From contig CAJXWP010000004.1 in assembly GCA_913062625.1 (NCBI GenBank), positions 1 to 64,000 on the forward strand: 64,000 nt of DNA, in the 5' to 3' direction. Positions within the stretch are counted from its first letter, which is position 1. Each line of letters begins with the position of its first letter. Shown here in pieces: positions 1-64,000 of the stretch. The notes below the pieces were generated by a model, which was given only the letters and a program-made list of their open reading frames with translations, had not been told where the DNA came from and did not search any database. The stretch is from an uncultured Haliea sp. GTDB taxonomy: Bacteria > Pseudomonadota > Gammaproteobacteria > Pseudomonadales > Halieaceae. The position numbers were made by a program, and so were the translations under genes.

Positions 1-965
1 TTTAGCACCAGCAAACGCGCCATTTCGATTTCTGAAAAACAGCGGGCGATATCCTCACGGACGGACTGGTGCTGGCTCAGAGTGCGGCCAAAAGTGGTGC
101 GTGATGCTACGCGTTTGCACGCCAGTTCGAGCGAACGCTGCGCGGCACCAATCAGTCGCATGCAGTGATGAATGCGGCCGGGGCCGAGTCGACCCTGAGC
201 GATTTCAAAACCTCGACCGGCGCCTAACAGTACGTTATCCAAAGGTACGCGCACATTATCGAATACCAGCTCGGCATGTCCGATAGGGGCGTCATCATAA
301 CCGAGCGTGGTTAGTGGCCGTATAAGGTGTAATCCAGGTGTGTCCTTAGGCACCAGCACCTGAGTCTGCTGTTGATGACGATTGGTGTTGTCAGGATCTG
401 ATTTGCCCATCACAATAAATATCCGAGTACGCTCATAAAGGGCCCCGGTAATAAACCATTTGCGCCCGTTCAATACCCACTGGTCGCCCTCAGGCACGAT
501 GCTAAGCTCTACATTTGTGGCATCTGAAGACGCCACCTGTGGCTCCGTCATGGCATAGGAAGATCGAATTTCGCCAGCCAGAAGCGGGGTTAACCACTGC
601 GCCTGTTGCGCGGGCGTCGCGTACTTCATGAATACTTCCATGTTGCCCGTGTCCGGTGCGTTGCAGTTAAACACTTCAGGAGACCACAATACCCGCCCCA
701 TGCTTTCGGCCAGTGGCGCATAGTCAAAATTGCTCAGCCCCCCGTGATCGCTGAACTCGGCCAACGAAGGTGGGATAAATAAATTCCACAGGCCCTGCTC
801 CTGCGCTTTAGCTTTGAGGTCATGCATGATGGGCAAGTAGCCGTAACGATTGTCTGCTGCGTGCAATTGGGCGGTGTATTCTTCTTCTCTGGGATAGATG
901 TTCTGCGCCATGAACGCATTGAGTTGTTGCTGATACCTGCGCGATTTTTCACTAAACTCGAACAC
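1..965 (-). CDS. Acyl-CoA dehydrogenase family protein (C-terminus cut by window edge; GTG start)
   Basis: Minus-strand translation from GTG at 965 reads VFEFSEKSRRYQQQLNAFMAQNIYPREEEYTAQLHAADNRYGYLPIMHDLKAKAQEQGLWNLFIPPSLAEFSDHGGLSNFDYAPLAESMGR..., typical ACAD N-terminus; missed by the ORF track. Confidence 0.85.
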   Translation of the reverse strand, partial: MFEFSEKSRRYQQQLNAFMAQNIYPREEEYTAQLHAADNRYGYLPIMHDLKAKAQEQGLWNLFIPPSLAEFSDHGGLSNFDYAPLAESMGRVLWSPEVFNCNAPDTGNMEVFMKYATPAQQAQWLTPLLAGEIRSSYAMTEPQVASSDATNVELSIVPEGDQWVLNGRKWFITGALYERTRIFIVMGKSDPDNTNRHQQQTQVLVPKDTPGLHLIRPLTTLGYDDAPIGHAELVFDNVRVPLDNVLLGAGRGFEIAQGRLGPGRIHHCMRLIGAAQRSLELACKRVASRTTFGRTLSQHQSVREDIARCFSEIEMARLLVL

Positions 966-1026
966 ACGGCTCTCCTAAGGGGCTGAAACGGCGTGGCGAT
1001 AGAATTATCGCCACGCGCTGAGGATG

Positions 1027-2262
1027 CTAGATACGCTCGATGATGATTGCGGGTGCCATGCCGCCGGCTGCGCACATGGTGATGAGACCAAATTGCTGAT
1101 CTCGACGTTCCAGTTCATCTAGCACGGTGCCAATTAAGAGTGCACCGGTCGCTCCTATCGGATGACCCAGTGCCATGGCGCCACCGTTAACGTTGACCTT
1201 GTCGCGGTTGAGGTTAAGGTCACGAATGAATTTTTCCGCCACCACAGAAAAGGCCTCATTGATCTCAAACAAGTCGATGTCTTCGATGGACAGACCGGCT
1301 TTAGCCAATACTTTTCTCGCCGCTGGCACCGGAGCGTTCAGCATCAGAGTAGGGCAGTCACCCATATTGCACATCGCTTTAATACGGGCGCGCGGTTTCA
1401 TGCCGTGTGCCTTGGCATACTCCGGAGAGGCCAGTAGCACTGCGCCTGCACCATCAACCACACCGGAAGAGTTGCCCGCATGATGCATGTGGGTAATTTC
1501 CAGTCCTGGATATTTTCGCAACACCATGCTGCGGTAAGTCAGGCCACTTTCATCCAGTGGATAATCTGCTATTGGCGCAAATGAAGCCTTGAGTTCTGCG
1601 AGGCCCTCTAGGGTTGTTTGGGGGCGAGGAAATTGTTCTTTATCCAGCGCCAGTGTGCCGTCTGTAGAATAGACCGGCACCAAGCTATTGTCGAAGTAGC
1701 CATTGTTGATTGCATTGGCTGCGCGTTGCTGCGACACGAACGCGAGTGCATCTAAAGCTTGCCTGTCGATACCTTCGATGCTGGCAATTGCATCGGCGCA
1801 GACGCCTTGGTGCGGTTGTGGATGCAAGTCACGCAGTGCCAGGTTGCCATTATCAAGAAACGGAGTGGGTGCGGCACCTTCGTCGCCATAGGTCGACATC
1901 ATTTCTGCGCCGCCGCCGATCACCAAGTCTTCTGTTCCAGACATAATACTCATGGCTGCAAGGTTTACCGAAGTGATGCCGGAGCCGCAGAATCGATCCA
2001 AGGTCATGCCGCTGGAGCGAATATCGTAGCCCGCTTCCAGTGCGGCCATGCGAGCCAAGTCGCCACTCTGACGGCCTCTTTGGGAGCTCGTGCCAAAGAT
2101 TACATCATCAACATCGGCAGTATTGAGGTCATTGCGTTCAGCGATTGCTTTAAGCACTGTGGCACCCAAATGCTGCGGGTGTTGATCTGCAAGGGCGCCT
2201 TTGCCCTTTTTGCCAATGCCGCGCGGTGTGCGGCAGGCATCGATAATCCATGCGTCTGTCAT
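1027..2262 (-). CDS. Acetyl-CoA C-acyltransferase (thiolase)
   Basis: Thiolase motifs: DRFCGSGITSVNLAA, EINEAFSVV, NVNGGAMALGHPIGATGA, CAAGGMAPA. Confidence 0.95.
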   Translation of the reverse strand: MTDAWIIDACRTPRGIGKKGKGALADQHPQHLGATVLKAIAERNDLNTADVDDVIFGTSSQRGRQSGDLARMAALEAGYDIRSSGMTLDRFCGSGITSVNLAAMSIMSGTEDLVIGGGAEMMSTYGDEGAAPTPFLDNGNLALRDLHPQPHQGVCADAIASIEGIDRQALDALAFVSQQRAANAINNGYFDNSLVPVYSTDGTLALDKEQFPRPQTTLEGLAELKASFAPIADYPLDESGLTYRSMVLRKYPGLEITHMHHAGNSSGVVDGAGAVLLASPEYAKAHGMKPRARIKAMCNMGDCPTLMLNAPVPAARKVLAKAGLSIEDIDLFEINEAFSVVAEKFIRDLNLNRDKVNVNGGAMALGHPIGATGALLIGTVLDELERRDQQFGLITMCAAGGMAPAIIIERI

Positions 2263-2273
2263 TGTGCTACTCC

Positions 2274-3038
2274 TTATTTGCCTTTCCAGTTGGGGGCGCG
2301 TTTTTCAGCGAAAGCGACTGACCCTTCGATAGCGTCTTCGCTTGTGAATACCGGCATCGTTAGTTCTTGCTGCTTTTGCCACATTTCACCGGCGGACCAG
2401 TCTTCGGATTGTAATATAACCTGCTTGCTAATCGCGACAGCCAGTGGGCCGTTGGCCACAATTCTAGCGGCAAGCGCTTTTGCAGCGTCAAGCGCTGTCC
2501 CTGATGGTACTACCTCATTGATAAGGCCAATCTCATAGGCACGCTGGGCGCTAATAAAATCACCGGTTAGCGCGAGCTCCATCGCCAGTCGCTTCGGTAT
2601 TTGTCTGGGAAGTTTAATGAGCCCGCCGGCGGCGGCAGCGAGACCGCGTTTGACTTCCGGAATACCGAATTTAGCGTCATCGGCAGCCACGATAAGATCG
2701 CAGGAAATGGCCAGCTCTAGGCCTCCGGCTAGGGCATAGCCCTCAACGGCAGCGATAAGCGGTTTGCGCGGCGTTGCCTCGGTCAGACCCGCAAATCCAC
2801 GGCCCTCAACATTCGGTGTTTCACCGGTAACAAAAGCTTTGAGATCCATGCCAGAACAGAAGGTGCCGCCAGCGCCGGTAAGAATCGCCACGCGGATGCT
2901 GTCATCGTTGTCTAGTGTGTCCATGGCAGCAGCGACGCCTTCGGCGAGTGCCTTGTTGGCAGCATTTCTAGCCTTCGGGCGGTTAAGTGTGACGGTCAAA
3001 ATTCCGTCAGTGACATCCATCAGTACTTCTTCAGCCAT
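2274..3038 (-). CDS. Enoyl-CoA hydratase/isomerase (crotonase) family
   Basis: VTLNRPKARNAANKAL..., GTFCSGMDLKAF, EGYALAGGLELAISCDLIVAADDAKFGIPEVKRGL; start set at MAEEVLMDV inside the longer ORF. Confidence 0.93.
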   Translation of the reverse strand: MAEEVLMDVTDGILTVTLNRPKARNAANKALAEGVAAAMDTLDNDDSIRVAILTGAGGTFCSGMDLKAFVTGETPNVEGRGFAGLTEATPRKPLIAAVEGYALAGGLELAISCDLIVAADDAKFGIPEVKRGLAAAAGGLIKLPRQIPKRLAMELALTGDFISAQRAYEIGLINEVVPSGTALDAAKALAARIVANGPLAVAISKQVILQSEDWSAGEMWQKQQELTMPVFTSEDAIEGSVAFAEKRAPNWKGK

Positions 3039-3105
3039 TGTTCTAATCCTCGTTAGTGAACGTTTAAAAAGTGTCCGACGTCTAGTGCGCCGGTGTGTTG
3101 ATCGG

Positions 3106-4128
3106 TCAGTCAATCAATGACATCGCTAGGTCAGCCAGATCCGTGACAGCGTCTCCCTCTGAATCTGCTTCGGCACTGGAGGCAGTCCCTATTTGTGCAC
3201 GCTTAACAATGCCTTGCAAAATGGCGGCGAGGCGAAACAGCGAGAACACCAAGTAGAAGTTCCAGTTTTCAATGCCGTCACGGTCAGTACGTTCACAATA
3301 GCGCGCGATGTACTCTTCATCACTGGGAATGCCTAGCGCTTCGCGGTCGACACCTCCGAGACCCTTGATGCGGCCTTCCCGAGGCAGCATCCAAGCCATA
3401 CATTGGTTGGCCAGGTCCGCCAGGGGGTGGCCCAGAGTAGATAGCTCCCAGTCCAACAGCGCAATGACGCGCGATTCGGTGGGGTGAAACATCATATTGT
3501 CCAGTCGATAGTCACCGTGCACAAGGGTTACCGTGCCATCATCTTCAGGCATGTTGGTCACCAGCCAGGTCATCAATGACTCCATAGCCGCAATGTGGCG
3601 CGTCTCGGACGCGCGGTACTGTGTGCTCCACCGGTTCAGCTGACGCTCAAAGTAGTTTCCCGGTCGACCGAAGCTCGTCAGACCAACGGCATCGACGTTG
3701 ACATTATGCAGGGCAGCCATGGTTTGGTTCATCGCATCATAGATCGCGCTGCGCTCGGCATTGTCAGCAGCCTCAGGAAGCAGTGGGTCCCATAAAATAC
3801 GACCTTCTTTATATTCCATGACATAGAACATAGATCCAACGATAGCGTCGTCTTCGCACAGCACAAACGTTTTGGGTACCGGCACATCCGTATCACGTAG
3901 CGCACTGATAACGCGAAATTCTCGATCGACCGCGTGGGCTGATTTAAGTAACTCGCCAGGTGGCTTGCGCCGCAGCACATAGTGCTGGCCGTCTGCGGCA
4001 GTCAGTTTGAAGGTCGGGTTGGATTGGCCTCCTTCGAATTTCTCCGCACTCAAGGGTGCTTTGAACCCTGTCATATGCTGGGTCAGATAGTCGCTGAGTT
4101 TTTCGAGGTCTAGGATTTGTGTCTTCAT
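3106..4128 (-). CDS. Phosphotransferase family protein (APH/choline-kinase fold, ACAD10-type)
   Basis: LVHGDYRLDNMMFHP and IALLDWELSTLGHPLADLA; start set at MKTQILDLEKL. Confidence 0.88.
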   Translation of the reverse strand: MKTQILDLEKLSDYLTQHMTGFKAPLSAEKFEGGQSNPTFKLTAADGQHYVLRRKPPGELLKSAHAVDREFRVISALRDTDVPVPKTFVLCEDDAIVGSMFYVMEYKEGRILWDPLLPEAADNAERSAIYDAMNQTMAALHNVNVDAVGLTSFGRPGNYFERQLNRWSTQYRASETRHIAAMESLMTWLVTNMPEDDGTVTLVHGDYRLDNMMFHPTESRVIALLDWELSTLGHPLADLANQCMAWMLPREGRIKGLGGVDREALGIPSDEEYIARYCERTDRDGIENWNFYLVFSLFRLAAILQGIVKRAQIGTASSAEADSEGDAVTDLADLAMSLID

Positions 4129-4328
4129 ATACCTTCTTCGTTTGGTCAGCCAAAAGAGCTCATATACGTCTAAGCAAAGTCTGTGCTCTGGCAGGTTTGG
4201 TAACAATGACAGCTCGCAACAAATAAATGTACCGGAACTTACAGGTGTTCAGTATTTATTGAGTCCCGTCACAGTGAACGCTATGCTGAACGCCTGTTGA
4301 ACACAGCTTAGCATTTCTGCGGTGCGCC

Positions 4329-4904
4329 GTGACCGAAGATTTGCTGGCCGGCTACGGATTAATGCGACTCAGCAAGGAAATATTCAGCGTGGTGCAGCCC
4401 ATCGGGGACACAGAGCAACGCCAAGTACAGCAGAAGACCGAGGATTACATTTGCCGCGCAGAGGTTATTTTTGGCCGACATTTTGATCGTGTTCCGGTGC
4501 TTTTCGATCTAAAAGGGCAGGCAGCGGGAATGTTCAAAACCATTGGCACGCGTCGTCTTATCCGCTATAACCCCTGGATTTTCTCCAAGTATTTCGAGGA
4601 AAACCTGCGCGATACCGTACCCCATGAGGTGGCGCACTTTATTGTGCATGAGGTGTATCCTCGGCGTGGCGTAAAGCCGCACGGGGTCGAGTGGCGCGAG
4701 CTGATGGCGCGTTTTGAAGCTGATCCTGGCGTTACCTTCAATCTTGATCTGGAAGGTGTGCCCCAGCGGAAGCAGGCCAAACACCGCTACCACTGCGGCT
4801 GCCAGTTACATGAGGTATCTACAACGCGTCACAACCGCGCAGAGCGGGGCGGAGTGCGTTATCAGTGTGTCACCTGCGATGGTCCCCTGGTGCACATGTC
4901 CTGA
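4329..4904 (+). CDS. sprT: SprT family zinc metallopeptidase-like protein
   Basis: HEVAHFIVHEVYP (HExxH), C-terminal zinc-ribbon YHCGCQLHEVSTTRHNR...YQCVTCDGPLV; GTG start. Confidence 0.85.
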   Translation: MTEDLLAGYGLMRLSKEIFSVVQPIGDTEQRQVQQKTEDYICRAEVIFGRHFDRVPVLFDLKGQAAGMFKTIGTRRLIRYNPWIFSKYFEENLRDTVPHEVAHFIVHEVYPRRGVKPHGVEWRELMARFEADPGVTFNLDLEGVPQRKQAKHRYHCGCQLHEVSTTRHNRAERGGVRYQCVTCDGPLVHMS

Positions 4905-4953
4905 TTTGTTATCGACGCGGCTCGCTGGCTAGACCTGCTGCGCAGTCCAATGC

Positions 4954-5955
4954 TCAGAGTCCCTTGCGATAGGTGTAAGGTGTCACTCCGGTCCAGCCCT
5001 TGAAGGCGCGTATAAACGCGCTAGATTCAGAGAAGCCCGCTCGGTGTGAGATTTCTTCAATGCTGATCCCCTGCTTCCCTAGGAAGTGCAGGGCAGTATC
5101 CCTGCGGACCTGATTCTTGATGTCTTTAAATGTAGTTCCTTCCGCCGCGAGGCGTCTTCTCAGCGTTTGCGGATGGACTTCCAGTGTAACCGCGACATCA
5201 TTGAGCTCCGATATGTCGCGCAGTTGTCGGCGCACAATGTCTCTTACCTGTGATGTCCAGCTGTTGATGGCGTAGTTTTGTGTGAGCATGATGAGCGCAG
5301 GGTGCCGCAAAAAGTGGCGCAGTGATGTTTCATTCTGAGTGATACGTTTACTCAGCAGCGCTTTCGGCAGTAACAGCTGTGAGTGCGGCTGTTCGAACTC
5401 TACCGGGTTGGCGAGGAACATATGACGGTAATCCAGCGCTGGTGCCAGTGGTTGACAATTTAACTGCACGACCTGAATTGGCAGATGTTCCTGCACCAGC
5501 CAGCTCGCAAAGCGATGCAGGTTGAACAACAGCACTTCGTGTAGGAAAGGGTTGGCGGGAGTCTCCACGTCCTGCGGTGCCAGCCGTATCACCGCAGATT
5601 CTCCGTCCTCATCCAGCACCGGGTGCACGCCTAATTCAAACAGCTGATAGAATCGGCAACACCGGTTTAGCGCCTCTCCGAGTGTTTCGCATCCAATAAC
5701 CGCATGACACATCATCGACCAGCAACCCAGCGGCATGGGGCGGGTCCCATAACCTAGGGTTTCGTCGTTCATGGCTTGCATCGTGGCGACCTGCAAGTCT
5801 GCGAAGCGTTCTATCGATATTCGCGCGTTGTCTTCCAGCATTAGTCTTGGGGAGATACGGTTTTTGCGCAGCAGGCTGATGGGGTCTAGGCCCTGTGCAA
5901 CCGCATTTTTCAAGACTGAACGTGCGAAATAGACAGATATTGATAAGTCGCGCAT
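4954..5955 (-). CDS. AraC family transcriptional regulator (arabinose-binding-like N-terminal domain)
   Basis: C-terminal HTH: VAVTLEVHPQTLRRRLAAEGTTFKDIKNQVRRDTALHFLGKQGISIEEISHRAGFSESSAFIRAFKGWTGVTPYTYR. Confidence 0.93.
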   Translation of the reverse strand: MRDLSISVYFARSVLKNAVAQGLDPISLLRKNRISPRLMLEDNARISIERFADLQVATMQAMNDETLGYGTRPMPLGCWSMMCHAVIGCETLGEALNRCCRFYQLFELGVHPVLDEDGESAVIRLAPQDVETPANPFLHEVLLFNLHRFASWLVQEHLPIQVVQLNCQPLAPALDYRHMFLANPVEFEQPHSQLLLPKALLSKRITQNETSLRHFLRHPALIMLTQNYAINSWTSQVRDIVRRQLRDISELNDVAVTLEVHPQTLRRRLAAEGTTFKDIKNQVRRDTALHFLGKQGISIEEISHRAGFSESSAFIRAFKGWTGVTPYTYRKGL

Positions 5956-5962
5956 GTGTTTT

Positions 5963-7180
5963 TCAGGTCTGGTTAGCGTGTGTGCTGAGGTGAATGGGTT
6001 TGCTTTCCACCGAGGCCACCTGATTGCGCCCGCCCCGTTTGGCCAGGTGCATTGCTCGGTCAGCCTCGCCCGCCAGTTTGTCTAGTTCTACTGCGCCAAG
6101 CGCGCCCGCCACACCAAGGCTTACGGTAATGGCAATCTGCTGTTGATTGACTATGAGGGCGTGCTCCGCAATATTGATGCGGATGCGCTCGGCCAACACG
6201 CGGGCGTTTTCTACAGTGGTGCAAGGTAGAATCAATAAGTATTTCTTGCCACCGACGCGGGCCACTGCATCGCTGGCGCGGCTTATGCGCTGTAGAGATT
6301 GCGCGACTTGCCTGAGCACCTGGTCTCCCGCCTTATTGCCGAAGTTGTCGTTCACTTCTTTGAAGCGATCGATACTTACTACAATTGACGCTGTGGGCTG
6401 CTGATGGCGCGCGGCCTGAGCGAGGGTGATGTGTAAAGTCTGTTCCAAGCCATGGCGGTTCAGCAGCCTAGTCAGTGGGTCTTGTGTGGATATGTTGGAC
6501 AATTTTTGTTGGTCTTCGATGAGCACACTTGCCAGAAAACCAATTGCAACCAGCACATACGCTGAGCTGTATATGCCAAAGGCTACTGTCTGGGCCTGAA
6601 AATAGTCGTCATGGGCCCGCAGGAGGTACAGCAGTACTAGCATGCTGACGGCCATCATCAGCGCGGCGGCTGTGATGCCGTCACCCACATTGCGTGTCTT
6701 CCAGCTGCGCCAGCCGCAGAGCAGTCCTGCGGCTGCGAAAAAGAATGCGGCGATAGCCGCTTGCATGCTAAATATTTCTCGTGGTTCGACAAAGAAGACA
6801 CCGGCGCACGCGCCTAAGCACATAATGCCAAGCACGATGCGTCCGGTCTTGATCTGCGCTCGCTGTCCTGCAGCCAAAAAAAGTAAATAACTGAAGAGAA
6901 TGGATGCCGCTGAAGAAACGTCCATCCGCAGCGGTGTGCTCGAGCTGTATTGCAGTGCAAAAGCGATCAAGCCCAGTACGGCCGCCATAAAGTAGATCGT
7001 ATACAGACCTAGTCCTGGCGCGGGGTTGCGGGCATTACTGAGGGCATAAACGACCACCATCTGCGCGCAGGCGATCACGAAGATGAAGCCAAAATAGATA
7101 GTGATCCAGTTTTCCGGATGCATTTGTTGCATGTTTTTTCCAGTTTCCGCCGATGATTCCGGCTTGTAATTTCTTGTCAA
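5963..7180 (-). CDS. Membrane-anchored GGDEF-domain protein with degenerate signature (GGKKY)
   Basis: N-terminal TM helices; DPLTRLLNRHGLEQTL...SIDRFKEVNDNFGNKAGDQVLRQVA...ARVGGKKYLLILP...SLGVA. Confidence 0.88.
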   Translation of the reverse strand: MTRNYKPESSAETGKNMQQMHPENWITIYFGFIFVIACAQMVVVYALSNARNPAPGLGLYTIYFMAAVLGLIAFALQYSSSTPLRMDVSSAASILFSYLLFLAAGQRAQIKTGRIVLGIMCLGACAGVFFVEPREIFSMQAAIAAFFFAAAGLLCGWRSWKTRNVGDGITAAALMMAVSMLVLLYLLRAHDDYFQAQTVAFGIYSSAYVLVAIGFLASVLIEDQQKLSNISTQDPLTRLLNRHGLEQTLHITLAQAARHQQPTASIVVSIDRFKEVNDNFGNKAGDQVLRQVAQSLQRISRASDAVARVGGKKYLLILPCTTVENARVLAERIRINIAEHALIVNQQQIAITVSLGVAGALGAVELDKLAGEADRAMHLAKRGGRNQVASVESKPIHLSTHANQT

Positions 7181-7267
7181 TTTATTTGTAGGGGCAGGTC
7201 ATTGTTGCCCTCGTGGCTGCTCACCATACTAAGTGCTGTTTATTTGTAAGCACGGGAGCTAGACGAT

Positions 7268-8443
7268 ATGTTGCAACGCGAATTCACGGAAGAGCAGCAC
7301 ATGTTCCGAGAGGCCTACCGAAAATTCCTCTCAGCAGAGATTGTGCCACAGATGGAGGCTTGGCGTGAGGCTGGAATTGTTGACCGTGAAGCTTTTGTTA
7401 AAGCCGGTGAGCAGGGTTTTTTGATGGTGTGGCCGGACGAGAAATACGGTGGTATGGGTGATGCCGATTTCCGTTTTGAGCAAATTATTATCGAAGAGAC
7501 GTCCTATGCGAGGGTGGGTGACTGGTATAACTCTCTGCACAGCCGGCTAGTGGGCCCCTATCTCACGCGTTTTGGCAGTGAGGAACAGTGCCAAAGATTT
7601 TTGCCCGGTTGTGTTCGTGGTACCATTATTTTGGCTATTGCCATGACTGAGCCAGATGCAGGTAGTGACCTCGCGGGAATGCGTTCGACGGCGGTCGAGA
7701 AAGAGGACCATTGGGTCCTAAATGGCTCAAAAACGTATATTTCCAACGGTATCAATGCCGACCTTGTGGTCGTTGCGGCCAAGACTGATCCGGAAAACAA
7801 CCCCCACGCCATGACCCTTTTTTTGGTGGAGCGGGGTATGGAGGGCTTCGAGCGAGGGCGCAATTTAGAAAAGATGGGTATGAAAGCGCAGGATACCGCT
7901 GAACTATTTTTTAATGACGTGAGGGTGCCCAAGGCCAATGTTCTGGGGGAACCAGGAAAGGGTTTTATCTATCTTATGGAAGGGCTTGGGGAGGAGCGCT
8001 TGATTGGCGCTGCCGGTTATCTCGCATCTGCCCAGTTGTCGTGGGACCTCACGGCGGACTATGTAAAGCAGCGCAAGGCTTTTGGCAAACCAGTGGCAGC
8101 CTTCCAAAATACCCAATTTAAGCTGGCTGAAATGCGCATGCAGCTGGATATTGCCCAGAGTTATATCGATCAGTGCGTTCGAGCTTTCGCTGCGGGTCAG
8201 CTCACCGCAGTGGATGCTGCCAAGGCAAAACTGGTCACCAGTGAGCTGGCAGTTGCAGTCGCCGACCTAGGTGTTCAGTTGCATGGTGGCGCCGGTTATA
8301 TGGATGAATACCCAATAAGCAGGCAATATACTGATGCAAGAGTTACAACTATTTATGCGGGCAGCTCCGAGGTGATGAAAATCATTATTAGTAGGGATTG
8401 CCTTTCAGAGGATTATACACCTTTTAACACGCGTAATTTTTAG
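7268..8443 (+). CDS. Acyl-CoA dehydrogenase
   Basis: AMTEPDAGSDLAGMRSTA, NGSKTYISNGINADLVVV, QLHGGAGYMDEYPISRQYTDARVTTIYAGSSEVMK. Confidence 0.96.
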   Translation: MLQREFTEEQHMFREAYRKFLSAEIVPQMEAWREAGIVDREAFVKAGEQGFLMVWPDEKYGGMGDADFRFEQIIIEETSYARVGDWYNSLHSRLVGPYLTRFGSEEQCQRFLPGCVRGTIILAIAMTEPDAGSDLAGMRSTAVEKEDHWVLNGSKTYISNGINADLVVVAAKTDPENNPHAMTLFLVERGMEGFERGRNLEKMGMKAQDTAELFFNDVRVPKANVLGEPGKGFIYLMEGLGEERLIGAAGYLASAQLSWDLTADYVKQRKAFGKPVAAFQNTQFKLAEMRMQLDIAQSYIDQCVRAFAAGQLTAVDAAKAKLVTSELAVAVADLGVQLHGGAGYMDEYPISRQYTDARVTTIYAGSSEVMKIIISRDCLSEDYTPFNTRNF

Positions 8444-8488
8444 ATCGTCAATGCACTATAATTCACCCACTAGCTCAGGAGAGTTCAC

Positions 8489-9280
8489 ATGGATTTAAAA
8501 GATAAAGTAGCCGTTATTACCGGCGGGGCGTCTGGCCTCGGTCGCGCAACTGTCAGACGTTTTGTTGCTAACGGCGGCAAGGCCGCAATCTTCGATATGA
8601 ATGAGGAAAAAGGCAATCAACTGGTGGCAGAATATCCCGGCATGGTGATTTTCTGTAACGTCAACGTGACCAGCGAGGAATCGGTTGTGGCGGGTATTGC
8701 TGCCACGATTGAAGAGTTTGGGGCGATTCACATCTGCTGTAACTTTGCCGGTACGGGCAATGCAATGCGCACCATGGGCAAGAAAGGTCCGTTCCCGCTG
8801 GACGAGTTCAATCGCATTATCCAGATCAACTTGGTCGGTACCTTTAATGTGCTGCGCCTGTGCGCGGAAAAAATGTCCACTAATGAGGTTTTGAATGAAG
8901 ACGGCTGCCGTGGCGTTATTATCAATACGGCTTCTATCGCGGCCTATGAGGGCCAGATCGGGCAAGCGGCCTACTCCGCGTCTAAAGGCGGCGTAGTGGG
9001 TATGACTCTGCCGATAGCGCGTGACCTGGCGGTGTTGGGTATCAGGGTAAATACGATTGTCCCAGGACTGATTGCAACGCCACTGATGATGGGCGGAGCC
9101 GAAGAAATGTCGCCAGAAATCGCAGAGTTTCTGAAGCCGCTAGCCAGCCAGGTGCTGTATCCCAAGCGTCTGGGTAAGGCAGATGAAATTGCCCAGTTGG
9201 CGCAGCAACTGGTAGAGAATGATTATATCAACGGCGAATGTATTCGCATGGATGGTGGTATTCGAATGCAGCCCAAATAA
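8489..9280 (+). CDS. SDR family oxidoreductase (3-hydroxyacyl-CoA dehydrogenase type 2-like)
   Basis: AVITGGASGLGRATVRRF, CNFAGTG, YSASKGGVVGMTLPIARDLAVLGIRVNTIVPGLIATP. Confidence 0.93.
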   Translation: MDLKDKVAVITGGASGLGRATVRRFVANGGKAAIFDMNEEKGNQLVAEYPGMVIFCNVNVTSEESVVAGIAATIEEFGAIHICCNFAGTGNAMRTMGKKGPFPLDEFNRIIQINLVGTFNVLRLCAEKMSTNEVLNEDGCRGVIINTASIAAYEGQIGQAAYSASKGGVVGMTLPIARDLAVLGIRVNTIVPGLIATPLMMGGAEEMSPEIAEFLKPLASQVLYPKRLGKADEIAQLAQQLVENDYINGECIRMDGGIRMQPK

Positions 9281-9350
9281 GGGGTTGTTGCATAGCGCGT
9301 GCCGGCTAAAGTGCAGCCACGCTTCAAAATTTAACTATAGGAGATAACCA

Positions 9351-10475
9351 ATGGGTCCGCTGAATGGTTACACAGTGCTTGAGCTTGCGGGTATTGGACC
9401 GGCCCCCATGGGCGGCATGATGCTCGCCGACATGGGCGCGGAAGTGATTCGTATCGACCGAACCGGTGGGATGGTGATGAAGGACGTTAGCACCCGGGGC
9501 AAGAAGTCGGTGGCGGTCAATCTTAAGGACCCGAATGGACTGGAAACCCTCCTGCGTATGGTCGAAAACGCGGATGTCCTGATCGATCCCTATCGTCCGG
9601 GTGTGTGTGAAAAGTTGGGCATTGGTCCGTCTGCTTGCCTAGCGCGCAATCCCAAACTTATTTTTGCCCGCATGACGGGTTGGGGCCAGGAAGGGCCGCT
9701 GGCACAGCGCGCCGGACATGATATTAACTACATCGCCATTACAGGTGCTTTGTATGCGATGGGTCGCAAAGACGAAAAGCCGGTGCCACCCTTAAACCTC
9801 GTAGGGGACATGGGTGGCGGTGGTATGCTGCTGGTGAATGGCGTGCTGGCAGCATTGTTGGAAACCGCCAATTCTGGCAAGGGTCAAGTTATTGATGTGG
9901 CAATGGTGGACGGCGCGGCGCAGCTGATGTGGATGTTTCACAGTTTTGAAGCGATGGGTATGTGGGACGCGACTGAACGCGGATCTAACATACTCGATGG
10001 TGGGGCACATTTTTATGACACGTACGAGTGCGCAGACGGCGAGTATATTTCTATAGGTTCTATCGAGCCGCAGTTTTACGCTTTATTGAAGGAGCGGGCG
10101 GGACTGACTGAGGAAGATTTTGGCGCACAGAATGATCAGTCGCAATGGTCTGTAATGAAGGAAAAGCTAACCACGGTCATTAAACAGAAAACGCAGGCAC
10201 AGTGGTCTGAGATTATGGAGGGCACAGATGTCTGCTATGCGCCCGTGCTCAATTTTCTGGACGCGCCAAAACATCCGGCAAATATAGCGCGCAACACCTA
10301 CATAGAGGTGGACGGAGTGGTGCAGCCTGCGCCTGCTCCGCGCTTTGGCCGCACACCGTCAGAAGTGCGACATGGTGGCCATGATGTTGGGCAGGATACC
10401 GATTCAGTACTCGCGGAGATGGGTTTCGGAGAGCAGGAGTTGGCTAGCCTAAGGTCTGACGGCTCTATCGTATGA
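9351..10475 (+). CDS. CaiB/BaiF family CoA transferase / alpha-methylacyl-CoA racemase
   Basis: GPLNGYTVLELAGIGPAPMGGMMLADMGAEVIRIDR; NPKLIFARMTGWGQEGPLAQRAGHDINYIAITGAL. Confidence 0.95.
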   Translation: MGPLNGYTVLELAGIGPAPMGGMMLADMGAEVIRIDRTGGMVMKDVSTRGKKSVAVNLKDPNGLETLLRMVENADVLIDPYRPGVCEKLGIGPSACLARNPKLIFARMTGWGQEGPLAQRAGHDINYIAITGALYAMGRKDEKPVPPLNLVGDMGGGGMLLVNGVLAALLETANSGKGQVIDVAMVDGAAQLMWMFHSFEAMGMWDATERGSNILDGGAHFYDTYECADGEYISIGSIEPQFYALLKERAGLTEEDFGAQNDQSQWSVMKEKLTTVIKQKTQAQWSEIMEGTDVCYAPVLNFLDAPKHPANIARNTYIEVDGVVQPAPAPRFGRTPSEVRHGGHDVGQDTDSVLAEMGFGEQELASLRSDGSIV

Positions 10476-10501
10476 TGACAACTATTTAAGAGGTGTGCGC
10501 G

Positions 10502-11290
10502 ATGAGTACGTATGAAACGGTTTTGGTAAAACACCATGGGTCTGTCGCGGTAGTCAGCTTAAATCGACCCGACAATCTCAATAGTTTCAATAAAACGTTG
10601 CGCCGTGAGCTGCTATTAGCCGTGCGCGAGGTCAATGACGATGACCGTGTCAGGGTGGTGGTGGTGACGGGCGTAGGCCGTGCTTTCAGCGCGGGGGCCG
10701 ACCTAGCGGATGTTCCTGAGGACGCACTGAATTTCCGAGTTGAGGATCAACTGAATGGCGAGTATAAGCCAGTGCTAATGGAGATCCACGAGGCACACAA
10801 ACCCTGGATTAGTGCAATCAACGGTGCCTGCGCTGGCATCGGAAGTGCTTTAGGTATGGTCTGTGATCTGACCGTGATGGCAGAAGATGCTTTTATCTAC
10901 CAAGCCTTCGCCGCCATCAGCCTAATACCGGATGGCGGAGCGACTTGGCACTTGGTGCGCACGCTGGGTCGAAAACGTGCCTACGAGGTGATTGTCACCG
11001 GTGAGAAAATCCGTGCTGACAAATGTTTGCAGTGGGGCCTGTGCAACCGCGTGGTCCCCGCCGATACGCTGTTGGAAGACACGCTCGCCTGGGCGCAGGA
11101 GATCGCCGGCAAAGCTCCCTTGTCCCTGCGTTACGCCAAGCAAGCCCTCAACGCTGCGATAGAAGAGTCCGTTAGTGACACCATTTCTGGAGAGGCTAAG
11201 CTGCAGCATATCTGTATGGATAGCGCAGATGCCGAGGAGGGCGTGGCGGCCTTTCTGCAGAAGCGTAAACCTGTGTGGCAAGGGCGGTAA
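10502..11290 (+). CDS. Enoyl-CoA hydratase/isomerase (crotonase) family
   Basis: VVSLNRPDNLNSFNKTL, GRAFSAGADL, INGACAGIGSALGMVCDLTVMAEDAF; start at ATG MSTYETV. Confidence 0.92.
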   Translation: MSTYETVLVKHHGSVAVVSLNRPDNLNSFNKTLRRELLLAVREVNDDDRVRVVVVTGVGRAFSAGADLADVPEDALNFRVEDQLNGEYKPVLMEIHEAHKPWISAINGACAGIGSALGMVCDLTVMAEDAFIYQAFAAISLIPDGGATWHLVRTLGRKRAYEVIVTGEKIRADKCLQWGLCNRVVPADTLLEDTLAWAQEIAGKAPLSLRYAKQALNAAIEESVSDTISGEAKLQHICMDSADAEEGVAAFLQKRKPVWQGR

Positions 11291-11306
11291 AGTCCCGTTA
11301 AGGAGA

Positions 11307-12083
11307 ATGAAGATGACAGAATTGTTGCTGCAGAGAGAGGACGGATACGCTGTCCTGACGCTCAATCGTTCTGACGCGAGGAATGCGTTGTCCCCGCAAT
11401 TGCTGCTCGATCTATGTGGGGCCTTTCGCCTGTTGCAGGACGAGGATGATATCCATGCTGTCATTCTTACTGGCGCCGGTACGGCGTTTTGTGCAGGTCT
11501 AGATCTCAAGGCAATGGCAGAAGATGAGTCCGGTCTTGGAGTCTATGCCATTCACGCTCAACACGATATTACGGCGGCGATGATGGCTTTTGATCGACCC
11601 ATTATAGTGGGGGTAAACGGTGTCGCTGCCACCGGTGGTTTCGAGCTTGCATTGATGGGTGACATCCTGCTCGCCTCCTCTAACGCGCGTTTTGCCGATA
11701 CACACTGCCGCGTCGGATTAGCGCCGGGTTGGGGTTTGTCTCAAAAGCTGGCACGTATCATTGGACCAAGCAGAGCGCGCGAAGCGCACTTCACTGGCAA
11801 CGTCATATCTGCACAACAGGCGGAAGCATGGGGCCTAGTGAGTCGTGTGGTGGCTCCCGAGGACCTGCTTGACGCGTGTCGCCAGGTCGCGACGGATATT
11901 GCTAACTGCGTGCCGGAAACGGTCAAGGTTTATAAGCAAATGGTAAACGAAGGTTTGCAGACAGATTTGGCTGCGGGATTGGCTATGGAGCGCAGTGTGA
12001 TGACCCACGTTAACCAGCGCGTGTCTGGCGATGTTATCGCCAATCGCCGCCCCAGTGTCCAACAGCGCGGAAAAAATCAGTAA
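11307..12083 (+). CDS. Enoyl-CoA hydratase/isomerase (crotonase) family
   Basis: AVLTLNRSDARNALSPQLL, GTAFCAGLDLKAMAED, VNGVAATGGFELALMGDILLASSNARFADTH; RBS AAGGAGA before ATG 11307. Confidence 0.92.
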   Translation: MKMTELLLQREDGYAVLTLNRSDARNALSPQLLLDLCGAFRLLQDEDDIHAVILTGAGTAFCAGLDLKAMAEDESGLGVYAIHAQHDITAAMMAFDRPIIVGVNGVAATGGFELALMGDILLASSNARFADTHCRVGLAPGWGLSQKLARIIGPSRAREAHFTGNVISAQQAEAWGLVSRVVAPEDLLDACRQVATDIANCVPETVKVYKQMVNEGLQTDLAAGLAMERSVMTHVNQRVSGDVIANRRPSVQQRGKNQ

Positions 12084-12159
12084 CCGAGTCAATAGCCCGC
12101 TCTTCACGCAATCGCAATCCGCGTTATGATACGGCGATGGTATCTATGCGGAGAAACGA

Positions 12160-13689
12160 ATGGACGGAGAGATAAGGCCTGAATTGCAAGCGTTGCGGAA
12201 GCGCCTAGGACACACTCTCGATGAAGCCCGATCAGAGGCGCGTGCGAAGCGCCACGGCAAGGGATATCGCACTGCGCGGGAAAATGTCGCCGACTTGGCC
12301 GACGAGGGCTCATTTCAGGAATATGGGCAACTTGCCGTCGCAGCGCAGCGCAGTCGACGCGACTATGAAGATCTACAGACCAGTACTGCAGCGGATGGGG
12401 TCATCACTGGGACCTGCACTATTAATGCTGACCTGATCGGGGCAGATCGCGCGCGCGCAGGCATCATCGTCAACGATTACTCGGTGCTAGCCGGCACGCA
12501 GGGCTTCTTTCATCACCGTAAACTCGATCGTATTTGTGAGCTCGCCCGTGAGCAGTCATTGCCCTTGGTGATGTATACCGAAGGCGGTGGTGGTCGCCCA
12601 GGTGATACGGATGTGGCCACCCAAATTGCCGGGCTGAATATTAAATCGTTTAGTACCTGGGCAGCGCTTAGCGGTGAGGTCCCGCGTATTGCGGTGAACA
12701 ATGGATATTGTTTTGCCGGCAATGCCGCATTGTTTGGTTGTGCCGATTTTTGTATCGCCACGCGCAGTTCATGGATTGGTATGGCAGGTCCGGCCATGAT
12801 TGAAGGTGGCGGTTTGGGTAAGTATGAGCCCACTGCTATCGGGCCTATCGAGGTGCAGGAGAAAAATGGGGTTGTCGATATTGTCGCTGACGATGAAGCG
12901 CATGCGACTGCTGTGGCGCAACAACTGCTGTCCTACTTTCAGGGTGCGGTATCGCAATGGGACACTGTTTCTCAGGAGGCATTGCGCGATGCCATTCCCG
13001 AGGATAGGCGCTGGAGTTATCCTGTGCGAGACATTATTGAAACGATCGCGGATACCGGTTCGTTTCTGGAATTACAGCGCATTTATGGCCGAAGTATTAT
13101 AACCGGCTTCATTCGACTTGAGGGAAAACCCATTGCGCTGATCGCCAACGACTGTCAGCAACTTGGCGGTGCGGTAGACGCAACAGCCTCAGAGAAAGCG
13201 GCGCGTTTTTTGCAAATTTGTGATGCATTTTCTCTGCCCGTGTTATCGCTCACGGATACCCCGGGATTTATGGTGGGCCCTGATAGTGAGCTGCAGGGGG
13301 CCGTGCGACGTATGTCTTCGTTGTTCCTGGCAGGCGCAAAACTGCGGGTTCCCATGGTGGCTATATTTTTGCGTAAGGCCTATGGCCTCGGTGCAATGGC
13401 AATGACCGGCGGAAGTTTTGTGGCACCTGTGTACGCCGCTGCCTGGCCAACGGGGGAGGTCGGTGGCATGGGACTGGAGGGGGCCGTGAGGCTGGGCTTC
13501 AAAAAAGAGCTGGAAGCACTCGATGATCTGGTTGAGCGAGAAAAGCTTTTTCAGCAGTTGGTTGCCAGGATGTATGAGGTGGGCAAGGCGTCGGAAGCGG
13601 CCTCTTATTTGGAAGTGGACGCGGTTATTGACCCCGCTGATACCCGCGCGGTGGTGCTGCGGGCACTAGCTGCGGCGAGAGCCGGCTGA
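12160..13689 (+). CDS. Acyl-CoA carboxylase carboxyltransferase subunit (propionyl-/methylcrotonyl-CoA carboxylase beta-like)
   Basis: Two crotonase-like halves: YTEGGGGRPGDTD..., MAGPAMIEGGGLG..., TDTPGFMVGPDSE..., MTGGSFVAPVYAAAWPTGEVGGMGLEGAVRLGFK. Confidence 0.9.
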   Translation: MDGEIRPELQALRKRLGHTLDEARSEARAKRHGKGYRTARENVADLADEGSFQEYGQLAVAAQRSRRDYEDLQTSTAADGVITGTCTINADLIGADRARAGIIVNDYSVLAGTQGFFHHRKLDRICELAREQSLPLVMYTEGGGGRPGDTDVATQIAGLNIKSFSTWAALSGEVPRIAVNNGYCFAGNAALFGCADFCIATRSSWIGMAGPAMIEGGGLGKYEPTAIGPIEVQEKNGVVDIVADDEAHATAVAQQLLSYFQGAVSQWDTVSQEALRDAIPEDRRWSYPVRDIIETIADTGSFLELQRIYGRSIITGFIRLEGKPIALIANDCQQLGGAVDATASEKAARFLQICDAFSLPVLSLTDTPGFMVGPDSELQGAVRRMSSLFLAGAKLRVPMVAIFLRKAYGLGAMAMTGGSFVAPVYAAAWPTGEVGGMGLEGAVRLGFKKELEALDDLVEREKLFQQLVARMYEVGKASEAASYLEVDAVIDPADTRAVVLRALAAARAG

Positions 13690-14708
13690 TGTCTGTGAGG
13701 GGTGGCGGTAGCGTTTATGTGCTGTGCCCGAAAGCCGTCGTGCAGGCTGCGAGCGCGCTAGGGGTAGATAGTGCGGTGTTGCTGCGCGATGCAGGTATCA
13801 GTCAGGATCTGCTCAGTGCTGCGGCAGAGCGCATTCCGCTGGCAAGTTACATGGACCTTTATCGTATGGCAGCTGAGCGCAGCGGCGATCCTGACATTGG
13901 TTTGTATGTGGGACATATCGTTTACTTCACTGGTATGAATCTGCATCTGTACATGACAACGATCTGCCGCAATTTGAAAGAATATTTCAATGTCATTCCC
14001 AGTACCATTCGAATAAGAGGTGATACTGGGCGGGTGTTGATTCGTCCACAGGGAGAATTTATCCGACTCGAGTGGCATCCGCTCAATGAGGAAACAGGCA
14101 CATGGCGGCCACTGGTTGACGAGATGCTGAAGTCATCTGCCGAGATCGTGAGTGCTATTTGTGCTTTACCTGTTCCTGTGCGCGCCGCCGAGTTTTCTTA
14201 TCCTGCGCCCGATGATACGCGTGCACTGAAACGGACTTTTGGTTCTAACCTTAAGTTTGGTTGTGACGTGAGTTGTCTGTATTTTTCCCGAGAGGTGGTG
14301 CACTATCCGCTCATTGACGTTGGCTTTGAACTGGATGCAGATTTTTGGGCTGGCCCTCGCTCCGTGTTCGATGAACCTCTGACCGTCGATCCTTTTTTGC
14401 GTGACACACGCATTGCCATTCGCCGCGCTCTGCCCGGAGGTACATTGACTATCGACAGCCTGGCATTAGAATTAAACGTGTCCCGACGAACGCTGCAACG
14501 TCGTCTCAGTGCACTGCAGTCAAGTTTCAAAACGATGTTACAGGATGTACGTGAGGAACAGTCCCGACGCTATCTCGACGATCCGCGATTGGCGGTTACT
14601 GAGATAGCACTCTTACTGGGCTATTCCGATCAAGCGTCCTTCTCAAACGCTTTCAAGTCTTGGTGTGGCTGCGCTCCCACAGAGTATCGACAGCGCAGTG
14701 GTGATTGA
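13689..14708 (+). CDS. AraC family transcriptional regulator
   Basis: LALELNVSRRTLQRRLSALQSSFKTMLQDVREEQSRRYLDDPRLAVTEIALLLGYSDQASFSNAFKSWCGCAPTEYR. Confidence 0.93.
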   Translation: MSVRGGGSVYVLCPKAVVQAASALGVDSAVLLRDAGISQDLLSAAAERIPLASYMDLYRMAAERSGDPDIGLYVGHIVYFTGMNLHLYMTTICRNLKEYFNVIPSTIRIRGDTGRVLIRPQGEFIRLEWHPLNEETGTWRPLVDEMLKSSAEIVSAICALPVPVRAAEFSYPAPDDTRALKRTFGSNLKFGCDVSCLYFSREVVHYPLIDVGFELDADFWAGPRSVFDEPLTVDPFLRDTRIAIRRALPGGTLTIDSLALELNVSRRTLQRRLSALQSSFKTMLQDVREEQSRRYLDDPRLAVTEIALLLGYSDQASFSNAFKSWCGCAPTEYRQRSGD

Positions 14709-14745
14709 ATGGATTGTACTTAACATGAACTATGAAGAGGAAAAC

Positions 14746-15516
14746 ATGAAGAATCTTTTTGATGTGAAGGGAAAAGTGGCGGTGGTTACCGGCGGCTCCC
14801 GCGGTATCGGGGCTATGATTGCGCGCGGTTTTGTTGAGAATGGCGTGAAAACGTATATTACTGCGCGCAGGGAAGAAGAGCTGCAGGCCACAGTAAGCGA
14901 GCTGGCCGAAATAGGGCAGTGTATTGCGATTCCCTCAGACCTCTCGACGATGGACGGTGTGATCGCTTTTGCGGCAGCCGTCAGCGCCGCCGAAGAAAAG
15001 GTGCATATTTTGGTGAATAATGCGGGCACTACCTGGGGTGCGGATATCGATGTATTCCCTGAGAGTGGCTGGGATAAAACCATGGACCTCAATGTGAAAT
15101 CGTTATTTTTCCTTACCCAGAAATTATTGCCCGCTTTGCGCTCAGCTAGCGCAAAAGACGACCCGGCGCGCGTTATTAACATCGGATCGATCAACGGACT
15201 AACTCACCCGCACATGAATAACTACGCTTATTCCGCGAGTAAGGCGGCGGTGCATCACCTGACGCGGCATCTTGGAGCGGACCTCGCGCCTCAGGGCGTG
15301 AATGTTAACGCTATCGCCCCTGGTTTCTTTCCTAGCAAAATGACGGCTCACCTGCTTGATCATGAGGCCGAAATGGGCGCACTGTTCCCCTGTGGTCGTC
15401 TCGGCAACGCGGAGGATGTTGCGGGCACTGCTATCTATTTGAGCGCCCGTGCTTCTGCCTGGTTAACCGGTCAGACCATTGCATTGGACGGCGGAGCCGT
15501 TGCCGCCTCCGGATAA
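14746..15516 (+). CDS. SDR family oxidoreductase
   Basis: AVVTGGSRGIGAMIARGF, LVNNAGTTWG, YSASKAAVHHLTRHLGADLAPQGVNVNAIAPGFFPSKM; start at MKNLFDVKG after GAAGAGGA. Confidence 0.94.
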   Translation: MKNLFDVKGKVAVVTGGSRGIGAMIARGFVENGVKTYITARREEELQATVSELAEIGQCIAIPSDLSTMDGVIAFAAAVSAAEEKVHILVNNAGTTWGADIDVFPESGWDKTMDLNVKSLFFLTQKLLPALRSASAKDDPARVINIGSINGLTHPHMNNYAYSASKAAVHHLTRHLGADLAPQGVNVNAIAPGFFPSKMTAHLLDHEAEMGALFPCGRLGNAEDVAGTAIYLSARASAWLTGQTIALDGGAVAASG

Positions 15517-15521
15517 GACTG

Positions 15522-16457
15522 TTGACTTACACTCCTCTCGGTTTCGGTATTACCTGCATCGACGCTGAGTATGTAGAGCATGGTACGGCCTGTCTTTACC
15601 TGATGCAGGAAGGTGATGAATGCGCGGTGCTGGAGACGGGCACCTGTCACAGTGTTCCTGCGCTTGAGCAACTGCTACTGCATCGGGGTATCGGTGTCGA
15701 GCAAGTGCGATATGTGATTCCCACACATGTGCATCTGGATCATGCAGGGGGCGCCGGCGCTATGATGGCCGTATTTCCTGCAGCGCAGTTACTGATTCAT
15801 CCGCGCGGCGCTCGGCATATGGTTGACCCCGAGCGACTCATCGCCGGCGCTACACAGGTCTATGGGGCGGATCTCTTTCGCCAACTGTATGGTGACATTC
15901 AGCCTATTAATGCTCTTCGCATTCGGCAGATGGAGGACGGTGAAAAGGTCTCTCTGGCCGGAAGGCAGCTGGAATTTCGTCACACGCGGGGCCATGCAGA
16001 GCACCATTTTTGTGTGTGGGATGAAGTCAGTCGAGGCTGGTTCAGTGGCGACATGTTCGGTGTTTCTTATTCCTGGTGCCGATTTCCCGGTGGGGACTTC
16101 GTGATGCCTTCGACCACGCCCAGTCAGTTTGACCCTGAGGCCTATCTTGCTTCGATTGAATTGCTGGGTAGTTATGCACCGCAACGATTGTATCTCACAC
16201 ACTACGGAGAGCTGGAGTACTCGCATGAAAAGGCACAATTGCTAGCGCAGCAAATAGACATGTATTCCAAGTTTGCCACCGTTGACGCGAGCGATGAGGC
16301 GCTCTTATCACAGCAGCTAAGCGATTACGCAATGGATTTGGTGCGTCAGTTGGGTGCCTGTGGCGATGAGGTCGAGTTGCGCACCCGACTTGCGTTTGAC
16401 TTACAGCTCAATGCGCAGGGCTTGTGTGTGTGGCAAAAACGTCTGTTGGGTAATTGA
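15522..16457 (+). CDS. MBL-fold metallo-hydrolase
   Basis: THVHLDHAGG, HTRGHAEHHFCVWD, FSGDMFG; TTG start likely. Confidence 0.9.
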   Translation: MTYTPLGFGITCIDAEYVEHGTACLYLMQEGDECAVLETGTCHSVPALEQLLLHRGIGVEQVRYVIPTHVHLDHAGGAGAMMAVFPAAQLLIHPRGARHMVDPERLIAGATQVYGADLFRQLYGDIQPINALRIRQMEDGEKVSLAGRQLEFRHTRGHAEHHFCVWDEVSRGWFSGDMFGVSYSWCRFPGGDFVMPSTTPSQFDPEAYLASIELLGSYAPQRLYLTHYGELEYSHEKAQLLAQQIDMYSKFATVDASDEALLSQQLSDYAMDLVRQLGACGDEVELRTRLAFDLQLNAQGLCVWQKRLLGN

Positions 16458-16607
16458 CTCCCTAGCAGGCAGGCTAGCCGAGCGGTTTCAGGCGAATGAG
16501 AAATGTTACGCTGCGCAGAGTATTGAACGCGGCTGCATAATAGTTCAAAGTGTAGCTCGGCATTACCCAGTAGCCAAGACTCTGCTGGGCTTTGAGAGAA
16601 TCGTATT

Positions 16608-18062
16608 ATGGCTAGTGCTAACTTTGTGGATGTGGTGATAGTGGGTGCAGGACTGTCCGGTATTGGCAGTGCTCGGCATCTTCAGCGTGACTGCCCGGAT
16701 CGCACCTTTGCCTTGCTGGAATCCAGAGAGGCTTTAGGAGGCACCTGGGATTTATTCCGTTACCCCGGAATACGCTCCGACAGCGACATGTACACACTGG
16801 GTTACACGTTTAAGCCCTGGCTAGAGCGCAAGTCGCTCGCCGACGGCCCCTCAATACTGCGCTACCTCCGCGAAACGGCGAAAGAAACGGGAGTGGATAA
16901 ACATATCCATTACAAGCATAAAGTTCTCAGCGCCAGTTGGTCATCGGAGTCCTCCACGTGGTCGGTTAGTGTCCAGCGTTCCGATACTGATGACATTATA
17001 GAATTCGATTGTCGTTTCCTTATGATGTGTGGCGGTTATTACGATTATGAGCAAGGTCATACGCCAGAGTTTTCTGGGCGGGACGATTTTAACGGGCAAG
17101 TGATTCATGCGCAGCATTGGCCTGAAGATTTAGACTACAAGGCAAAGAAGGTCATTGTTATTGGCAGCGGCGCTACTGCTGTTACTCTGGTGCCTGAGCT
17201 GTCTAAACAGGCAGCGCACACTATCATGTTGCAGCGCTCCCCTACCTACGTCGCTTCGATTCCGGAGGAGGACTCTTGGTCCGCGGTGTTGCACGGCGTT
17301 CTGCCTACCTCATGGGTGTACCGTATTGTCCGTTGGAAGCGTATTTTGCTGCAGATAATGGTCTTCAACCTTTCACGCAAGCGGCCGCAAGTGATGAAGA
17401 AATTGTTGCTGGGTCAGGTGCGTGAAGCGCTCGGTGATGACTACGATATTAAGACGCACTTTACCCCAAATTATAACCCTTGGGATCAGCGTCTTTGCGC
17501 AGTGCCTGAGGGGGATTTGTTTACTGCTATTGCTGAAAAGCGCGCAGAGGTCGTCACTGACTACGTTGATTATTTTACCCCAACCGGAATTCGTCTCAAA
17601 TCAGGCAGGGATCTGGAGGCTGACATTGTTGTGTTGGCTACGGGTCTTACGATGAAGTTTATAGGGGGCACAAAATTAATCGTCGATGGGGCTGTGATAG
17701 AGCCGTCTACACTGCATGTCTATCGAGGAATGATGCTGTCTAATATTCCTAACCTGGTGCAGGTATTCGGCTATACAAATGCCTCTTGGACACTTAAGTC
17801 GGATCTGACTGCTCAATATGTCTGTCGCCTGCTAAATCATATGCGCAAGACGGGTACTACGATGGCCGTTCCGAGGGTTGCTTCTGCCGGAGTTGAAGAC
17901 GAGCCAATGCTGGATTTTAGTTCAGGCTATATCGTGCGAGCTGTTGAAAAGTTTCCAAAACAAGGCAAAAAGCTACCTTGGCGCGTTTATCAGAATTTCA
18001 TATTAGATTTTATCAATTTGCGCCTGAGACCGATTGCGGACACGGTACTCAAATTCAAATAG
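16608..18062 (+). CDS. Flavin-containing (Baeyer-Villiger-type) monooxygenase, EthA-like
   Basis: VVIVGAGLSGIGSARHL, GGTWDLFRYPGIRSDSDMYTLGYTFKPW, BVMO fingerprint FNGQVIHAQHWPED, VIVIGSGATAVTLVPEL. Confidence 0.94.
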   Translation: MASANFVDVVIVGAGLSGIGSARHLQRDCPDRTFALLESREALGGTWDLFRYPGIRSDSDMYTLGYTFKPWLERKSLADGPSILRYLRETAKETGVDKHIHYKHKVLSASWSSESSTWSVSVQRSDTDDIIEFDCRFLMMCGGYYDYEQGHTPEFSGRDDFNGQVIHAQHWPEDLDYKAKKVIVIGSGATAVTLVPELSKQAAHTIMLQRSPTYVASIPEEDSWSAVLHGVLPTSWVYRIVRWKRILLQIMVFNLSRKRPQVMKKLLLGQVREALGDDYDIKTHFTPNYNPWDQRLCAVPEGDLFTAIAEKRAEVVTDYVDYFTPTGIRLKSGRDLEADIVVLATGLTMKFIGGTKLIVDGAVIEPSTLHVYRGMMLSNIPNLVQVFGYTNASWTLKSDLTAQYVCRLLNHMRKTGTTMAVPRVASAGVEDEPMLDFSSGYIVRAVEKFPKQGKKLPWRVYQNFILDFINLRLRPIADTVLKFK

Positions 18063-18206
18063 GCGCATCATGAAGTAAGACATTTTTTATTTTTTCTAGT
18101 ATTTAAAGGAGTGGCGATGATCTATCCGTCGAAGCCATATGCGCAGTAGTGCAAGCAAGAGCAGGGCAAGCGTATCGATTATAGTGAGACGGCGAAAGGC
18201 GGCCCT

Positions 18207-18848
18207 GTGATTGTTGTGCACGGTGCATCCGCATCGCCTTTTGTGCGTAAAGTGTTGGTTGCGTTAGCGGTTAAAGATCTGCCGTTCGAGCAAATTCAAC
18301 AAATTCCTTTCGCTAGAGATCTTGTGTATCGAAAGATCAATCCGTTGGAAAAAATACCAACGTTGCAGGATGGCGAACTTACGATTTGCGATTCAACGGT
18401 GATATGCGAGTATCTCGAAGATGCTTATCCTCAGTCTTCACTGTATCCCAAGAACGCCGTTGATAAGGCAAGGGCGCGGTGGTATGAGGAGTTAGGCGGT
18501 ACCCGCGTGGCGGAACTTGCAGCGGGTATTTTCTTTCAGCGGTTCATGCGCCCGATGGTGCTCAAGCAGGAGACAGACGAGGAACTGGTTAAAAAAATTG
18601 TCAACAAGCAGCTACCGCCAATGCTTGATTATCTTGAGTGCCAAGTGCCTACGGAAGGCTTTATTTTTGGCGATTTTATGATCGCAGATATAAGCCTAAT
18701 GAGCCCCTTTGTAAACGCCAGTTATGCCGGTTACGAAATTGATAGTGCGCGTTGGCCAGTTTTCTCGGATTTTGTAGGCAGAGTAAAATCTCATCCGGTG
18801 GTCAATAAGGTGCTAGAGGCGGAAGCTGTTTTAATGGGACGCCGCTGA
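18207..18848 (+). CDS. Glutathione S-transferase family protein
   Basis: VVHGASASPFVRKVLVALAVKDLPFE, NPLEKIPTLQDGELTICDSTVICEYLEDAYP; GTG start; see finding on upstream in-frame TAG. Confidence 0.88.
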   Translation: MIVVHGASASPFVRKVLVALAVKDLPFEQIQQIPFARDLVYRKINPLEKIPTLQDGELTICDSTVICEYLEDAYPQSSLYPKNAVDKARARWYEELGGTRVAELAAGIFFQRFMRPMVLKQETDEELVKKIVNKQLPPMLDYLECQVPTEGFIFGDFMIADISLMSPFVNASYAGYEIDSARWPVFSDFVGRVKSHPVVNKVLEAEAVLMGRR

Positions 18849-18904
18849 GAAGCACTCCCTTTGCTATTAAGATTATCATTACCCGATTGGAGGCCATAAC
18901 AATT

Positions 18905-21268
18905 GTGACGACTGAAATTTGTACACTAGCGGAGATAACTGACGCCAGCGCGGGGGGCAAGGCCTATGGACTTGCGAGACTGTTAGCCATGGGCTTGCCC
19001 GTTCCGCCGGCCTTTGTGTTACGCAATGCCAGCACGGATTATTTTCCTGAGACGCTCGACCAGAGTTATCACGATCTAGGGAAGGAGGCAGTTGCTGTGC
19101 GTTCATCGGCGCTCGGCGAGGACGGCACTGACGCATCGTTTGCAGGGCAGTATGACACCGTGTTGAATGTAAGGGGTTCGCAGGAATTGCGCGAGGCCAT
19201 TCAGCGCTGTGTCGCTTCCGTTTCGAACGAACGCGCCCGCAGTTATCTGCAGGATCAGACTGGGAGTGATACCGCCACAATGAATGTTGTGGTGCAGGCT
19301 ATGGTGAATGCTAGGGCCGCCGGTGTCGTATTTACCGCGGATCCAGTCAGCGCCAGACGTGATCTATTGGTGATTGATGCCGTCGCGGGCCTGGGCGAGG
19401 CTCTGGTGAGCGGAGAGGCCACTCCGGATCACTATGGTGTGCACATCAGTGGGAACATCGTGCGACGGCAGTTGACGGCAGCTGAGCCGTTGCTGAGCGA
19501 TGGAGAAATATTGCTGATAGCGAAGGGCGCCCGAGCCGCCGCCACTCACGAAGGTCAGCCTTTAGACCTAGAGTGGGCAATAGACCAAGATGGCACGCTA
19601 TATTGGTTACAGGCAAGGCCCATTACCACGCTGCCCGAGGATCTCAATGAATTTGATACGGTGCTGCCGCGTCCGGATGATGTGTTAACGATTAGTAACG
19701 TCAGTGAAATGATGCCCGGCGCGGTATGTCCGTTGACGGGATCTTTTACCGGATGGGGCATTGATTACGGTCTGCAGCACATGCAGGTGGCCGTGGGTGC
19801 CAGGCCGGATATACAGAAAGACTGGCAGATTACCGCCTGGGCATATGGGCATCTGCTGCTTAATTTGTCCGGTAATGTTGTGATGTCTTCTGCGGTGCTG
19901 GGCTCTACGGTGGAGCAAACGGGTCAGACCCTATGTGGACGCCTCATTCCAGAACTCAAGGCATTTCCACCGCAGCCTTTTTTACGGCGCGTGATCAATA
20001 CGGGAAAGCTGCTGGTCTATTGCCTTCGAGCGCCTGCAGTCGTTAACCGATTTGGTGACGAGCTTGATGTGTTTGTTATTCATAATGAAATTGACAGTAA
20101 AGCGATGTGGAGCGAGCTTGAGAAAAAATCCGCTTTCTTTGACCACGCTATGGCGGTGCATATTCAGTCTTCTTCATTATCGGGCTTTCTGTGCAGCATC
20201 GTGGAGAATATGGTCTCGAGCAAATCCAATAACAGTACCAGTGAAGAACAGGGCGAGGCGGTGCGTTTGCTGGCCGGTGCCACCGGAGTAGAGAGTGCCG
20301 TGATGCTGGAGAAATTGGATAACCTCATTGATAGCGTAGTGGCGCATCCGGACGCGCAGCTGGCTTTTCAGCAGGCAACGCTGGGCGATGCGCAGTCTTG
20401 GTTGCGTAACGAGCCGACACTCGCGCCGATATTTGCGACTTTTCTGTCAGACAACGGGCATCGGGGATATCGTGAACTTTGTATGCGTGATCCGGCGTGG
20501 CGCGATGATCCCTCGTCACTTATACAAAGTATGCAGGCTTCCGTGCGAGCCCGTTTTATAACGGGAGGACGAAAGTCTTTGCACACTGTGAATATTGATT
20601 GGGCCAGTTTGAACCGCGGCCTTCGTTGGGTATTGCCTAAGGCACATGACGCCATTCGTCGACGGGAGCATACTAAGTCTCAATTGGTAGAGGTGGCTCA
20701 TCGGTTTAAGTGTGGGTTTCGCCACCTTGGAAAGCTGCTGCAAGATGAGGGCATATTACCCGACGCAGACCTGGTAAATTTCTTTAGTGTGAAGGAATTG
20801 CCCAGCTTTGTTTTGCGCCCTGACGCTGCTGCAGTGGACCGCGCCGTTGCGCGTCGAGAGGCTTTAGCGTACCAGCAACAATTTGAATTTCCGGAAATCT
20901 CGGTTGGTTTGCCGCAACCGTTGGAGGCGCGTCCTGCAACGATTGCTGATGGCGTATTGCATGGTCGTCCCGCTTCGCGCGGTATTGTCGAGGGTGTTGC
21001 ACGCGTAGCGATAACATTGGCAGAAGCGGCCCAATTGCAACCGGGGGAAATCCTGATTACCCCGATAACGGATATCGGCTGGACACCCTACTTCAGTTTG
21101 ATAGGAGGTCTGGTGACGGATCTTGGAAGTGCGGTCTCGCATGGCGCCGTCATAGCCCGAGAGTATGGGCTACCCTGCATAGTCAATTCCCGCGAGGGGA
21201 CGCGCTTTTTTAATACGGGAGATCGCATTCGGTTGGATGGCGATAAAGGCACAGTCGAGCGTCTGTGA
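18905..21268 (+). CDS. PEP-utilising enzyme (PEP synthase / rifampicin phosphotransferase-like)
   Basis: N-terminal ATP-grasp: GGKAYGLARLLAMGLPVPPAFVLRN, AVRSSALGEDGTDASFAGQYDTVLNV, DLEWAIDQDGTLYWLQARPITTLP; C-terminal swivelling His domain: LGSAVSHGAVIAREYGLPCIVNSREGTRFFNTGDRIRLDGDKGTV. GTG start downstream of GGAGG. Confidence 0.88.
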   Translation: MTTEICTLAEITDASAGGKAYGLARLLAMGLPVPPAFVLRNASTDYFPETLDQSYHDLGKEAVAVRSSALGEDGTDASFAGQYDTVLNVRGSQELREAIQRCVASVSNERARSYLQDQTGSDTATMNVVVQAMVNARAAGVVFTADPVSARRDLLVIDAVAGLGEALVSGEATPDHYGVHISGNIVRRQLTAAEPLLSDGEILLIAKGARAAATHEGQPLDLEWAIDQDGTLYWLQARPITTLPEDLNEFDTVLPRPDDVLTISNVSEMMPGAVCPLTGSFTGWGIDYGLQHMQVAVGARPDIQKDWQITAWAYGHLLLNLSGNVVMSSAVLGSTVEQTGQTLCGRLIPELKAFPPQPFLRRVINTGKLLVYCLRAPAVVNRFGDELDVFVIHNEIDSKAMWSELEKKSAFFDHAMAVHIQSSSLSGFLCSIVENMVSSKSNNSTSEEQGEAVRLLAGATGVESAVMLEKLDNLIDSVVAHPDAQLAFQQATLGDAQSWLRNEPTLAPIFATFLSDNGHRGYRELCMRDPAWRDDPSSLIQSMQASVRARFITGGRKSLHTVNIDWASLNRGLRWVLPKAHDAIRRREHTKSQLVEVAHRFKCGFRHLGKLLQDEGILPDADLVNFFSVKELPSFVLRPDAAAVDRAVARREALAYQQQFEFPEISVGLPQPLEARPATIADGVLHGRPASRGIVEGVARVAITLAEAAQLQPGEILITPITDIGWTPYFSLIGGLVTDLGSAVSHGAVIAREYGLPCIVNSREGTRFFNTGDRIRLDGDKGTVERL

Positions 21269-21370
21269 GTCACAAAACGCGTGAGACTGCTGCACTACTC
21301 TATTGAGACTTCAGAGGGTGTTATTTGATCTTTCGGCGAGCACGGGTTACTAGCGCGGGATAAATAGCAT

Positions 21371-21400
21371 AAAAAAAGCCGCAACCTTGCGATTGCGGCC
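21371..21400 (-). terminator. Rho-independent terminator of the YSC84-like gene
   Basis: Minus strand: GCCGCAA-TCGCAAGG-TTGCGGC followed by TTTTTTT (plus-strand arms 21378-21384 / 21393-21399, A-run 21371-21377). Confidence 0.85.
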
Positions 21401-21421
21401 TAGTCTAGATCCTCCTATGCG

Positions 21422-21997
21422 CTATAGAGCCGTGTAGCTGTACTTTTGCCCGCCCAGCGTCGCTTGATACATCAGGCCACCCTTGGCGATAGTGAAGATA
21501 GCCATACCCTTGCGGAAGCCCCCCAGTGAATTTGCTTTGGCGTCATTTTTGCCGCCGCTAATACCGGCTGACGCGCCACCGCCAGTATTGGCGGCCACCG
21601 AGGCACCTGCTGTGATCGCGACTGCACTGGCATCTGCACTGAACTCGAAGTTTCCAGAGATAAAGTTGATGAGGGCGTTCTCATTCTCAAAAAAGATAAT
21701 TTGACTGAAAGCCTGGCCACCAAGCTGCAAGCCAATAGTCAGTTGAGTCATATCAGCAGTACCGATGACTTCACCGCCCCGATAAACTTTTCCTTCGCCA
21801 AACGCTCCGCCAATACCGATCCCGCCTTTACCAATAGTAGGAAACACAGCGTAACCAACACTCTTGCCAAAGAAGGTGGCGCTTTCACCTGCGTTTTCGA
21901 AGGTTTTGATGGCGTCAGAGTATTCGTCTGCTTGCACTGTCAGGCTCGAGAGGCTGAACAGAACGAACGCCATCGTTAATCTAATCAATGTTTTCAT
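21422..21997 (-). CDS. YSC84-related lipid-binding/SYLF domain secreted protein
   Basis: Signal peptide MKTLIRLTMAFVLFSLSSLTVQA; SVGYAVFPTIGKGGIGIGGAFGEGKVYRGGEVIGTADMTQLTIGLQLGGQAFSQIIFF. Confidence 0.9.
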   Translation of the reverse strand: MKTLIRLTMAFVLFSLSSLTVQADEYSDAIKTFENAGESATFFGKSVGYAVFPTIGKGGIGIGGAFGEGKVYRGGEVIGTADMTQLTIGLQLGGQAFSQIIFFENENALINFISGNFEFSADASAVAITAGASVAANTGGGASAGISGGKNDAKANSLGGFRKGMAIFTIAKGGLMYQATLGGQKYSYTAL

Positions 21998-22105
21998 AGT
22001 TTTAGTCCTTTGGTGAATGAAAGAAGGCTGGAGGTGCTTGCGCCATTCAGAGCATGCCAAATGCATCATACAGCGTCAAGTGGATGAGAGTTATTAAGGC
22101 ATTAA

Positions 22106-22924
22106 TCAGACATAGGAGACAGCGCCCCCATCGATGCGTATGTTTTGGCCGTTGATAAACCCGGCGTTGTCGCTGCACAGGAAAGCGACTAGGTCCGCAA
22201 CGTCCTCACGAGTGGCCAGACGGCCACAGGGATTGGGGAACTCCTCAGTAACAATGCGGGCCACGATCTGCTCCCAGTCGTCGCCCCAGCCTTTTTTGCG
22301 CGCTTTAACACGATAGCTTGCCTCCAATGCTGGCGTGTGAATCAGGCCAGGAGACACCGTGTTGACGGTGATTCCCGTGCCCGCCAGCTCCTGAGTCAGA
22401 CTGACCCCCAGGTTGGCCAGCGCGCCCTTGGAGGCATAGTAATGAGGCATGATTCTGCCTGGTCGATGCGAGCCTATCGTACCTAGGTTAACGATCCGAC
22501 CCCAGCCGCGCTGTTTCATTGTTGGTACGATACCCTGCACCAATCGGGCCACGGACAGGACATTCTTTTGGTACATGTCCAGCCAGTCTTCAGTGCTTGC
22601 AGAGTCCCATTTTGCGAAACTAGCGGTGCCGTAGTTGTTGACTAATATGTCAACGCTGAGTCTCTGTGATTGCAACTGTTCCAGCACTGCCTGACACCCG
22701 CCTTCCGTGGCGATATCACCTTCTACAGAAAAACTGTTTTCCAAGGTCTGTGCAGCCTTGGTGGCACTACCATCACAATGATTACTGTGGACAATCACGC
22801 AGACGCCATTGCGTGAAAGCGTGCGTGCGATGACGGCGCCAGTGTTTCGGTCTGCACCAGTGACCAGTGCTGTCCTGTGGTTGAATTTGAGCTGCATGGT
22901 GGTTACGTTCCTGATGGCTTCCAT
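22106..22924 (-). CDS. SDR family oxidoreductase
   Basis: TALVTGADRNTGAVIARTLSRNG, ILVNNYGTA, YYASKGALANLGVSLTQELAGTGITVNTVSPGLIHTP; start may be the internal MQLKFNHRTALVTG. Confidence 0.92.
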   Translation of the reverse strand: MEAIRNVTTMQLKFNHRTALVTGADRNTGAVIARTLSRNGVCVIVHSNHCDGSATKAAQTLENSFSVEGDIATEGGCQAVLEQLQSQRLSVDILVNNYGTASFAKWDSASTEDWLDMYQKNVLSVARLVQGIVPTMKQRGWGRIVNLGTIGSHRPGRIMPHYYASKGALANLGVSLTQELAGTGITVNTVSPGLIHTPALEASYRVKARKKGWGDDWEQIVARIVTEEFPNPCGRLATREDVADLVAFLCSDNAGFINGQNIRIDGGAVSYV

Positions 22925-22995
22925 CGGAGTATTAGGCGATGTTACATTAGTGCCTTCAACGGATTATCGGCGCCGTCCGTTAATGAGAGAATTCC

Positions 22996-23745
22996 ATGTT
23001 GCGTAATGCTTTGCTCCTAATAATGTTGTGTTTCGGTTCTTTAGGGGCCACCGCAGATGGACTCAAGGTCGGCATCTCGACAGATTATCCGCCATTGGCT
23101 TACAAACAGGAAGGGCGCATCGTTGGCATCGAGGTCGATAATGCCACAGCGGTGGGCGCGATTCTTGGGCGCAAAATGACATTGGTGGAAATGCCTTTTG
23201 AAAAATTGATTCCAGCTTTGCAGGCTAGTGAAATTGACGTGGTAATGTCTGGCATGAGCATAACGGCTGCGCGAGGCAAGCAGGTCACCTTTATCGATCC
23301 TTATATAGAGGTCGGGCAGATGGCCATAATGCTGATGGATAATGCGGCACAGTTTTCCCAGCCTTGGTCAATCTACCGAAAGGGGGTGCGTGTGGGTGTG
23401 GAGCCAGGCACTACCGGCGCAGAATTTGCCAAGATGGAACTCGAGGAAGCCCAGATCAGCTATTTTAGTAGCCCATCCGCTGCCTTTGACGGACTGCGCG
23501 CTGATGATATTGATCTGTACGTTCATGATGCGCCAACCAGTTGGCAGCTTGCAACGTCGAAAAATAATGAAGACTTACTCAGTCTGTATGCACCGTTGAC
23601 CAACGAACAGCTAGCATGGGCGGTCCGCAAAGACGATGAGCGTTTAGCGCAAGCGCTGAGTGCCGCTCTGCAGACCATGAAAGGCAATGGAAGTTTGCGC
23701 TATATCCTCAATCGCTGGATACCCGTAACGGTTGAGGTGCGCTGA
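22996..23745 (+). CDS. Periplasmic amino-acid-type solute-binding protein (SBP_bac_3), orphan
   Basis: Signal peptide; LKVGISTDYPPLAYKQEGRIVGIEVDNATAVGAILGRKMTLVEMPFEKLIPALQASEIDVVMSGMSITAARGKQVTFIDPY. Confidence 0.9.
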   Translation: MLRNALLLIMLCFGSLGATADGLKVGISTDYPPLAYKQEGRIVGIEVDNATAVGAILGRKMTLVEMPFEKLIPALQASEIDVVMSGMSITAARGKQVTFIDPYIEVGQMAIMLMDNAAQFSQPWSIYRKGVRVGVEPGTTGAEFAKMELEEAQISYFSSPSAAFDGLRADDIDLYVHDAPTSWQLATSKNNEDLLSLYAPLTNEQLAWAVRKDDERLAQALSAALQTMKGNGSLRYILNRWIPVTVEVR

Positions 23746-23800
23746 GGACGGCCTGCTTTTATGCGCATCTTTGACCGCTAAACTAAGTAAAAGGAGTTTG

Positions 23801-24841
23801 ATGTTGTTGACACCGAAAAACATAAACAATTTATCGTGTGAGTGGCTGGCTTATGCGCTTGAGGCTCCGGTCTCTGGTTTCACCGTGACAGATGCTCACG
23901 CCGGCACCACTGGTCGCGCGGTGTTGGAACTGGAATATGGAAAACCGACAGATCTTCCCTCCCGGTTGTTTGTGAAGCTACCGCCTGCGGACGAACTGCA
24001 GCAGGCCTTCGTGACATCAAGCGGCATGGGGCGACGCGAGACGCGTTTTTACACAACCCTCTCTGCGGAGATTCCGGTACGCGTGCCGCACTGTTACTTT
24101 GCCGTCAGCGACGATGTGGGTGAAGATTATATTATGCTGTTGGAGCATTTGGAGGACAGTCGCTGTACTTTTAGAAACGCCAAAACGCGCTACGGTGAAA
24201 ACTATGTTCGTGAAGTGCTCGCAGCGTTTGCACGTTTTCATGCAGCGTATTGGACTTCGCCACGCTTTGATTCTGATCTTGCGTGGGTGCAGCCGCCCGT
24301 GCAGCATGAGATTGCGCTGCCTCTGATGGAGAAGGCTCTGAAGGTACACGCCGCTAGTATGCCATCGGTCTTCCGAGATATGGGTGAGCTGTACCTAGAT
24401 AGGACCGATGATATTCATCGTCTGTGGAACCGAGGAGCGCCAACATTGATTCATGGCGACGTGCACGACGGCAACCTATTCTTCGACGCGGATGGTCCGG
24501 GCTTTCTCGATTGGGCTTTAGTGGCAAAGGCTCCGGCCATGCGCGATATCAGTTATTTTCTGGCGGGGGTATTGACCTCAGCAGATCAGCAAGCGTGGGG
24601 GCCGGACATGCTTGACTATTACCGCAAGCAACTTCTAGCACTCGGTGCACCGGCCCCATCCGCGCAGGAACTTTGGCAGCAATATCAGTGGCATGCGGCG
24701 TATGTCTGGGTCGGGTCAGCGGTGACTCTGGCCATGGGAGATGCGTGGCAGCCGGTCAACTATATGCTGGCCTCACTCGAGCGACTGCATGCCGCGATGG
24801 AGACCCTGGGCTCAGTAAAGGCTATTCGCGCTGCTGTCTAA
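23801..24841 (+). CDS. Phosphotransferase (ecdysteroid-kinase/APH-like)
   Basis: TLIHGDVHDGNLFFDADGPGFLDWALVAKAPAMRDISYFLAGVL; AAGGAG RBS before ATG 23801. Confidence 0.85.
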   Translation: MLLTPKNINNLSCEWLAYALEAPVSGFTVTDAHAGTTGRAVLELEYGKPTDLPSRLFVKLPPADELQQAFVTSSGMGRRETRFYTTLSAEIPVRVPHCYFAVSDDVGEDYIMLLEHLEDSRCTFRNAKTRYGENYVREVLAAFARFHAAYWTSPRFDSDLAWVQPPVQHEIALPLMEKALKVHAASMPSVFRDMGELYLDRTDDIHRLWNRGAPTLIHGDVHDGNLFFDADGPGFLDWALVAKAPAMRDISYFLAGVLTSADQQAWGPDMLDYYRKQLLALGAPAPSAQELWQQYQWHAAYVWVGSAVTLAMGDAWQPVNYMLASLERLHAAMETLGSVKAIRAAV

Positions 24842-25035
24842 TGGCCGACTCGTTAAGTCTGCGGAGTTTCAGTCGGGAGGGTAAGGCGTATGAAAGGGGT
24901 GTCTCAATCTCTGCTGCGTCCAATGAGTGTGCGTTGTCTTTGGCTATTGGTTATATAGTGTCTTGTCTGACATACTGATGTTTGTTTATGGCAAGATAAA
25001 TTTTCTGCATAAAGCGGTAAATAAGGGAGGTGCGA

Positions 25036-25914
25036 ATGAAAAATTTCTTCCCCAGTAAAAAAGACTATGCAAAAGCCATTTCTATTTTAGACGCAAGGGT
25101 TACCATCCGGGTCTGTGCCGTGACAGTAACCGGACTCAGATTTCTGCGTCATTGTGGCGTCGCCGCTAGCGTTTGCTTTGCCGCTTCCGCTGCTTTTCAG
25201 GTTGCTCATGCCCTGGATGCTTGCCCGGGTCGAGCTGTGTCAGCGCACCAGGGCGTTACCGGTTTTAACACACTGCTGGACGGGCAGCCGGGAGCACCGC
25301 GCACGCCAGAATTTTATCTCATACCGTCTTATAATTTTGAACAAGAGAAGTTTGTAAATGAATTAAGTGTGAGCGTAGTACCGGGATTATCCGGTTTTTG
25401 GTGTCAGACGAGTTTCACGTTTGTTGCGCCTGTCGCCAGAGTGTTTGATGGCGATATTCACTTCGATAAATCAGTCGCAGCAAGCTGGGAGCAGCGGTGG
25501 CTGATCGATGACGGTTCATTGCCGACTGTGTCAACCGTCGTTGATGTGCTGACGCCTTACGATGACTCCAATGCAAATACTGAGATTTCACTGATCGGTA
25601 TCATTGCTAAATCCACCTCGTGGGGGGTGGTTTATCTGAACTCGGTGGCCTTGGCGGAAGACGCTAGTGACCTTTCTTCGGTCGATTTTTCCGGTGTAGT
25701 CGGCGCCAAACGTATCGTCAACCCTAAACTGGCGGTGTTTGCGGATATCGTCATCAATGAAGAGGGTTTGTATGCTCTGGAGCTGTCTGCCGAGCGTGAT
25801 TACAGTAATGGATTATCGCTCGGCCCCGGCATCAGACTGTTTCGTCCCAGCGACGGCTCTAATGATATCGATGTGTCGATAGGCATTGTCATAGCCAAGG
25901 TGTTTGGCGGTTAA
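25036..25914 (+). CDS. Secreted protein of unknown function, probably outer-membrane beta-barrel/transporter-like
   Basis: N-terminal hydrophobic segment, then alternating beta-rich sequence ending ...NDIDVSIGIVIAKVFGG; no specific family recognised. Confidence 0.6.
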   Translation: MKNFFPSKKDYAKAISILDARVTIRVCAVTVTGLRFLRHCGVAASVCFAASAAFQVAHALDACPGRAVSAHQGVTGFNTLLDGQPGAPRTPEFYLIPSYNFEQEKFVNELSVSVVPGLSGFWCQTSFTFVAPVARVFDGDIHFDKSVAASWEQRWLIDDGSLPTVSTVVDVLTPYDDSNANTEISLIGIIAKSTSWGVVYLNSVALAEDASDLSSVDFSGVVGAKRIVNPKLAVFADIVINEEGLYALELSAERDYSNGLSLGPGIRLFRPSDGSNDIDVSIGIVIAKVFGG

Positions 25915-25930
25915 GGTTCTGCCCAGGAGA

Positions 25931-26989
25931 ATGGTTATGAGAATACACGTCTGCCTTGCACTGTTACTGCTGCTGTGGTCTACGCTTGCGCCGGCCGAAA
26001 CACAGCGCGTTGGCATTAAGTCGGTGCCGCCATTTGCGATGCCGGATGGCCAAGGTGGCTGGACGGGAATTTCAGTAGAATTGTGGCAGCGTATTGCAGT
26101 GGGTTTGGGATGGAAAACCAAATGGGTGGTCATGGACAGTTCCCGTGCGCAGGTCGAAGCACTGGAAGCGGGCACTATCGATGTCGCGCTCGGAGCACTA
26201 TCAATGACGCCAGAACGCGAAGCCGTAATGAATTTTAGTGCCCCGTTTTATTCTACGCATCTCGCTATCGCCACTCCGGCACAATATGGCAACTGGCGGG
26301 GTGTGCTGAAGGGACTGTTATCGCCCGCATTTCTGAGCACAGTGGGTGTGTTGCTGCTGTTACTGCTGGCAGTGGGAGCGCTGTTATGGCTGGTCGAGCG
26401 TAAACGCAATCCTCAGGAGTTCGGCGGTTCCGTTACGGAAGGCATCGGCAATGGTTTCTGGTGGTCGTTAGTGACTATGACGACGGTAGGCTACGGCGAC
26501 AAGGCTCCGGTGACTTTTACTGGCCGAGCGCTGGCCACCATCTGGATGTTTGCCAGTATCATCATGATTTCAGGTCTCACCGCTAGTATTGCGGCATCGC
26601 TGACAGTGAACCAGCTCAATACTATGGTACGCGGCGTTCAGGATCTCAATCAGGTAAGGTCCGTTGCTGTGACGGGTTCTACTGGCGAGCAATTTTTGCG
26701 CAAGAGTGGCATTCGCATGCAGACGGTCGACACGGCCACTGAGGGGCTGGCGATGCTAAGAGAGGGCACAGCCGATGCGCTGGTCTACGATGAAGCGCTG
26801 CTGCGTTACCTGCTGAAGGATGCTGCGCCCGGCATCGAGATTCTAAGGCAGTCTATCGAAATGCAGTATTATGCGTTTGGTATGAAGTCGAGTTTTGCGC
26901 ATCAGGAAAAGCTCAATCAGACTTTGCTGGCTTATACGAGTGACAGCGAGTGGCAGGCGATACTCAACCGTTATTTGGGGCAGCGCTAG
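25931..26989 (+). CDS. Prokaryotic ionotropic glutamate receptor-like channel (SBP domain split by a K+-channel-like pore module)
   Basis: Signal peptide; SBP lobe VGIKSVPPFAMPDGQGGWTGISVELWQRIA; TM STVGVLLLLLLAVGALLWLVERKRNP; pore GFWWSLVTMTTVGYGDKAPVTFTGRALATIWMFASIIMISGLTASIAASLTV; then second SBP lobe. Confidence 0.92.
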   Translation: MVMRIHVCLALLLLLWSTLAPAETQRVGIKSVPPFAMPDGQGGWTGISVELWQRIAVGLGWKTKWVVMDSSRAQVEALEAGTIDVALGALSMTPEREAVMNFSAPFYSTHLAIATPAQYGNWRGVLKGLLSPAFLSTVGVLLLLLLAVGALLWLVERKRNPQEFGGSVTEGIGNGFWWSLVTMTTVGYGDKAPVTFTGRALATIWMFASIIMISGLTASIAASLTVNQLNTMVRGVQDLNQVRSVAVTGSTGEQFLRKSGIRMQTVDTATEGLAMLREGTADALVYDEALLRYLLKDAAPGIEILRQSIEMQYYAFGMKSSFAHQEKLNQTLLAYTSDSEWQAILNRYLGQR

Positions 26990-27084
26990 CGGGATTAAAT
27001 TATTATGCCTGCGGCCTGAGTCTGCGATGAACAGAAGTGCCGGTATCGCTCACCTCCCGCGCCGGTTGTTTGGGACGAAAATCT

Positions 27085-27372
27085 CTATTTTAAAGACATC
27101 ATAACCGCCAAAACTTCGGCACTGAGGGGCCTCGCTCCATGTCCTTTTCCAGTGGTGTCTGCCCCCAACAAGTGATCACCAGGCTTGAATATTTTAGTGT
27201 GTCCGGTGCTGGTTCAAATCTCGATCTCTCCTGTCAGCACAATGAACAACTGTCTGTGGGGAGACACGTGTGGCACTAAGTCCATTAGCGCCATGTCAAA
27301 TTCAAGGTGTTCGAAGTGGCTTTCTCCCTCAAAATCGCTATAGAAGCGAGTGAACGTGATAGGGTTTGGCAT
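27085..27372 (-). pseudogene. Cupin-domain protein interrupted by an in-frame TGA
   Basis: MPNPITFTRFYSDFEGESHFEHLEFDMALMDLVPHVSPHRQLFIVLTGEIEI*TSTGHTKIFKPGDHLLGADTTGKGHGARPLSAEVLAVMMSLK; TGA at 27214-27216 in the same frame as both halves. Confidence 0.8.
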
Positions 27373-27389
27373 AGCTAACCAACCTCGGG

Positions 27390-28295
27390 CTACTCATCCA
27401 TACCTGGAAAACGGTATTCATGGCCCCACAGATCGCCCTCGATACTGACGGTAGGCACATAGTTCTCCCAGTCGATCAGAAGACCGTCATAGCCATATTC
27501 TATGGCGATGCCGCCTGGCGCAAGAATGTAGACGGAGCACATATTGTCGTTAACATGGCGACCCAGCGTTGCCAGAAAGTGGCAACCTGCTTTTTTTGCC
27601 CGGTCCATGGCACTGCCTACCTCATCCATAGTCTCTGCCTCCACCATGATGTGCACGACGCCCAGAGGATGAGGGCCATTGAGCAGAGCAACAGAATGCT
27701 GGCGCGGGTTGTTGGCATGCATAAAGTTGATTTTCAGTCCGTCCATGCCAGGCGGATACAGGGTGTCAGTCAGGCCCGTGCCAATGAGCTGGGTGTAAAA
27801 CGCTGTTGCCTCTTCAATGTCCGGGGCGGGGAGTACGCAATGGCCAAAGCCCATATCGCCTGTCTGCTGGTAGGTGGTCACAAATCCAGAGACACCGGCG
27901 GGAGAGGCCAGCGGGACGTAGTCCAATTTGCGGCCCCAGTATAGTTCTAATGTATTTCCAGCAGGATCTTCAACGGTAGCGAATGCGCTCACGTAGCGAC
28001 GCTGAGCCTCCTCGGCTGAGCCCAATACAGCGGCATGTCCCGCGCCAGTGAGTTCATCAAGCGTAGTTTGCCACGCCGCTTCGGATGGATATTCCAAGCC
28101 GGTGGCTATCAGCCCATCCGCATCACTCGACTCAACCATAAAACGAAAGGGGTGATCATCCATGCGCAGGAATTGAGCGCCGGCGTCATCCTCAATCTGC
28201 GCGTCCATCAGGCCTAGTATCGTGGTGCCGAAGTCCATCCACGCTGCAGTGTCTGTTGATGCAATTCTCAAATATCCTGCCGCCGAAACTGCCAT
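27390..28295 (-). CDS. Type I extradiol (VOC superfamily) dioxygenase, HsaC/BphC-like
   Basis: AGYLRIASTDTAAWMDFGTTILGL, RMDDHPFRFMV, MGFGHCVLPAPDIEEATAFYTQLIGTGL, RHVNDNMCSVYILAPGGIAIEYGYDG, LWGHEYRFPGM; start at MAVSAAGYLRI. Confidence 0.9.
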   Translation of the reverse strand: MAVSAAGYLRIASTDTAAWMDFGTTILGLMDAQIEDDAGAQFLRMDDHPFRFMVESSDADGLIATGLEYPSEAAWQTTLDELTGAGHAAVLGSAEEAQRRYVSAFATVEDPAGNTLELYWGRKLDYVPLASPAGVSGFVTTYQQTGDMGFGHCVLPAPDIEEATAFYTQLIGTGLTDTLYPPGMDGLKINFMHANNPRQHSVALLNGPHPLGVVHIMVEAETMDEVGSAMDRAKKAGCHFLATLGRHVNDNMCSVYILAPGGIAIEYGYDGLLIDWENYVPTVSIEGDLWGHEYRFPGMDE

Positions 28296-28536
28296 AGTGT
28301 TGCTCCTGTTTGACCCATAGTGAGTGGCGCTGATCACATAGTATTAACGATTTCTGGTTGCGGGGGAAACTCACCATCGTATTCTGCTTCCGCTGGTACA
28401 TTTAAAGCAACCTAATAGCGCGGAAAGTGGCCCAATGATCTGAAATGTCATGTTCACATGATCCTTTGCGTCATTGAGAAGCAGAGGTCGCTCACTGATA
28501 CTGTCTCACCTGAAATCAATCCCACCAAGGAGGGCT

Positions 28537-28983
28537 GTGACTGTGTCGCAACCAGATGTTCTCAACCAGGCCTTTGAGCTTGGATATACTTATACTCGCT
28601 CCACCGGCCCGGTGATTGGCCGATTCCTCACTGAGCTTAGAAACCGGAACATTGTTGGCATCAAGGCCAGTGATGGGAGGGTGGTGGTGCCGCCCATGGA
28701 GTACGACCCCAATACTGCGGAAGAACTCAGTGAATTCGTTGAGGTTGGCCAGCAGGGGGAGGTCGTAAGTTTTGCGTGGGTCAAGGAACCCCGCGAAGCT
28801 CATCCTATGGATGTGCCGTTTGCTTGGGCGATGATCAAACTCGACGGCGCAGACGTGCCTATGATCCACTGCGTGGCGGCTGCGAGCGAAGATGCGATCG
28901 CGACGGGCGCTCGCGTGCAGGTGGTTTGGGCCGATGAAACTATCGGCTACATGACCGATATTCGCTGCTTCGAACTGGTTTAG
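28537..28983 (+). CDS. DUF35 / OB-fold thiolase-associated protein (zinc-ribbon cysteines absent)
   Basis: Shared architecture with next gene: RFLTELRNRNIVGIKASDGRVVVPPMEYD...; GTG start after AAGGAGG. Confidence 0.82.
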   Translation: MTVSQPDVLNQAFELGYTYTRSTGPVIGRFLTELRNRNIVGIKASDGRVVVPPMEYDPNTAEELSEFVEVGQQGEVVSFAWVKEPREAHPMDVPFAWAMIKLDGADVPMIHCVAAASEDAIATGARVQVVWADETIGYMTDIRCFELV

Positions 28984-28994
28984 GAGAGCATGTT

Positions 28995-29510
28995 ATGAGT
29001 GAAGAACAAGAAGTAGTGACCGTTGTAAAAGCGCCGGTCTATCTGAAGTATAATTTCACTGCGGGCGCGGCTCCGGCGCGTTTTCTGGCACAGATTAAAA
29101 AAGGCGTGTTGACAGGTCAGCGCTGTCCCAAGTGCTCCGCGGTCTATGTGCCACCGAGAGGCTCTTGCGGGGGCTGCGGTGTTGCCACTGAAGAAGAGGT
29201 TGTGTTGTCCAATAAAGCGACGGTGCAGTCATTCACCATTGTCTACATCCCTATCCCCAATAACCCGATCGAGCCGCCCTATATTATTGCCAACGTGGTA
29301 CCGGATGGGGCCAACATTTCCTTCATCCACCTCATGAGTGAGTGCGTTAACGAGGATGTCCATATTGGAGCACGCGTTGAGGCAGTGTGGAAGCCGAAAG
29401 AGGAATGGGATTTTGCTATGGACAATATCCGATACTACAGGCCGATCGATGAGCCCAATGTACCAGTGGATCAGATCGGCAAATTACCTGTAACCGGTCT
29501 GGAGGGCTAA
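28995..29510 (+). CDS. DUF35 / OB-fold zinc-ribbon protein (ChsH2-like accessory)
   Basis: GVLTGQRCPKCSAVYVPPRGSCGGCGVATEE (two CxxC pairs) followed by OB-fold. Confidence 0.9.
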   Translation: MSEEQEVVTVVKAPVYLKYNFTAGAAPARFLAQIKKGVLTGQRCPKCSAVYVPPRGSCGGCGVATEEEVVLSNKATVQSFTIVYIPIPNNPIEPPYIIANVVPDGANISFIHLMSECVNEDVHIGARVEAVWKPKEEWDFAMDNIRYYRPIDEPNVPVDQIGKLPVTGLEG

Positions 29511-29513
29511 CCT

Positions 29514-30572
29514 GTGAAAGAAATTGCAATAGTAGGCTTTAAGCAGTCCGACAGTGTGTCTGACGCTGGAGCGGTGAACGAAGTTGAGATGATCATGCCT
29601 GTGCTGAGCAGTGTTTTTCAGCAGGTGGGTATCAACAATGCTCAGGATGTGGGTTTCGTCTGCTCCGGCAGTTGCGACTATCTGCAGGGTGCGGCCTTTG
29701 CCTTTGTGGCCGGTGTCGATGCTTTGGGTGCCGTGCCACCGATCAAGGAGTCACATGTTGAGATGGATGCGGCATGGGCGCTGTATGAATCGATACTGAA
29801 AATTCGTATGGGTCATGCTGAGTCTGCGCTGATCTATGGTTTCGGCAAGTCGTCACCGGGTGAACTACCGATTGTCATGTCGCAGCAGCTTGATCCTTAT
29901 TATCTTGCGCCCCTATGGGTCGACAGTATTTCACTGGCTGCACTGCAGGCGCGTCTTATGTTGGATCAGGGTTTGATTACGGAACGTGATATGGCTGAAG
30001 TGGTATCTCGATCGCGCCGCAATGCTATGAATAATCCTCACGCACAACTTGCTGGTGACGTTGCACCCGATGATGTGCTGGCCGAGGAAATGTACCTTTC
30101 GCCGCTGCGCAAAGCCGATATCTGTCCAGTGTCAGATGGCGCCAGCGCGATGATCATCGCTACTGTCGACAAGGCAAAGGAATGGGGCGTGCCTTACGCG
30201 ATTATCAGTGGTATCGATCACCGTATTGAAACGCACAACCTCGGAATGCGTGACCTCACTGATTCAGTTTCCACCCGCACCGCAGCAAAACGCGCCGGTA
30301 TGGATGCTGGCAAGGTAGAGGTTGCAGAGCTCTATGCGCCTTTCAGTCATCAGGAAATTATTCTCAGCCGGGCACTTGGCTTGGGCGACGAGACCCGAAT
30401 TAATCCCAGTGGTGGTGTGCTTGCCGGAAACCTGATGATGGCGTCAGGCCTATCGCGGATCGGCGAAGTCTTTAACCGTATTGTCAGTGGTGAGGTGCAG
30501 CGCGGTATTGCTCATGCAACGTCGGGCCCTTGTTTGCAGCACAACCTGGTAACCGTATTGGAGAAAGCATAA
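29514..30572 (+). CDS. Thiolase-family protein (lipid-transfer protein/SCPx-like)
   Basis: EIAIVGFKQSDS, ADICPVSDGASAMIIATVDKAKEWG, ALGLGDETRINPSGGVLAGNLMMASGLSRIGEVFNRI. Confidence 0.9.
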   Translation: MKEIAIVGFKQSDSVSDAGAVNEVEMIMPVLSSVFQQVGINNAQDVGFVCSGSCDYLQGAAFAFVAGVDALGAVPPIKESHVEMDAAWALYESILKIRMGHAESALIYGFGKSSPGELPIVMSQQLDPYYLAPLWVDSISLAALQARLMLDQGLITERDMAEVVSRSRRNAMNNPHAQLAGDVAPDDVLAEEMYLSPLRKADICPVSDGASAMIIATVDKAKEWGVPYAIISGIDHRIETHNLGMRDLTDSVSTRTAAKRAGMDAGKVEVAELYAPFSHQEIILSRALGLGDETRINPSGGVLAGNLMMASGLSRIGEVFNRIVSGEVQRGIAHATSGPCLQHNLVTVLEKA

Positions 30573-31735
30573 TGGCTAATTTGGCAGCGGTGGTCGGCAT
30601 AGGCCAGACCAAATATATGACGAAGCGATTGGATGTTTCGATTGCCGGTTTGGTCCGAGAAGCGGCGGTAAACGCTCTGCAGGATGCGGATCTGACGTGG
30701 GACGATATCGACGCAGTGATTCTCGGTAAGGCCCCCGATATGTTCGAGGGTGTCATTATGCCAGAGGCTTATCTAACCGACGCATTGGGCTGTAATGGCA
30801 AGCCTATGCTGCGGGTACACACCGCCGGATCCGTGGGAGGTTCAACCGCGTTGGTGGCAGCATCTCACGTGCAAAGCGGCATGTTTAAGCGTGTCCTGAC
30901 AGTGGCTTTTGAGAAGCAGTCTGAATCTAATGCGATGTGGGCGTTGTCGAACCCGCAACCTTTCTCCACGCATCTTAACGCGGGTGCAGGTGGCTATTTT
31001 GCGCCTATTATTCGCGAGTATATGCGCCGCTCAAACGCGCCCTACAATGTGGGCATTAAAGTGGCGGTGAAAGACCGTCTGCACGGCGCGCGTAACCCGT
31101 TGGCGCATTTGCAGAAACCTGATATTACGATGCAGGAAGTGGAAGATTCTTTCATGCTGTGGGATCCGATACGTTTTCTTGAGGCGTGTCCTTCGTCTGA
31201 TGGAGCGTGTGCGATGATTATTGCGAATGAAGAGCTAGCAGACAAATCAGCTAAGAAGCCGGCCTGGATTCGCGGGGTTGCTATGCGTTCAGAGCCCACT
31301 ATGTTCGCTGGTCGCGATGAGGTTAATCCGCAGGCCGGTCGCGATTGTGCAGCGGATGTCTACAAGCAAGCGGGCATTACCGATCCGCGCAAAGATCTCG
31401 ATTGTGCCGAAGTTTACGTGCCGTTTAGCTGGTATGAGCCGATGTGGTTGGAGAACCTTGGGTTTGCGCCTGAGGGCGAAGGCTGGAAGTTGACCATGGA
31501 AGGTGCAACCTCATTGGATGAAGGTGGCGATATACCGTGGAACTGTTCCGGGGGTGTATTGTCTTCTAATGCGATTGGCGCATCCGGTATGATTCGTTTC
31601 GCGGAAGCGGCACGGCAGGTCCGTGGAGATGCCGGAGCTCACCAAGTCGAAGGTGCAAAACTAGCATTGGGTCACGCTTATGGCGGCGGTGCGCAGTTTT
31701 TCGCGATGTGGGTTGTAGGTTCCGAGAAACCGTAA
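30572..31735 (+). CDS. Thiolase-family protein (acetyl-CoA acetyltransferase/SCPx-like)
   Basis: AAVVGIGQTKYMTKRLDVSIAGLVREAAVNALQDADLTWDDIDAVILG, VHTAGSVGGSTALVAASHV, CSGGVLSSNAIGASGMIRFAEAARQV; start overlaps previous stop. Confidence 0.92.
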   Translation: MANLAAVVGIGQTKYMTKRLDVSIAGLVREAAVNALQDADLTWDDIDAVILGKAPDMFEGVIMPEAYLTDALGCNGKPMLRVHTAGSVGGSTALVAASHVQSGMFKRVLTVAFEKQSESNAMWALSNPQPFSTHLNAGAGGYFAPIIREYMRRSNAPYNVGIKVAVKDRLHGARNPLAHLQKPDITMQEVEDSFMLWDPIRFLEACPSSDGACAMIIANEELADKSAKKPAWIRGVAMRSEPTMFAGRDEVNPQAGRDCAADVYKQAGITDPRKDLDCAEVYVPFSWYEPMWLENLGFAPEGEGWKLTMEGATSLDEGGDIPWNCSGGVLSSNAIGASGMIRFAEAARQVRGDAGAHQVEGAKLALGHAYGGGAQFFAMWVVGSEKP

Positions 31736-31751
31736 GAGACACAGGGGAAAG

Positions 31752-33392
31752 ATGAGTATGGCAATGCATTACAATATTGCGGACCTGTATGAATTAGTGG
31801 CAGACAAGGTGCCTGCTCGCAGCGCTCTGGTGTGCGGGGATCAGCGTGCCACGTTTAAAGAGTTGGATCAGCGCGCGAACAAGTTAGCGCACTACCTTGC
31901 GTCTGAGGGCGTCGGGCCGGGCGATCACGTTGGATTATATTTATACAACTGCAACGAGTACCTTGAGGGGATGCTAGCCTGCTTCAAAATTCGTGCAGTG
32001 CCGATTAACGTCAACTACCGTTATGTGCAAGAAGAGCTGCTGTATATCTTCGACAATGCGGATATGGTGGCATGCATTCACAATCAGGAGTTTATTCCGC
32101 ACATCGATGAGGTGCGGGCCTCGGCTGCAGACCTCAAGACGTTTATCTGTGTAATGGACGAGTCGGGTTGCGACCCGGCATTGATCGGCAGCATTGAGTA
32201 TGAAGCGTCTATGGAAGGGCAGTCAGCTGCGCGCGATTTTGATGAGCGCGCCGACGATGACATGTTTCTGCTCTACACAGGCGGCACCACGGGCATGCCC
32301 AAGGGCGTGATGTGGCCACACAAGAACCTGTTCTACGCCGCATTGGGGGGCGGTGGTTGGTTTCATCCGGACGGTGCGATTACTGAGCCGGATCAGATCG
32401 CTGGACGTGTCGGTGATTTCGCTATCGTCGGTATGGCGCTGGCGCCACTCATGCACGGCGCCTGCTGGTGGTATGCCATCATCCAGATGCTGGGTGGTAA
32501 CTGCGTGGTACTCAATCCCCATCGTTCACTGGACGGCAGTCAAGTGTGGGACATCGTGGAGCAAGAGAAGGTCAACTCTCTATCCATCGTTGGCGACGCT
32601 ATGGGCATCCCGCTGCTGGACGCCTTGAGTGAACACCCTGACCGTTGGGACTTGAGCAGCTTGTTCAGTGTGGGTTCCGGTGGTGCAGTGTTTTCTGCCT
32701 CTAAGCAGGAAGAATTCAAGCAGCGTTTTCCCAATGTCATCATCATGAATTCGTTCGGTTCGTCAGAGGCCGGCAATATGGGTTTTGACAGCGGTGAAAA
32801 AAAGTCAGAGACAAAAGGGCTGGGCAATGTAGTTCAATCTGACTTTATGGATGTGATTACCGATGAAGAAGGCAAACCTCATGCACCTGTAAAGCCAGGT
32901 GAGACGGGGATCTTTGCCCGTTCCGGTTTTATCCCGGTGGGCTACTACAACGACCCGATTAAAACCGCTAAGACTTTTGTAAAGGTCGACGGTAAAATCT
33001 GGCTTCTCACAGGGGATGAAGCACGCCTTGAAGATGACGGCTCTATAACGGTCTACGGCCGCGGTTCCAATTGTATTAATTCCGGTGGTGAGAAGATTTT
33101 CCCTGAAGAAGTGGAAGAGGCTATTAAGGCTCACCCGGATGTATTCGACTGCTTAGTCGTGGATACTCCGGATGATCGTTTTGGCAGTAAAGTCACTGCA
33201 GTGATCGCCACTCGCAATGATTGCAGCGTTAGCCTTGATTCGATTCAGCAAGAGACGCGTAAACACGTGGCCGGTTACAAGGTGCCGCGTGAGCTGCACA
33301 TCGTAGCAGAAATCCCGCGTGCGCCCAGTGGCAAGCCGGCCTATCCGAAGGCGAAAGAAATTGCTCTGTCAGGTGAATTTAGGGTGCTGTGA
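31752..33392 (+). CDS. Acyl-CoA synthetase (AMP-dependent), FadD19-like
   Basis: LLYTGGTTGMPKGVMWPHKNLF, NSFGSSEAGNMGF, GDEARLEDDGSITVYGRGSNCINSGGEKIFPEEVEEAI, RAPSGKPAYPKAKEIA. Confidence 0.95.
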   Translation: MSMAMHYNIADLYELVADKVPARSALVCGDQRATFKELDQRANKLAHYLASEGVGPGDHVGLYLYNCNEYLEGMLACFKIRAVPINVNYRYVQEELLYIFDNADMVACIHNQEFIPHIDEVRASAADLKTFICVMDESGCDPALIGSIEYEASMEGQSAARDFDERADDDMFLLYTGGTTGMPKGVMWPHKNLFYAALGGGGWFHPDGAITEPDQIAGRVGDFAIVGMALAPLMHGACWWYAIIQMLGGNCVVLNPHRSLDGSQVWDIVEQEKVNSLSIVGDAMGIPLLDALSEHPDRWDLSSLFSVGSGGAVFSASKQEEFKQRFPNVIIMNSFGSSEAGNMGFDSGEKKSETKGLGNVVQSDFMDVITDEEGKPHAPVKPGETGIFARSGFIPVGYYNDPIKTAKTFVKVDGKIWLLTGDEARLEDDGSITVYGRGSNCINSGGEKIFPEEVEEAIKAHPDVFDCLVVDTPDDRFGSKVTAVIATRNDCSVSLDSIQQETRKHVAGYKVPRELHIVAEIPRAPSGKPAYPKAKEIALSGEFRVL

Positions 33393-33509
33393 CCGTTACT
33401 TTGCCGAAACGGATGAACAGCGCATGCGTTGTCTCATCTGATGCCGGCGTGCAGATCTCTCAGGCAAATAGAGCTGACGTAATTAATTCATTAACAGTAG
33501 GCAAAAAAC

Positions 33510-34328
33510 ATGGCAGAACTCGATATCAGCACCAAAAACTGCATCGTAGAGCAAGAAGGCAGTGTCCTGGTCGTCACGCTCAACCGCCCCGAGGCCAAGA
33601 ACGCCTTCAGTCCCGAAATGTTGCTGGGCATGTACAAGGCCTGGCGCCTGCTGGAGGAGGACGATTCGCTGATGTGTGCCATCCTTACCGCGAATGGTGA
33701 TACTTTTTGTGCGGGCATGGATCTGAAGGCAGGGGCTGACGGTGAGCACCGCTCTACGGATGAATTTATGGAGCTGATGGGTACTGTGCCGAACATACAT
33801 TGGCAAGCCTTGTTACGCGACAATAGGCCTAACAAGCCGTTGATTCTGGCCGTGGAAGGTTATGCGCTGGCCGGTGGCACCGAAATTCTACAGGGCACGG
33901 ATATCCGGATTGGCGCGGAGAATTCTATTTTTGGCGTTACCGAGGTCGCGCGCGGACTGTATCCTATGTCTGGTTCTACGGTTCGTCTTCGCCGTCAGAT
34001 TCCCTACTGCTTGGCAGCGGAAATCCTGTTATGTGGTGAACATATTAATGCGCAGCAGGCGCTGGATTTTGGTTTGATCAACAAGATCGTGCCAGCTGGA
34101 AAAACGTTAGAGGTGGCTAAGGAATATGCTGCTAAGATCTGCGCTAACGGGCCGCTCGCCGTGCGCGCGGTCACCCGATCGCTGCGTGAGCATCAGGAGT
34201 GTATGTCGGAAGAAGATGCTATGCTGGCCTCTGACGAGCTGGCGAACCCCGTTTTTGCATCCGCCGATGCCAGGGAAGGGATGAAAGCCTTCAAGGAAAA
34301 GCGCAAGGCCAATTTTACCGGTCAGTAA
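33510..34328 (+). CDS. Enoyl-CoA hydratase/isomerase (crotonase) family
   Basis: VVTLNRPEAKNAFSPEML, GDTFCAGMDLKAGADGE, EGYALAGGTEILQGTDIRIGAENSIFGVTEVARGLYP. Confidence 0.94.
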   Translation: MAELDISTKNCIVEQEGSVLVVTLNRPEAKNAFSPEMLLGMYKAWRLLEEDDSLMCAILTANGDTFCAGMDLKAGADGEHRSTDEFMELMGTVPNIHWQALLRDNRPNKPLILAVEGYALAGGTEILQGTDIRIGAENSIFGVTEVARGLYPMSGSTVRLRRQIPYCLAAEILLCGEHINAQQALDFGLINKIVPAGKTLEVAKEYAAKICANGPLAVRAVTRSLREHQECMSEEDAMLASDELANPVFASADAREGMKAFKEKRKANFTGQ

Positions 34329-34442
34329 GTGCGTCTGTAAAAAACTTGAGATTAGCGGTTTTCTGTTCAACTTAGGGAAGGGCAAGCCGCGGCGTCCTTA
34401 AGTGATCAAACTACCGTGACTATGGAGAATACGAGAGCCATC

Positions 34443-35117
34443 ATGAGCGACCGAGCCAACACATTTGATGACATCGTCGCTTCGCGTCATTCATTGCGTG
34501 CATTTTTACCCCAGTCTGTTGATGTTGATACGCTTGCGACGATATTTTCTGTCGCCCAGTGTGCGCCCAGTAACTGCAATACGCAGCCCTGGGTTGTGCA
34601 TGTGGCGTCGGGCGATAAACTACAGACGCTGCGTTCGAATATGCCAGAACGCTTTATGGCAGGCGAGTTCAGTATGGATTTTCCCTATGCGGGAGTGTAT
34701 GAGGGTGTTTATAAAGAGCGGCAGTATGGTGCAGCGCAGTCGCTGTATGATGCGGTCAGCATTACCCGCAAGGATAAGGAGGGCCGCAACAAGCAGTTCA
34801 TGCGTAACTTTACATTTTTTGACGCGCCTCACGTTGCTTTCTTGTTTCTACCGGAGCCGTTTGGCCTGCGTGAGGCGGCAGACCTTGGTATGTATGCCCA
34901 AACGTTGATGTTGACGCTGACGGCTCATGGCTTGGGCAGTTGTCCTCAGACGGCACTCAGTTTCCAAGCCGATTTTGTACGCGAGCAGTTGGAGATAGAC
35001 GCCAGTAATAAATTAGTATTCGGCTTGTCTTTTGGCTATCCAGATCCGGATGCGCCAGCCAATGCTTGCGTGACTGACCGCGCTGGACTGACTGACGCCG
35101 TGGCCTTCCACTTTTAA
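34443..35117 (+). CDS. Nitroreductase family protein
   Basis: FDDIVASRHSLRAFLPQSVDVDTLATIFSVAQCAPSNCNTQPWVVHVASG; GMYAQTLMLTLTAHGLGSCPQTA; alternative start 34422. Confidence 0.92.
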   Translation: MSDRANTFDDIVASRHSLRAFLPQSVDVDTLATIFSVAQCAPSNCNTQPWVVHVASGDKLQTLRSNMPERFMAGEFSMDFPYAGVYEGVYKERQYGAAQSLYDAVSITRKDKEGRNKQFMRNFTFFDAPHVAFLFLPEPFGLREAADLGMYAQTLMLTLTAHGLGSCPQTALSFQADFVREQLEIDASNKLVFGLSFGYPDPDAPANACVTDRAGLTDAVAFHF

Positions 35118-35133
35118 TACAACAGGTATTCGC

Positions 35134-35901
35134 ATGACTGATCTAGTACTTACTGACAACCGCGATGGTGTCTTGGTTGTCACCCTGAACCGGCCTGAGA
35201 AAAAGAATGCGATTAACACGCAGATGTGGATAGATATAAGGGAAACCTTCAGGGCCGCTGCTGCGGATGACGACGTGGTCTGTGTGTTGTTATGCGGTGC
35301 CGGCGATCACTTCTGTTCAGGGGTTGATTTGTCCAGCTTTGGTGAAGTGGCGGACGGAGACGAGCATCCGTTTGAGTCTGCCGCGCGGTCGGTCGTCGAG
35401 TTTGACAAGCCAATTGTGGCCGCGGCTAAAGGCGTTGCTATCGGTGGCGGCGCCACGGTGCTGTTTCATGCTGATATTGTCTATGTGGGAGAAAGCTTGC
35501 GTATGCGGTTGCCTTTCGCCAATCTCGGGTTGGTGCCGGAGTGGGGCAGCAGCTATATGTTGCAGGCCAACATTGGTGCACAACGTGCGGCCGAATTGTT
35601 TTATACTGCTGAATGGGTTAGTGCGGACAAGGCGCTAAACGCGGGCATTGCTGCGGGTGTGCTGCCCGATGCAGATTTGTTCGAACACGCGTTGTCTAAA
35701 GCGCAGGAGATTGCGCAATGGCCGGTTAACGCCCTGCGGGAAATCAAACGCTCCCTGCGACTGCATCATCTCGATGCTATCGACACCGCGATCAAGGCCG
35801 AGCAGGCCGGTATGGCGCGCCAAGCTGGTTCACCCGAGAATATTGAGGCGATCACAGCGTTTATTGAGAAGCGCGCGCCAAATTTTCGTGACATAGGGTG
35901 A
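35134..35901 (+). CDS. Enoyl-CoA hydratase/isomerase (crotonase) family
   Basis: VVTLNRPEKKNAINTQMW, GDHFCSGVDLSSF, AAKGVAIGGGATVLFHADIVYVGESLRMRLPFANLGLVPEWGSS. Confidence 0.93.
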   Translation: MTDLVLTDNRDGVLVVTLNRPEKKNAINTQMWIDIRETFRAAAADDDVVCVLLCGAGDHFCSGVDLSSFGEVADGDEHPFESAARSVVEFDKPIVAAAKGVAIGGGATVLFHADIVYVGESLRMRLPFANLGLVPEWGSSYMLQANIGAQRAAELFYTAEWVSADKALNAGIAAGVLPDADLFEHALSKAQEIAQWPVNALREIKRSLRLHHLDAIDTAIKAEQAGMARQAGSPENIEAITAFIEKRAPNFRDIG

Positions 35902-36060
35902 TCTCAAACGCCGGCTTGTCTGAGCCGCAGTAAGCCGGAGCCGATCTAACGGCCCATGTTATTGCAGCGCCCCGGCTTTTCTTATACTTCATATCGATAG
36001 TGAGATTTAAGTGGCATGGAAGCTAAATTATGATGATTTATGCTTCTGGAGATGTTCTTT

Positions 36061-38556
36061 ATGCCTCGATTTTTTCTCAGTGCTACCAACACTATTAATA
36101 AGGCTGTGCTGGCTTTTTTGCTTTTCATATGCGTGTGGATAGTGGGATGCTCCAACAGCTCCGATGATGATTCGCCGCTACGGCCGGCGGCTGAAGACCG
36201 TGCCTATTACATTCTGCCGCCTGGCAACTATGGCGGTTTGCCGACCAACGAAAATTCGCTCGATCAGCTACCATTGTACGATGGCTTAACGCCGCTGCGC
36301 GGTAATGTCACTGATGAAGATATAGAGCAGTTGTTTCTGCCTGAGGACTTTCAACCGATTGGGGAAACTTTCGAAGAGCCCACTGGCCGCGCGGGCACCA
36401 CTATTATTTACGATGCGTTTGGCATTGCCCACATTACCGGTGAAACGCGCGAAGATACGGCTTTTGGAGCTGGCTGGGTCACCGTTCGCGATCGGGGCAT
36501 TCTGATATCCCTAGGCCGTGGTCCGGCCCGGGCGGCAGTAGCTGACGTGCCGTGCATCGATGCCTTTAGCCTCGTGACCAGCGCACAAAGCTTCATACCT
36601 AGTGCTGCGACCGAGAAACTGGTTACAGATCAGATCAACCTTTTAGTCGAGGTCTACGGCGAGGAGGGGCAGCAGATCATTGAAGACGCACAGGCCTATG
36701 TGGATGGCATGAACGCTTACCATGTCGTCAATGGCAATACGCCTGAAGAGCCCTATTCGGTTGCTGATGTGATCGCGGTGACAGCATTTATCGGATCAAT
36801 CTTTGGTGCCGGTGGCGGTGCTGAGGCGTCAAATTCTGAATTTCTATCCCAATTGATCAATGGCCTTGGTGATGGGCAGGGGCAACTGGCATTTAATGAC
36901 GTTATGCTGATCAATCAGGGTGCGGCGCCAACAACGGTCGATGCGCGCTTCGACTACGGCCGTTTCACGGGCGGCGAAGTAACGGGCTCCGTCATTATTG
37001 ACGAGGGCTCGGTTGTCGACCTGGCTTGCGTAGCCGAGTCGCAAGGCGGGCCCATCGCCGCAAGTGGGGTGCTAGTCCCTGCTGCCGAAAAGCCGCGAGA
37101 CCGCGAGGCGTCCAATTTTCTAATTGCAGATGGCTCAGTCTCTACGAGTGGGTCAAACCTCGCCGTGATGGGCCCACAGCTTGGCTACTACTACCCCGAG
37201 ATCGTGATGCAGCTTCATTTAAGTGGGCCGGATATTGAGGCGCAGGGTGCAGCAGTGCCGGGGCTCGCCATGTATCTGCTCATCGGACGAACGCCTGATT
37301 ATGCGTGGAGCCTGACATCGGCCAGTCACGACGTGCGTGATGTTTTTGCCGAAGTCCTGTGCAACCCCGACGGCACTGACCCCACCCGTGAGTCGCGGCA
37401 CTACGAGTTTGATGGTGAATGTATTGCTTTCGAAATATTTGACGCAGGTACCCTCAACGGAGACCTTGTGAGCTATCCGGTATCAGTCCATGGACCAATG
37501 ATCGGAACCGCAACCTCCAACGGCGAGCCCATTGCGCTCACGCGGAAGCGTTCGACGTTTGGACGTGATGGCCTTAACTTAGCGGGACTGAAGGATATGA
37601 CCGAGGGTGACGCATCAACCCCGGAAGCGTTCTACAAAGCGGCTAATAAATTCGGTTTTACGTTTAACTGGGGCTATATGTCGCGCAGCAATACGGCCTT
37701 CTTTTCATCGGGGTTCCTCCCGGAGCGAGCGCCTGGTTTGGATCGGGTTCTACCGACGAACGGCAATGGCGACTATGAATGGCAGGGTTTCCTCGATCAG
37801 GCCGCGCATCCCCACTCGGTTGGCGGCCCATCGGGGCGGTTACTGAACTGGAACAACCAGTCGGCGCCGGGTTTTATGCACGGTGATGGCACTCCCTATG
37901 GCTCGATACATCGGGTTCAACTGTTCGACCAGTGGCCAGCTCAAGTTAAGCTCTCCGGGGTGGTCGGGATTATGAACCGCGCTGCCACTGAAGATGTGCG
38001 TTCACCCGCGTGGCCGGTGGTCAGTGAGATGTTGGGTGGAGCAGATGCCCCTAGTCAGCTGGCGGGCGAAGTAGTTGCCTTGCTCGATGCGTGGGTTGAA
38101 GACGACGCGCCGCGATTGGATGCCGACGATGACGGATTCAATGACAGTGCAGGTTACACCATCATGGAATCGCTTTGGGGACGTCTAGGTGCAGTAGTTA
38201 TGGAGCCAGTGTTTGGAGACCTAACGGGATCCCTCGATAGCATTCGTAGCCTCGAAGGCAACGACGGTAGCAGTTTCATACAGACAGACCTGGGCACTCT
38301 TCTGGGAAAAGATGTGAAAGGGGCGTTTAACCTCCGCTACTGCGGTGGCGGTAATATCGATAGTTGTAGAGAGTCTCTGTGGCTGACCGTCGAAGCGGTC
38401 AGTGAGGAACTTGCAGCCGGGTTTGGCAACAGCGATCCGAGCACGTGGCTTGCAGAGGCGACTAGGATCAGCTTCACTCCCGGTCTGATTGAAAATACTA
38501 TGCGCGGCACTAGTAGGCCCACGTTCCAACAGGTACTGGAATTTGTTCCTGAATAG
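36061..38556 (+). CDS. Penicillin acylase family (Ntn-hydrolase) lipoprotein
   Basis: Lipobox-like LLFICVWIVGC-SNSSDDD; TTIIYDAFGIAHITGETREDTAFGAGWVTVRDR; REASNFLIADGSVSTSGSNLAVMGPQLGYYYPEIVMQLHLSGP matches the beta-subunit N-terminus layout. Confidence 0.9.
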   Translation: MPRFFLSATNTINKAVLAFLLFICVWIVGCSNSSDDDSPLRPAAEDRAYYILPPGNYGGLPTNENSLDQLPLYDGLTPLRGNVTDEDIEQLFLPEDFQPIGETFEEPTGRAGTTIIYDAFGIAHITGETREDTAFGAGWVTVRDRGILISLGRGPARAAVADVPCIDAFSLVTSAQSFIPSAATEKLVTDQINLLVEVYGEEGQQIIEDAQAYVDGMNAYHVVNGNTPEEPYSVADVIAVTAFIGSIFGAGGGAEASNSEFLSQLINGLGDGQGQLAFNDVMLINQGAAPTTVDARFDYGRFTGGEVTGSVIIDEGSVVDLACVAESQGGPIAASGVLVPAAEKPRDREASNFLIADGSVSTSGSNLAVMGPQLGYYYPEIVMQLHLSGPDIEAQGAAVPGLAMYLLIGRTPDYAWSLTSASHDVRDVFAEVLCNPDGTDPTRESRHYEFDGECIAFEIFDAGTLNGDLVSYPVSVHGPMIGTATSNGEPIALTRKRSTFGRDGLNLAGLKDMTEGDASTPEAFYKAANKFGFTFNWGYMSRSNTAFFSSGFLPERAPGLDRVLPTNGNGDYEWQGFLDQAAHPHSVGGPSGRLLNWNNQSAPGFMHGDGTPYGSIHRVQLFDQWPAQVKLSGVVGIMNRAATEDVRSPAWPVVSEMLGGADAPSQLAGEVVALLDAWVEDDAPRLDADDDGFNDSAGYTIMESLWGRLGAVVMEPVFGDLTGSLDSIRSLEGNDGSSFIQTDLGTLLGKDVKGAFNLRYCGGGNIDSCRESLWLTVEAVSEELAAGFGNSDPSTWLAEATRISFTPGLIENTMRGTSRPTFQQVLEFVPE

Positions 38557-38616
38557 ATGAGTAGGGCACTATCTGTGCTTTTCAGAGGTGCCCGTTAGCG
38601 TTCAAGCGCTTATGTT

Positions 38617-39753
38617 TTAAAGACAGGTTGAGTTGTCTTGCGACTGCACAAACTCGGTGATTTCCAGATTAAAACCCGACAATGCGTTAAAATGCACGGG
38701 TGCCGACATTAAGCGCATTTTCTCAATACCGAGGCGCTTGAGAATTTGTGACCCGGTGCCGATGAGACGGTAGTTCTGTACGCCCGTGGAACGACTCTGA
38801 CCGGTAACGCTGGACGTCCGAGGGAACCGCAATACGTCTGCGAGTTGTTGCTCGCCAGTAACATTCTGCCCTATGAGTACCACCACGCCGTCACCTTCTT
38901 TAGCGATACGCTCCATGGCGCGGCGGTAGGACCATCCAAGGTTCGCTCCTTCAATGCGTGTGCTCAGTACGTCGCGCAAGGTGTTGACGGTTTGCACACG
39001 GACCAGCGTTTCTTTGTTTTTATCAATTTGGCCGCGCGTGAGCGCGTAATGCACGGTGTCGTCGATCAGGTCAAGGAAGGTGTGTAATTCAAATTCACCG
39101 AATTCTGTCATGACCATTTTTTGATCACTCAATTCGATAGATTGTTCATGCATCGCGCGGTATTGAATCAGGTCTGCGATGGTGCCCATACGTAGACCAT
39201 GCTTGAGCGCAAACACTTCCAGCTCGGGACGTCGCGCCATCGTGCCGTCTTCGTTCATGATTTCGACGATAAGTGCCGCAGGTTGGAAGCCTGCCATACG
39301 GGCAAGGTCCACACCAGCCTCGGTATGGCCCGCTCGTCGCAGCACGCCGCCGGGCTTTGCAACCAGCGGGAAGATATGACCGGGTTGCGCAATGTCCGTG
39401 GACTGGGCATTGGGCGTCACTGCCTGCAGAACGGTGTGCGCGCGTTGAATGGAGCTTATGCCAGGCCCTTTGCGCTCGGCCGCGTCGATAGAGACGGTGA
39501 AGTTAGTTTCATGCTGGCAACGGTTGTCGCGGACCATGAGTGGAAGCTGCAGTTGGCGTGCACGTTCTACCGTAATAGGCATACAGATCAGGCCGCAGGC
39601 TTCACTTGAAAAAAAGGTGATGATTTCAGGTGTGACCGATTCTGCAGCGATAATGAGGTCGCCCTCATTCTCCCGGTCTTCATCGTCCATGAGAATGACC
39701 ATCTTGCCCGCGCGTATATCGTCGAGAATATCCGGTACGCTACTCAGTGCCAT
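38617..39753 (-). CDS. ribB: 3,4-dihydroxy-2-butanone 4-phosphate synthase with GTP cyclohydrolase II-like C-terminal domain
   Basis: MVILMDDEDRENEGDLIIAAESVTPEIITFFSSEACGLICMPI, RAGHTEAGVDLARMAGFQPAALIVEIMNEDG; C-terminal GCHII-like region. Confidence 0.93.
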   Translation of the reverse strand: MALSSVPDILDDIRAGKMVILMDDEDRENEGDLIIAAESVTPEIITFFSSEACGLICMPITVERARQLQLPLMVRDNRCQHETNFTVSIDAAERKGPGISSIQRAHTVLQAVTPNAQSTDIAQPGHIFPLVAKPGGVLRRAGHTEAGVDLARMAGFQPAALIVEIMNEDGTMARRPELEVFALKHGLRMGTIADLIQYRAMHEQSIELSDQKMVMTEFGEFELHTFLDLIDDTVHYALTRGQIDKNKETLVRVQTVNTLRDVLSTRIEGANLGWSYRRAMERIAKEGDGVVVLIGQNVTGEQQLADVLRFPRTSSVTGQSRSTGVQNYRLIGTGSQILKRLGIEKMRLMSAPVHFNALSGFNLEITEFVQSQDNSTCL

Positions 39754-39832
39754 GTTGCTGCCTCCAGTGTGCGTAGCGCGGATCGAACCGCGCTGATTGT
39801 GTTGACCTGTGTGCCGATTGCCGCTGTACGAT

Positions 39833-41014
39833 TTACATCATTTCAATGGCAACAGCAGTGGCCTCGCCGCCACCGATGCACAGTGCGGCGACACCGCGAT
39901 GCATGTCGCGCTGTTGCAATGCATGCATCAAGGTGACGATGATACGCGAACCCGTAGAGCCGATGGGATGTCCTTGGGCGCACGCACCGCCGTTGATGTT
40001 CACCTTGTCATGATCCAAACCTAGATCGTTCATAGCCATCATCGTTACCATGGCGAACGCTTCATTAATTTCAAAAAGGTCGACATCGTCTATTGTCCAG
40101 CCAACCTTATCCAGTAGTTTTTGGATAGCGCCAATGGGCGCAAGGGTGAACTCACCTGGTGCCTGGCTGTGCCGCGTGTGCGCAAGCAACCGTGCCATGG
40201 GTTTGAGGCCTGCAAGCTCTGCTTTCGCTGCACTCATTAGCACTAAAGCACTGGCACCGTCCGAAATAGAACTGGCGTTAGCGGCAGTGATAGAGCCGTC
40301 CGGCGTGAAGACTGGGCGCAGCTTCGGGATCTTTTCTAGCAGGGCTTTGTGTGGCTGTTCGTCTTCTGTCACCACCGTCTCACCTTTACGCGATTTTACT
40401 GTGACCGGTGCAATTTCTGCTTTGAGTGAACCGTCTTCAATGGCTCGCCGCGCACGGCGGAGTGATTCGAGTGCAAAGGCGTCCATCTGTTCGCGCGTGA
40501 TTCCGCGCTCGTCCGCTGTCTCCTGGGCGAAGCTGCCCATCGCTCGTCCCGTGTAGGCGTCTTCTAACCCGTCCATAAACATGTGATCACACAGACTTTG
40601 AGTGCCAGAGCCAATGCCGCCGCGGCCGCCAGATAGCATATGAGGTGCACGGCTCATGCTTTCCATGCCACCTGCGATGACCGTCGAATTCGTACCTGCT
40701 AGGATGCTGTCATAGCCAAAGATTGCCGCCTGCATCCCACTGCCACACGCCTTGTTGATGGTGACAGCGCCAGCCGATGCAGGTATTCCTGCGCCGATTG
40801 CGGCTTGGCGAGCGGGACATTGTTTGAGTGCCGCAGGTAATACGCAGCCCATAAACACTTCGTCGATGTTGGACCCTTTTATGCCGCTGCGCTTTAGTGA
40901 AGCGGCGATGGCAGTAGCGGCCAGTTCAGGCGCAGGCACTGACGCCAGAGCACCCAGCAGCCCTCCCATCGGAGTGCGTGCACCATTGATAATGACGACC
41001 GAGTCCTTAGTCAT
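39833..41014 (-). CDS. Acetyl-CoA C-acetyltransferase (thiolase)
   Basis: INKACGSGMQAAIFGYDSI, EINEAFAMV, KVNINGGACAQGHPIGSTGSRI, LCIGGGEATAVAIEMM. Confidence 0.96.
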   Translation of the reverse strand: MTKDSVVIINGARTPMGGLLGALASVPAPELAATAIAASLKRSGIKGSNIDEVFMGCVLPAALKQCPARQAAIGAGIPASAGAVTINKACGSGMQAAIFGYDSILAGTNSTVIAGGMESMSRAPHMLSGGRGGIGSGTQSLCDHMFMDGLEDAYTGRAMGSFAQETADERGITREQMDAFALESLRRARRAIEDGSLKAEIAPVTVKSRKGETVVTEDEQPHKALLEKIPKLRPVFTPDGSITAANASSISDGASALVLMSAAKAELAGLKPMARLLAHTRHSQAPGEFTLAPIGAIQKLLDKVGWTIDDVDLFEINEAFAMVTMMAMNDLGLDHDKVNINGGACAQGHPIGSTGSRIIVTLMHALQQRDMHRGVAALCIGGGEATAVAIEMM

Positions 41015-41120
41015 GATGATAGTTCCTTCGCTTTCGGGTGGAGGCGGCAGTCAAGAACGGCAAAACATTGTATGCTCAGTCTCCAAGGGGCGCTAATTTA
41101 GCCATACAAGGCGATTTTTC

Positions 41121-42122
41121 TCAAGGCCGCCCGTGCACTTCAGGGTTAAACAACTTGCCTCGCACGGCTTCGCGATATTTCAATGGACTCACACCACAGT
41201 GCTTGCGAAACAACTGGGAAAAATAACTAACGTCCTGTATGCCGTGTTGCCACGCGATATCACCCACAGTCAGGTTGCTGTGGCGCAGCAGATCCTTAGC
41301 GGATGCGATTCGCAGGCTCTGTAGGTATGACAGAGGGGCCATGCCGGTTGCGCGTTTGAAGCGTCGGTTCAGCGTTCGCGAGCTTAGCTGTAGGTGTTTC
41401 GCCAGCAGTTCCATTGACACGGGAGAACAGAGGTTCGACCGTAGCCATTGTTGCGCCTCTGCAACGTCTTCGTCATGGTGTGAACTGTCTGCTTCGTTCT
41501 GGTAGGCCGCAGCGCGAAAACTACGACGAATTTCGGGCGAAAACTGGTTCTCGATGGCGCGGGCGATGGGACTGCCAAACCAATCCTCTACAATATGCAC
41601 CATTAGGTCGGCAATAGAGTTCACACTGCCCACGCAGTATATATTGTCACTCTGAGTGATCAGATGGCGGCTCTTTAGATCCACGGCGGGGTATCTTCGG
41701 CTGAACTGTTCGAAGTAGTTCCAATGTGTCGTGGCCGGTCTACCGTTCAGTAGACCCGCTTCTGCCAGCAGATAGCTTCCTGTTCCGACACTGCAAATGC
41801 GTGTGCCTTTCGCCGCCTCTTTACGTAGCAGACCCACCCAGTCTTTAGCGGCCCTTAATGCTGGCAGTGGATTGCGCCAGATTGCGGGCAGCAATAAAAG
41901 GTCCAGCGGCGGAAGATCCGTAAAGGCAGTATCGGGCTGGAGGGTGATGCCGCTGCTCAGCGTCATCGGTTCGCAGGGCTGCCCGGCCAGTAGGAAGCGC
42001 ACTTGCGGTGCGCCGTATTCCTTGACGCTTGCCATCTGACTGGCGGCCTGAAGGATTTCCATCGGCAACGTGATGCTGGTCGCAAGCGCCTGAGGGTAAA
42101 TGACTGCCGCTGCCGTGTACAT
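41121..42122 (-). CDS. GlxA-family transcriptional regulator (DJ-1/PfpI domain + AraC HTH)
   Basis: N-terminal amidotransferase-like GTRICSVGTGSYLLAEAGLLNGRPATTHW; C-terminal AKHLQLSSRTLNRRFKRATGMAPLSYLQSLRIASAKDLLRHSNLTVGDIAWQHGIQDVSYFSQLFRKHCGVSPLKYR. Confidence 0.94.
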   Translation of the reverse strand: MYTAAAVIYPQALATSITLPMEILQAASQMASVKEYGAPQVRFLLAGQPCEPMTLSSGITLQPDTAFTDLPPLDLLLLPAIWRNPLPALRAAKDWVGLLRKEAAKGTRICSVGTGSYLLAEAGLLNGRPATTHWNYFEQFSRRYPAVDLKSRHLITQSDNIYCVGSVNSIADLMVHIVEDWFGSPIARAIENQFSPEIRRSFRAAAYQNEADSSHHDEDVAEAQQWLRSNLCSPVSMELLAKHLQLSSRTLNRRFKRATGMAPLSYLQSLRIASAKDLLRHSNLTVGDIAWQHGIQDVSYFSQLFRKHCGVSPLKYREAVRGKLFNPEVHGRP

Positions 42123-42253
42123 GGGATATTGATCCTGAGCCTAAAGAAGGAGTTGTGTCTAAAATACCACAAAAAGTGTCTTTAAATGCATGGTTAAAGC
42201 CAGATAGCCTCCGTAAACTGTCATCAACATTCTGAGTGGGAAATCAGTTATAA

Positions 42254-44113
42254 ATGGGCATCCAGCGTTTACCGGTGATTGTAGGTTTTGGCGGTATCAA
42301 CGCTGCGGGAAGAGCTTCAGGGCATCATGCTTATGCCCGCATGACCCACTCTGCGCTTTCAATGGCACAGCAAAGTCGCACGCTGGAATCCCTAGCCACA
42401 CTGATGGGTCTGGAAGGGGGTGCGCTGCATCAACAATTTATCCTCGATCACACGCTAGTCCGGCGCATTGAAGCAAGCCACTTCGATGTCAACGCCGTGC
42501 GTTGGAATCAGCGCCTGCCTACTGACGGCGATAGTCAGCCCGCGAGTTTTGATCTTGAACGCAAGTATCTGCCGGATGTTATTCCGCCCCATTGGGTGGT
42601 ACGGGGCACGTCTGTTACGCATGTTAATGTACAGATTGTTGGCCAGCAGGACTTCCTGTTACCTACTTACCGCGAGTTTGATGTGAAATCGGCGGGGCAG
42701 CTGCCGAGTGGCTTTGAACCCGGAACGCTCTATCCTTCGCGCAACCATCCGCGGGGTCTGCAGATGACGGTCTTTGCGGCTTCTGACGCGTTGGGCAGTA
42801 TCGGGTTGGACTGGGAGACCATCAGCAGTCGGGTAGCGCCAGACCAGATCAGTGTTTATGCCGGCAGCGCTATGGGGCAACTAGACGGCGCGGGTGCGGG
42901 TGGAATGATTAAATCGCGCTATAACGGTCAGCGCGTGACGTCAAAATATTGCCCACTGAGCTTTGCCGAGATGCCCGCTGATTTTATCAACGCCTATGTT
43001 CTGGGCAGTCTTGGTTCTACGGGTGCTAGCTTGGGTGCCTGTGCCTCATTCCTTTACAATCTGCGGCACGGCATTGACGACATTCGCAACGGCCGGGCGC
43101 GTGTGGTGTTTGTGGGTGCAGCAGAAGCACCAATTACCCCGGAAATTATGGAAGGCTATTCCGCCATGGGTGCACTGGCAACAGAAAAAGGCCTGCGCAG
43201 TCTGGATGGGTTGAAAACTGGGGAGGTGTCCGACTTTCGACGAGCTTGTCGACCTTTTGCTGAAAATTGTGGCTTTACTATCGCCGAGTCGTCGCAGATG
43301 GTGGTGTTGTTTGATGACGAACTTGCCATGGAGTTGGGTGCTACGGTTTTCGGCGCGGCGATCGACGTGTTCGTCAACGCAGACGGACACAAGAAATCGA
43401 TTTCCGGCCCCGGCGTGGGTAACTATATTACCATGGCCAAGGCAGTGGCGGCGACCCGAGCGATCATTGGCGACGAGGGTTTACGGCGGGGCGGACTGGT
43501 GCAGGCACACGGGACCGGCACGCCGCAAAACCGCGTTTCTGAGGCGGAAATCCTTAGCCGCACAGCGCAGGCATTTGGCATAGAAGCATGGCCGGTGATT
43601 GCAGCCAAGTGTTATTTAGGGCATTCGATCGGGTCAGCTGCGGGTGATCAGATCAGCACCACGCTGGGTATCTGGCATCACGGTATTTTGCCTGGCATCA
43701 CTACGATTGATGCGATCGCAGCAGACGTGCGGCAGGATCATCTGGCGTTCTGTACCAAACACCGTGAGATGGACACCGCACAACAGAAATATGCGATTAT
43801 TAACTCTAAAGGTTTTGGCGGCAACAATGCGTCAGCTAGCCTGATGAGCCCTATGGCAGCCCGGCAGATGCTGCAGACTCGATATTCCGGGCAAGCTTGG
43901 AAAAAATGGGAGCAGGCCAACGAGCGTGTGCGTGAGCGACAGCAGGCGTATGATGACGGTATGATTGCCGGCACTGTTAGCCCGATTTATAAGTTCGACC
44001 ACGGTGTATTTGATGACAGTGATGTCGAAGTCGGCCCGCAGAAGGTAACCATTGGTCGGCATACTGTGCGGCTGGACCAAACGTCTCCCTATGACGACAT
44101 GAAAATCGACTAA
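42254..44113 (+). CDS. fabY: Beta-ketoacyl synthase, FabY-type
   Basis: Begins MGIQRLPVIVGFGGINAAGRASGHHAYARM (FabY-like); GSLGSTGASLGACASFLYNLRHGIDDIRNGRARVVFVGAAEAPITPE; VQAHGTGTPQNRVSE; KCYLGHSIGSAAGDQ. Confidence 0.9.
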   Translation: MGIQRLPVIVGFGGINAAGRASGHHAYARMTHSALSMAQQSRTLESLATLMGLEGGALHQQFILDHTLVRRIEASHFDVNAVRWNQRLPTDGDSQPASFDLERKYLPDVIPPHWVVRGTSVTHVNVQIVGQQDFLLPTYREFDVKSAGQLPSGFEPGTLYPSRNHPRGLQMTVFAASDALGSIGLDWETISSRVAPDQISVYAGSAMGQLDGAGAGGMIKSRYNGQRVTSKYCPLSFAEMPADFINAYVLGSLGSTGASLGACASFLYNLRHGIDDIRNGRARVVFVGAAEAPITPEIMEGYSAMGALATEKGLRSLDGLKTGEVSDFRRACRPFAENCGFTIAESSQMVVLFDDELAMELGATVFGAAIDVFVNADGHKKSISGPGVGNYITMAKAVAATRAIIGDEGLRRGGLVQAHGTGTPQNRVSEAEILSRTAQAFGIEAWPVIAAKCYLGHSIGSAAGDQISTTLGIWHHGILPGITTIDAIAADVRQDHLAFCTKHREMDTAQQKYAIINSKGFGGNNASASLMSPMAARQMLQTRYSGQAWKKWEQANERVRERQQAYDDGMIAGTVSPIYKFDHGVFDDSDVEVGPQKVTIGRHTVRLDQTSPYDDMKID

Positions 44114-44135
44114 CCGTATTTTTTAGGCATTCCTA

Positions 44136-44942
44136 TTGAACTCTACCGCTCCTATTGACCTGCGTGTCCCTGGATTAACGTGCCCTCTGCAGTTGCTCGT
44201 TCATGGCTCGCAGGATCAGCATGTTTCGCGCCGCATTCGGGAAGACGGAATATGGGAGCCTTACGAGACCTCTCTGCTGTTACGATTCCTGCGTCCTGGT
44301 GACGTTTTTGTCGATGTCGGTGCCAATATTGGTTACTTTTCTGTGCTCGCTGCCAGCGTTGTGGGCAAACAGGGCGCCGTATTTGCCTTTGAGCCCGATC
44401 CGAATAACTACCGCCTGCTGTGTGCTAATGCCCAACTCAACGGCTTTGATGGCAATATTGTTGCGGTTGAAGCCGCTCTAGCAGACACAGCGGGTGAAGG
44501 ACGACTGTTTCTCAGTGAGGACAACCTCGGCGATCATCAGGTGTATGCGGGGGATGAAGATCGCGATAGTGTGCCTATTACCTTGCAGCGCGGCAGTGAT
44601 TATTTTGCGGGTCGTATAAAGCAGCTTGACCTGCTGAAAATTGATACTCAGGGTTCTGAATTTCAGGTGATTGAAGGGTTGATGCCGCTGCTGGCTGGTC
44701 TGCAGACCAAGCCTCGAATTATCGTTGAATTGACGCCCCATTCGTTGCGCCAGGCAGGTGCCAGCGGTCGGATGCTTATGGAGTTGCTGGAAACCTTGGG
44801 CCAACCTTTTTGGATGATTGACCATGTTGAACATTGCCTTATCGCTAGCAGCTGTGAGGCACTAGCCGTGTGGTGCGATAATTGGGATAAAGTGGAAGCG
44901 TCGCGTGGTTTTGTCAACATATTGGTGGGCGCAATCGACTAA
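44136..44942 (+). CDS. FkbM family methyltransferase
   Basis: LRPGDVFVDVGANIGYFSVLAASVVGKQGAVFAFEPDPNNYRLLCANAQLNG; LDLLKIDTQGSEFQVIEGL; TTG start. Confidence 0.93.
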   Translation: MNSTAPIDLRVPGLTCPLQLLVHGSQDQHVSRRIREDGIWEPYETSLLLRFLRPGDVFVDVGANIGYFSVLAASVVGKQGAVFAFEPDPNNYRLLCANAQLNGFDGNIVAVEAALADTAGEGRLFLSEDNLGDHQVYAGDEDRDSVPITLQRGSDYFAGRIKQLDLLKIDTQGSEFQVIEGLMPLLAGLQTKPRIIVELTPHSLRQAGASGRMLMELLETLGQPFWMIDHVEHCLIASSCEALAVWCDNWDKVEASRGFVNILVGAID

Positions 44943-45020
44943 GGTCGAGGACGCAGAGGTACAACACACCCTGCAAATACTGTTATAATTTTATTTTCAG
45001 TCGTTCGGCAGCCTATTTCC

Positions 45021-45578
45021 ATGAGTGATATCCTCCAGTTTTTACAACAGCGTAATTCCTCCCCCAAACTGACAACCCCCGGTCCTTCTGGCCCTGATAT
45101 GGAGCATATCTTTCGCGCGGCGCTGCGCGCACCCGATCATGCGCGGATGCGGCCGTCGCGGTTTATTACCATCGCGCAAGAGCGCCGTGTGGCGTTTGGC
45201 GCCCTGCTGGAGCGTTGTCTATTGTTGCGTAACCCCGATGCGGACGAGGCAGCGCTCATCAAAGCGCGCAATTCACCGCTGAGGGCGCCGCTGCTGGTAG
45301 TGGTCGTCGTCAAGGTGGCGTTGCATCCGAAAGTGCCACCTATCGAGCAACGCTTTTCCGGCGCCTGTGCCGCACAGGCCGTATTGCTAGCCTCTGAAGC
45401 GTCTGGTTTCGCCGGCATCTGGCGCACAGGGGCAGCGGCATTCGATCGCGCGGTGATGACTGGGCTCGGTCTAGCTGAAGATGAGGAGATTATTGCTTTT
45501 CTCTATATAGGCTCACGCAACGGCGCGGCTAAAGTGATACCCCCCCTGGATACGACCGAGTTCGTATCTTCCTGGTAG
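45021..45578 (+). CDS. Nitroreductase family protein (YdjA-like)
   Basis: ILQFLQQRNSSPKLTTPGPSGPDMEHIFRAALRAPDHARMRPSRFITI; ACAAQAVLLASEASGFAGIWRTG; FLYIGSR. Confidence 0.9.
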   Translation: MSDILQFLQQRNSSPKLTTPGPSGPDMEHIFRAALRAPDHARMRPSRFITIAQERRVAFGALLERCLLLRNPDADEAALIKARNSPLRAPLLVVVVVKVALHPKVPPIEQRFSGACAAQAVLLASEASGFAGIWRTGAAAFDRAVMTGLGLAEDEEIIAFLYIGSRNGAAKVIPPLDTTEFVSSW

Positions 45579-45615
45579 TGCCTAATTTTCCGAATTTGCT
45601 ATGAGAGAATGAGCT

Positions 45616-46428
45616 ATGCTGCCTAATTATGAAACGTTAGAAGTGTCAATCGCGCAACAGGTTGCCACCGTTAATCTGAATCGACCGGATAAGGCAAATG
45701 CCATGAACGGGGTCATGTGGAACGAGCTACAGGCTTGTTTTGAATGGCTGGATGACGAGCCTACCGTACGCGTCGTTATTTTAGCGGGCAATGGCAAACA
45801 CTTCTGTGCCGGTCTCGACCTGACCGTGTTTGGCAACCTGCACGGCGAATCCTCCGAGCCCTCGCGCCGTGCCGAAGCACTGCGACGCACTATTTTGCGA
45901 CTGCAGGCTAATCTCACGGCCATAGAGAAATGTCGCGTGCCCGTGTTAGCCGCTATCCACAATACCTGTATTGGTGGTGGCGTGGATATGACCTGCTGTG
46001 CTGATATACGGTATGCCACGCAAGACGCTTTTTTCTCGATCCGTGAGATTGATCTCGGTATGACTGCGGATGTGGGCACCTTGCAACGGTTACCCAAAAT
46101 TATACCTGATGGCTTGGTTCGAGAGCTGGCCTATACCGGTCGCAATATGGGCGCACAAGAGGCGAGAGAAGCGGGCTTTGTGAATAAGGTCTTTGAGGAC
46201 AAGGAGACCATGCTGCACGAAGTCACTGCTATCGCCAGAACGATTGCTGCAAAATCGCCATTGGCAATGCGCGGAACAAAGGAGATGGTGCTTTACTCTC
46301 GCGACCACAGTGTCTCTGAAGGTCTTAACTATATTGCCACATGGAATTCTGGAATGATGAGTCAGGTCGATTTAAACTCTGGCATTCAGGCGCAAATGAA
46401 TAAGACCAAGGCCGAGTACGAAGACTAG
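45616..46428 (+). CDS. Enoyl-CoA hydratase/isomerase (dienoyl-CoA isomerase-like crotonase)
   Basis: TVNLNRPDKANAMNGVMW, GKHFCAGLDLTVFG, IHNTCIGGGVDMTCCADIRYATQDAFFSIREIDLGMTADVGTLQRLPKI. Confidence 0.94.
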   Translation: MLPNYETLEVSIAQQVATVNLNRPDKANAMNGVMWNELQACFEWLDDEPTVRVVILAGNGKHFCAGLDLTVFGNLHGESSEPSRRAEALRRTILRLQANLTAIEKCRVPVLAAIHNTCIGGGVDMTCCADIRYATQDAFFSIREIDLGMTADVGTLQRLPKIIPDGLVRELAYTGRNMGAQEAREAGFVNKVFEDKETMLHEVTAIARTIAAKSPLAMRGTKEMVLYSRDHSVSEGLNYIATWNSGMMSQVDLNSGIQAQMNKTKAEYED

Positions 46429-46484
46429 GTGTGAGTAGATTGACGATCACTCCTTGTTGCATTGCAGTTTTTGGAGAGTAGCGG

Positions 46485-47417
46485 ATGACTTTTTTTGCCC
46501 GGCTTAACCGCCCTTGGGTGCATTTTATTGTGTTGGGCGTTCTGCTGTTCTACCTGCAGAGCATTTTCCTTCCTGAGCCTAGGCCGGTGGTGGGGCCACT
46601 GAGCGAGTCGCGCGTAGACGCACTACAGCAGCAATGGTTCGCCAGTGTCGGTCGGTTACCCACGCCGGAGCAGCAGGATCGAATGCTAGAGGCGGAACTT
46701 GATAGAGATATGTTGTTCCAGCGAGCGATTGATCTGGATCTCCACCTTTACGATACGGTGGTATACCAACGTCTATTACTCAATATGCGTTTTCTACAAA
46801 TGTCCGAGGGCAAAACGGATCAAGAGAACTATGAGACCGCGTTAGAAATGCGCCTGCATCTTGGTGACGAAGTGATCAAACGGCGGATGATTCAGGTAAT
46901 GGAGCAATTGCTATTGGCTGCTAATCCCCCAAGCCCCCCAACGGAAGCGGAAATCGCGGCCGAGTTTGATCAGCGTAAGGAAGAATTACGCAGACCCACA
47001 CGCTATTCGATAGAACATATTTATTTTAATCGAGAGCGAGAGGCCGAGGCTGATGCCGTAATGGCACAAATTAATGAGCAAAATCTCACGCCAGATCAGG
47101 CGCGACAATTAAGTTCACCTTTTTTGCCTGGCTACCAATTTACCGGCCAAACGCCGGACCAGCTGGCACGTCACTTTGGTGCTTCCTTCGTGGAAAATCT
47201 GCAAAAAACGGATCCGCAGGCTGGAGGCTGGGTCGGCCCGGTGCGTTCTACTTACGGACTACACTATGTATGGGTCAGTGAGGTTGAGCCCTCCAGAGAT
47301 GCCACTATTGATGAGGTTCGTTTGCAGCTGCAGCGCGACGTTGAGTCTCGCGCTAGGGAAACTGCACTGCGTAATAGCATTAACGCCACGCGCGAAAACT
47401 ACGAGATCAGGCGATGA
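46485..47417 (+). CDS. Parvulin-type (PpiC) peptidyl-prolyl cis-trans isomerase, membrane-anchored
   Basis: N-terminal TM; RYSIEHIYFNRERE...DPQAGGWVGPVRSTYGLHYVWVSEVEPSRDATIDEVRLQLQRDV. Confidence 0.85.
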   Translation: MTFFARLNRPWVHFIVLGVLLFYLQSIFLPEPRPVVGPLSESRVDALQQQWFASVGRLPTPEQQDRMLEAELDRDMLFQRAIDLDLHLYDTVVYQRLLLNMRFLQMSEGKTDQENYETALEMRLHLGDEVIKRRMIQVMEQLLLAANPPSPPTEAEIAAEFDQRKEELRRPTRYSIEHIYFNREREAEADAVMAQINEQNLTPDQARQLSSPFLPGYQFTGQTPDQLARHFGASFVENLQKTDPQAGGWVGPVRSTYGLHYVWVSEVEPSRDATIDEVRLQLQRDVESRARETALRNSINATRENYEIRR

Positions 47418-48418
47418 AGAATGTGCGAATCCTGGTAACTCTTATTCTGGGTGTATGTGCGATCCAAGCTGTTCATGGCCACCGTTTCGCGCCTTCACTG
47501 TTGAAAGTCAACGAGACCGCTCCGCAGCAATATAATATGGTGTGGAAGACACCGGCACAGGGTGTCAGTAATGTGCCATTGGAACCGGTGTGGCCGGAAG
47601 CCTGTGAGGCGATCAGTGCAAGTCCGCCCCAGCTGGAGGACACAGGCGTTGTGACCAGTTGGCAGTTACAGTGTTCTGCGTTGGGACAAGAGGGTCTGGT
47701 GGGTGAGATTCTGGGTGTGTCTGGGCTTGGTGCTAGCCAGGCATCAGCGATGGTCATTGTGAACCTGCTTGATGGGCGCCAGTACCAACAGGTGCTTAAT
47801 GCAGATCGGCCGGATTTTGTAGTACCTGCTGAATCGACTGCCGGGGATGTGGTGGGCAACTATACCCGTTTAGGGGTGGAGCATATTTGGACGGGTTTTG
47901 ATCACCTGATGTTCGTCTTTGGCTTGCTGCTGCTGGTGGGTGGTGGAAGTCGCCTATTTTGGACGATTACTGCATTTACGGTAGGGCACAGCATCACATT
48001 GTCGCTCGTTACGCTGGGCTACCTTGATTATCCCGTCGGCTTGGTGGAGTTTGCTATCGCGCTGAGCATCTTTGCGCTCGCTGTGGAACTGACACGGATG
48101 AAAAAGCATGATGTCCTTTGGCGAAATCCGTGGTGGCTGGCTGGGGGGTTTGGAATACTGCACGGCATGGGCTTTGCGGGCGCACTGGCTGAAACTGGAC
48201 TGCCCCAGGACAACGTTCCGCTGGCTCTATTGTTTTTCAACATTGGAATCGAATTGGGACAGATAGCGTTTATCCTGCTGGTGTGGGCGATCTGGTTCGT
48301 GATCAGAAAGCCATTGGCGCCGTGGCAGGACAAACTGTTTCCAGTACCCGTCTATATTTTAGGGTCCTTGTCGGCGATGTGGTGTATTGAGCGAGGTTTG
48401 GCGGCGTTGTTGGGTTAG
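47414..48418 (+). CDS. HupE/UreJ family membrane protein
   Basis: LGVEHIWTGFDHLMFVFGLLLLVGGGSRLFWTITAFTVGHSITLSLVTLGYLDYPVGLVEFAIALSIFALAVEL; HGMGFAGALAETGLP. Confidence 0.9.
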   Translation: MKNVRILVTLILGVCAIQAVHGHRFAPSLLKVNETAPQQYNMVWKTPAQGVSNVPLEPVWPEACEAISASPPQLEDTGVVTSWQLQCSALGQEGLVGEILGVSGLGASQASAMVIVNLLDGRQYQQVLNADRPDFVVPAESTAGDVVGNYTRLGVEHIWTGFDHLMFVFGLLLLVGGGSRLFWTITAFTVGHSITLSLVTLGYLDYPVGLVEFAIALSIFALAVELTRMKKHDVLWRNPWWLAGGFGILHGMGFAGALAETGLPQDNVPLALLFFNIGIELGQIAFILLVWAIWFVIRKPLAPWQDKLFPVPVYILGSLSAMWCIERGLAALLG

Positions 48419-48648
48419 CGTGACCACGCATGCGCTAGTACCTCAGGCACTTCTCGATTACCCTGTCGCTACGCAATAGTTAGGGTCTCGTGTAATGTCG
48501 CCACACGATGGGGTAAAACCCAAACTGGACTGACTGTTGAGCGTTATCCAGAAGGACTGGCAGCGCAGCGCGTATTCGAATGATGCGTCTTGCAATGCGT
48601 TCGATTATCAAATTTGACAATGACTTAAATAACGAAAGGACATGCAAA

Positions 48649-49776
48649 ATGACCGCTACCGGATTACAACTTCGCTCCACCGTTAAGCAGGACAACACCC
48701 TCGAAATAACATTGGTAGATATCCCTATTCCTGAGCCCGGCCCCGATGAGGTGCTGGTGCAGGTTGAAGCTGCGCCCTTAAATCCGTCTGATCTGGCACT
48801 GCTGTTTGGCCCTGCGGATATGACGACGATGAGGATGTCGGGGACAGCTGAGCGGCCAGTGGTCAGCGCTGATATTCCCGCCGGATTAATGAAGATGGTG
48901 GCTGCGCGTATTGGCGAATCTCTATCGGTGGGTAACGAGGGTGCCGGCACGGTGATTGGCGCAGGCGCATCGGATGCGGCGCAGGCGTTGATGGGTAAAC
49001 GGGTCGGAATCATCGGTGGCGAGATGTACAGCCAGTACCGTTGTGTGAATGCTTTTATGTGTCTCGAGTTGGAGGACGGCACTACCGCATCAGAGGGTGC
49101 TTCCTGTTTTGTCAATCCACTCACCGCTCTGGCCATGGTTGAGACCATGCGGATGGAGAATCACACGGCGCTGGTGCATACCGCAGCGGCCTCCAACCTT
49201 GGTCAGATGTTAAATCGTATCTGCATGAACGAAGGTATAGCGCTGGTGAATATCGTCCGGAAGGTGGAACAAGAAGCGATTCTCAAAGCTATGGGCGCGA
49301 AATATATTATCAATTCAACCAGTGATAGCTATTACGATGACCTTACGGATGCGCTTACTGAAACTGGGGCGACACTGGCGTTTGATGCGACCGGTGGCGG
49401 CAAGCTGGCAGGCGAGATCCTCACCTGTATGGAAGCGGCGGCGGTACGTAATATGACTGAGTACAACCGTTATGGCAGTGATGTATTCAAGCAGGTGTAT
49501 ATCTACGGTGGTCTCGATCGCACTTCCACCACGTTGACGCGCAACTTCGGGTTTTCTTGGAGCCTGTCAGGTTTTCTGCTAACACCGTTTCTGCAGAAGG
49601 TGGGCATGGAGAAAAGCATGCAAATGCGCGCCAGAGTGGCGGCAGAAATAAAAACCACCTTTGCCAGCCATTACACTAAAGAAGTATCACTGGCGGAGGC
49701 GTTGTCGATAGAGGCAATCGCCGTTTACGGTAAGCAGGCCACAGGGGAAAAGTACCTGATCAAGCCGCAGGCCTGA
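48649..49776 (+). CDS. MDR/zinc-type alcohol dehydrogenase-like (NAD(P)H:quinone oxidoreductase family)
   Basis: IPEPGPDEVLVQVEAAPLNPSDLALL, VGNEGAGTVIGAGAS, LVHTAAASNLGQMLNRICMNEGIALVNIVRK; start at MTATGLQLRS. Confidence 0.9.
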   Translation: MTATGLQLRSTVKQDNTLEITLVDIPIPEPGPDEVLVQVEAAPLNPSDLALLFGPADMTTMRMSGTAERPVVSADIPAGLMKMVAARIGESLSVGNEGAGTVIGAGASDAAQALMGKRVGIIGGEMYSQYRCVNAFMCLELEDGTTASEGASCFVNPLTALAMVETMRMENHTALVHTAAASNLGQMLNRICMNEGIALVNIVRKVEQEAILKAMGAKYIINSTSDSYYDDLTDALTETGATLAFDATGGGKLAGEILTCMEAAAVRNMTEYNRYGSDVFKQVYIYGGLDRTSTTLTRNFGFSWSLSGFLLTPFLQKVGMEKSMQMRARVAAEIKTTFASHYTKEVSLAEALSIEAIAVYGKQATGEKYLIKPQA

Positions 49777-49788
49777 TGAAAGGCCTCG

Positions 49789-51633
49789 CTAGCGCTCGGC
49801 GCTCAGTGTCCATGGATTGAATTGTGCGCAGCCCAATGCGTTGTAGTCCGCTTCATTCCACACGTCGTCACCGGCGTTAGCGAGGAGGAACAGCTGTACA
49901 TGCAGTGCACAGCGTGAGCGCAGGTCGACTATATTTTGGTCCTGCGCTATGCGCTCTTTCAGCATTGCCACCGTCATAGGCTCATTCACCATGCGCAGGC
50001 CCCCACCACGGGCCGTATCGAGCAGCATGAGGTTAGCGCCAGACTGGTTCCAAGGCGTCCACTGAGGCAACGTGCCGCTGCGGCCCTTTCCCGGTGCGCC
50101 CGTGCTGGCAAACTCAGACCAATAGCTGCGCATGTCTTCACCCAATCGGTCGCGGCCGGCAATATTGTCGTCGTTGTACAGGCCGGGTGCCCCGATGGCT
50201 CCCTCAAAACCGCCAAAAATATAGGCTACTTCGAGACCGTGGGCTGCGCCCAGCAATTCACTGTAGTCAACGAGCCAGTTTTTACCGCCTTCGTCCCAAT
50301 CCCAGCGATAGGCAAAAACCGGCTCTGAAGTGTTGGCTGCAATGATGTCGGCGGTGCCATCTACTGCCATCGCTTTCCAGCCGTCACTGAGATAAGCCGA
50401 GACCTCGTTATACGCCTGCAGATCCTTGATGCGCGGCAGAAAGCCAAAGCGAAGTTTGACAAACTCCGGATCTAGCGCCAGAAATAATTTTGCTTCGTCT
50501 CGGTTGGTTCCTGTGATCAGTGGGACACTATTGTATCGCGAGGGATCGCTGAACACTGTGTACAGTGTGTCTTTGGGCAGTACTGTGCCGTCACGAAAAC
50601 TCTGCGGCGCGCTATACATGCCCGCGCCACCTGATACACCGGCGAGGATTTCTTGCGCACTGCGGGAATACATGAACTCAAGTGTTTCCTCTTTAGACAT
50701 TAACATCTGTGCGGCGCGGGCAGCACTGCTGTCTTTGGCGCGACCTGCATTTTTTAGCTGCAGTGCCAGCCATTCACGAGAGCTGAGCGCTTGTCCGGGG
50801 CGTGCATCGTCATGAAAGTTTTCTGCGCGCCACAGTGGTGTAGTGCCGACGGATCCACTTTGTGCAATTGCTCGATGGAAAAGTCCTTTCGCCAGTGGTG
50901 ATGCCATTAGCGAGAACACGTTGCGACCTCCCGCTGACTCACCAAAAATAGTGACATTGTTGTGGTCGCCGCCAAAGTTGGCGATGTTATCGGACACCCA
51001 TTGCAGTGCCGCGATCATGTCGAGGTTGGCATAGTTGCCGCTGGCATCCAGCGCGTCGCGGTCGGGAGTGCGCAGTGCAGGGTGACTCATCCAGCCAAAA
51101 AATCCCAGCCGGTAGTTGAGAGTGACCACGATGACCTGTTCTTCACCTGCCAGCGTACTGGCATCATAGGTGTTAGCGGTGCCGATGGTGTTACCGCCTC
51201 CGTGAATCCACACCATTACCGGAAGTGTGTCGGAGGCCGCGCTACTGTGGTCACGTGGTGACCAGATATTGAGGTACAGGCAATCTTCGCTACCCACAAC
51301 GGCGCCGCTGTCGTCGGGTAGGCCGTCGAGCGGACCGGACAGCTGCACGCAGGGATCACGAAACGTCGTTGTTTTGAGTCTCTTGATCCAGGGTTTTACG
51401 GGCTGTGGCGAGCGCCAGCGAAGACCTGCCACTGGCGGCGCAGCGAAGGGAATGCCGAGCCAAACATAGGTGTTGCTAGCATCTGCACTGCCGATGACCG
51501 GCCCGGTTTGAATGTCGCGTTCTGTGGCCGTATCGGGTGTCTTAGCCCCTTCCTCGCGCGATGACGCGGGCCAAAGATACACAAGCAATACTGCCAATAA
51601 AACCACAAAAATAATAACCACATTTTTTTTCAT
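49789..51633 (-). CDS. Secreted type-B carboxylesterase/lipase
   Basis: N-terminal TM/signal; YLNIWSP..., VMVWIHGGGNTIG, VTIFGESAGGRNVFSLMASPLAKGLFHRAIAQSGS. Confidence 0.95.
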   Translation of the reverse strand: MKKNVVIIFVVLLAVLLVYLWPASSREEGAKTPDTATERDIQTGPVIGSADASNTYVWLGIPFAAPPVAGLRWRSPQPVKPWIKRLKTTTFRDPCVQLSGPLDGLPDDSGAVVGSEDCLYLNIWSPRDHSSAASDTLPVMVWIHGGGNTIGTANTYDASTLAGEEQVIVVTLNYRLGFFGWMSHPALRTPDRDALDASGNYANLDMIAALQWVSDNIANFGGDHNNVTIFGESAGGRNVFSLMASPLAKGLFHRAIAQSGSVGTTPLWRAENFHDDARPGQALSSREWLALQLKNAGRAKDSSAARAAQMLMSKEETLEFMYSRSAQEILAGVSGGAGMYSAPQSFRDGTVLPKDTLYTVFSDPSRYNSVPLITGTNRDEAKLFLALDPEFVKLRFGFLPRIKDLQAYNEVSAYLSDGWKAMAVDGTADIIAANTSEPVFAYRWDWDEGGKNWLVDYSELLGAAHGLEVAYIFGGFEGAIGAPGLYNDDNIAGRDRLGEDMRSYWSEFASTGAPGKGRSGTLPQWTPWNQSGANLMLLDTARGGGLRMVNEPMTVAMLKERIAQDQNIVDLRSRCALHVQLFLLANAGDDVWNEADYNALGCAQFNPWTLSAER

Positions 51634-51663
51634 GGCTTTGCTCCGATACTCACAGGGTCATAT

Positions 51664-52452
51664 TTAGGGATTACCCGGCCAGTCTTCCATGTCGATTAGC
51701 GGGTAAAATGCAAGTTGTATGCCTTCCATTATGTTGCTCTCGTTTTCCAGAATATTGCGCCGCCGTATATATCGACCTTTTGTTGAACGGCTGTCTATCG
51801 CGTCGGTGGCATCGATCCCGCCGCGACCGTGAAATACAGGTTTCAATTCTGTGTCGTAGATAGTGACTTTCAAAGAGACCATTGCTGCCATCATGCTCCA
51901 GTCGAAACTGGCACTGACGCCATCCCCGGGGCCCTGCATGGTTGGGGTACGGGACACGCCATCCCAGCGCGCCAGATGTTTCATGCCGCCACTAAATGAT
52001 TCCTGAACTTCGACCAGGTCAGTAAATATAAAACCATCAATGCTAGAACTCTCGACTAATTCGTCGCGCACGCTATGCATGATCTGCGCAAATGTCTTGC
52101 CGTTAATCTTGCCGCTGGTTGGGTCCACCGGATTGCCAAAGGCGCGCACGGCAGTATTCCAACGTTGCTCAAACTCGCGCTGCGGCAGAACGGTAAAACC
52201 ATTTTCCTTGAGGTACTCTACTATTTTCGCGTCGATGCGTGGGGCTTCTTTTTTCAGATAGTTTCGCGACTGGGAACCGAGATTTACATGCGCAATAACG
52301 ACGATTTTCATCGGTTGTGCCTCGAGACGCTCCTGGTCGATCGAGGCGGGAAAAACCGTTGGATTGTAGGCCGGCGCCATACTGCAGGCGCTTAGCAGAG
52401 CAGCATAAACAAAAAAAACACCGTACCGGCAAAAAGTGTGTAGTCGACGCAT
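51664..52452 (-). CDS. Uncharacterised lipoprotein
   Basis: MRRLHTFCRYGVFFVYAALLSAC-SMAPAYNPTV lipobox; C-terminal region has no family I recognise. Confidence 0.75.
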   Translation of the reverse strand: MRRLHTFCRYGVFFVYAALLSACSMAPAYNPTVFPASIDQERLEAQPMKIVVIAHVNLGSQSRNYLKKEAPRIDAKIVEYLKENGFTVLPQREFEQRWNTAVRAFGNPVDPTSGKINGKTFAQIMHSVRDELVESSSIDGFIFTDLVEVQESFSGGMKHLARWDGVSRTPTMQGPGDGVSASFDWSMMAAMVSLKVTIYDTELKPVFHGRGGIDATDAIDSRSTKGRYIRRRNILENESNIMEGIQLAFYPLIDMEDWPGNP

Positions 52453-52612
52453 GCCTAACTCCCTGTTGTTATGTTGTACCATAGCTTAACAAAATCTATT
52501 GCAGGACACAGCCTCACGGGTAAGAAAAACAACCCGCTCGATTAATCGATGTTGTGATACATGATAATCTTGCGCTTGTTGAAACAACTGTCGCAGGACA
52601 AGGTGTTAACGA

Positions 52613-53410
52613 GTGCTGGATTTGTACGTGAAGCAGGTGGGAGAAGGCCCCGCGGTTATGTTGTTGCATGGCCTTTTTGGCGCGGGAGCTAACTTGGGTG
52701 GATTAGCGCGAGCTTTACGCAATAAGTTCACCGTGTTGAGCGTCGATTTGCCCAGCCATGGGCGTTCTGAATGGTTAAAAAATCCGAGTTTACCTGCAAT
52801 GGCAAAGAGTGTGCAGCGTTGGATGGACACACAAGGGCTACCCCGGGCGCATCTGGTAGGCCATTCCCTGGGGGGCAAAGTAGCCATGCAGTTAGCCCTA
52901 CAGTATCCGCAGCGAGTCGAATCGCTGGTGGTAGCGGATATCGCACCGGTGCAGTATTCGGCGCATCACGAGGCTGTCTTTGCTGCACTTCACGCGATAG
53001 ATGCCGCACAGTGTACCCGTCGTGAGCAAGCTGCCGAACTAATGGCGCAGCATGTAAAGGGGGAGGCATTGATACAGTTTTTGTTGATGAGTCTGCAGCG
53101 TGACGCAGGGGGAATATTGCGTTGGCGTTTTGATTTGCAGGGCCTCAGGACATCTTACTCATCAATGCTGGCAGCGCCGTCGGTTGAGTCGTCCTATCCC
53201 GGCCCCGCACTGTTCATTAAAGGCGGCACGTCAGACTATATTTCAGAGGAATATTGGCCTGTGATTCAGCGGCTTTTTCCAGCGGCGTCAATAAAAATAA
53301 TGCCCGGTTGCGGCCATTGGTTGCACGCAGAAAAACCAGAGTTGTTCAACGGTATCGTGGAGCGCTTTCTTGTACCCCTAAAGCCACGTATGCTAGCGCC
53401 TGCGAAATAG
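52613..53410 (+). CDS. Alpha/beta-fold hydrolase (YbfF-like esterase)
   Basis: VMLLHGLFGAGANLGGLARAL, VDLPSHGRSEW, LVGHSLGGKVAMQLALQYPQRVESLVVADIAPVQY, GCGHWLHAEKPELF. Confidence 0.93.
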   Translation: MLDLYVKQVGEGPAVMLLHGLFGAGANLGGLARALRNKFTVLSVDLPSHGRSEWLKNPSLPAMAKSVQRWMDTQGLPRAHLVGHSLGGKVAMQLALQYPQRVESLVVADIAPVQYSAHHEAVFAALHAIDAAQCTRREQAAELMAQHVKGEALIQFLLMSLQRDAGGILRWRFDLQGLRTSYSSMLAAPSVESSYPGPALFIKGGTSDYISEEYWPVIQRLFPAASIKIMPGCGHWLHAEKPELFNGIVERFLVPLKPRMLAPAK

Positions 53411-53431
53411 AACCAAGAGAGACCGGTTGGC

Positions 53432-53758
53432 GTGTATTTGACATTGGGCGAAATAATAAGTTTGTTTGCGTTCTGTTTGCTGTGCATGCATTTTTTGGCG
53501 GCTGTGCGTGTGAGGGAGCTGGCTTTGCAGGCGGTTGGACGCGCCAGTAAACACGATGAGTTCCAGTTGCTGGATCAGTCAGTGCACATACGTCGCATGT
53601 CCCTCAGTCGAGATGACCGCGGCCGCTGGCATATCTGGCGTCAGTACCGATTCGACTACACTTACGAGGGAGTGGAGCGCCGTCAGGGCTTTGTCATTAT
53701 GCTGGGCAAGCAATTACAGTCTATCGTGGTGTCGGAAAGAGCCCCTACACTGCACTAG
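53432..53758 (+). CDS. DUF3301-like conserved small membrane protein
   Basis: N-terminal TM; DEFQLLDQSVHIRRMSLSRDDRGRWHIWRQYRFDYTYEGVERRQGFVIMLGKQLQSIVVSE. Confidence 0.75.
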   Translation: MYLTLGEIISLFAFCLLCMHFLAAVRVRELALQAVGRASKHDEFQLLDQSVHIRRMSLSRDDRGRWHIWRQYRFDYTYEGVERRQGFVIMLGKQLQSIVVSERAPTLH

Positions 53759-53775
53759 CGAGCCGGCATCAACGG

Positions 53776-55224
53776 CTATTTTTTGATTTGTGAGTCCAAC
53801 ATATTAGCGACTTTCTGCCCGTAGGGAGGTAGTGTGCCAGCCAGCTTGGCCATGTCTACAAAACCTTCTCGGTAGACGCCGCGGGCGTGGCTGAAGGTGC
53901 GAAAGCCGTCACGGCCCCGGTAGTTGCCCATCCCGCTATGGCCAACGCCGCCGAACGGTAAGTCATCGCAGCCGACGTGGAGAGCAATAGCGTTTACCGC
54001 AACGCCCCCGGAAAGTGTTTCGTTGATGACTTTATCCTGTTCCGCTTTATCCTTGCCGAAGTAATACAGAGCCAGTGGTCGTTCGCGAGCATTGATGAAA
54101 TCAATGACGTCCTCCAAATTTTCGTAGGCTTTGATATTTAGCATGGCACCGAAAATTTCATCCTGCATGCAGGCAAAATCATCGTCAGGATTGATGATGA
54201 GGTGCAGGGCAATCTTATGATCACTGCGCTCGGAAAATGCTTCTCCGGGCGGACACAGGGGAATAACTCTGGCGCCTTTGTTAGAGGCCTCATCAATGTA
54301 GCCTTTCACACGATCGTAGTGCCGTTCATTGATGCAGGCGACAAAATCAGGGTTATCCTGAATAGTGGGGTACTGTTCCGCTATCACCGCCTTGCAGCGA
54401 TTAATAAAAGCCTCCATGCGGCTGTGCGGTACAAAGCAGTAATCCGGGCTGACACACAGCTGACCACCGTTCATAGACTTGCCTGTGATGATGCGTTCGG
54501 CTGCTAGGTGAATGTCACAGTCCTCGCCGATAACAACAGGCGACTTGCCGCCTAGCTCCAGCGTAACGGGCACCATGTTTTCTGAGGCAGCACGCATCAC
54601 CAGTCGTCCAATGCTGGTGGCGCCGGTGAAGATCAGGTGATCGAGCGGCAGGGCAGAAAAGGCGGCTCCGACTTCCGGTCCGCCGGCGATGACCGTGATC
54701 TCCGACTCCTCAAAGTACTGCGCAAACAACGTACGCATGATCTCAGCCGTGTGTGGGGTATACTCCGAAGGCTTAATCATGGCGCGGTTGCCTGCGCCCA
54801 GTACATCTGCAAGTGGACTGAAAATCATGTTTACAGGCACATTCCACGGCGTCATGATACCCACTACACCTTTAGGCTGATGGTGCACCTGCGCCTTGGC
54901 GCCAAGGAAATTCATGGGCATGAACGGGGTGCGCTTTTCCGGCTTCATCCATTTTTTGAGATTTTTCTTTACGAACTTAAGACTGCCGATAGAGGTCATG
55001 ATATCGGTCATTAGTGTCACGTATTTCGAGCGACAACCGAAGTCGTTATTCACGGCTTCACAGATTGCTTCTTTGTTGTCGACCAGTAAGGCGATACAAC
55101 GATCGATGCGGTCTATCCGAGTGGCAAGTGCGACGGTGCCTTCGGCGCAAAAAGCACGTCGCTGATTGTCGAGTATGAGCCGCAGTTCTGCGACTGCAGC
55201 GCTTTCTTTTAATGATGCATTCAT
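53776..55224 (-). CDS. Coniferyl-aldehyde-dehydrogenase-like aldehyde dehydrogenase
   Basis: PKGVVGIMTPWNVPVNMIFSPLADVLGAGNRAMIKPSEYTP, VTLELGGKSPVVIGEDCD, NGGQLCVSPDYCFVP, DDLPFGGVGHSGMGNYRGRDGFRTFSHARGVYRE. Confidence 0.93.
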   Translation of the reverse strand: MNASLKESAAVAELRLILDNQRRAFCAEGTVALATRIDRIDRCIALLVDNKEAICEAVNNDFGCRSKYVTLMTDIMTSIGSLKFVKKNLKKWMKPEKRTPFMPMNFLGAKAQVHHQPKGVVGIMTPWNVPVNMIFSPLADVLGAGNRAMIKPSEYTPHTAEIMRTLFAQYFEESEITVIAGGPEVGAAFSALPLDHLIFTGATSIGRLVMRAASENMVPVTLELGGKSPVVIGEDCDIHLAAERIITGKSMNGGQLCVSPDYCFVPHSRMEAFINRCKAVIAEQYPTIQDNPDFVACINERHYDRVKGYIDEASNKGARVIPLCPPGEAFSERSDHKIALHLIINPDDDFACMQDEIFGAMLNIKAYENLEDVIDFINARERPLALYYFGKDKAEQDKVINETLSGGVAVNAIALHVGCDDLPFGGVGHSGMGNYRGRDGFRTFSHARGVYREGFVDMAKLAGTLPPYGQKVANMLDSQIKK

Positions 55225-55245
55225 GTTCGATTCCTCTTTAGACGT

Positions 55246-56952
55246 TCACACTGTCGAGACGGCTGCGTCTTTCTGCACTTTTCTTTGTTTCGAGCTTTTG
55301 CTTAATCCTTGCGGCAGGGTGGTCTTTACGCCGGCGTCCTGTAACAGCATATCCGCGCATTTCTCAGCGATCATGACCGCCGGCGCATTCGTATTCCCGG
55401 ATGTGATATTGGGCATAATGGAGGCGTCGGCAATGCGCAAGCGTTTAATTCCGTGCACGCGCAGGCGGTCATCCACTACCGCCATTTTGTCGGAACCCAT
55501 TTTGCAGGTTCCAACGGGATGGTAGACCGACTCTGCCTCCGCACGCACATAGTCGAGAATCTGCTCATCCGTTTCGGTAAGCGCACCGGGTCTGAATTCC
55601 TCGCCGCGGTAATGTTTCAAGGCGGGTGCTAGGAAGATACCCCTCACTCTGCGAAAGGCGGCGATGATCGCTTTACGGTCGTTTTCGGTGTCGAGATAAT
55701 TAGCATGAATGCTCGGATGAACCAGCGGGTCTTTGCTGCGAATATGCACGCTGCCTCGACTCTCTGGACGCAGGTAGCACACTGTAGCGGTAGTTCCAGG
55801 TGCCGGTTTGAGATTTCCCTTGCTGTCGGGTTCACTGGCAGCAGGCGCGAAATGGATTTGGGAATCGGCCCTAGTCGCGTCATCGGTACTGCGAAAGAAT
55901 ACGCCGACCTGTGCTGCCGGGTGAGCCAGCAGACCGGTTCCTTTGATTAGGTACTTGAGTAAATTTTTAGCCATGGCCAGCGGGCGAGTTTCCTCATAGA
56001 ACGTCGTTACGCCGTTTAGTCCCTGCTGAACATTCACGGTCAGGTGATCCTGCAGATTCTCGCCTACTCCGGGGAGGTGGTGTTTGACCTCTACGTCTAC
56101 TGACTCAAGATGTTGCTGATCACCGACTCCTGACAGCTCCAACAGCTGCGGCGAGTTAATCACGCCGCCGCAAAGTATCGTCTCATGGCGAGCATAAGCG
56201 CGCTCGAGACGTGAGCCTTTCTTTGCGTCCACTCGGTATTCGACGCCGATAGCTTCACCGTCTTCAATAAGAACGCGCTCACACAATGCGCCGGTGACGA
56301 CGGTGAGATTGGGACGGCTTTTGCACGCTTTTAAAAAAGTGCGGGCAGAACTCTGACGGCGCCCTTTGCGAATGTTGGTCTGATAATACCCAGCGCCTTC
56401 TTGGCTGGCGCCGTTGAAATCTGCATTGTAGGGGATGTCACATTGAATGGAGGCTTCGATGAAGATGTCCGCCAGATCCATTTTTTGATCATTGGCAAAG
56501 TCCTCAACCCACAGTGGCCCGCCATAACCGTGCCATTCATCGGCACCTTCGGCCTTGTGCTCTGAACGCTTGAAGTAGGGCAGTACTTCCTCATAAGACC
56601 AGCCGACGTTGCCCATCTCACTCCAGTGGTCATAATCCTCGCGCTGTCCTCGGATGTACACCATACCGTTAATGCAGCTGGTGCCGCCCAGCACCTTACC
56701 GCGAGGCCAGGAAATGCGCCGATGATGCATATTGGGGTCCGCTTCGGTCTCGTAGCACCAGTTGACCTTTGGGTTCTTCATGAGAAAAGCGAAACCCAGC
56801 GGAATATGGATGAGGGGGAAGGTGTCCTTGCCGCCGGCTTCGAGCAGCAGCACACGTCGACTAGACTCGCGCGACAGTCGGTAGGCGAGCGCGCATCCTG
56901 CAGAGCCAGCGCCCACGATGATGTAGTCATAGGTGGTAGGGTTTTCGAGCAT
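55246..56952 (-). CDS. GMC-family FAD oxidoreductase (choline/long-chain alcohol dehydrogenase-like)
   Basis: YDYIIVGAGSAGCALAYRLS, WPRGKVLGGTSCINGMVYIRGQREDYDHW, HPVGTCKMGSDKMAVVDDRLRVHGIKRLRIADASIMPNITSGNTNAPAVMIAEKCAD. Confidence 0.95.
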   Translation of the reverse strand: MLENPTTYDYIIVGAGSAGCALAYRLSRESSRRVLLLEAGGKDTFPLIHIPLGFAFLMKNPKVNWCYETEADPNMHHRRISWPRGKVLGGTSCINGMVYIRGQREDYDHWSEMGNVGWSYEEVLPYFKRSEHKAEGADEWHGYGGPLWVEDFANDQKMDLADIFIEASIQCDIPYNADFNGASQEGAGYYQTNIRKGRRQSSARTFLKACKSRPNLTVVTGALCERVLIEDGEAIGVEYRVDAKKGSRLERAYARHETILCGGVINSPQLLELSGVGDQQHLESVDVEVKHHLPGVGENLQDHLTVNVQQGLNGVTTFYEETRPLAMAKNLLKYLIKGTGLLAHPAAQVGVFFRSTDDATRADSQIHFAPAASEPDSKGNLKPAPGTTATVCYLRPESRGSVHIRSKDPLVHPSIHANYLDTENDRKAIIAAFRRVRGIFLAPALKHYRGEEFRPGALTETDEQILDYVRAEAESVYHPVGTCKMGSDKMAVVDDRLRVHGIKRLRIADASIMPNITSGNTNAPAVMIAEKCADMLLQDAGVKTTLPQGLSKSSKQRKVQKDAAVSTV

Positions 56953-57360
56953 GGCGCATAACCTTCTGTTTGAGCGATTGCAGGGTGCCTCCACACCTGC
57001 TTGGGCGCAGACATAGAGGGCGAACACAGCCAAATGAACAAAATCTGATTATTGTTCATTGTCAGCCGTTGGTCAAGTTAGCAGCGTTTTAAAGCTCAAA
57101 CGGTTGTTCGCCATGGCCCTCAAGGCAAGCGATAGAGACCCTAGGTCAGCCGCAACTGTCAGTTGTCGGGGAATGACTGAAGCGTATGGCCATCTCAGGA
57201 CCGGTTTTGGCAGGGCCACATCAGCGTTTGATGCTTGGCGCATGGCATCTGCGGCAAAGGCGGATGCCGACGACTGCTAGATAACTGTCTAGCAACGCAG
57301 GCGGAGCGACACGCTAATCATAAGTGGGTGTTGAGGTGTGCTCCTTCTACTGTGCCGTGC

Positions 57361-58509
57361 CTATTCAGGGTTAGAGTACCCATAGGCCGCAGGCCAATCG
57401 CTCATTTGCGCTGGTGGTGCAGGGCACTTGTCTGCTGCAGGTAGGGCCTGGCCCGATGCACAATCGCTGGGGCAGAAGCCCTGGTCATCGCACTTTGCAC
57501 CCACAGCCACGGGCCCCGTCACGCCCCAATTACCATCAGCACATGCGGACTGGGTATTTTGCATCATGCCTCGGTCTTCGTGACCTAAAATGTGGCAATG
57601 GTTCACGAACACACCTGTGAAGCCTTTCGCTACGTACAGGAACCTGGCATGGCCCCAGGGTTTAGTTTCATCGAAAGGATTTGAATTAGGCGGGCGCTCG
57701 TCCGGCACGTCATCCACGTTTTTGGCTTTTTTTCATCCCACACCCGTTCCTGCGGGGTCTTCGGCGCCTGCGGGAGGGGCAATGTATCCCTCCACACAGG
57801 GTGTTTGAACTCATTCGGCGTGCGATTAGACATGCTTAAGAGCTGAAACGGGTTCTGATGGATGTGAAACGGGTGGGCAACATTGAGGCTGTTGTTCCAT
57901 AGTGTCCACTGCTGGGGCACGTCCATAGTGAGTGTCTCGTTGGCGCAGTCGGAATTATATTTCGCTTGAGTAATCCAGAATTGAGTTGTAACGCCTTTAG
58001 CCTGATTAACCATTTGATAGTAATTGACCATTGACCATTGACCATTGACCATTGACCATTGACCATTGACTAGCATCGCATTGGTGTTATTTGCGCCGTC
58101 GAGACCGGGTGATTTTTCTTGGACCTGCTGAACGACCATTAATCGATCCTTTAGCGCTGCGCCCCCTTTCGTTTTGAAGTACTCGTCCAGCTGATCATCA
58201 AACTCGCCACGCACTTCAAACGTGCCGACCAGTCCATTCAGCACCTTCGTTCAGCTCGACGATATCGGTCTTATAGACGGCCTGAGAGTGAGCAGGCGGT
58301 AGTAAATCATTGGTCGATGAAGAATCATCCGAGTAGGCCCCTAGCACCAAAACACTTGCAACAATTGCAGAACAGGTACGGAGACGAAGAACGTCGGGCA
58401 ATGTCTGCGCGCTCTTTGGCTGCACGTTAACGCCGCGGGGGAAATGGAACTTCAGCCATAAGCTACACCTCTTGATTGGATAGTTACTGAGCAGACTAAT
58501 AACCAGCAT
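57361..58509 (-). pseudogene. Multicopper oxidase remnant (N-terminal domain lost, internal deletion, frameshift)
   Basis: Cu-site motifs in two frames: NVAHPFHIHQNPFQLL (ORF 57630-58244) and VFVNHCHILGHEDRGMM (ORF 57361-57717); frames join if one A is added to the 7-A run at 57727-57733 (minus sense). Confidence 0.82.
58023..58070. repeat. Heptanucleotide tandem repeat (ATTGACC)6 plus partial ATTGAC
   Basis: Direct reading of 58021-58071: taattgaccattgaccattgaccattgaccattgaccattgaccattgact. Confidence 0.97.
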
Positions 58510-58649
58510 CGTGTCTGTCTGTCTGCCGGCAACGTAAATTCTCTGATTATTAGGATTAAGCTAAGCTATAATCATGTAAGTTAGACGTTACGGCCAATTC
58601 ATGTCAAAGCAAGGGTGAGCCAACACACTAGTCGAGAGTGCTACCGAGC

Positions 58650-58720
58650 ACCCTGTATAGCTCGATTGATGACTGACGGTGGCGTCCCCTTCAGTAAGCC
58701 GAGCTTTATGTACACCCCCT
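58650..58720. repeat. Copy 1 of diverged direct repeat (partner 63642-63711)
   Basis: 46 of the first 58 aligned positions identical by eye; core GACTGACGGTG..GTCC.CTTCAGTAAG..GAGCTTT. Confidence 0.7.
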
Positions 58721-58833
58721 TGTATTGCTCCGAACTGTCGATACCATCGAGACTTCGGCCATGGCTATTTTGAACGGTCGCCAGCAAGATGCGATATTAA
58801 TTTTTAACCTAATTAATTCGCGGAGTTCTTAGA

Positions 58834-59565
58834 GTGAGTCAGAGCAGTAATAACACAGATAAGCGTCATCATCTATCTTCGATGTTAATGCGAGAAAGTT
58901 TGCTGGATAAAGATGTAGAGCGATCAACTGAAATACCCGTTGTGAACATGCTGCCTTATGCACAGGTGGTCAAGCTTGGGGGCGTTCGATAATGAACGCC
59001 GGTAGGGATATTACATTGCCCGTTGTGGACGAAATTGCGAAGTGTTTGGAAGAGCACAAACTAATTATTGGCACCGGTGGAGGTGCACGCAGCAGACATG
59101 TGCTTTCTATAGCGATCGACATTGGTATGCGTACGGGCGTATTGGCCGAATTAGCTCAAGCGGATGCCTTAGGTAACGCTCATATTTTGGGTACTTTGTT
59201 GGTACCTTATGGGGTGGTAGCGATACCTCCTAAGGTCGGCAGTATACCTCCTCACCGAACAGATGCTGGTTCATTGTTGTTGTCTGAATGCTTTGGCTGT
59301 AAACGATTAACGTTAGTTACTGACGTTGACGGTTTGTATGATAAAGATCCCAATAAAAATAGTGGCGTTACGCTCATTGATGGAATTTCAGTATCTGACA
59401 TAAAAAAGTGGATATAAAACATTAACTTTTAAAGTGATATTGTTAGACATCTTGCCTAACGGGCGATTGATTAAAGAGTTTAAAATTTTGAATATAGCTG
59501 AACCGGGACGTTTCACAGTAACCTTAAACGGAGAGCATGATGAAACGATTGTGCATGCACACTAG
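58834..59565 (+). pseudogene. Molybdenum storage protein subunit (MosA/MosB-type, amino-acid-kinase fold), frameshifted
   Basis: Frame 1 (GTG 58834): ...EIPVVNMLPYAQVVKLGGVR*; frame 2 (58992-59417): MNAGRDITLPVVDEIAKCLEEHKLIIGTGGGARSRHVLSIAIDIGMRTGVLAEL...GSIPPHRTDAGSLLLSECFGCKRLTLVTDVDGLYDKDPNK; frame 3: KTLTFKVILLDILPNGRLIKEFKILNIAEPGRFTVTLNGEHDETIVHAH*. Confidence 0.82.
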
Positions 59566-59582
59566 TGTGGTGATCCCTAGAT

Positions 59583-60512
59583 ATGTTAAGTGTTAAATTT
59601 CTAATGGGCTTAAATACGATCGTGCGAGAGGTAAAAAAAGTTTTAAAATTAAGCTTGTGTGCCGTGCTGGTCATAGCGGGGTGCGGTGAGGTGAAAAATA
59701 CAGACGAGGCTATTTTAGTTTTCGCGGCGGCCAGTTTACGTGATGTAATGAAGGAAATTGGCACAAATTATGAGCAGTCAACAGGTGATTCTATAGTGTT
59801 TAATTTTGCTGGCTCTAATGTTTTGGCTCAACAAATTGAAGCGTCTGCGCAGGCTGACATCTATCTTTCGGCAAATGTTCAATGGATGGATTATCTGATG
59901 GATAAAGGCCTTGTAGCTCCTCGCAGTAAGAAGGTCTTTTTATCAAACAGCCTCGTCTTTATTGCTAACAAGCGCTCACAACTAGTATTGAATGCTCCAC
60001 AAGATCTAAGCTCTTTATCTTTCCGGTTTTTATCTCTGGGTAACCCAGAGTCAGTTCCAGCAGGTCGATACGCGAAAGAGTATCTTAGCTCTTATCCTTT
60101 GGATGCTGCGCAGGCAAGCGTTCAGCCCTTGAATGAGCCTTTGAAAAAAAATAAAACTCTCTGGTCCAGTGTTGAAAATAAAATTCTGCCAGCTCCAAAT
60201 GTAAAGGCTGCTACTAGTATGGTCGAAAGTATGCCTGATATTTTAGGCATCGTTTATAAGACAGATGCCCTGGCCTCTGATAAAGTTAAAATATTATTCG
60301 AAGTGCAAAGTCATGAAAATAACTATAGCCCTCGCGTACAGTATTTAGCGGCACGTGTAAAAAAATCATTTAGTGAAAAGGATAAATCTGATGACGTTAA
60401 ACATATGAGAGAGCTACATGCGGCAAAGATGAATAGTTTTCTTAAGTACTTGTTGGAAGAGGAAGCTAGAGAAGTATTTAAAGCTCATGGCTTTAATACT
60501 GACATACATTAA
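59583..60512 (+). CDS. modA: Molybdate ABC transporter substrate-binding lipoprotein ModA
   Basis: LSLCAVLVIAGC lipobox; ILVFAAASLRDVMKEIGTNYEQSTGDSIVFNFAGSNVLAQQIEASAQADIYLSANVQWMDYL; internal start MNTIVREVKK possible. Confidence 0.9.
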   Translation: MLSVKFLMGLNTIVREVKKVLKLSLCAVLVIAGCGEVKNTDEAILVFAAASLRDVMKEIGTNYEQSTGDSIVFNFAGSNVLAQQIEASAQADIYLSANVQWMDYLMDKGLVAPRSKKVFLSNSLVFIANKRSQLVLNAPQDLSSLSFRFLSLGNPESVPAGRYAKEYLSSYPLDAAQASVQPLNEPLKKNKTLWSSVENKILPAPNVKAATSMVESMPDILGIVYKTDALASDKVKILFEVQSHENNYSPRVQYLAARVKKSFSEKDKSDDVKHMRELHAAKMNSFLKYLLEEEAREVFKAHGFNTDIH

Positions 60513-60577
60513 ACAGCATTTGCAGCGCACTTAAAGCATTGATGTCACGCAATTTTTAATTTCGAAAGGTTACTTTC

Positions 60578-61246
60578 TTGAACACTGCAACTCTAGACGC
60601 AATGCAGCTTACCCTTCAGGTTGCTAGTTTGGCTACGCTCATCATACTGATTCCTGGTGTGCTGCTAGCCTATGCATTCGCTCGATTTTCTTTTAGAGGA
60701 AAAAGAATTGCTTCCGCAATTGTTGGAATTACTCTAGTGTTGCCGCCTACAGCGGTTGGCTATTTATTGTTGCAGATTTTGGCGGCAGACGGACCTCTAG
60801 GGTTCAGAACTATAGGTTTTGACTTGAATATTTTATTAACTTGGAAAGCGGCGGTAGTAGCTTCTTCGGTAATGGCTTTGCCCTTGGTTGTCCGTACAGC
60901 GCGAGTCGCTTTTGAAGGTGTTGATCCTCAGCTTGAGCAAATGGCAAGAACTTTGGGCTTTGGCCCGATTAAAACATTTTTTTTCTTCAGTTTGCCTTTA
61001 GCATCCAGAGGATTAATCGCTGCAGCCATTTTGGGTTTTACTAGAGCTGTAGGAGAGTTTGGAGCGACGGTTATAGTCGCGGGTAATATTCCTGGTAAAA
61101 CTCAAACAATAGCTTCCGCAATTTTTTCTGCCCAACAAGTGGGTAACGAAAAAGAAGCCTACTTCCTATTGGGCTTAGCAATTATTATTGGGTTTGTTGC
61201 TATCTTCAGTGCTGAAACTCTTTCTGAAAGCAAGTACAAAAATTAG
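60578..61246 (+). CDS. modB: Molybdate ABC transporter permease ModB
   Basis: [84 protein letters not shown] start. Confidence 0.93.
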
Positions 61247-61251
61247 AGAGC

Positions 61252-62403
61252 GTGTTGAGAAATATGACTGCTTTAAAACTTAGCTTTGCAATTACTTCAA
61301 GGTTTGAAGGTTTTGAATTAAACCTTGAAGCCGAATTTAGGCAGTTGGTGACAGGCGTTTTCGGTGTTTCTGGCGCCGGAAAAACACTGTTTCTTCGGTG
61401 TTTAGCAGGCTTAGAAAAAAACATTAGTGGTAACATTTTTTTCAATGGTACTGAATGGCTAAGCAGTGAAAAGCGGATTTTCCTTGGGCCAGAGGTTAGA
61501 CGTATAGGGTATGTCCCTCAAAACGGGTTGTTATTTCCAAACAAAAATGTAATGCAAAATCTACTCATCGCGTCCCATAGAAGAAGAACAACAGAAGGCA
61601 ATGGGCACACTGCAGTATCATTAGAATCAGTCTGCGAGCTACTTGAATTAGATGCGTTGCTTGAGAGGCCAATTAACAAACTATCTGGAGGCGAACGGCA
61701 AAGAATTGCATTAGGGCGTGCGATTTGTTCTGATCCCGATTTGCTACTATTAGATGAGCCTTTAGCTGCTCTCGATTTAAAATTAAAGCGCCAAATCTTA
61801 CCTTTTCTTCGCCGCATTCGCGATGAGCTAAAAATACCTATGATTGTTATTTCTCATAGCCCTGTAGAGATTCAAGCGCTTTGCGATGAAGTATTAGTTA
61901 TTCAGAACGGTAAAAAATTAGCTTTTGGTCAAACGCAAAAAATATTATTAAGTCAAAGTGTTCTTGAATTTACTCACGGAGAGAGTTACGAGAACATACT
62001 GCCTGTAAAAGTGCTTCTAAACTCAGAAGAGAGAAGCTCTAAAAGTGGAATGACTAGGCTTGAAATTTCAGATGGAGTTTCGAATAGTAAGTCCTCGCAC
62101 AAGCTGATTATACGGAACGTCGACTTAAAGGCTGGTGAAAAGTTAATCGTCGGAATTCCTGCTAAAGATATTATACTTGCGACCCATAAGCCTCACGGTA
62201 TTTCGGCGCAAAATATCATTCCCGCTTTTGTAAATGGCATAGAGACGGTAGGAGGTAAATGTTTGATTAGCAACGTCCTGTCTAATGAGAAATTTGAACT
62301 TAACGTCGAATTGACTGTGCAAGGTTTACGTGACTTAAATTTGCAGATAGGGGATGCAGTGTTTCTTATTATTAAGTCAAGCGCGTGTATAGTCTATCGA
62401 TAG
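61252..62403 (+). CDS. modC: Molybdate ABC transporter ATP-binding protein ModC (with TOBE/Mop-like C-terminus)
   Basis: GVSGAGKTLFLRCLAGLE, NKLSGGERQRIALGRAICSDPDLLLLDEPLAALD; ATG at 61264 also possible. Confidence 0.93.
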   Translation: MLRNMTALKLSFAITSRFEGFELNLEAEFRQLVTGVFGVSGAGKTLFLRCLAGLEKNISGNIFFNGTEWLSSEKRIFLGPEVRRIGYVPQNGLLFPNKNVMQNLLIASHRRRTTEGNGHTAVSLESVCELLELDALLERPINKLSGGERQRIALGRAICSDPDLLLLDEPLAALDLKLKRQILPFLRRIRDELKIPMIVISHSPVEIQALCDEVLVIQNGKKLAFGQTQKILLSQSVLEFTHGESYENILPVKVLLNSEERSSKSGMTRLEISDGVSNSKSSHKLIIRNVDLKAGEKLIVGIPAKDIILATHKPHGISAQNIIPAFVNGIETVGGKCLISNVLSNEKFELNVELTVQGLRDLNLQIGDAVFLIIKSSACIVYR

Positions 62404-62421
62404 TCACGTTATGGAAGATCA

Positions 62422-62713
62422 ATGGTGAACAATAAACAGTTACGGTTTGTCACTTACCTTCCCAGTCTTTTATTTGCGGCAGTTCAGAGCTTGCTAATAT
62501 TGCTGGCGCCTCTATTGGCGTTAAAGGGCGAAGCATCTTGGTTAGAGGCTGGTTTTCAATGGCGTTTTGAGCCCGCTTTTTATTGGTGGTTTGGGAGTGC
62601 TGTTTACGCCGGGAGTGGCAGCTACTGCGATTGGTGGGGTAGGTATAGTGGGTGCCGGGCTATTAATATGTTATGCCAAAGAAACCCTCGATAATCTGAG
62701 TACTGGAAATTGA
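62422..62713 (+). pseudogene. Small membrane protein, frameshifted
   Basis: Frame 1: MVNNKQLRFVTYLPSLLFAAVQSLLILLAPLLALKGEASWLEAGFQWRFEPAFYW; +1 frame from ~62585: GGLGVLFTPGVAATAIGGVGIVGAGLLICYAKETLDNLSTGN*. Confidence 0.6.
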
Positions 62714-62816
62714 TTAGAATGATTGTCTTTTGGCAGATTTCGATTAAAACCATTGTTAATGGCTTTGATTTATTTCTTTAGATTTTGATGATTTTTTTAT
62801 TTATAGAAAGGAAAGC

Positions 62817-63178
62817 ATGTCAATAATCTTAAAAGCAGTCATTTGTTAGTTGTGTCTAACTGCTTTAGGTTGACAGCTTGGTACTTTCGTTTAAAACAGT
62901 GGGACAGCAAACCGTGGTATGTAGCAGCCTTTCTGAGTTGGTCCATTGCGTTTTTCGAGTATTCTGTTCATATCCCAGCGAATAGAATTGGAATTGAAGT
63001 GCTCACGCTGCCTCAGCTGCAGGTGTTGCAGGTAGCGATGTCTCTTCTTGTTTTTATCCCGTTTACAATTTTTGTCATGGGGGAGTCTATTAAGTTTGAT
63101 TATATGTGGGCAATGATTTGCCTTATGGGCGCAGCCTATTTCATCTTTCGTAATACAGGAGGAGCTTTACGCTTGTAG
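62817..63178 (+). pseudogene. DMT/DUF486 family small membrane protein, frameshifted near the N-terminus
   Basis: ATG 62817 MSIILKAVIC* and frame 62843 LLVVSNCFRLTAWYFRLKQWDSKPWYVAAFLSWSIAFFEYSVHIPANRIGIEVLTLPQLQVLQVAMSLLVFIPFTIFV...; adding one T restores MSIILKAVILLVVSNCFRLTAWYFRLK. Confidence 0.72.
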
Positions 63179-63222
63179 GAAATTTCTAGAATTTAGAAAA
63201 GATTATTGAGTAATGTTGACAA

Positions 63223-63369
63223 TTATTTAGGCGAGTTATTTCGGATTAGGTTCAGCTCGCGGTCTAGCCATGCACTCGCTTCTTTAATTTTTTGGAGTAG
63301 TGTCAAAAGTGTAAGCTCATCACTTCTAAGTGAAAATACTCGGAACCCGAATGGTTTTGGTGGTTAGAC
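63223..63369 (-). pseudogene. Possible C-terminal gene remnant
   Basis: Minus-strand reading PPKPFGFRVFSLRSDELTLLTLLQKIKEASAWLDRELNLIRNNSPK* looks protein-like but is closed by a stop immediately upstream. Confidence 0.3.
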
Positions 63370-63641
63370 AGATAGGGATGGGGCGATATAGCCGCGGAAT
63401 AGTCGTCAACGAGGATAAAAGAGATAGCATAAGGGGTGAAACTAAACGCACATAAATCTCTGGCCGGTTGTGAAACGTGTGCCAGCGCAGATATTTTTGA
63501 AGCATGGGAGTCACCGTTTTAGGTTCGGCCTGCCAACTGGCTAATTATCTGCGGGGGTAACCAGGCCGATCCAGTGCAATGGGGGCGGGGTTTTATGTCG
63601 AAGAAAGGATTAGTCGACATCAGTCTCGGACAGTATCTGGT

Positions 63642-63711
63642 ACCTTATACAGCTTCATTCAAGACTGACGGTGATGTCCTCTTCAGTAAGTAGAGCTTTT
63701 ATACGCCCCTC
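63642..63711. repeat. Copy 2 of diverged direct repeat (partner 58650-58720)
   Basis: See copy 1; both copies read TDGxVxFSK-x-SF-(M)YTPLY in one frame. Confidence 0.7.
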
Positions 63712-63886
63712 TACTCCCTCTGAGCCTAACTAAGACGGTTGCGTTGGTCACTTTGTTAGCTTTTGAGGCAAGTTATCATTGGTAGACTTTAGGAGTGGAT
63801 TGACGGATAAAGCCTTTTCGTTTTTAGGAACTCTCGATAGACTGTTTTCTTACCCGGCGGCGCAAAGGCATAACGGAGCCAAAAAA

Positions 63887-64000
63887 ATGAACCTGTTAAA
63901 AGCAGCAACTGCAGCACTCCTCATGAGCATCTCTGCTACGGTATTTGCTCAGGCTGCAAAAACGCCAGAACCTTCTCCCGCACAAATAGCTCAATGGAGG
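63887..64000 (+). CDS. Secreted protein, N-terminus only (runs off window)
   Basis: ATG 63887: MNLLKAATAALLMSISATVFAQAAKTPEPSPAQIAQWR, signal peptide with AxA site. Confidence 0.7.
   Translation, partial: MNLLKAATAALLMSISATVFAQAAKTPEPSPAQIAQWR

Follow-up and report, generated by a model that had tools for sequence, protein, structure and literature searches.

The window analysed here, a 64,000-nucleotide stretch of DNA from an uncultured Haliea sp., contains a gene whose product combines a solute-binding domain with a TVGYG motif, and the question it raises is whether this gene encodes a ligand-gated K+ channel related to ionotropic glutamate receptors (iGluRs), as an original prediction made from the letters alone had proposed, or a binding protein of a more ordinary kind.

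A pore within a binding-protein domain

The open frame was originally read as running from 25931 to 26989. The frame, its position and its strand stand, but the start probably lies at ATG 25937 rather than at ATG 25931, since an AGGAG sequence is found 7 bases upstream of the former, and the latter is not kept in relatives L013 and L014, where sequence comparison places ATA or ATT. ATG 25937 is kept as ATG in the relatives compared, with GTG in L016. The features of the gene are as follows.

25925..25929, + strand: likely Shine-Dalgarno sequence AGGAG for ATG 25937, from sequence (7 bases to ATG 25937, 1 base to ATG 25931)
25937..26989, + strand: candidate GluR0-type channel gene, stop included; 350 aa from ATG 25937 (352 aa from ATG 25931)
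25937..25996, + strand: predicted signal peptide, hydrophobic and ending in ...LAPA (hydropathy; model helix 2-18)
26000..26281, + strand: lobe S1 of the predicted ligand-binding domain, with S91 and R96, the putative alpha-carboxylate Arg (Pfam SBP_bac_3, GluR0 alignment, column conservation)
26324..26398, + strand: predicted transmembrane helix M1, residues 132-156 (model, hydropathy)
26432..26482, + strand: predicted pore helix, residues 168-184 (model)
26483..26497, + strand: putative K+ selectivity filter T185-V-G-Y-G189, followed by D190 (TVGYGD in 21/24 aligned relatives)
26516..26617, + strand: predicted transmembrane helix M2, residues 196-229, in which SGLTASIAASLTV resembles the iGluR gate helix (GluA2 SSYTANLAAFLTV) (model, GluA2 alignment)
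26636..26983, + strand: lobe S2 of the predicted ligand-binding domain, with G249-S250-T251 and D287, the putative alpha-amino Asp (Pfam, GluR0 and NpGluR0 alignments, conservation)

The succession of signal peptide, lobe, transmembrane helix, pore loop, transmembrane helix and lobe that had been noticed in the translation is borne out by Pfam, hydropathy and the AlphaFold model taken together. Hydropathy analysis gives exactly three candidate hydrophobic spans, namely the signal peptide and residues 124-158 and 200-226, and the hydrophobic N-terminus ending in ...APA fits a signal peptide that would place the lobes outside the cell. The charges of the M1-M2 loop are nearly balanced (+5/-4), which makes the positive-inside test a weak guide to an inverted topology. 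The layout had been described as permuted, a term that is not apt; "insertion" is the better word because the pore sits inside a binding protein, between its two halves.

Three Pfam profiles match within the chain, each judged against its curated cut-off and each above it: SBP_bac_3 (E=7e-23, residues 27-351, a single profile that the membrane part splits), Lig_chan (E=9e-17, residues 141-242) and Ion_trans_2 (E=2e-13, residues 142-224; 50.7 bits vs a cut-off of 22.5). The original prediction had named the joint occurrence of SBP_bac_3 and Ion_trans_2 in one chain as a check on itself, and both profiles were indeed found there, over cut-off. Chance is excluded as an explanation.

Proteins of this kind are often annotated automatically as plain solute-binding components of ABC importers, and SBP_bac_3 is the strongest of the three Pfam matches. 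However, two transmembrane helices and a K+ filter lie inside that domain, Lig_chan and Ion_trans_2 also score over their cut-offs, and a Pfam scan of nine proteins around the channel found no ABC permease or ATPase. The assignment as an ABC-transporter substrate-binding protein is refuted by this interrupted architecture, and we give it virtually no credence.

The structure predicted with AlphaFold (mean pLDDT 84.9) has helices at residues 132-156, 168-184 and 196-229 between two alpha/beta lobes; the monomer shows the order lobe 1, transmembrane helix, P loop, transmembrane helix, lobe 2, on which the earlier reading had staked itself. When the model was searched with Foldseek, the top 50 matches were all AMPA-receptor subunits, aligned over the full model length (E about 1e-20, TM-scores 0.53-0.67). 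The scores below 0.7 reflect an uncertain arrangement of the lobes relative to the pore in the monomer model (pTM 0.64). We also built a profile from 24 relatives and searched it against solved structures, where it matched the ligand-binding domains (LBDs) of NpGluR0 (8e-59) and GluR0 (6e-44), and also GlnBP and, in single stretches, the plant receptor GLR3.4 and AMPA and NMDA receptors. The pore segment alone matched the K+ channels MloK1, KcsA and Kv1.3 in the PDB (E about 1e-9), and the whole channel chain matched AMPA receptors, with the end of M2, LTASIAASLTV, aligned to YTANLAAFLTV. Judged by sequence and model, a pore like that of a K+ channel within a chain like that of an AMPA receptor is the mix expected of a GluR0-type channel.

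Selectivity filter, ligand contacts and candidate gating

The reading of TVGYG as a K+ filter is upheld both by the Ion_trans_2 match over cut-off and by the conservation of TVGYG/TVGYGD in 21 of the 24 aligned relatives. Three distant relatives (L038 5917-7098, L045 5966-7039 and L046 5971-7068; L038 is from another Halieaceae genus) have the same layout without the TVGYG filter and resemble the non-K+ "Group 2" proteins.

In the two lobes, R96 is kept in 22 of the 24 relatives, the exceptions being L037 and L047, and D287 in all but L047 (23 of 24); these residues align with the PER and FDRP positions of GluR0. By alignment, G249-S250-T251 match the GST of GluA2, whose Ser and Thr contact the ligand. 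The pair formed by an alpha-carboxyl Arg and an alpha-amino Asp is reported to be conserved in all the Group 1 and Group 2 proteins of one study (Ger et al. 2010, PMC2950845). The original prediction had left the ligand unknown and had made itself depend on there being pocket residues compatible with some ligand; R96 and D287 are such residues. Since these two contacts for the alpha-groups are kept, the putative ligand is likely an alpha-amino acid, which narrows its class, and the lobe residues do not fix its side chain. A relative from another Halieaceae genus (L037 5571-6671) keeps TVGYG and perhaps has a different ligand or none, because a Tyr stands at the position of the alpha-carboxylate Arg.

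An S1-M1-P-M2-S2 architecture with a K+ filter defines the "Group 1" prokaryotic iGluRs, of which 12 members were described (Ger et al. 2010, PMC2950845). In the window's protein, two transmembrane helices and a P loop lie between lobes S1 and S2 of a single chain, the pore carries a K+-channel selectivity filter (Ion_trans_2, TVGYG), and an Arg in S1 and an Asp in S2 align with those of GluR0. Because R96 and D287 are kept, an alpha-amino-acid-gated GluR0-type K+ channel is the best reading, and the gene very probably encodes a subunit of such a channel, predicted to be a homotetramer of the inner membrane and a Group 1 prokaryotic iGluR. What had been proposed, a ligand-gated channel of the GluR0 kind with a K+ filter, carried by a marine gammaproteobacterium, is thus supported: the near relatives are Halioglobus and Haliea MAGs of the Halieaceae, and profiles, model and ligand-contact residues agree. 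Gating and selectivity are what we infer from them.

The lobes could instead serve mainly for assembly or dimerisation in a channel that is open constitutively or opened by stress, with amino acids modulating it little. GluR0 needs its soluble domains and their dimer contacts in order to function, and in E. coli it acted as a route of K+ uptake with no agonist added on purpose, both of which would suit such a channel. Nevertheless, almost every relative retains both alpha-group contacts, even as identity over the remainder of the chain falls to about 40%, and we consider this account unlikely.

On the favoured reading, that of a channel gated by an amino acid, export would put both lobes in the periplasm, where they would form a single clamshell with the pore between its halves. 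This clamshell would close on an alpha-amino acid, for which glutamate, glutamine and other L-amino acids are candidates, and its closure would pull on M2 and so open an inverted K+ pore entered from the cytoplasm. The K+ conductance might then move the membrane potential towards the K+ equilibrium, or allow quick K+ entry or exit in response to periplasmic amino acids. A possible setting for such a response is an upshift in osmolarity or ions, the situation reported for GluR0 of Synechocystis.

The locus, its upstream orphan and the spread of the channel

The gene order runs from pyruvate-phosphate-dikinase-like, Ysc84, SDR, SBP and kinase-like genes through an orphan gene and the channel to glyoxalase-like, two OB-fold, thiolase-like and acyl-CoA synthetase-like genes (neighbour names beyond the nine Pfam-scanned proteins were read by eye from sequence). 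This order is kept in carriers L048 and L050, with only a remnant of the orphan in L050, which lies on the same contig as L016. Four channel-less congeners (G001, G004, G008 and G016) have the same order with nothing between the kinase-like and glyoxalase-like genes, although G004 gave no SDR match. Because the same order exists without the channel, the neighbourhood says little on channel function. The catabolic region in which the channel had been described as embedded appears to be only a landing site, and a link to the beta-oxidation-like genes was rejected on the same intact order in these four genomes. Three other congeners hold other DNA between the kinase-like and glyoxalase-like genes (L071 6440-7460, L072 4350-10400 and L073 8477-10340), so the site may be a recurrent insertion site.

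Directly upstream of the channel is a further gene that travels with it:

25030..25914, + strand: orphan gene, secreted-looking, not judged a working part

The window's copy has no Pfam match even at E=10, and the model of its fold (pLDDT 31) is of no use. Its stop lies 22 bases before the channel start on the same strand, and orphan and channel are jointly absent from the empty site of the four congeners, as would suit a two-gene system with the orphan protein as an auxiliary subunit. In contrast, the orphan has shrunk to a C-terminal remnant in L014 and L016, where the channel is intact and constrained (dN/dS near 0.1); the orphan also evolves faster than the channel (dN/dS 0.33 vs 0.09), and beyond this group of congeners the channel has none of its neighbours in common. 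The orphan is not an obligate channel partner, since it is wrecked in these two carriers, and a role as auxiliary subunit is very unlikely.

A soluble SBP_bac_3 protein is encoded 2 kb upstream of the channel (22996..23745, + strand), with Arg/Asp-like contacts of its own by eye. It is present in 29 of 57 related genomes, most of them without the channel, and was rejected as a specific channel partner, being widespread in Halieaceae independently of the channel. The soluble SBPs of carriers are 80-89% identical to the window's, and those of non-carriers 57-67%. Because the carriers' copies are the closer ones, the simplest reading of these sequences would be a single gain of the channel in one subgroup followed by vertical descent; loss elsewhere is also possible.

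The window's genome holds one copy of the channel, along with two other Ion_trans_2 genes. Full-length or nearly full-length relatives (78-94% identity) occur in 4 of the 17 other genomes of the genus, the named records being Halioglobus and Haliea MAGs of the Halieaceae, and two more distant relatives (41% and 29%) belong to other genera of the family, where they lie at unrelated loci. An even sample of 369 genomes of the class contains 14 (about 4%, the window's own counted) that hold the channel at E<=1e-20, and further relatives are found in Planctomycetota and Myxococcota (Myxococcales records). On these counts the channel is patchy but not rare. It is under purifying selection, as dN/dS is 0.08-0.12 between the window and its four carrier congeners.

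In a tree of 23 relatives the window falls together with the other Halieaceae carriers (100/100); its deeper forks are poorly supported, and the three TVGYG-less relatives sit on long branches. Base composition (54.7% GC in the channel vs 52.5% in the window) is uninformative on recent transfer. We regard as tentative, and on the whole doubtful, a fuller proposal: that the K+ channel was acquired horizontally, is limited within the genus to a single subgroup of Halieaceae, is tuned to a ligand that resembles an amino acid but is not glutamate, and serves a marine heterotroph in electrical or osmotic signalling. For this family, transfers between cyanobacteria and proteobacteria have been inferred (Ger et al. 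2010, PMC2950845).

Comparison with known systems

Synechocystis GluR0 is located in the plasma membrane, mediates K+ uptake in E. coli LB2003, has an inverted topology, needs both soluble domains and plays a role in cell volume under KCl upshock (PMC13099474). The window's protein shares with GluR0 (slr1257) the S1-M1-P-M2-S2 layout, the GYG filter, the Arg/Asp amino-acid contacts and the lack of an N-terminal domain and of M4, but its lobe sequences are only distantly similar and its host is a marine gammaproteobacterium. A further candidate difference is an M2 stretch that aligns to SYTANLAAF-LTV of AMPA receptors, the comparison having been made with these receptors. The AMPA receptor GluA2 resembles it in whole-chain structure and in the "LTV" end of the gate helix; in contrast, GluA2 is without a GYG filter and has both M4 and an N-terminal domain. 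The LBD of NpGluR0 (PDB 2pyy, from Nostoc punctiforme) is the best solved match to the relatives' profile, across both lobes, although the solved entry matched comprises the ligand-binding domain only.

This type of channel is uncommon but already described, and the window's gene is a sound addition rather than a surprise. GluR0-type channels, few of which have been tested, are living models of the route by which neuronal glutamate receptors arose from a binding protein and an inverted K+ pore. A small gammaproteobacterial member, for which four congeners offer a clean site without the channel as a comparison, would make a handy test object. Among the listed Group 1 members, YP_339120.1 is one that we take to be from the gammaproteobacterium Pseudoalteromonas haloplanktis. 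Compared with the Group 1 iGluRs of Ger et al. (2010), the window's protein has the defining architecture and K+ filter and adds only a new species and locus, so the known picture is unchanged and gains a GluR0-type member with a well-resolved empty site.

Follow-up and report, generated by a model that had tools for sequence, protein, structure and literature searches.

Decay of a molybdenum-storage-like gene beside a preserved, probably imported modABC importer in an uncultured Haliea sp., and the scar of the native importer

In the genome of an uncultured Haliea sp., a broken gene of the molybdenum storage protein (MoSto) family precedes an intact modABC molybdate importer, and the best explanation of this arrangement, to which we would assign a probability of roughly 0.87, is that a horizontally acquired island encoding both uptake and storage displaced the native molybdate importer, and that the storage half of the island then decayed. 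According to this account, an island at approximately 58.5-63.4 kb of the window (that is, of the whole 64,000-nucleotide stretch of DNA that was analysed) would have been acquired from an Arenicella-like bacterium, and would have carried MosB-side and MosA-side storage genes, its own modABC, an MFS transporter and a DMT_6 gene. The foreign modABC, the only importer of the ModABC type that was detected, would have been kept and would supply a set of molybdopterin enzymes. The storage unit would have been under no selection: of its two genes, the first has disappeared and the second persists as a pseudogene.

The remains of the storage gene occupy window positions 58834-59565 and comprise three reading-frame pieces, with two frame changes and one 90-bp in-frame deletion (Table 1); the first and third pieces share a common frame, and the second lies in another. 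The lesions were called by DNA alignment against the closest intact homologue, found at a locus of an uncultured Arenicella MAG (termed L002) and 73% identical over 238 aligned residues; the host genome is a 117-contig assembly, and single-base lesions were read from the assembled sequence alone. In three-frame translation the old frame meets stops immediately past the first lesion, and in the intact L002 homologue a Pro-Pro codon pair stands on both sides of the segment that is deleted at the second. An initial annotation had described a broken MosA/MosB-like gene in three ordered pieces, with frame changes at about 58990 and 59415 and a segment some 30 residues too short; translation, homology and DNA alignment with L002 bear out that description, the positions of both frame changes being right and the missing residues corresponding to the 90-bp deletion at ~59226. 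In the third piece the motif GEHDETI is found where GEHVGTI would be expected. As it stands, the pseudogene is predicted to make neither a nucleotide-binding loop joined to the core nor a cluster-binding segment.

Table 1. Features of the putative island and its left flank (positions in the window)
Feature	Position	Strand	Description
Multicopper-oxidase remnants, left of island	57361..58509	-	C-terminal Cu-oxidase_2 pieces in different frames; PF07731 1.4e-8 and 5e-5; most of gene missing
Island left transition	58510..58833	.	53% GC host DNA to low-GC island; GC 0.46 here; site of MosB-side gene in relatives
mos pseudogene piece 1	58834..58983	+	VSQSS...VVKLGG, N-terminus through KLGG loop; 72% identity to L002 residues 1-50
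Lesion 1	58978..58991 (near 58981)	+	Net -1 in G-rich stretch; frame 1 to frame 0; pairwise DNA alignment, three-frame translation
mos pseudogene piece 2	58983..59407 (ORF 58992-59417)	+	RSIMNAG...ISVSDIKK, amino-acid-kinase core; phmmer to MoSto 1.6e-31; Pfam AA_kinase 3.1e-16
Lesion 2	59226..59231	+	90-bp in-frame deletion between Pro-Pro codon pairs; segment equivalent to MosA residues ~132-163 lost
Lesion 3	59405..59419 (near 59408)	+	Net -2 (or +1) beside A-run; frame 0 to frame 1; DNA alignment, three-frame translation
mos pseudogene piece 3	59419..59565	+	TLTFKV...GEHDETIVHAH, C-terminus; 60% identity to L002 residues 229-275
modA	59583..60512	+	Intact, molybdate-binding protein; TIGR01256 143.6 bits (cut-off 62.5)
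modB	60578..61246	+	Intact permease; TIGR02141 186.7 bits (cut-off 182.6); 81% identity to L002 ModB
modC	61252..62403	+	Intact ATPase, TOBE domain; TIGR02142 297.2 bits (cut-off 285.05); Pfam ABC_tran and TOBE
MFS transporter remnant	62422..62830	+	34% over residues 14-54 only of L002 post-modC MFS (407 aa); frames broken afterwards
DMT_6 (DUF486) gene	62843..63178	+	Mostly intact; inverted relative to L002; 71% to L002 DMT_6; Pfam PF04342 2.9e-34

The middle piece alone (141 residues) matches the beta and alpha subunits of the Azotobacter Mo-storage protein at 1.6e-31 and 2.5e-28, respectively, and its best UMP kinase match is 3.5e-7, a difference that excludes both chance similarity and a plain UMP kinase; the possibility raised in the initial annotation, that the best hits might prove to be UMP kinases, is answered by the same comparison. 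The identification of the gene as UMP kinase (PyrH) was tried and rejected on profile scores of 52.5 bits (cut-off 158.05) and 19.9 bits (cut-off 243.9) against TIGR02075 and TIGR02076, to which the intact L002 homologue scores 67.4 and 32.1 bits. The gene thus shows homology to MosA/MosB well above that to other amino-acid kinases and is nested within the tree of MoSto-like pairs, and it has no intact ORF, being interrupted by the two frame changes and the deletion.

A genome scan recovered 44 clear relatives of the mos gene (L002-L045), the best being that of the Arenicella MAG, and in 42 of these 44 loci the homologue is the second of an adjacent gene pair. A tree of 92 rows (for which the program warned of long branches) splits the first genes, together with Azotobacter and Azospirillum MosB, from the second genes and MosA, with support of 100/99; the window gene groups with the second gene of L002, again with 100/99, and so falls on the MosA side, subject to the same long-branch warning. 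This placement agrees with the gene order in Azospirillum, which is beta then alpha. By these measures the pseudogene is the putative MosA-side, second gene of the pair, and the lost partner would be the MosB-side first gene. An assignment to MosB, with which the initial annotation had compared the length of one segment, was given up after the tree and the Azospirillum gene order had been considered; the gene sits instead on the MosA side, in a divergent family without the Mo8-cluster ligands of Azotobacter. The two adjacent, different subunit genes that characterize MoSto, present in 42 of the 44 relatives, are reduced in the window to remains of the second. When the window was searched by tblastn with the relatives' first-gene proteins, nothing better than E=0.29 was found for a MosB-side gene, and with first- and second-gene proteins together nothing better than E=0.11 was found outside 58.8-59.6 kb; a MosB-side partner was also not found elsewhere in the host genome at E <= 0.001.

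The importer that follows was judged intact by the NCBIfam equivalogs TIGR01256, TIGR02141 and TIGR02142: binding protein, permease and ATPase all exceed the curated cut-offs within one cluster, in agreement with the original description of the mos gene as lying directly upstream of an intact modABC. The window modB is the only ModB above the family cut-off in a profile search of the host genome, which also contains MoaA, eight molybdopterin-oxidoreductase matches and one XDH-type enzyme; nitrogenase was not found in it. ModABC is presumably expressed and importing molybdate. The XDH-type Mo enzyme is encoded on the same contig at G000:C4:87380-88021, in a genus-syntenic stretch approximately 25 kb away from the island.

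The surroundings of the importer point to a foreign origin of the entire block. At L002 the gene order is mos-mos-modA-modB-modC-MFS-(DMT_6), with an intact mos pair, and L003 has the same order through modC; in the window it is mos (second gene, broken)-modABC-MFS (remnant)-DMT_6 (inverted). GC content is 53.5% as far as 57 kb, ~41% across the island and ~50% beyond it on the same contig, with a sharp change near 58.3 kb. The ModB encoded in the window shares 81% identity with that of L002, 58-70% with the ModB proteins of nine further mos-linked loci, at most 44% with that of any relative, and ~36% with those of congeners. Intact orthologues beside modABC, for which the initial annotation had suggested a search, are present at L002 and L003, and no mos gene was found in any of 96 relatives from the genus, family and order. 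The block is on this evidence best regarded as a low-GC import from outside the lineage, transferred probably from an Arenicella-like donor into the host. Consequently, the earlier view of a lineage losing molybdenum storage and keeping uptake stands as regards the loss of the one and the retention of the other, but not as regards an old store of the lineage, given the 0/96 count and the low GC of the import.

The contig itself runs to 97.4 kb, and its segment from 73.3 to 88.5 kb matches a congener (G012) at ~80%, which indicates that the contig is native and not a stray one. An empty insertion site was not found in the ~1.0 Mb sampled of that congener, where the right part of the contig was matched and the left side was not; nor was a close orthologue of the AI-2E gene of the right flank, considered as a synteny marker, found in congeners. 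No RNA element (such as a Moco riboswitch) was found in Rfam for 57-64 kb. A multicopper oxidase is also located upstream of the L002 mos pair and is weakly similar to the window remnant (32% over 85 residues). Within that remnant, on the minus strand, lies a perfect heptanucleotide repeat, (ATTGACC)6.9, at window positions 58023-58070.

Beyond the initial annotation, the analysis revealed that the first mos gene is missing, that the island is apparently foreign, that the next gene (MFS) has decayed, and that the native modABC has been lost elsewhere in the genome; this last, the replacement of a native importer by a foreign one, is the more striking loss. In congener G006 the native modABC is intact between comF and srkA, and in congeners G005 and G012 a native-type modB lies beside DNA matching the same site. 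The corresponding host site (G000:C54) contains, on one contig and with clean junctions, comF, the start of modA, modC codons 158-221, the last ~16 modC codons and srkA, of which the first 271 codons are present before the contig end and the rest opens contig C47. The scar (L114:8734-9045) joins the start of modA to modC codons 158-221, and these to the last modC codons, so that ~190 bp of modC are included in the remnant. Two deletions would account for this structure, by which the native comF-srkA modABC was removed and the imported importer came to displace it; a foreign set is present and the native set is lost at its conserved site, as in xenologous displacement. Since no other ModB exceeds the cut-off and the native set is a scar, the foreign modABC is the only ModABC-type importer detected. 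Native-type ModB is also absent in some congeners, and its loss therefore need not depend on the import. The simplest account would be that the imported modABC either made the native one redundant, and so permitted its displacement, or replaced it after an earlier loss, storage being useless in this host; the order of these events may have been either.

Decay within the block appears to be selective. ORF cover amounts to 93.5% in 1000-57033, 41% in 57034-59582, 97.5% in modABC and 34% in 62404-63400. In a comparison of nine mos-mod clusters, the mos branch of the window has a length of 0.355, as against 0.096 for L002, and at columns fixed in outgroups the window gene carries 11 changes and that of L002 one (two-sided p=0.006). 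The corresponding branches (window/L002) are 0.48/0.77 for ModA, 0.107/0.198 for ModB and 0.53/0.44 for ModC, with six changes at fixed columns in the window and five in L002 over all three proteins; taken by itself, the difference in rate between mos and modABC is no more than suggestive (Fisher p=0.07). These values suggest that modABC has been maintained between two decayed stretches, and that mos alone evolves fast. Among 55 columns invariant in the family, 14 fall within gaps of the window row, and two of those still covered by the three pieces are changed; 2/55 is within the range of intact proteins and is a weak test alone, and relaxed selection on mos is consequently argued from its rate relative to that of L002. 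Keeping the store may plausibly carry a cost, since an A. vinelandii mosAB deletion is reported to have grown slightly better than the wild type, and to have been the better competitor, at 1 uM molybdate (PMC6448029).

The frame changes might instead be errors of sequencing or assembly, with a mos gene that is intact in the cell; the sequence is that of an assembly, and two of the lesions are found at homopolymer runs, lesion 1 within a run of G and lesion 3 next to a run of A. A 90-bp deletion and an absent partner gene are no indel errors, however, and substitutions at conserved columns (11, against 1 in L002) go beyond the frame changes and argue against mere sequencing error; moreover, breakage extends to the neighbouring multicopper oxidase and MFS genes, while ORF cover stays high in modABC and the 56 kb upstream, and this explanation is accordingly very improbable. 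It is just as improbable that the middle ORF (58992-59417, 141 aa) still yields a short protein with some function, or that frameshifting gives a full product. That ORF is open, begins with ATG and has only two covered invariant columns changed, but it is without the KxGG loop, the cluster-binding segment, the C-terminus and a partner gene; frameshifting would require two opposite shifts, and the sequence at lesion 1 offers no canonical X XXY YYZ site.

The origin of the island might also be explained otherwise. That it is a contaminating piece joined to the contig by misassembly would fit the abrupt change in GC, but seems quite improbable in view of host-like GC on both sides, of the genus-syntenic stretch that the same contig carries at 73-88 kb, and of the consequence that the genome would be without ModABC despite its many Mo enzymes. 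Vertical descent, with the mos-mod block present in an ancestor of the lineage and later lost from the sampled relatives, could appeal to the wide scatter of the gene family among phyla; it is exceedingly improbable, as the gene is found in none of the 96 relatives, GC is low, and the modABC of the congeners is another one, at another conserved site.

In the A. vinelandii MoSto, His156 and Glu129 bind the octamolybdate (PMC4504029); judging by their numbering and by the residue letters found there, these two residues probably belong to the MosA-type subunit. Unlike Azotobacter MosA (Glu129, His140, His156), 43 of 43 intact second genes have Pro at position 129, Phe at 140 and Ser or Ala at 156 (MosA numbering), and all 43 have His at 135 and Trp-Glu-His at 158-160, the family thus adding His135 and Glu-His 159-160. 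The cluster ligands of MosA proper are therefore lacking in the intact family, and position 156 is deleted in the window, where the deletion (~132-163) also takes out the conserved His135 and Trp-Glu-His of a putative metal-binding segment. Because the Azotobacter ligands are replaced in all 43 second genes, these relatives are here termed a divergent MoSto-like family, which presumably stores molybdenum. Both modA and modB occur in the flanks of 13 of the 44 mos loci, and nitrogenase-family protein was not seen in 35 of 40 carrier genomes (some assemblies being incomplete), the other five being cyanobacteria. Tentatively, and with less than even confidence, we would regard the intact relatives as a distinct MoSto-like family, found in Cyanobacteria, Acidobacteriota, Planctomycetota, Bacteroidota and Gammaproteobacteria, in which other strictly conserved residues (His135, Trp-Glu-His 158-160) serve to store an oxyanion, in hosts mostly without nitrogenase and frequently next to a ModABC of its own type, the window representing a unit that moved as a block and was then split by selection. 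In many loci (L007, L012, L022, L033 and others) the mos pair is closely followed by an ABC-type ATPase, 25-31% identical to ModC and distinct from it.

The case illustrates that the uptake and storage halves of a transferred block are separable by evolution, and it provides a natural knock-out of molybdenum storage with uptake left, in a genome that also preserves the scar of its native importer; the question of which half of such a block a non-diazotroph needs is thereby made testable. The pseudogene and the gene displacement are a fresh example of known phenomena. The divergent family, widespread in non-diazotrophs and with metal-binding residues unlike those of the one studied protein, may hold something new, and is possibly the new part here; in those parts of the open literature that were searched, no account of mos-modABC linkage or transfer was found.

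Several known systems invite comparison. Like MosA and MosB of Azotobacter vinelandii (PDB 2OGX, 4F6T; PMC6448029), the proteins of the intact relatives are homologous amino-acid-kinase-fold subunits encoded by an adjacent pair, and they align with Azotobacter MoSto over their whole length; unlike it, the copy in the window is broken and has no partner. The mos pairs of Azospirillum plasmids (annotated as 'uridine kinase' and 'molybdenum storage protein subunit alpha') share the order of beta-side then alpha-side gene; unlike the window family, they are true MosA/MosB orthologues, and modABC is not adjacent to them in the stretches examined. Their MosB-side genes (L110, L111) carry the annotations 'uridine kinase' or 'uridine monophosphate kinase', and the L110 copy matches MoSto beta at 5e-153. 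Compared with other ModABC importers, that of the window is of a mos-linked type, its ModB being only ~36% identical to the ModB of congeners. Finally, the arrangement resembles xenologous gene displacement, in that a transferred gene set is present and the native one is lost, with the difference that a single genome here displays the scar of the native set, the foreign set and the passenger genes that were discarded.
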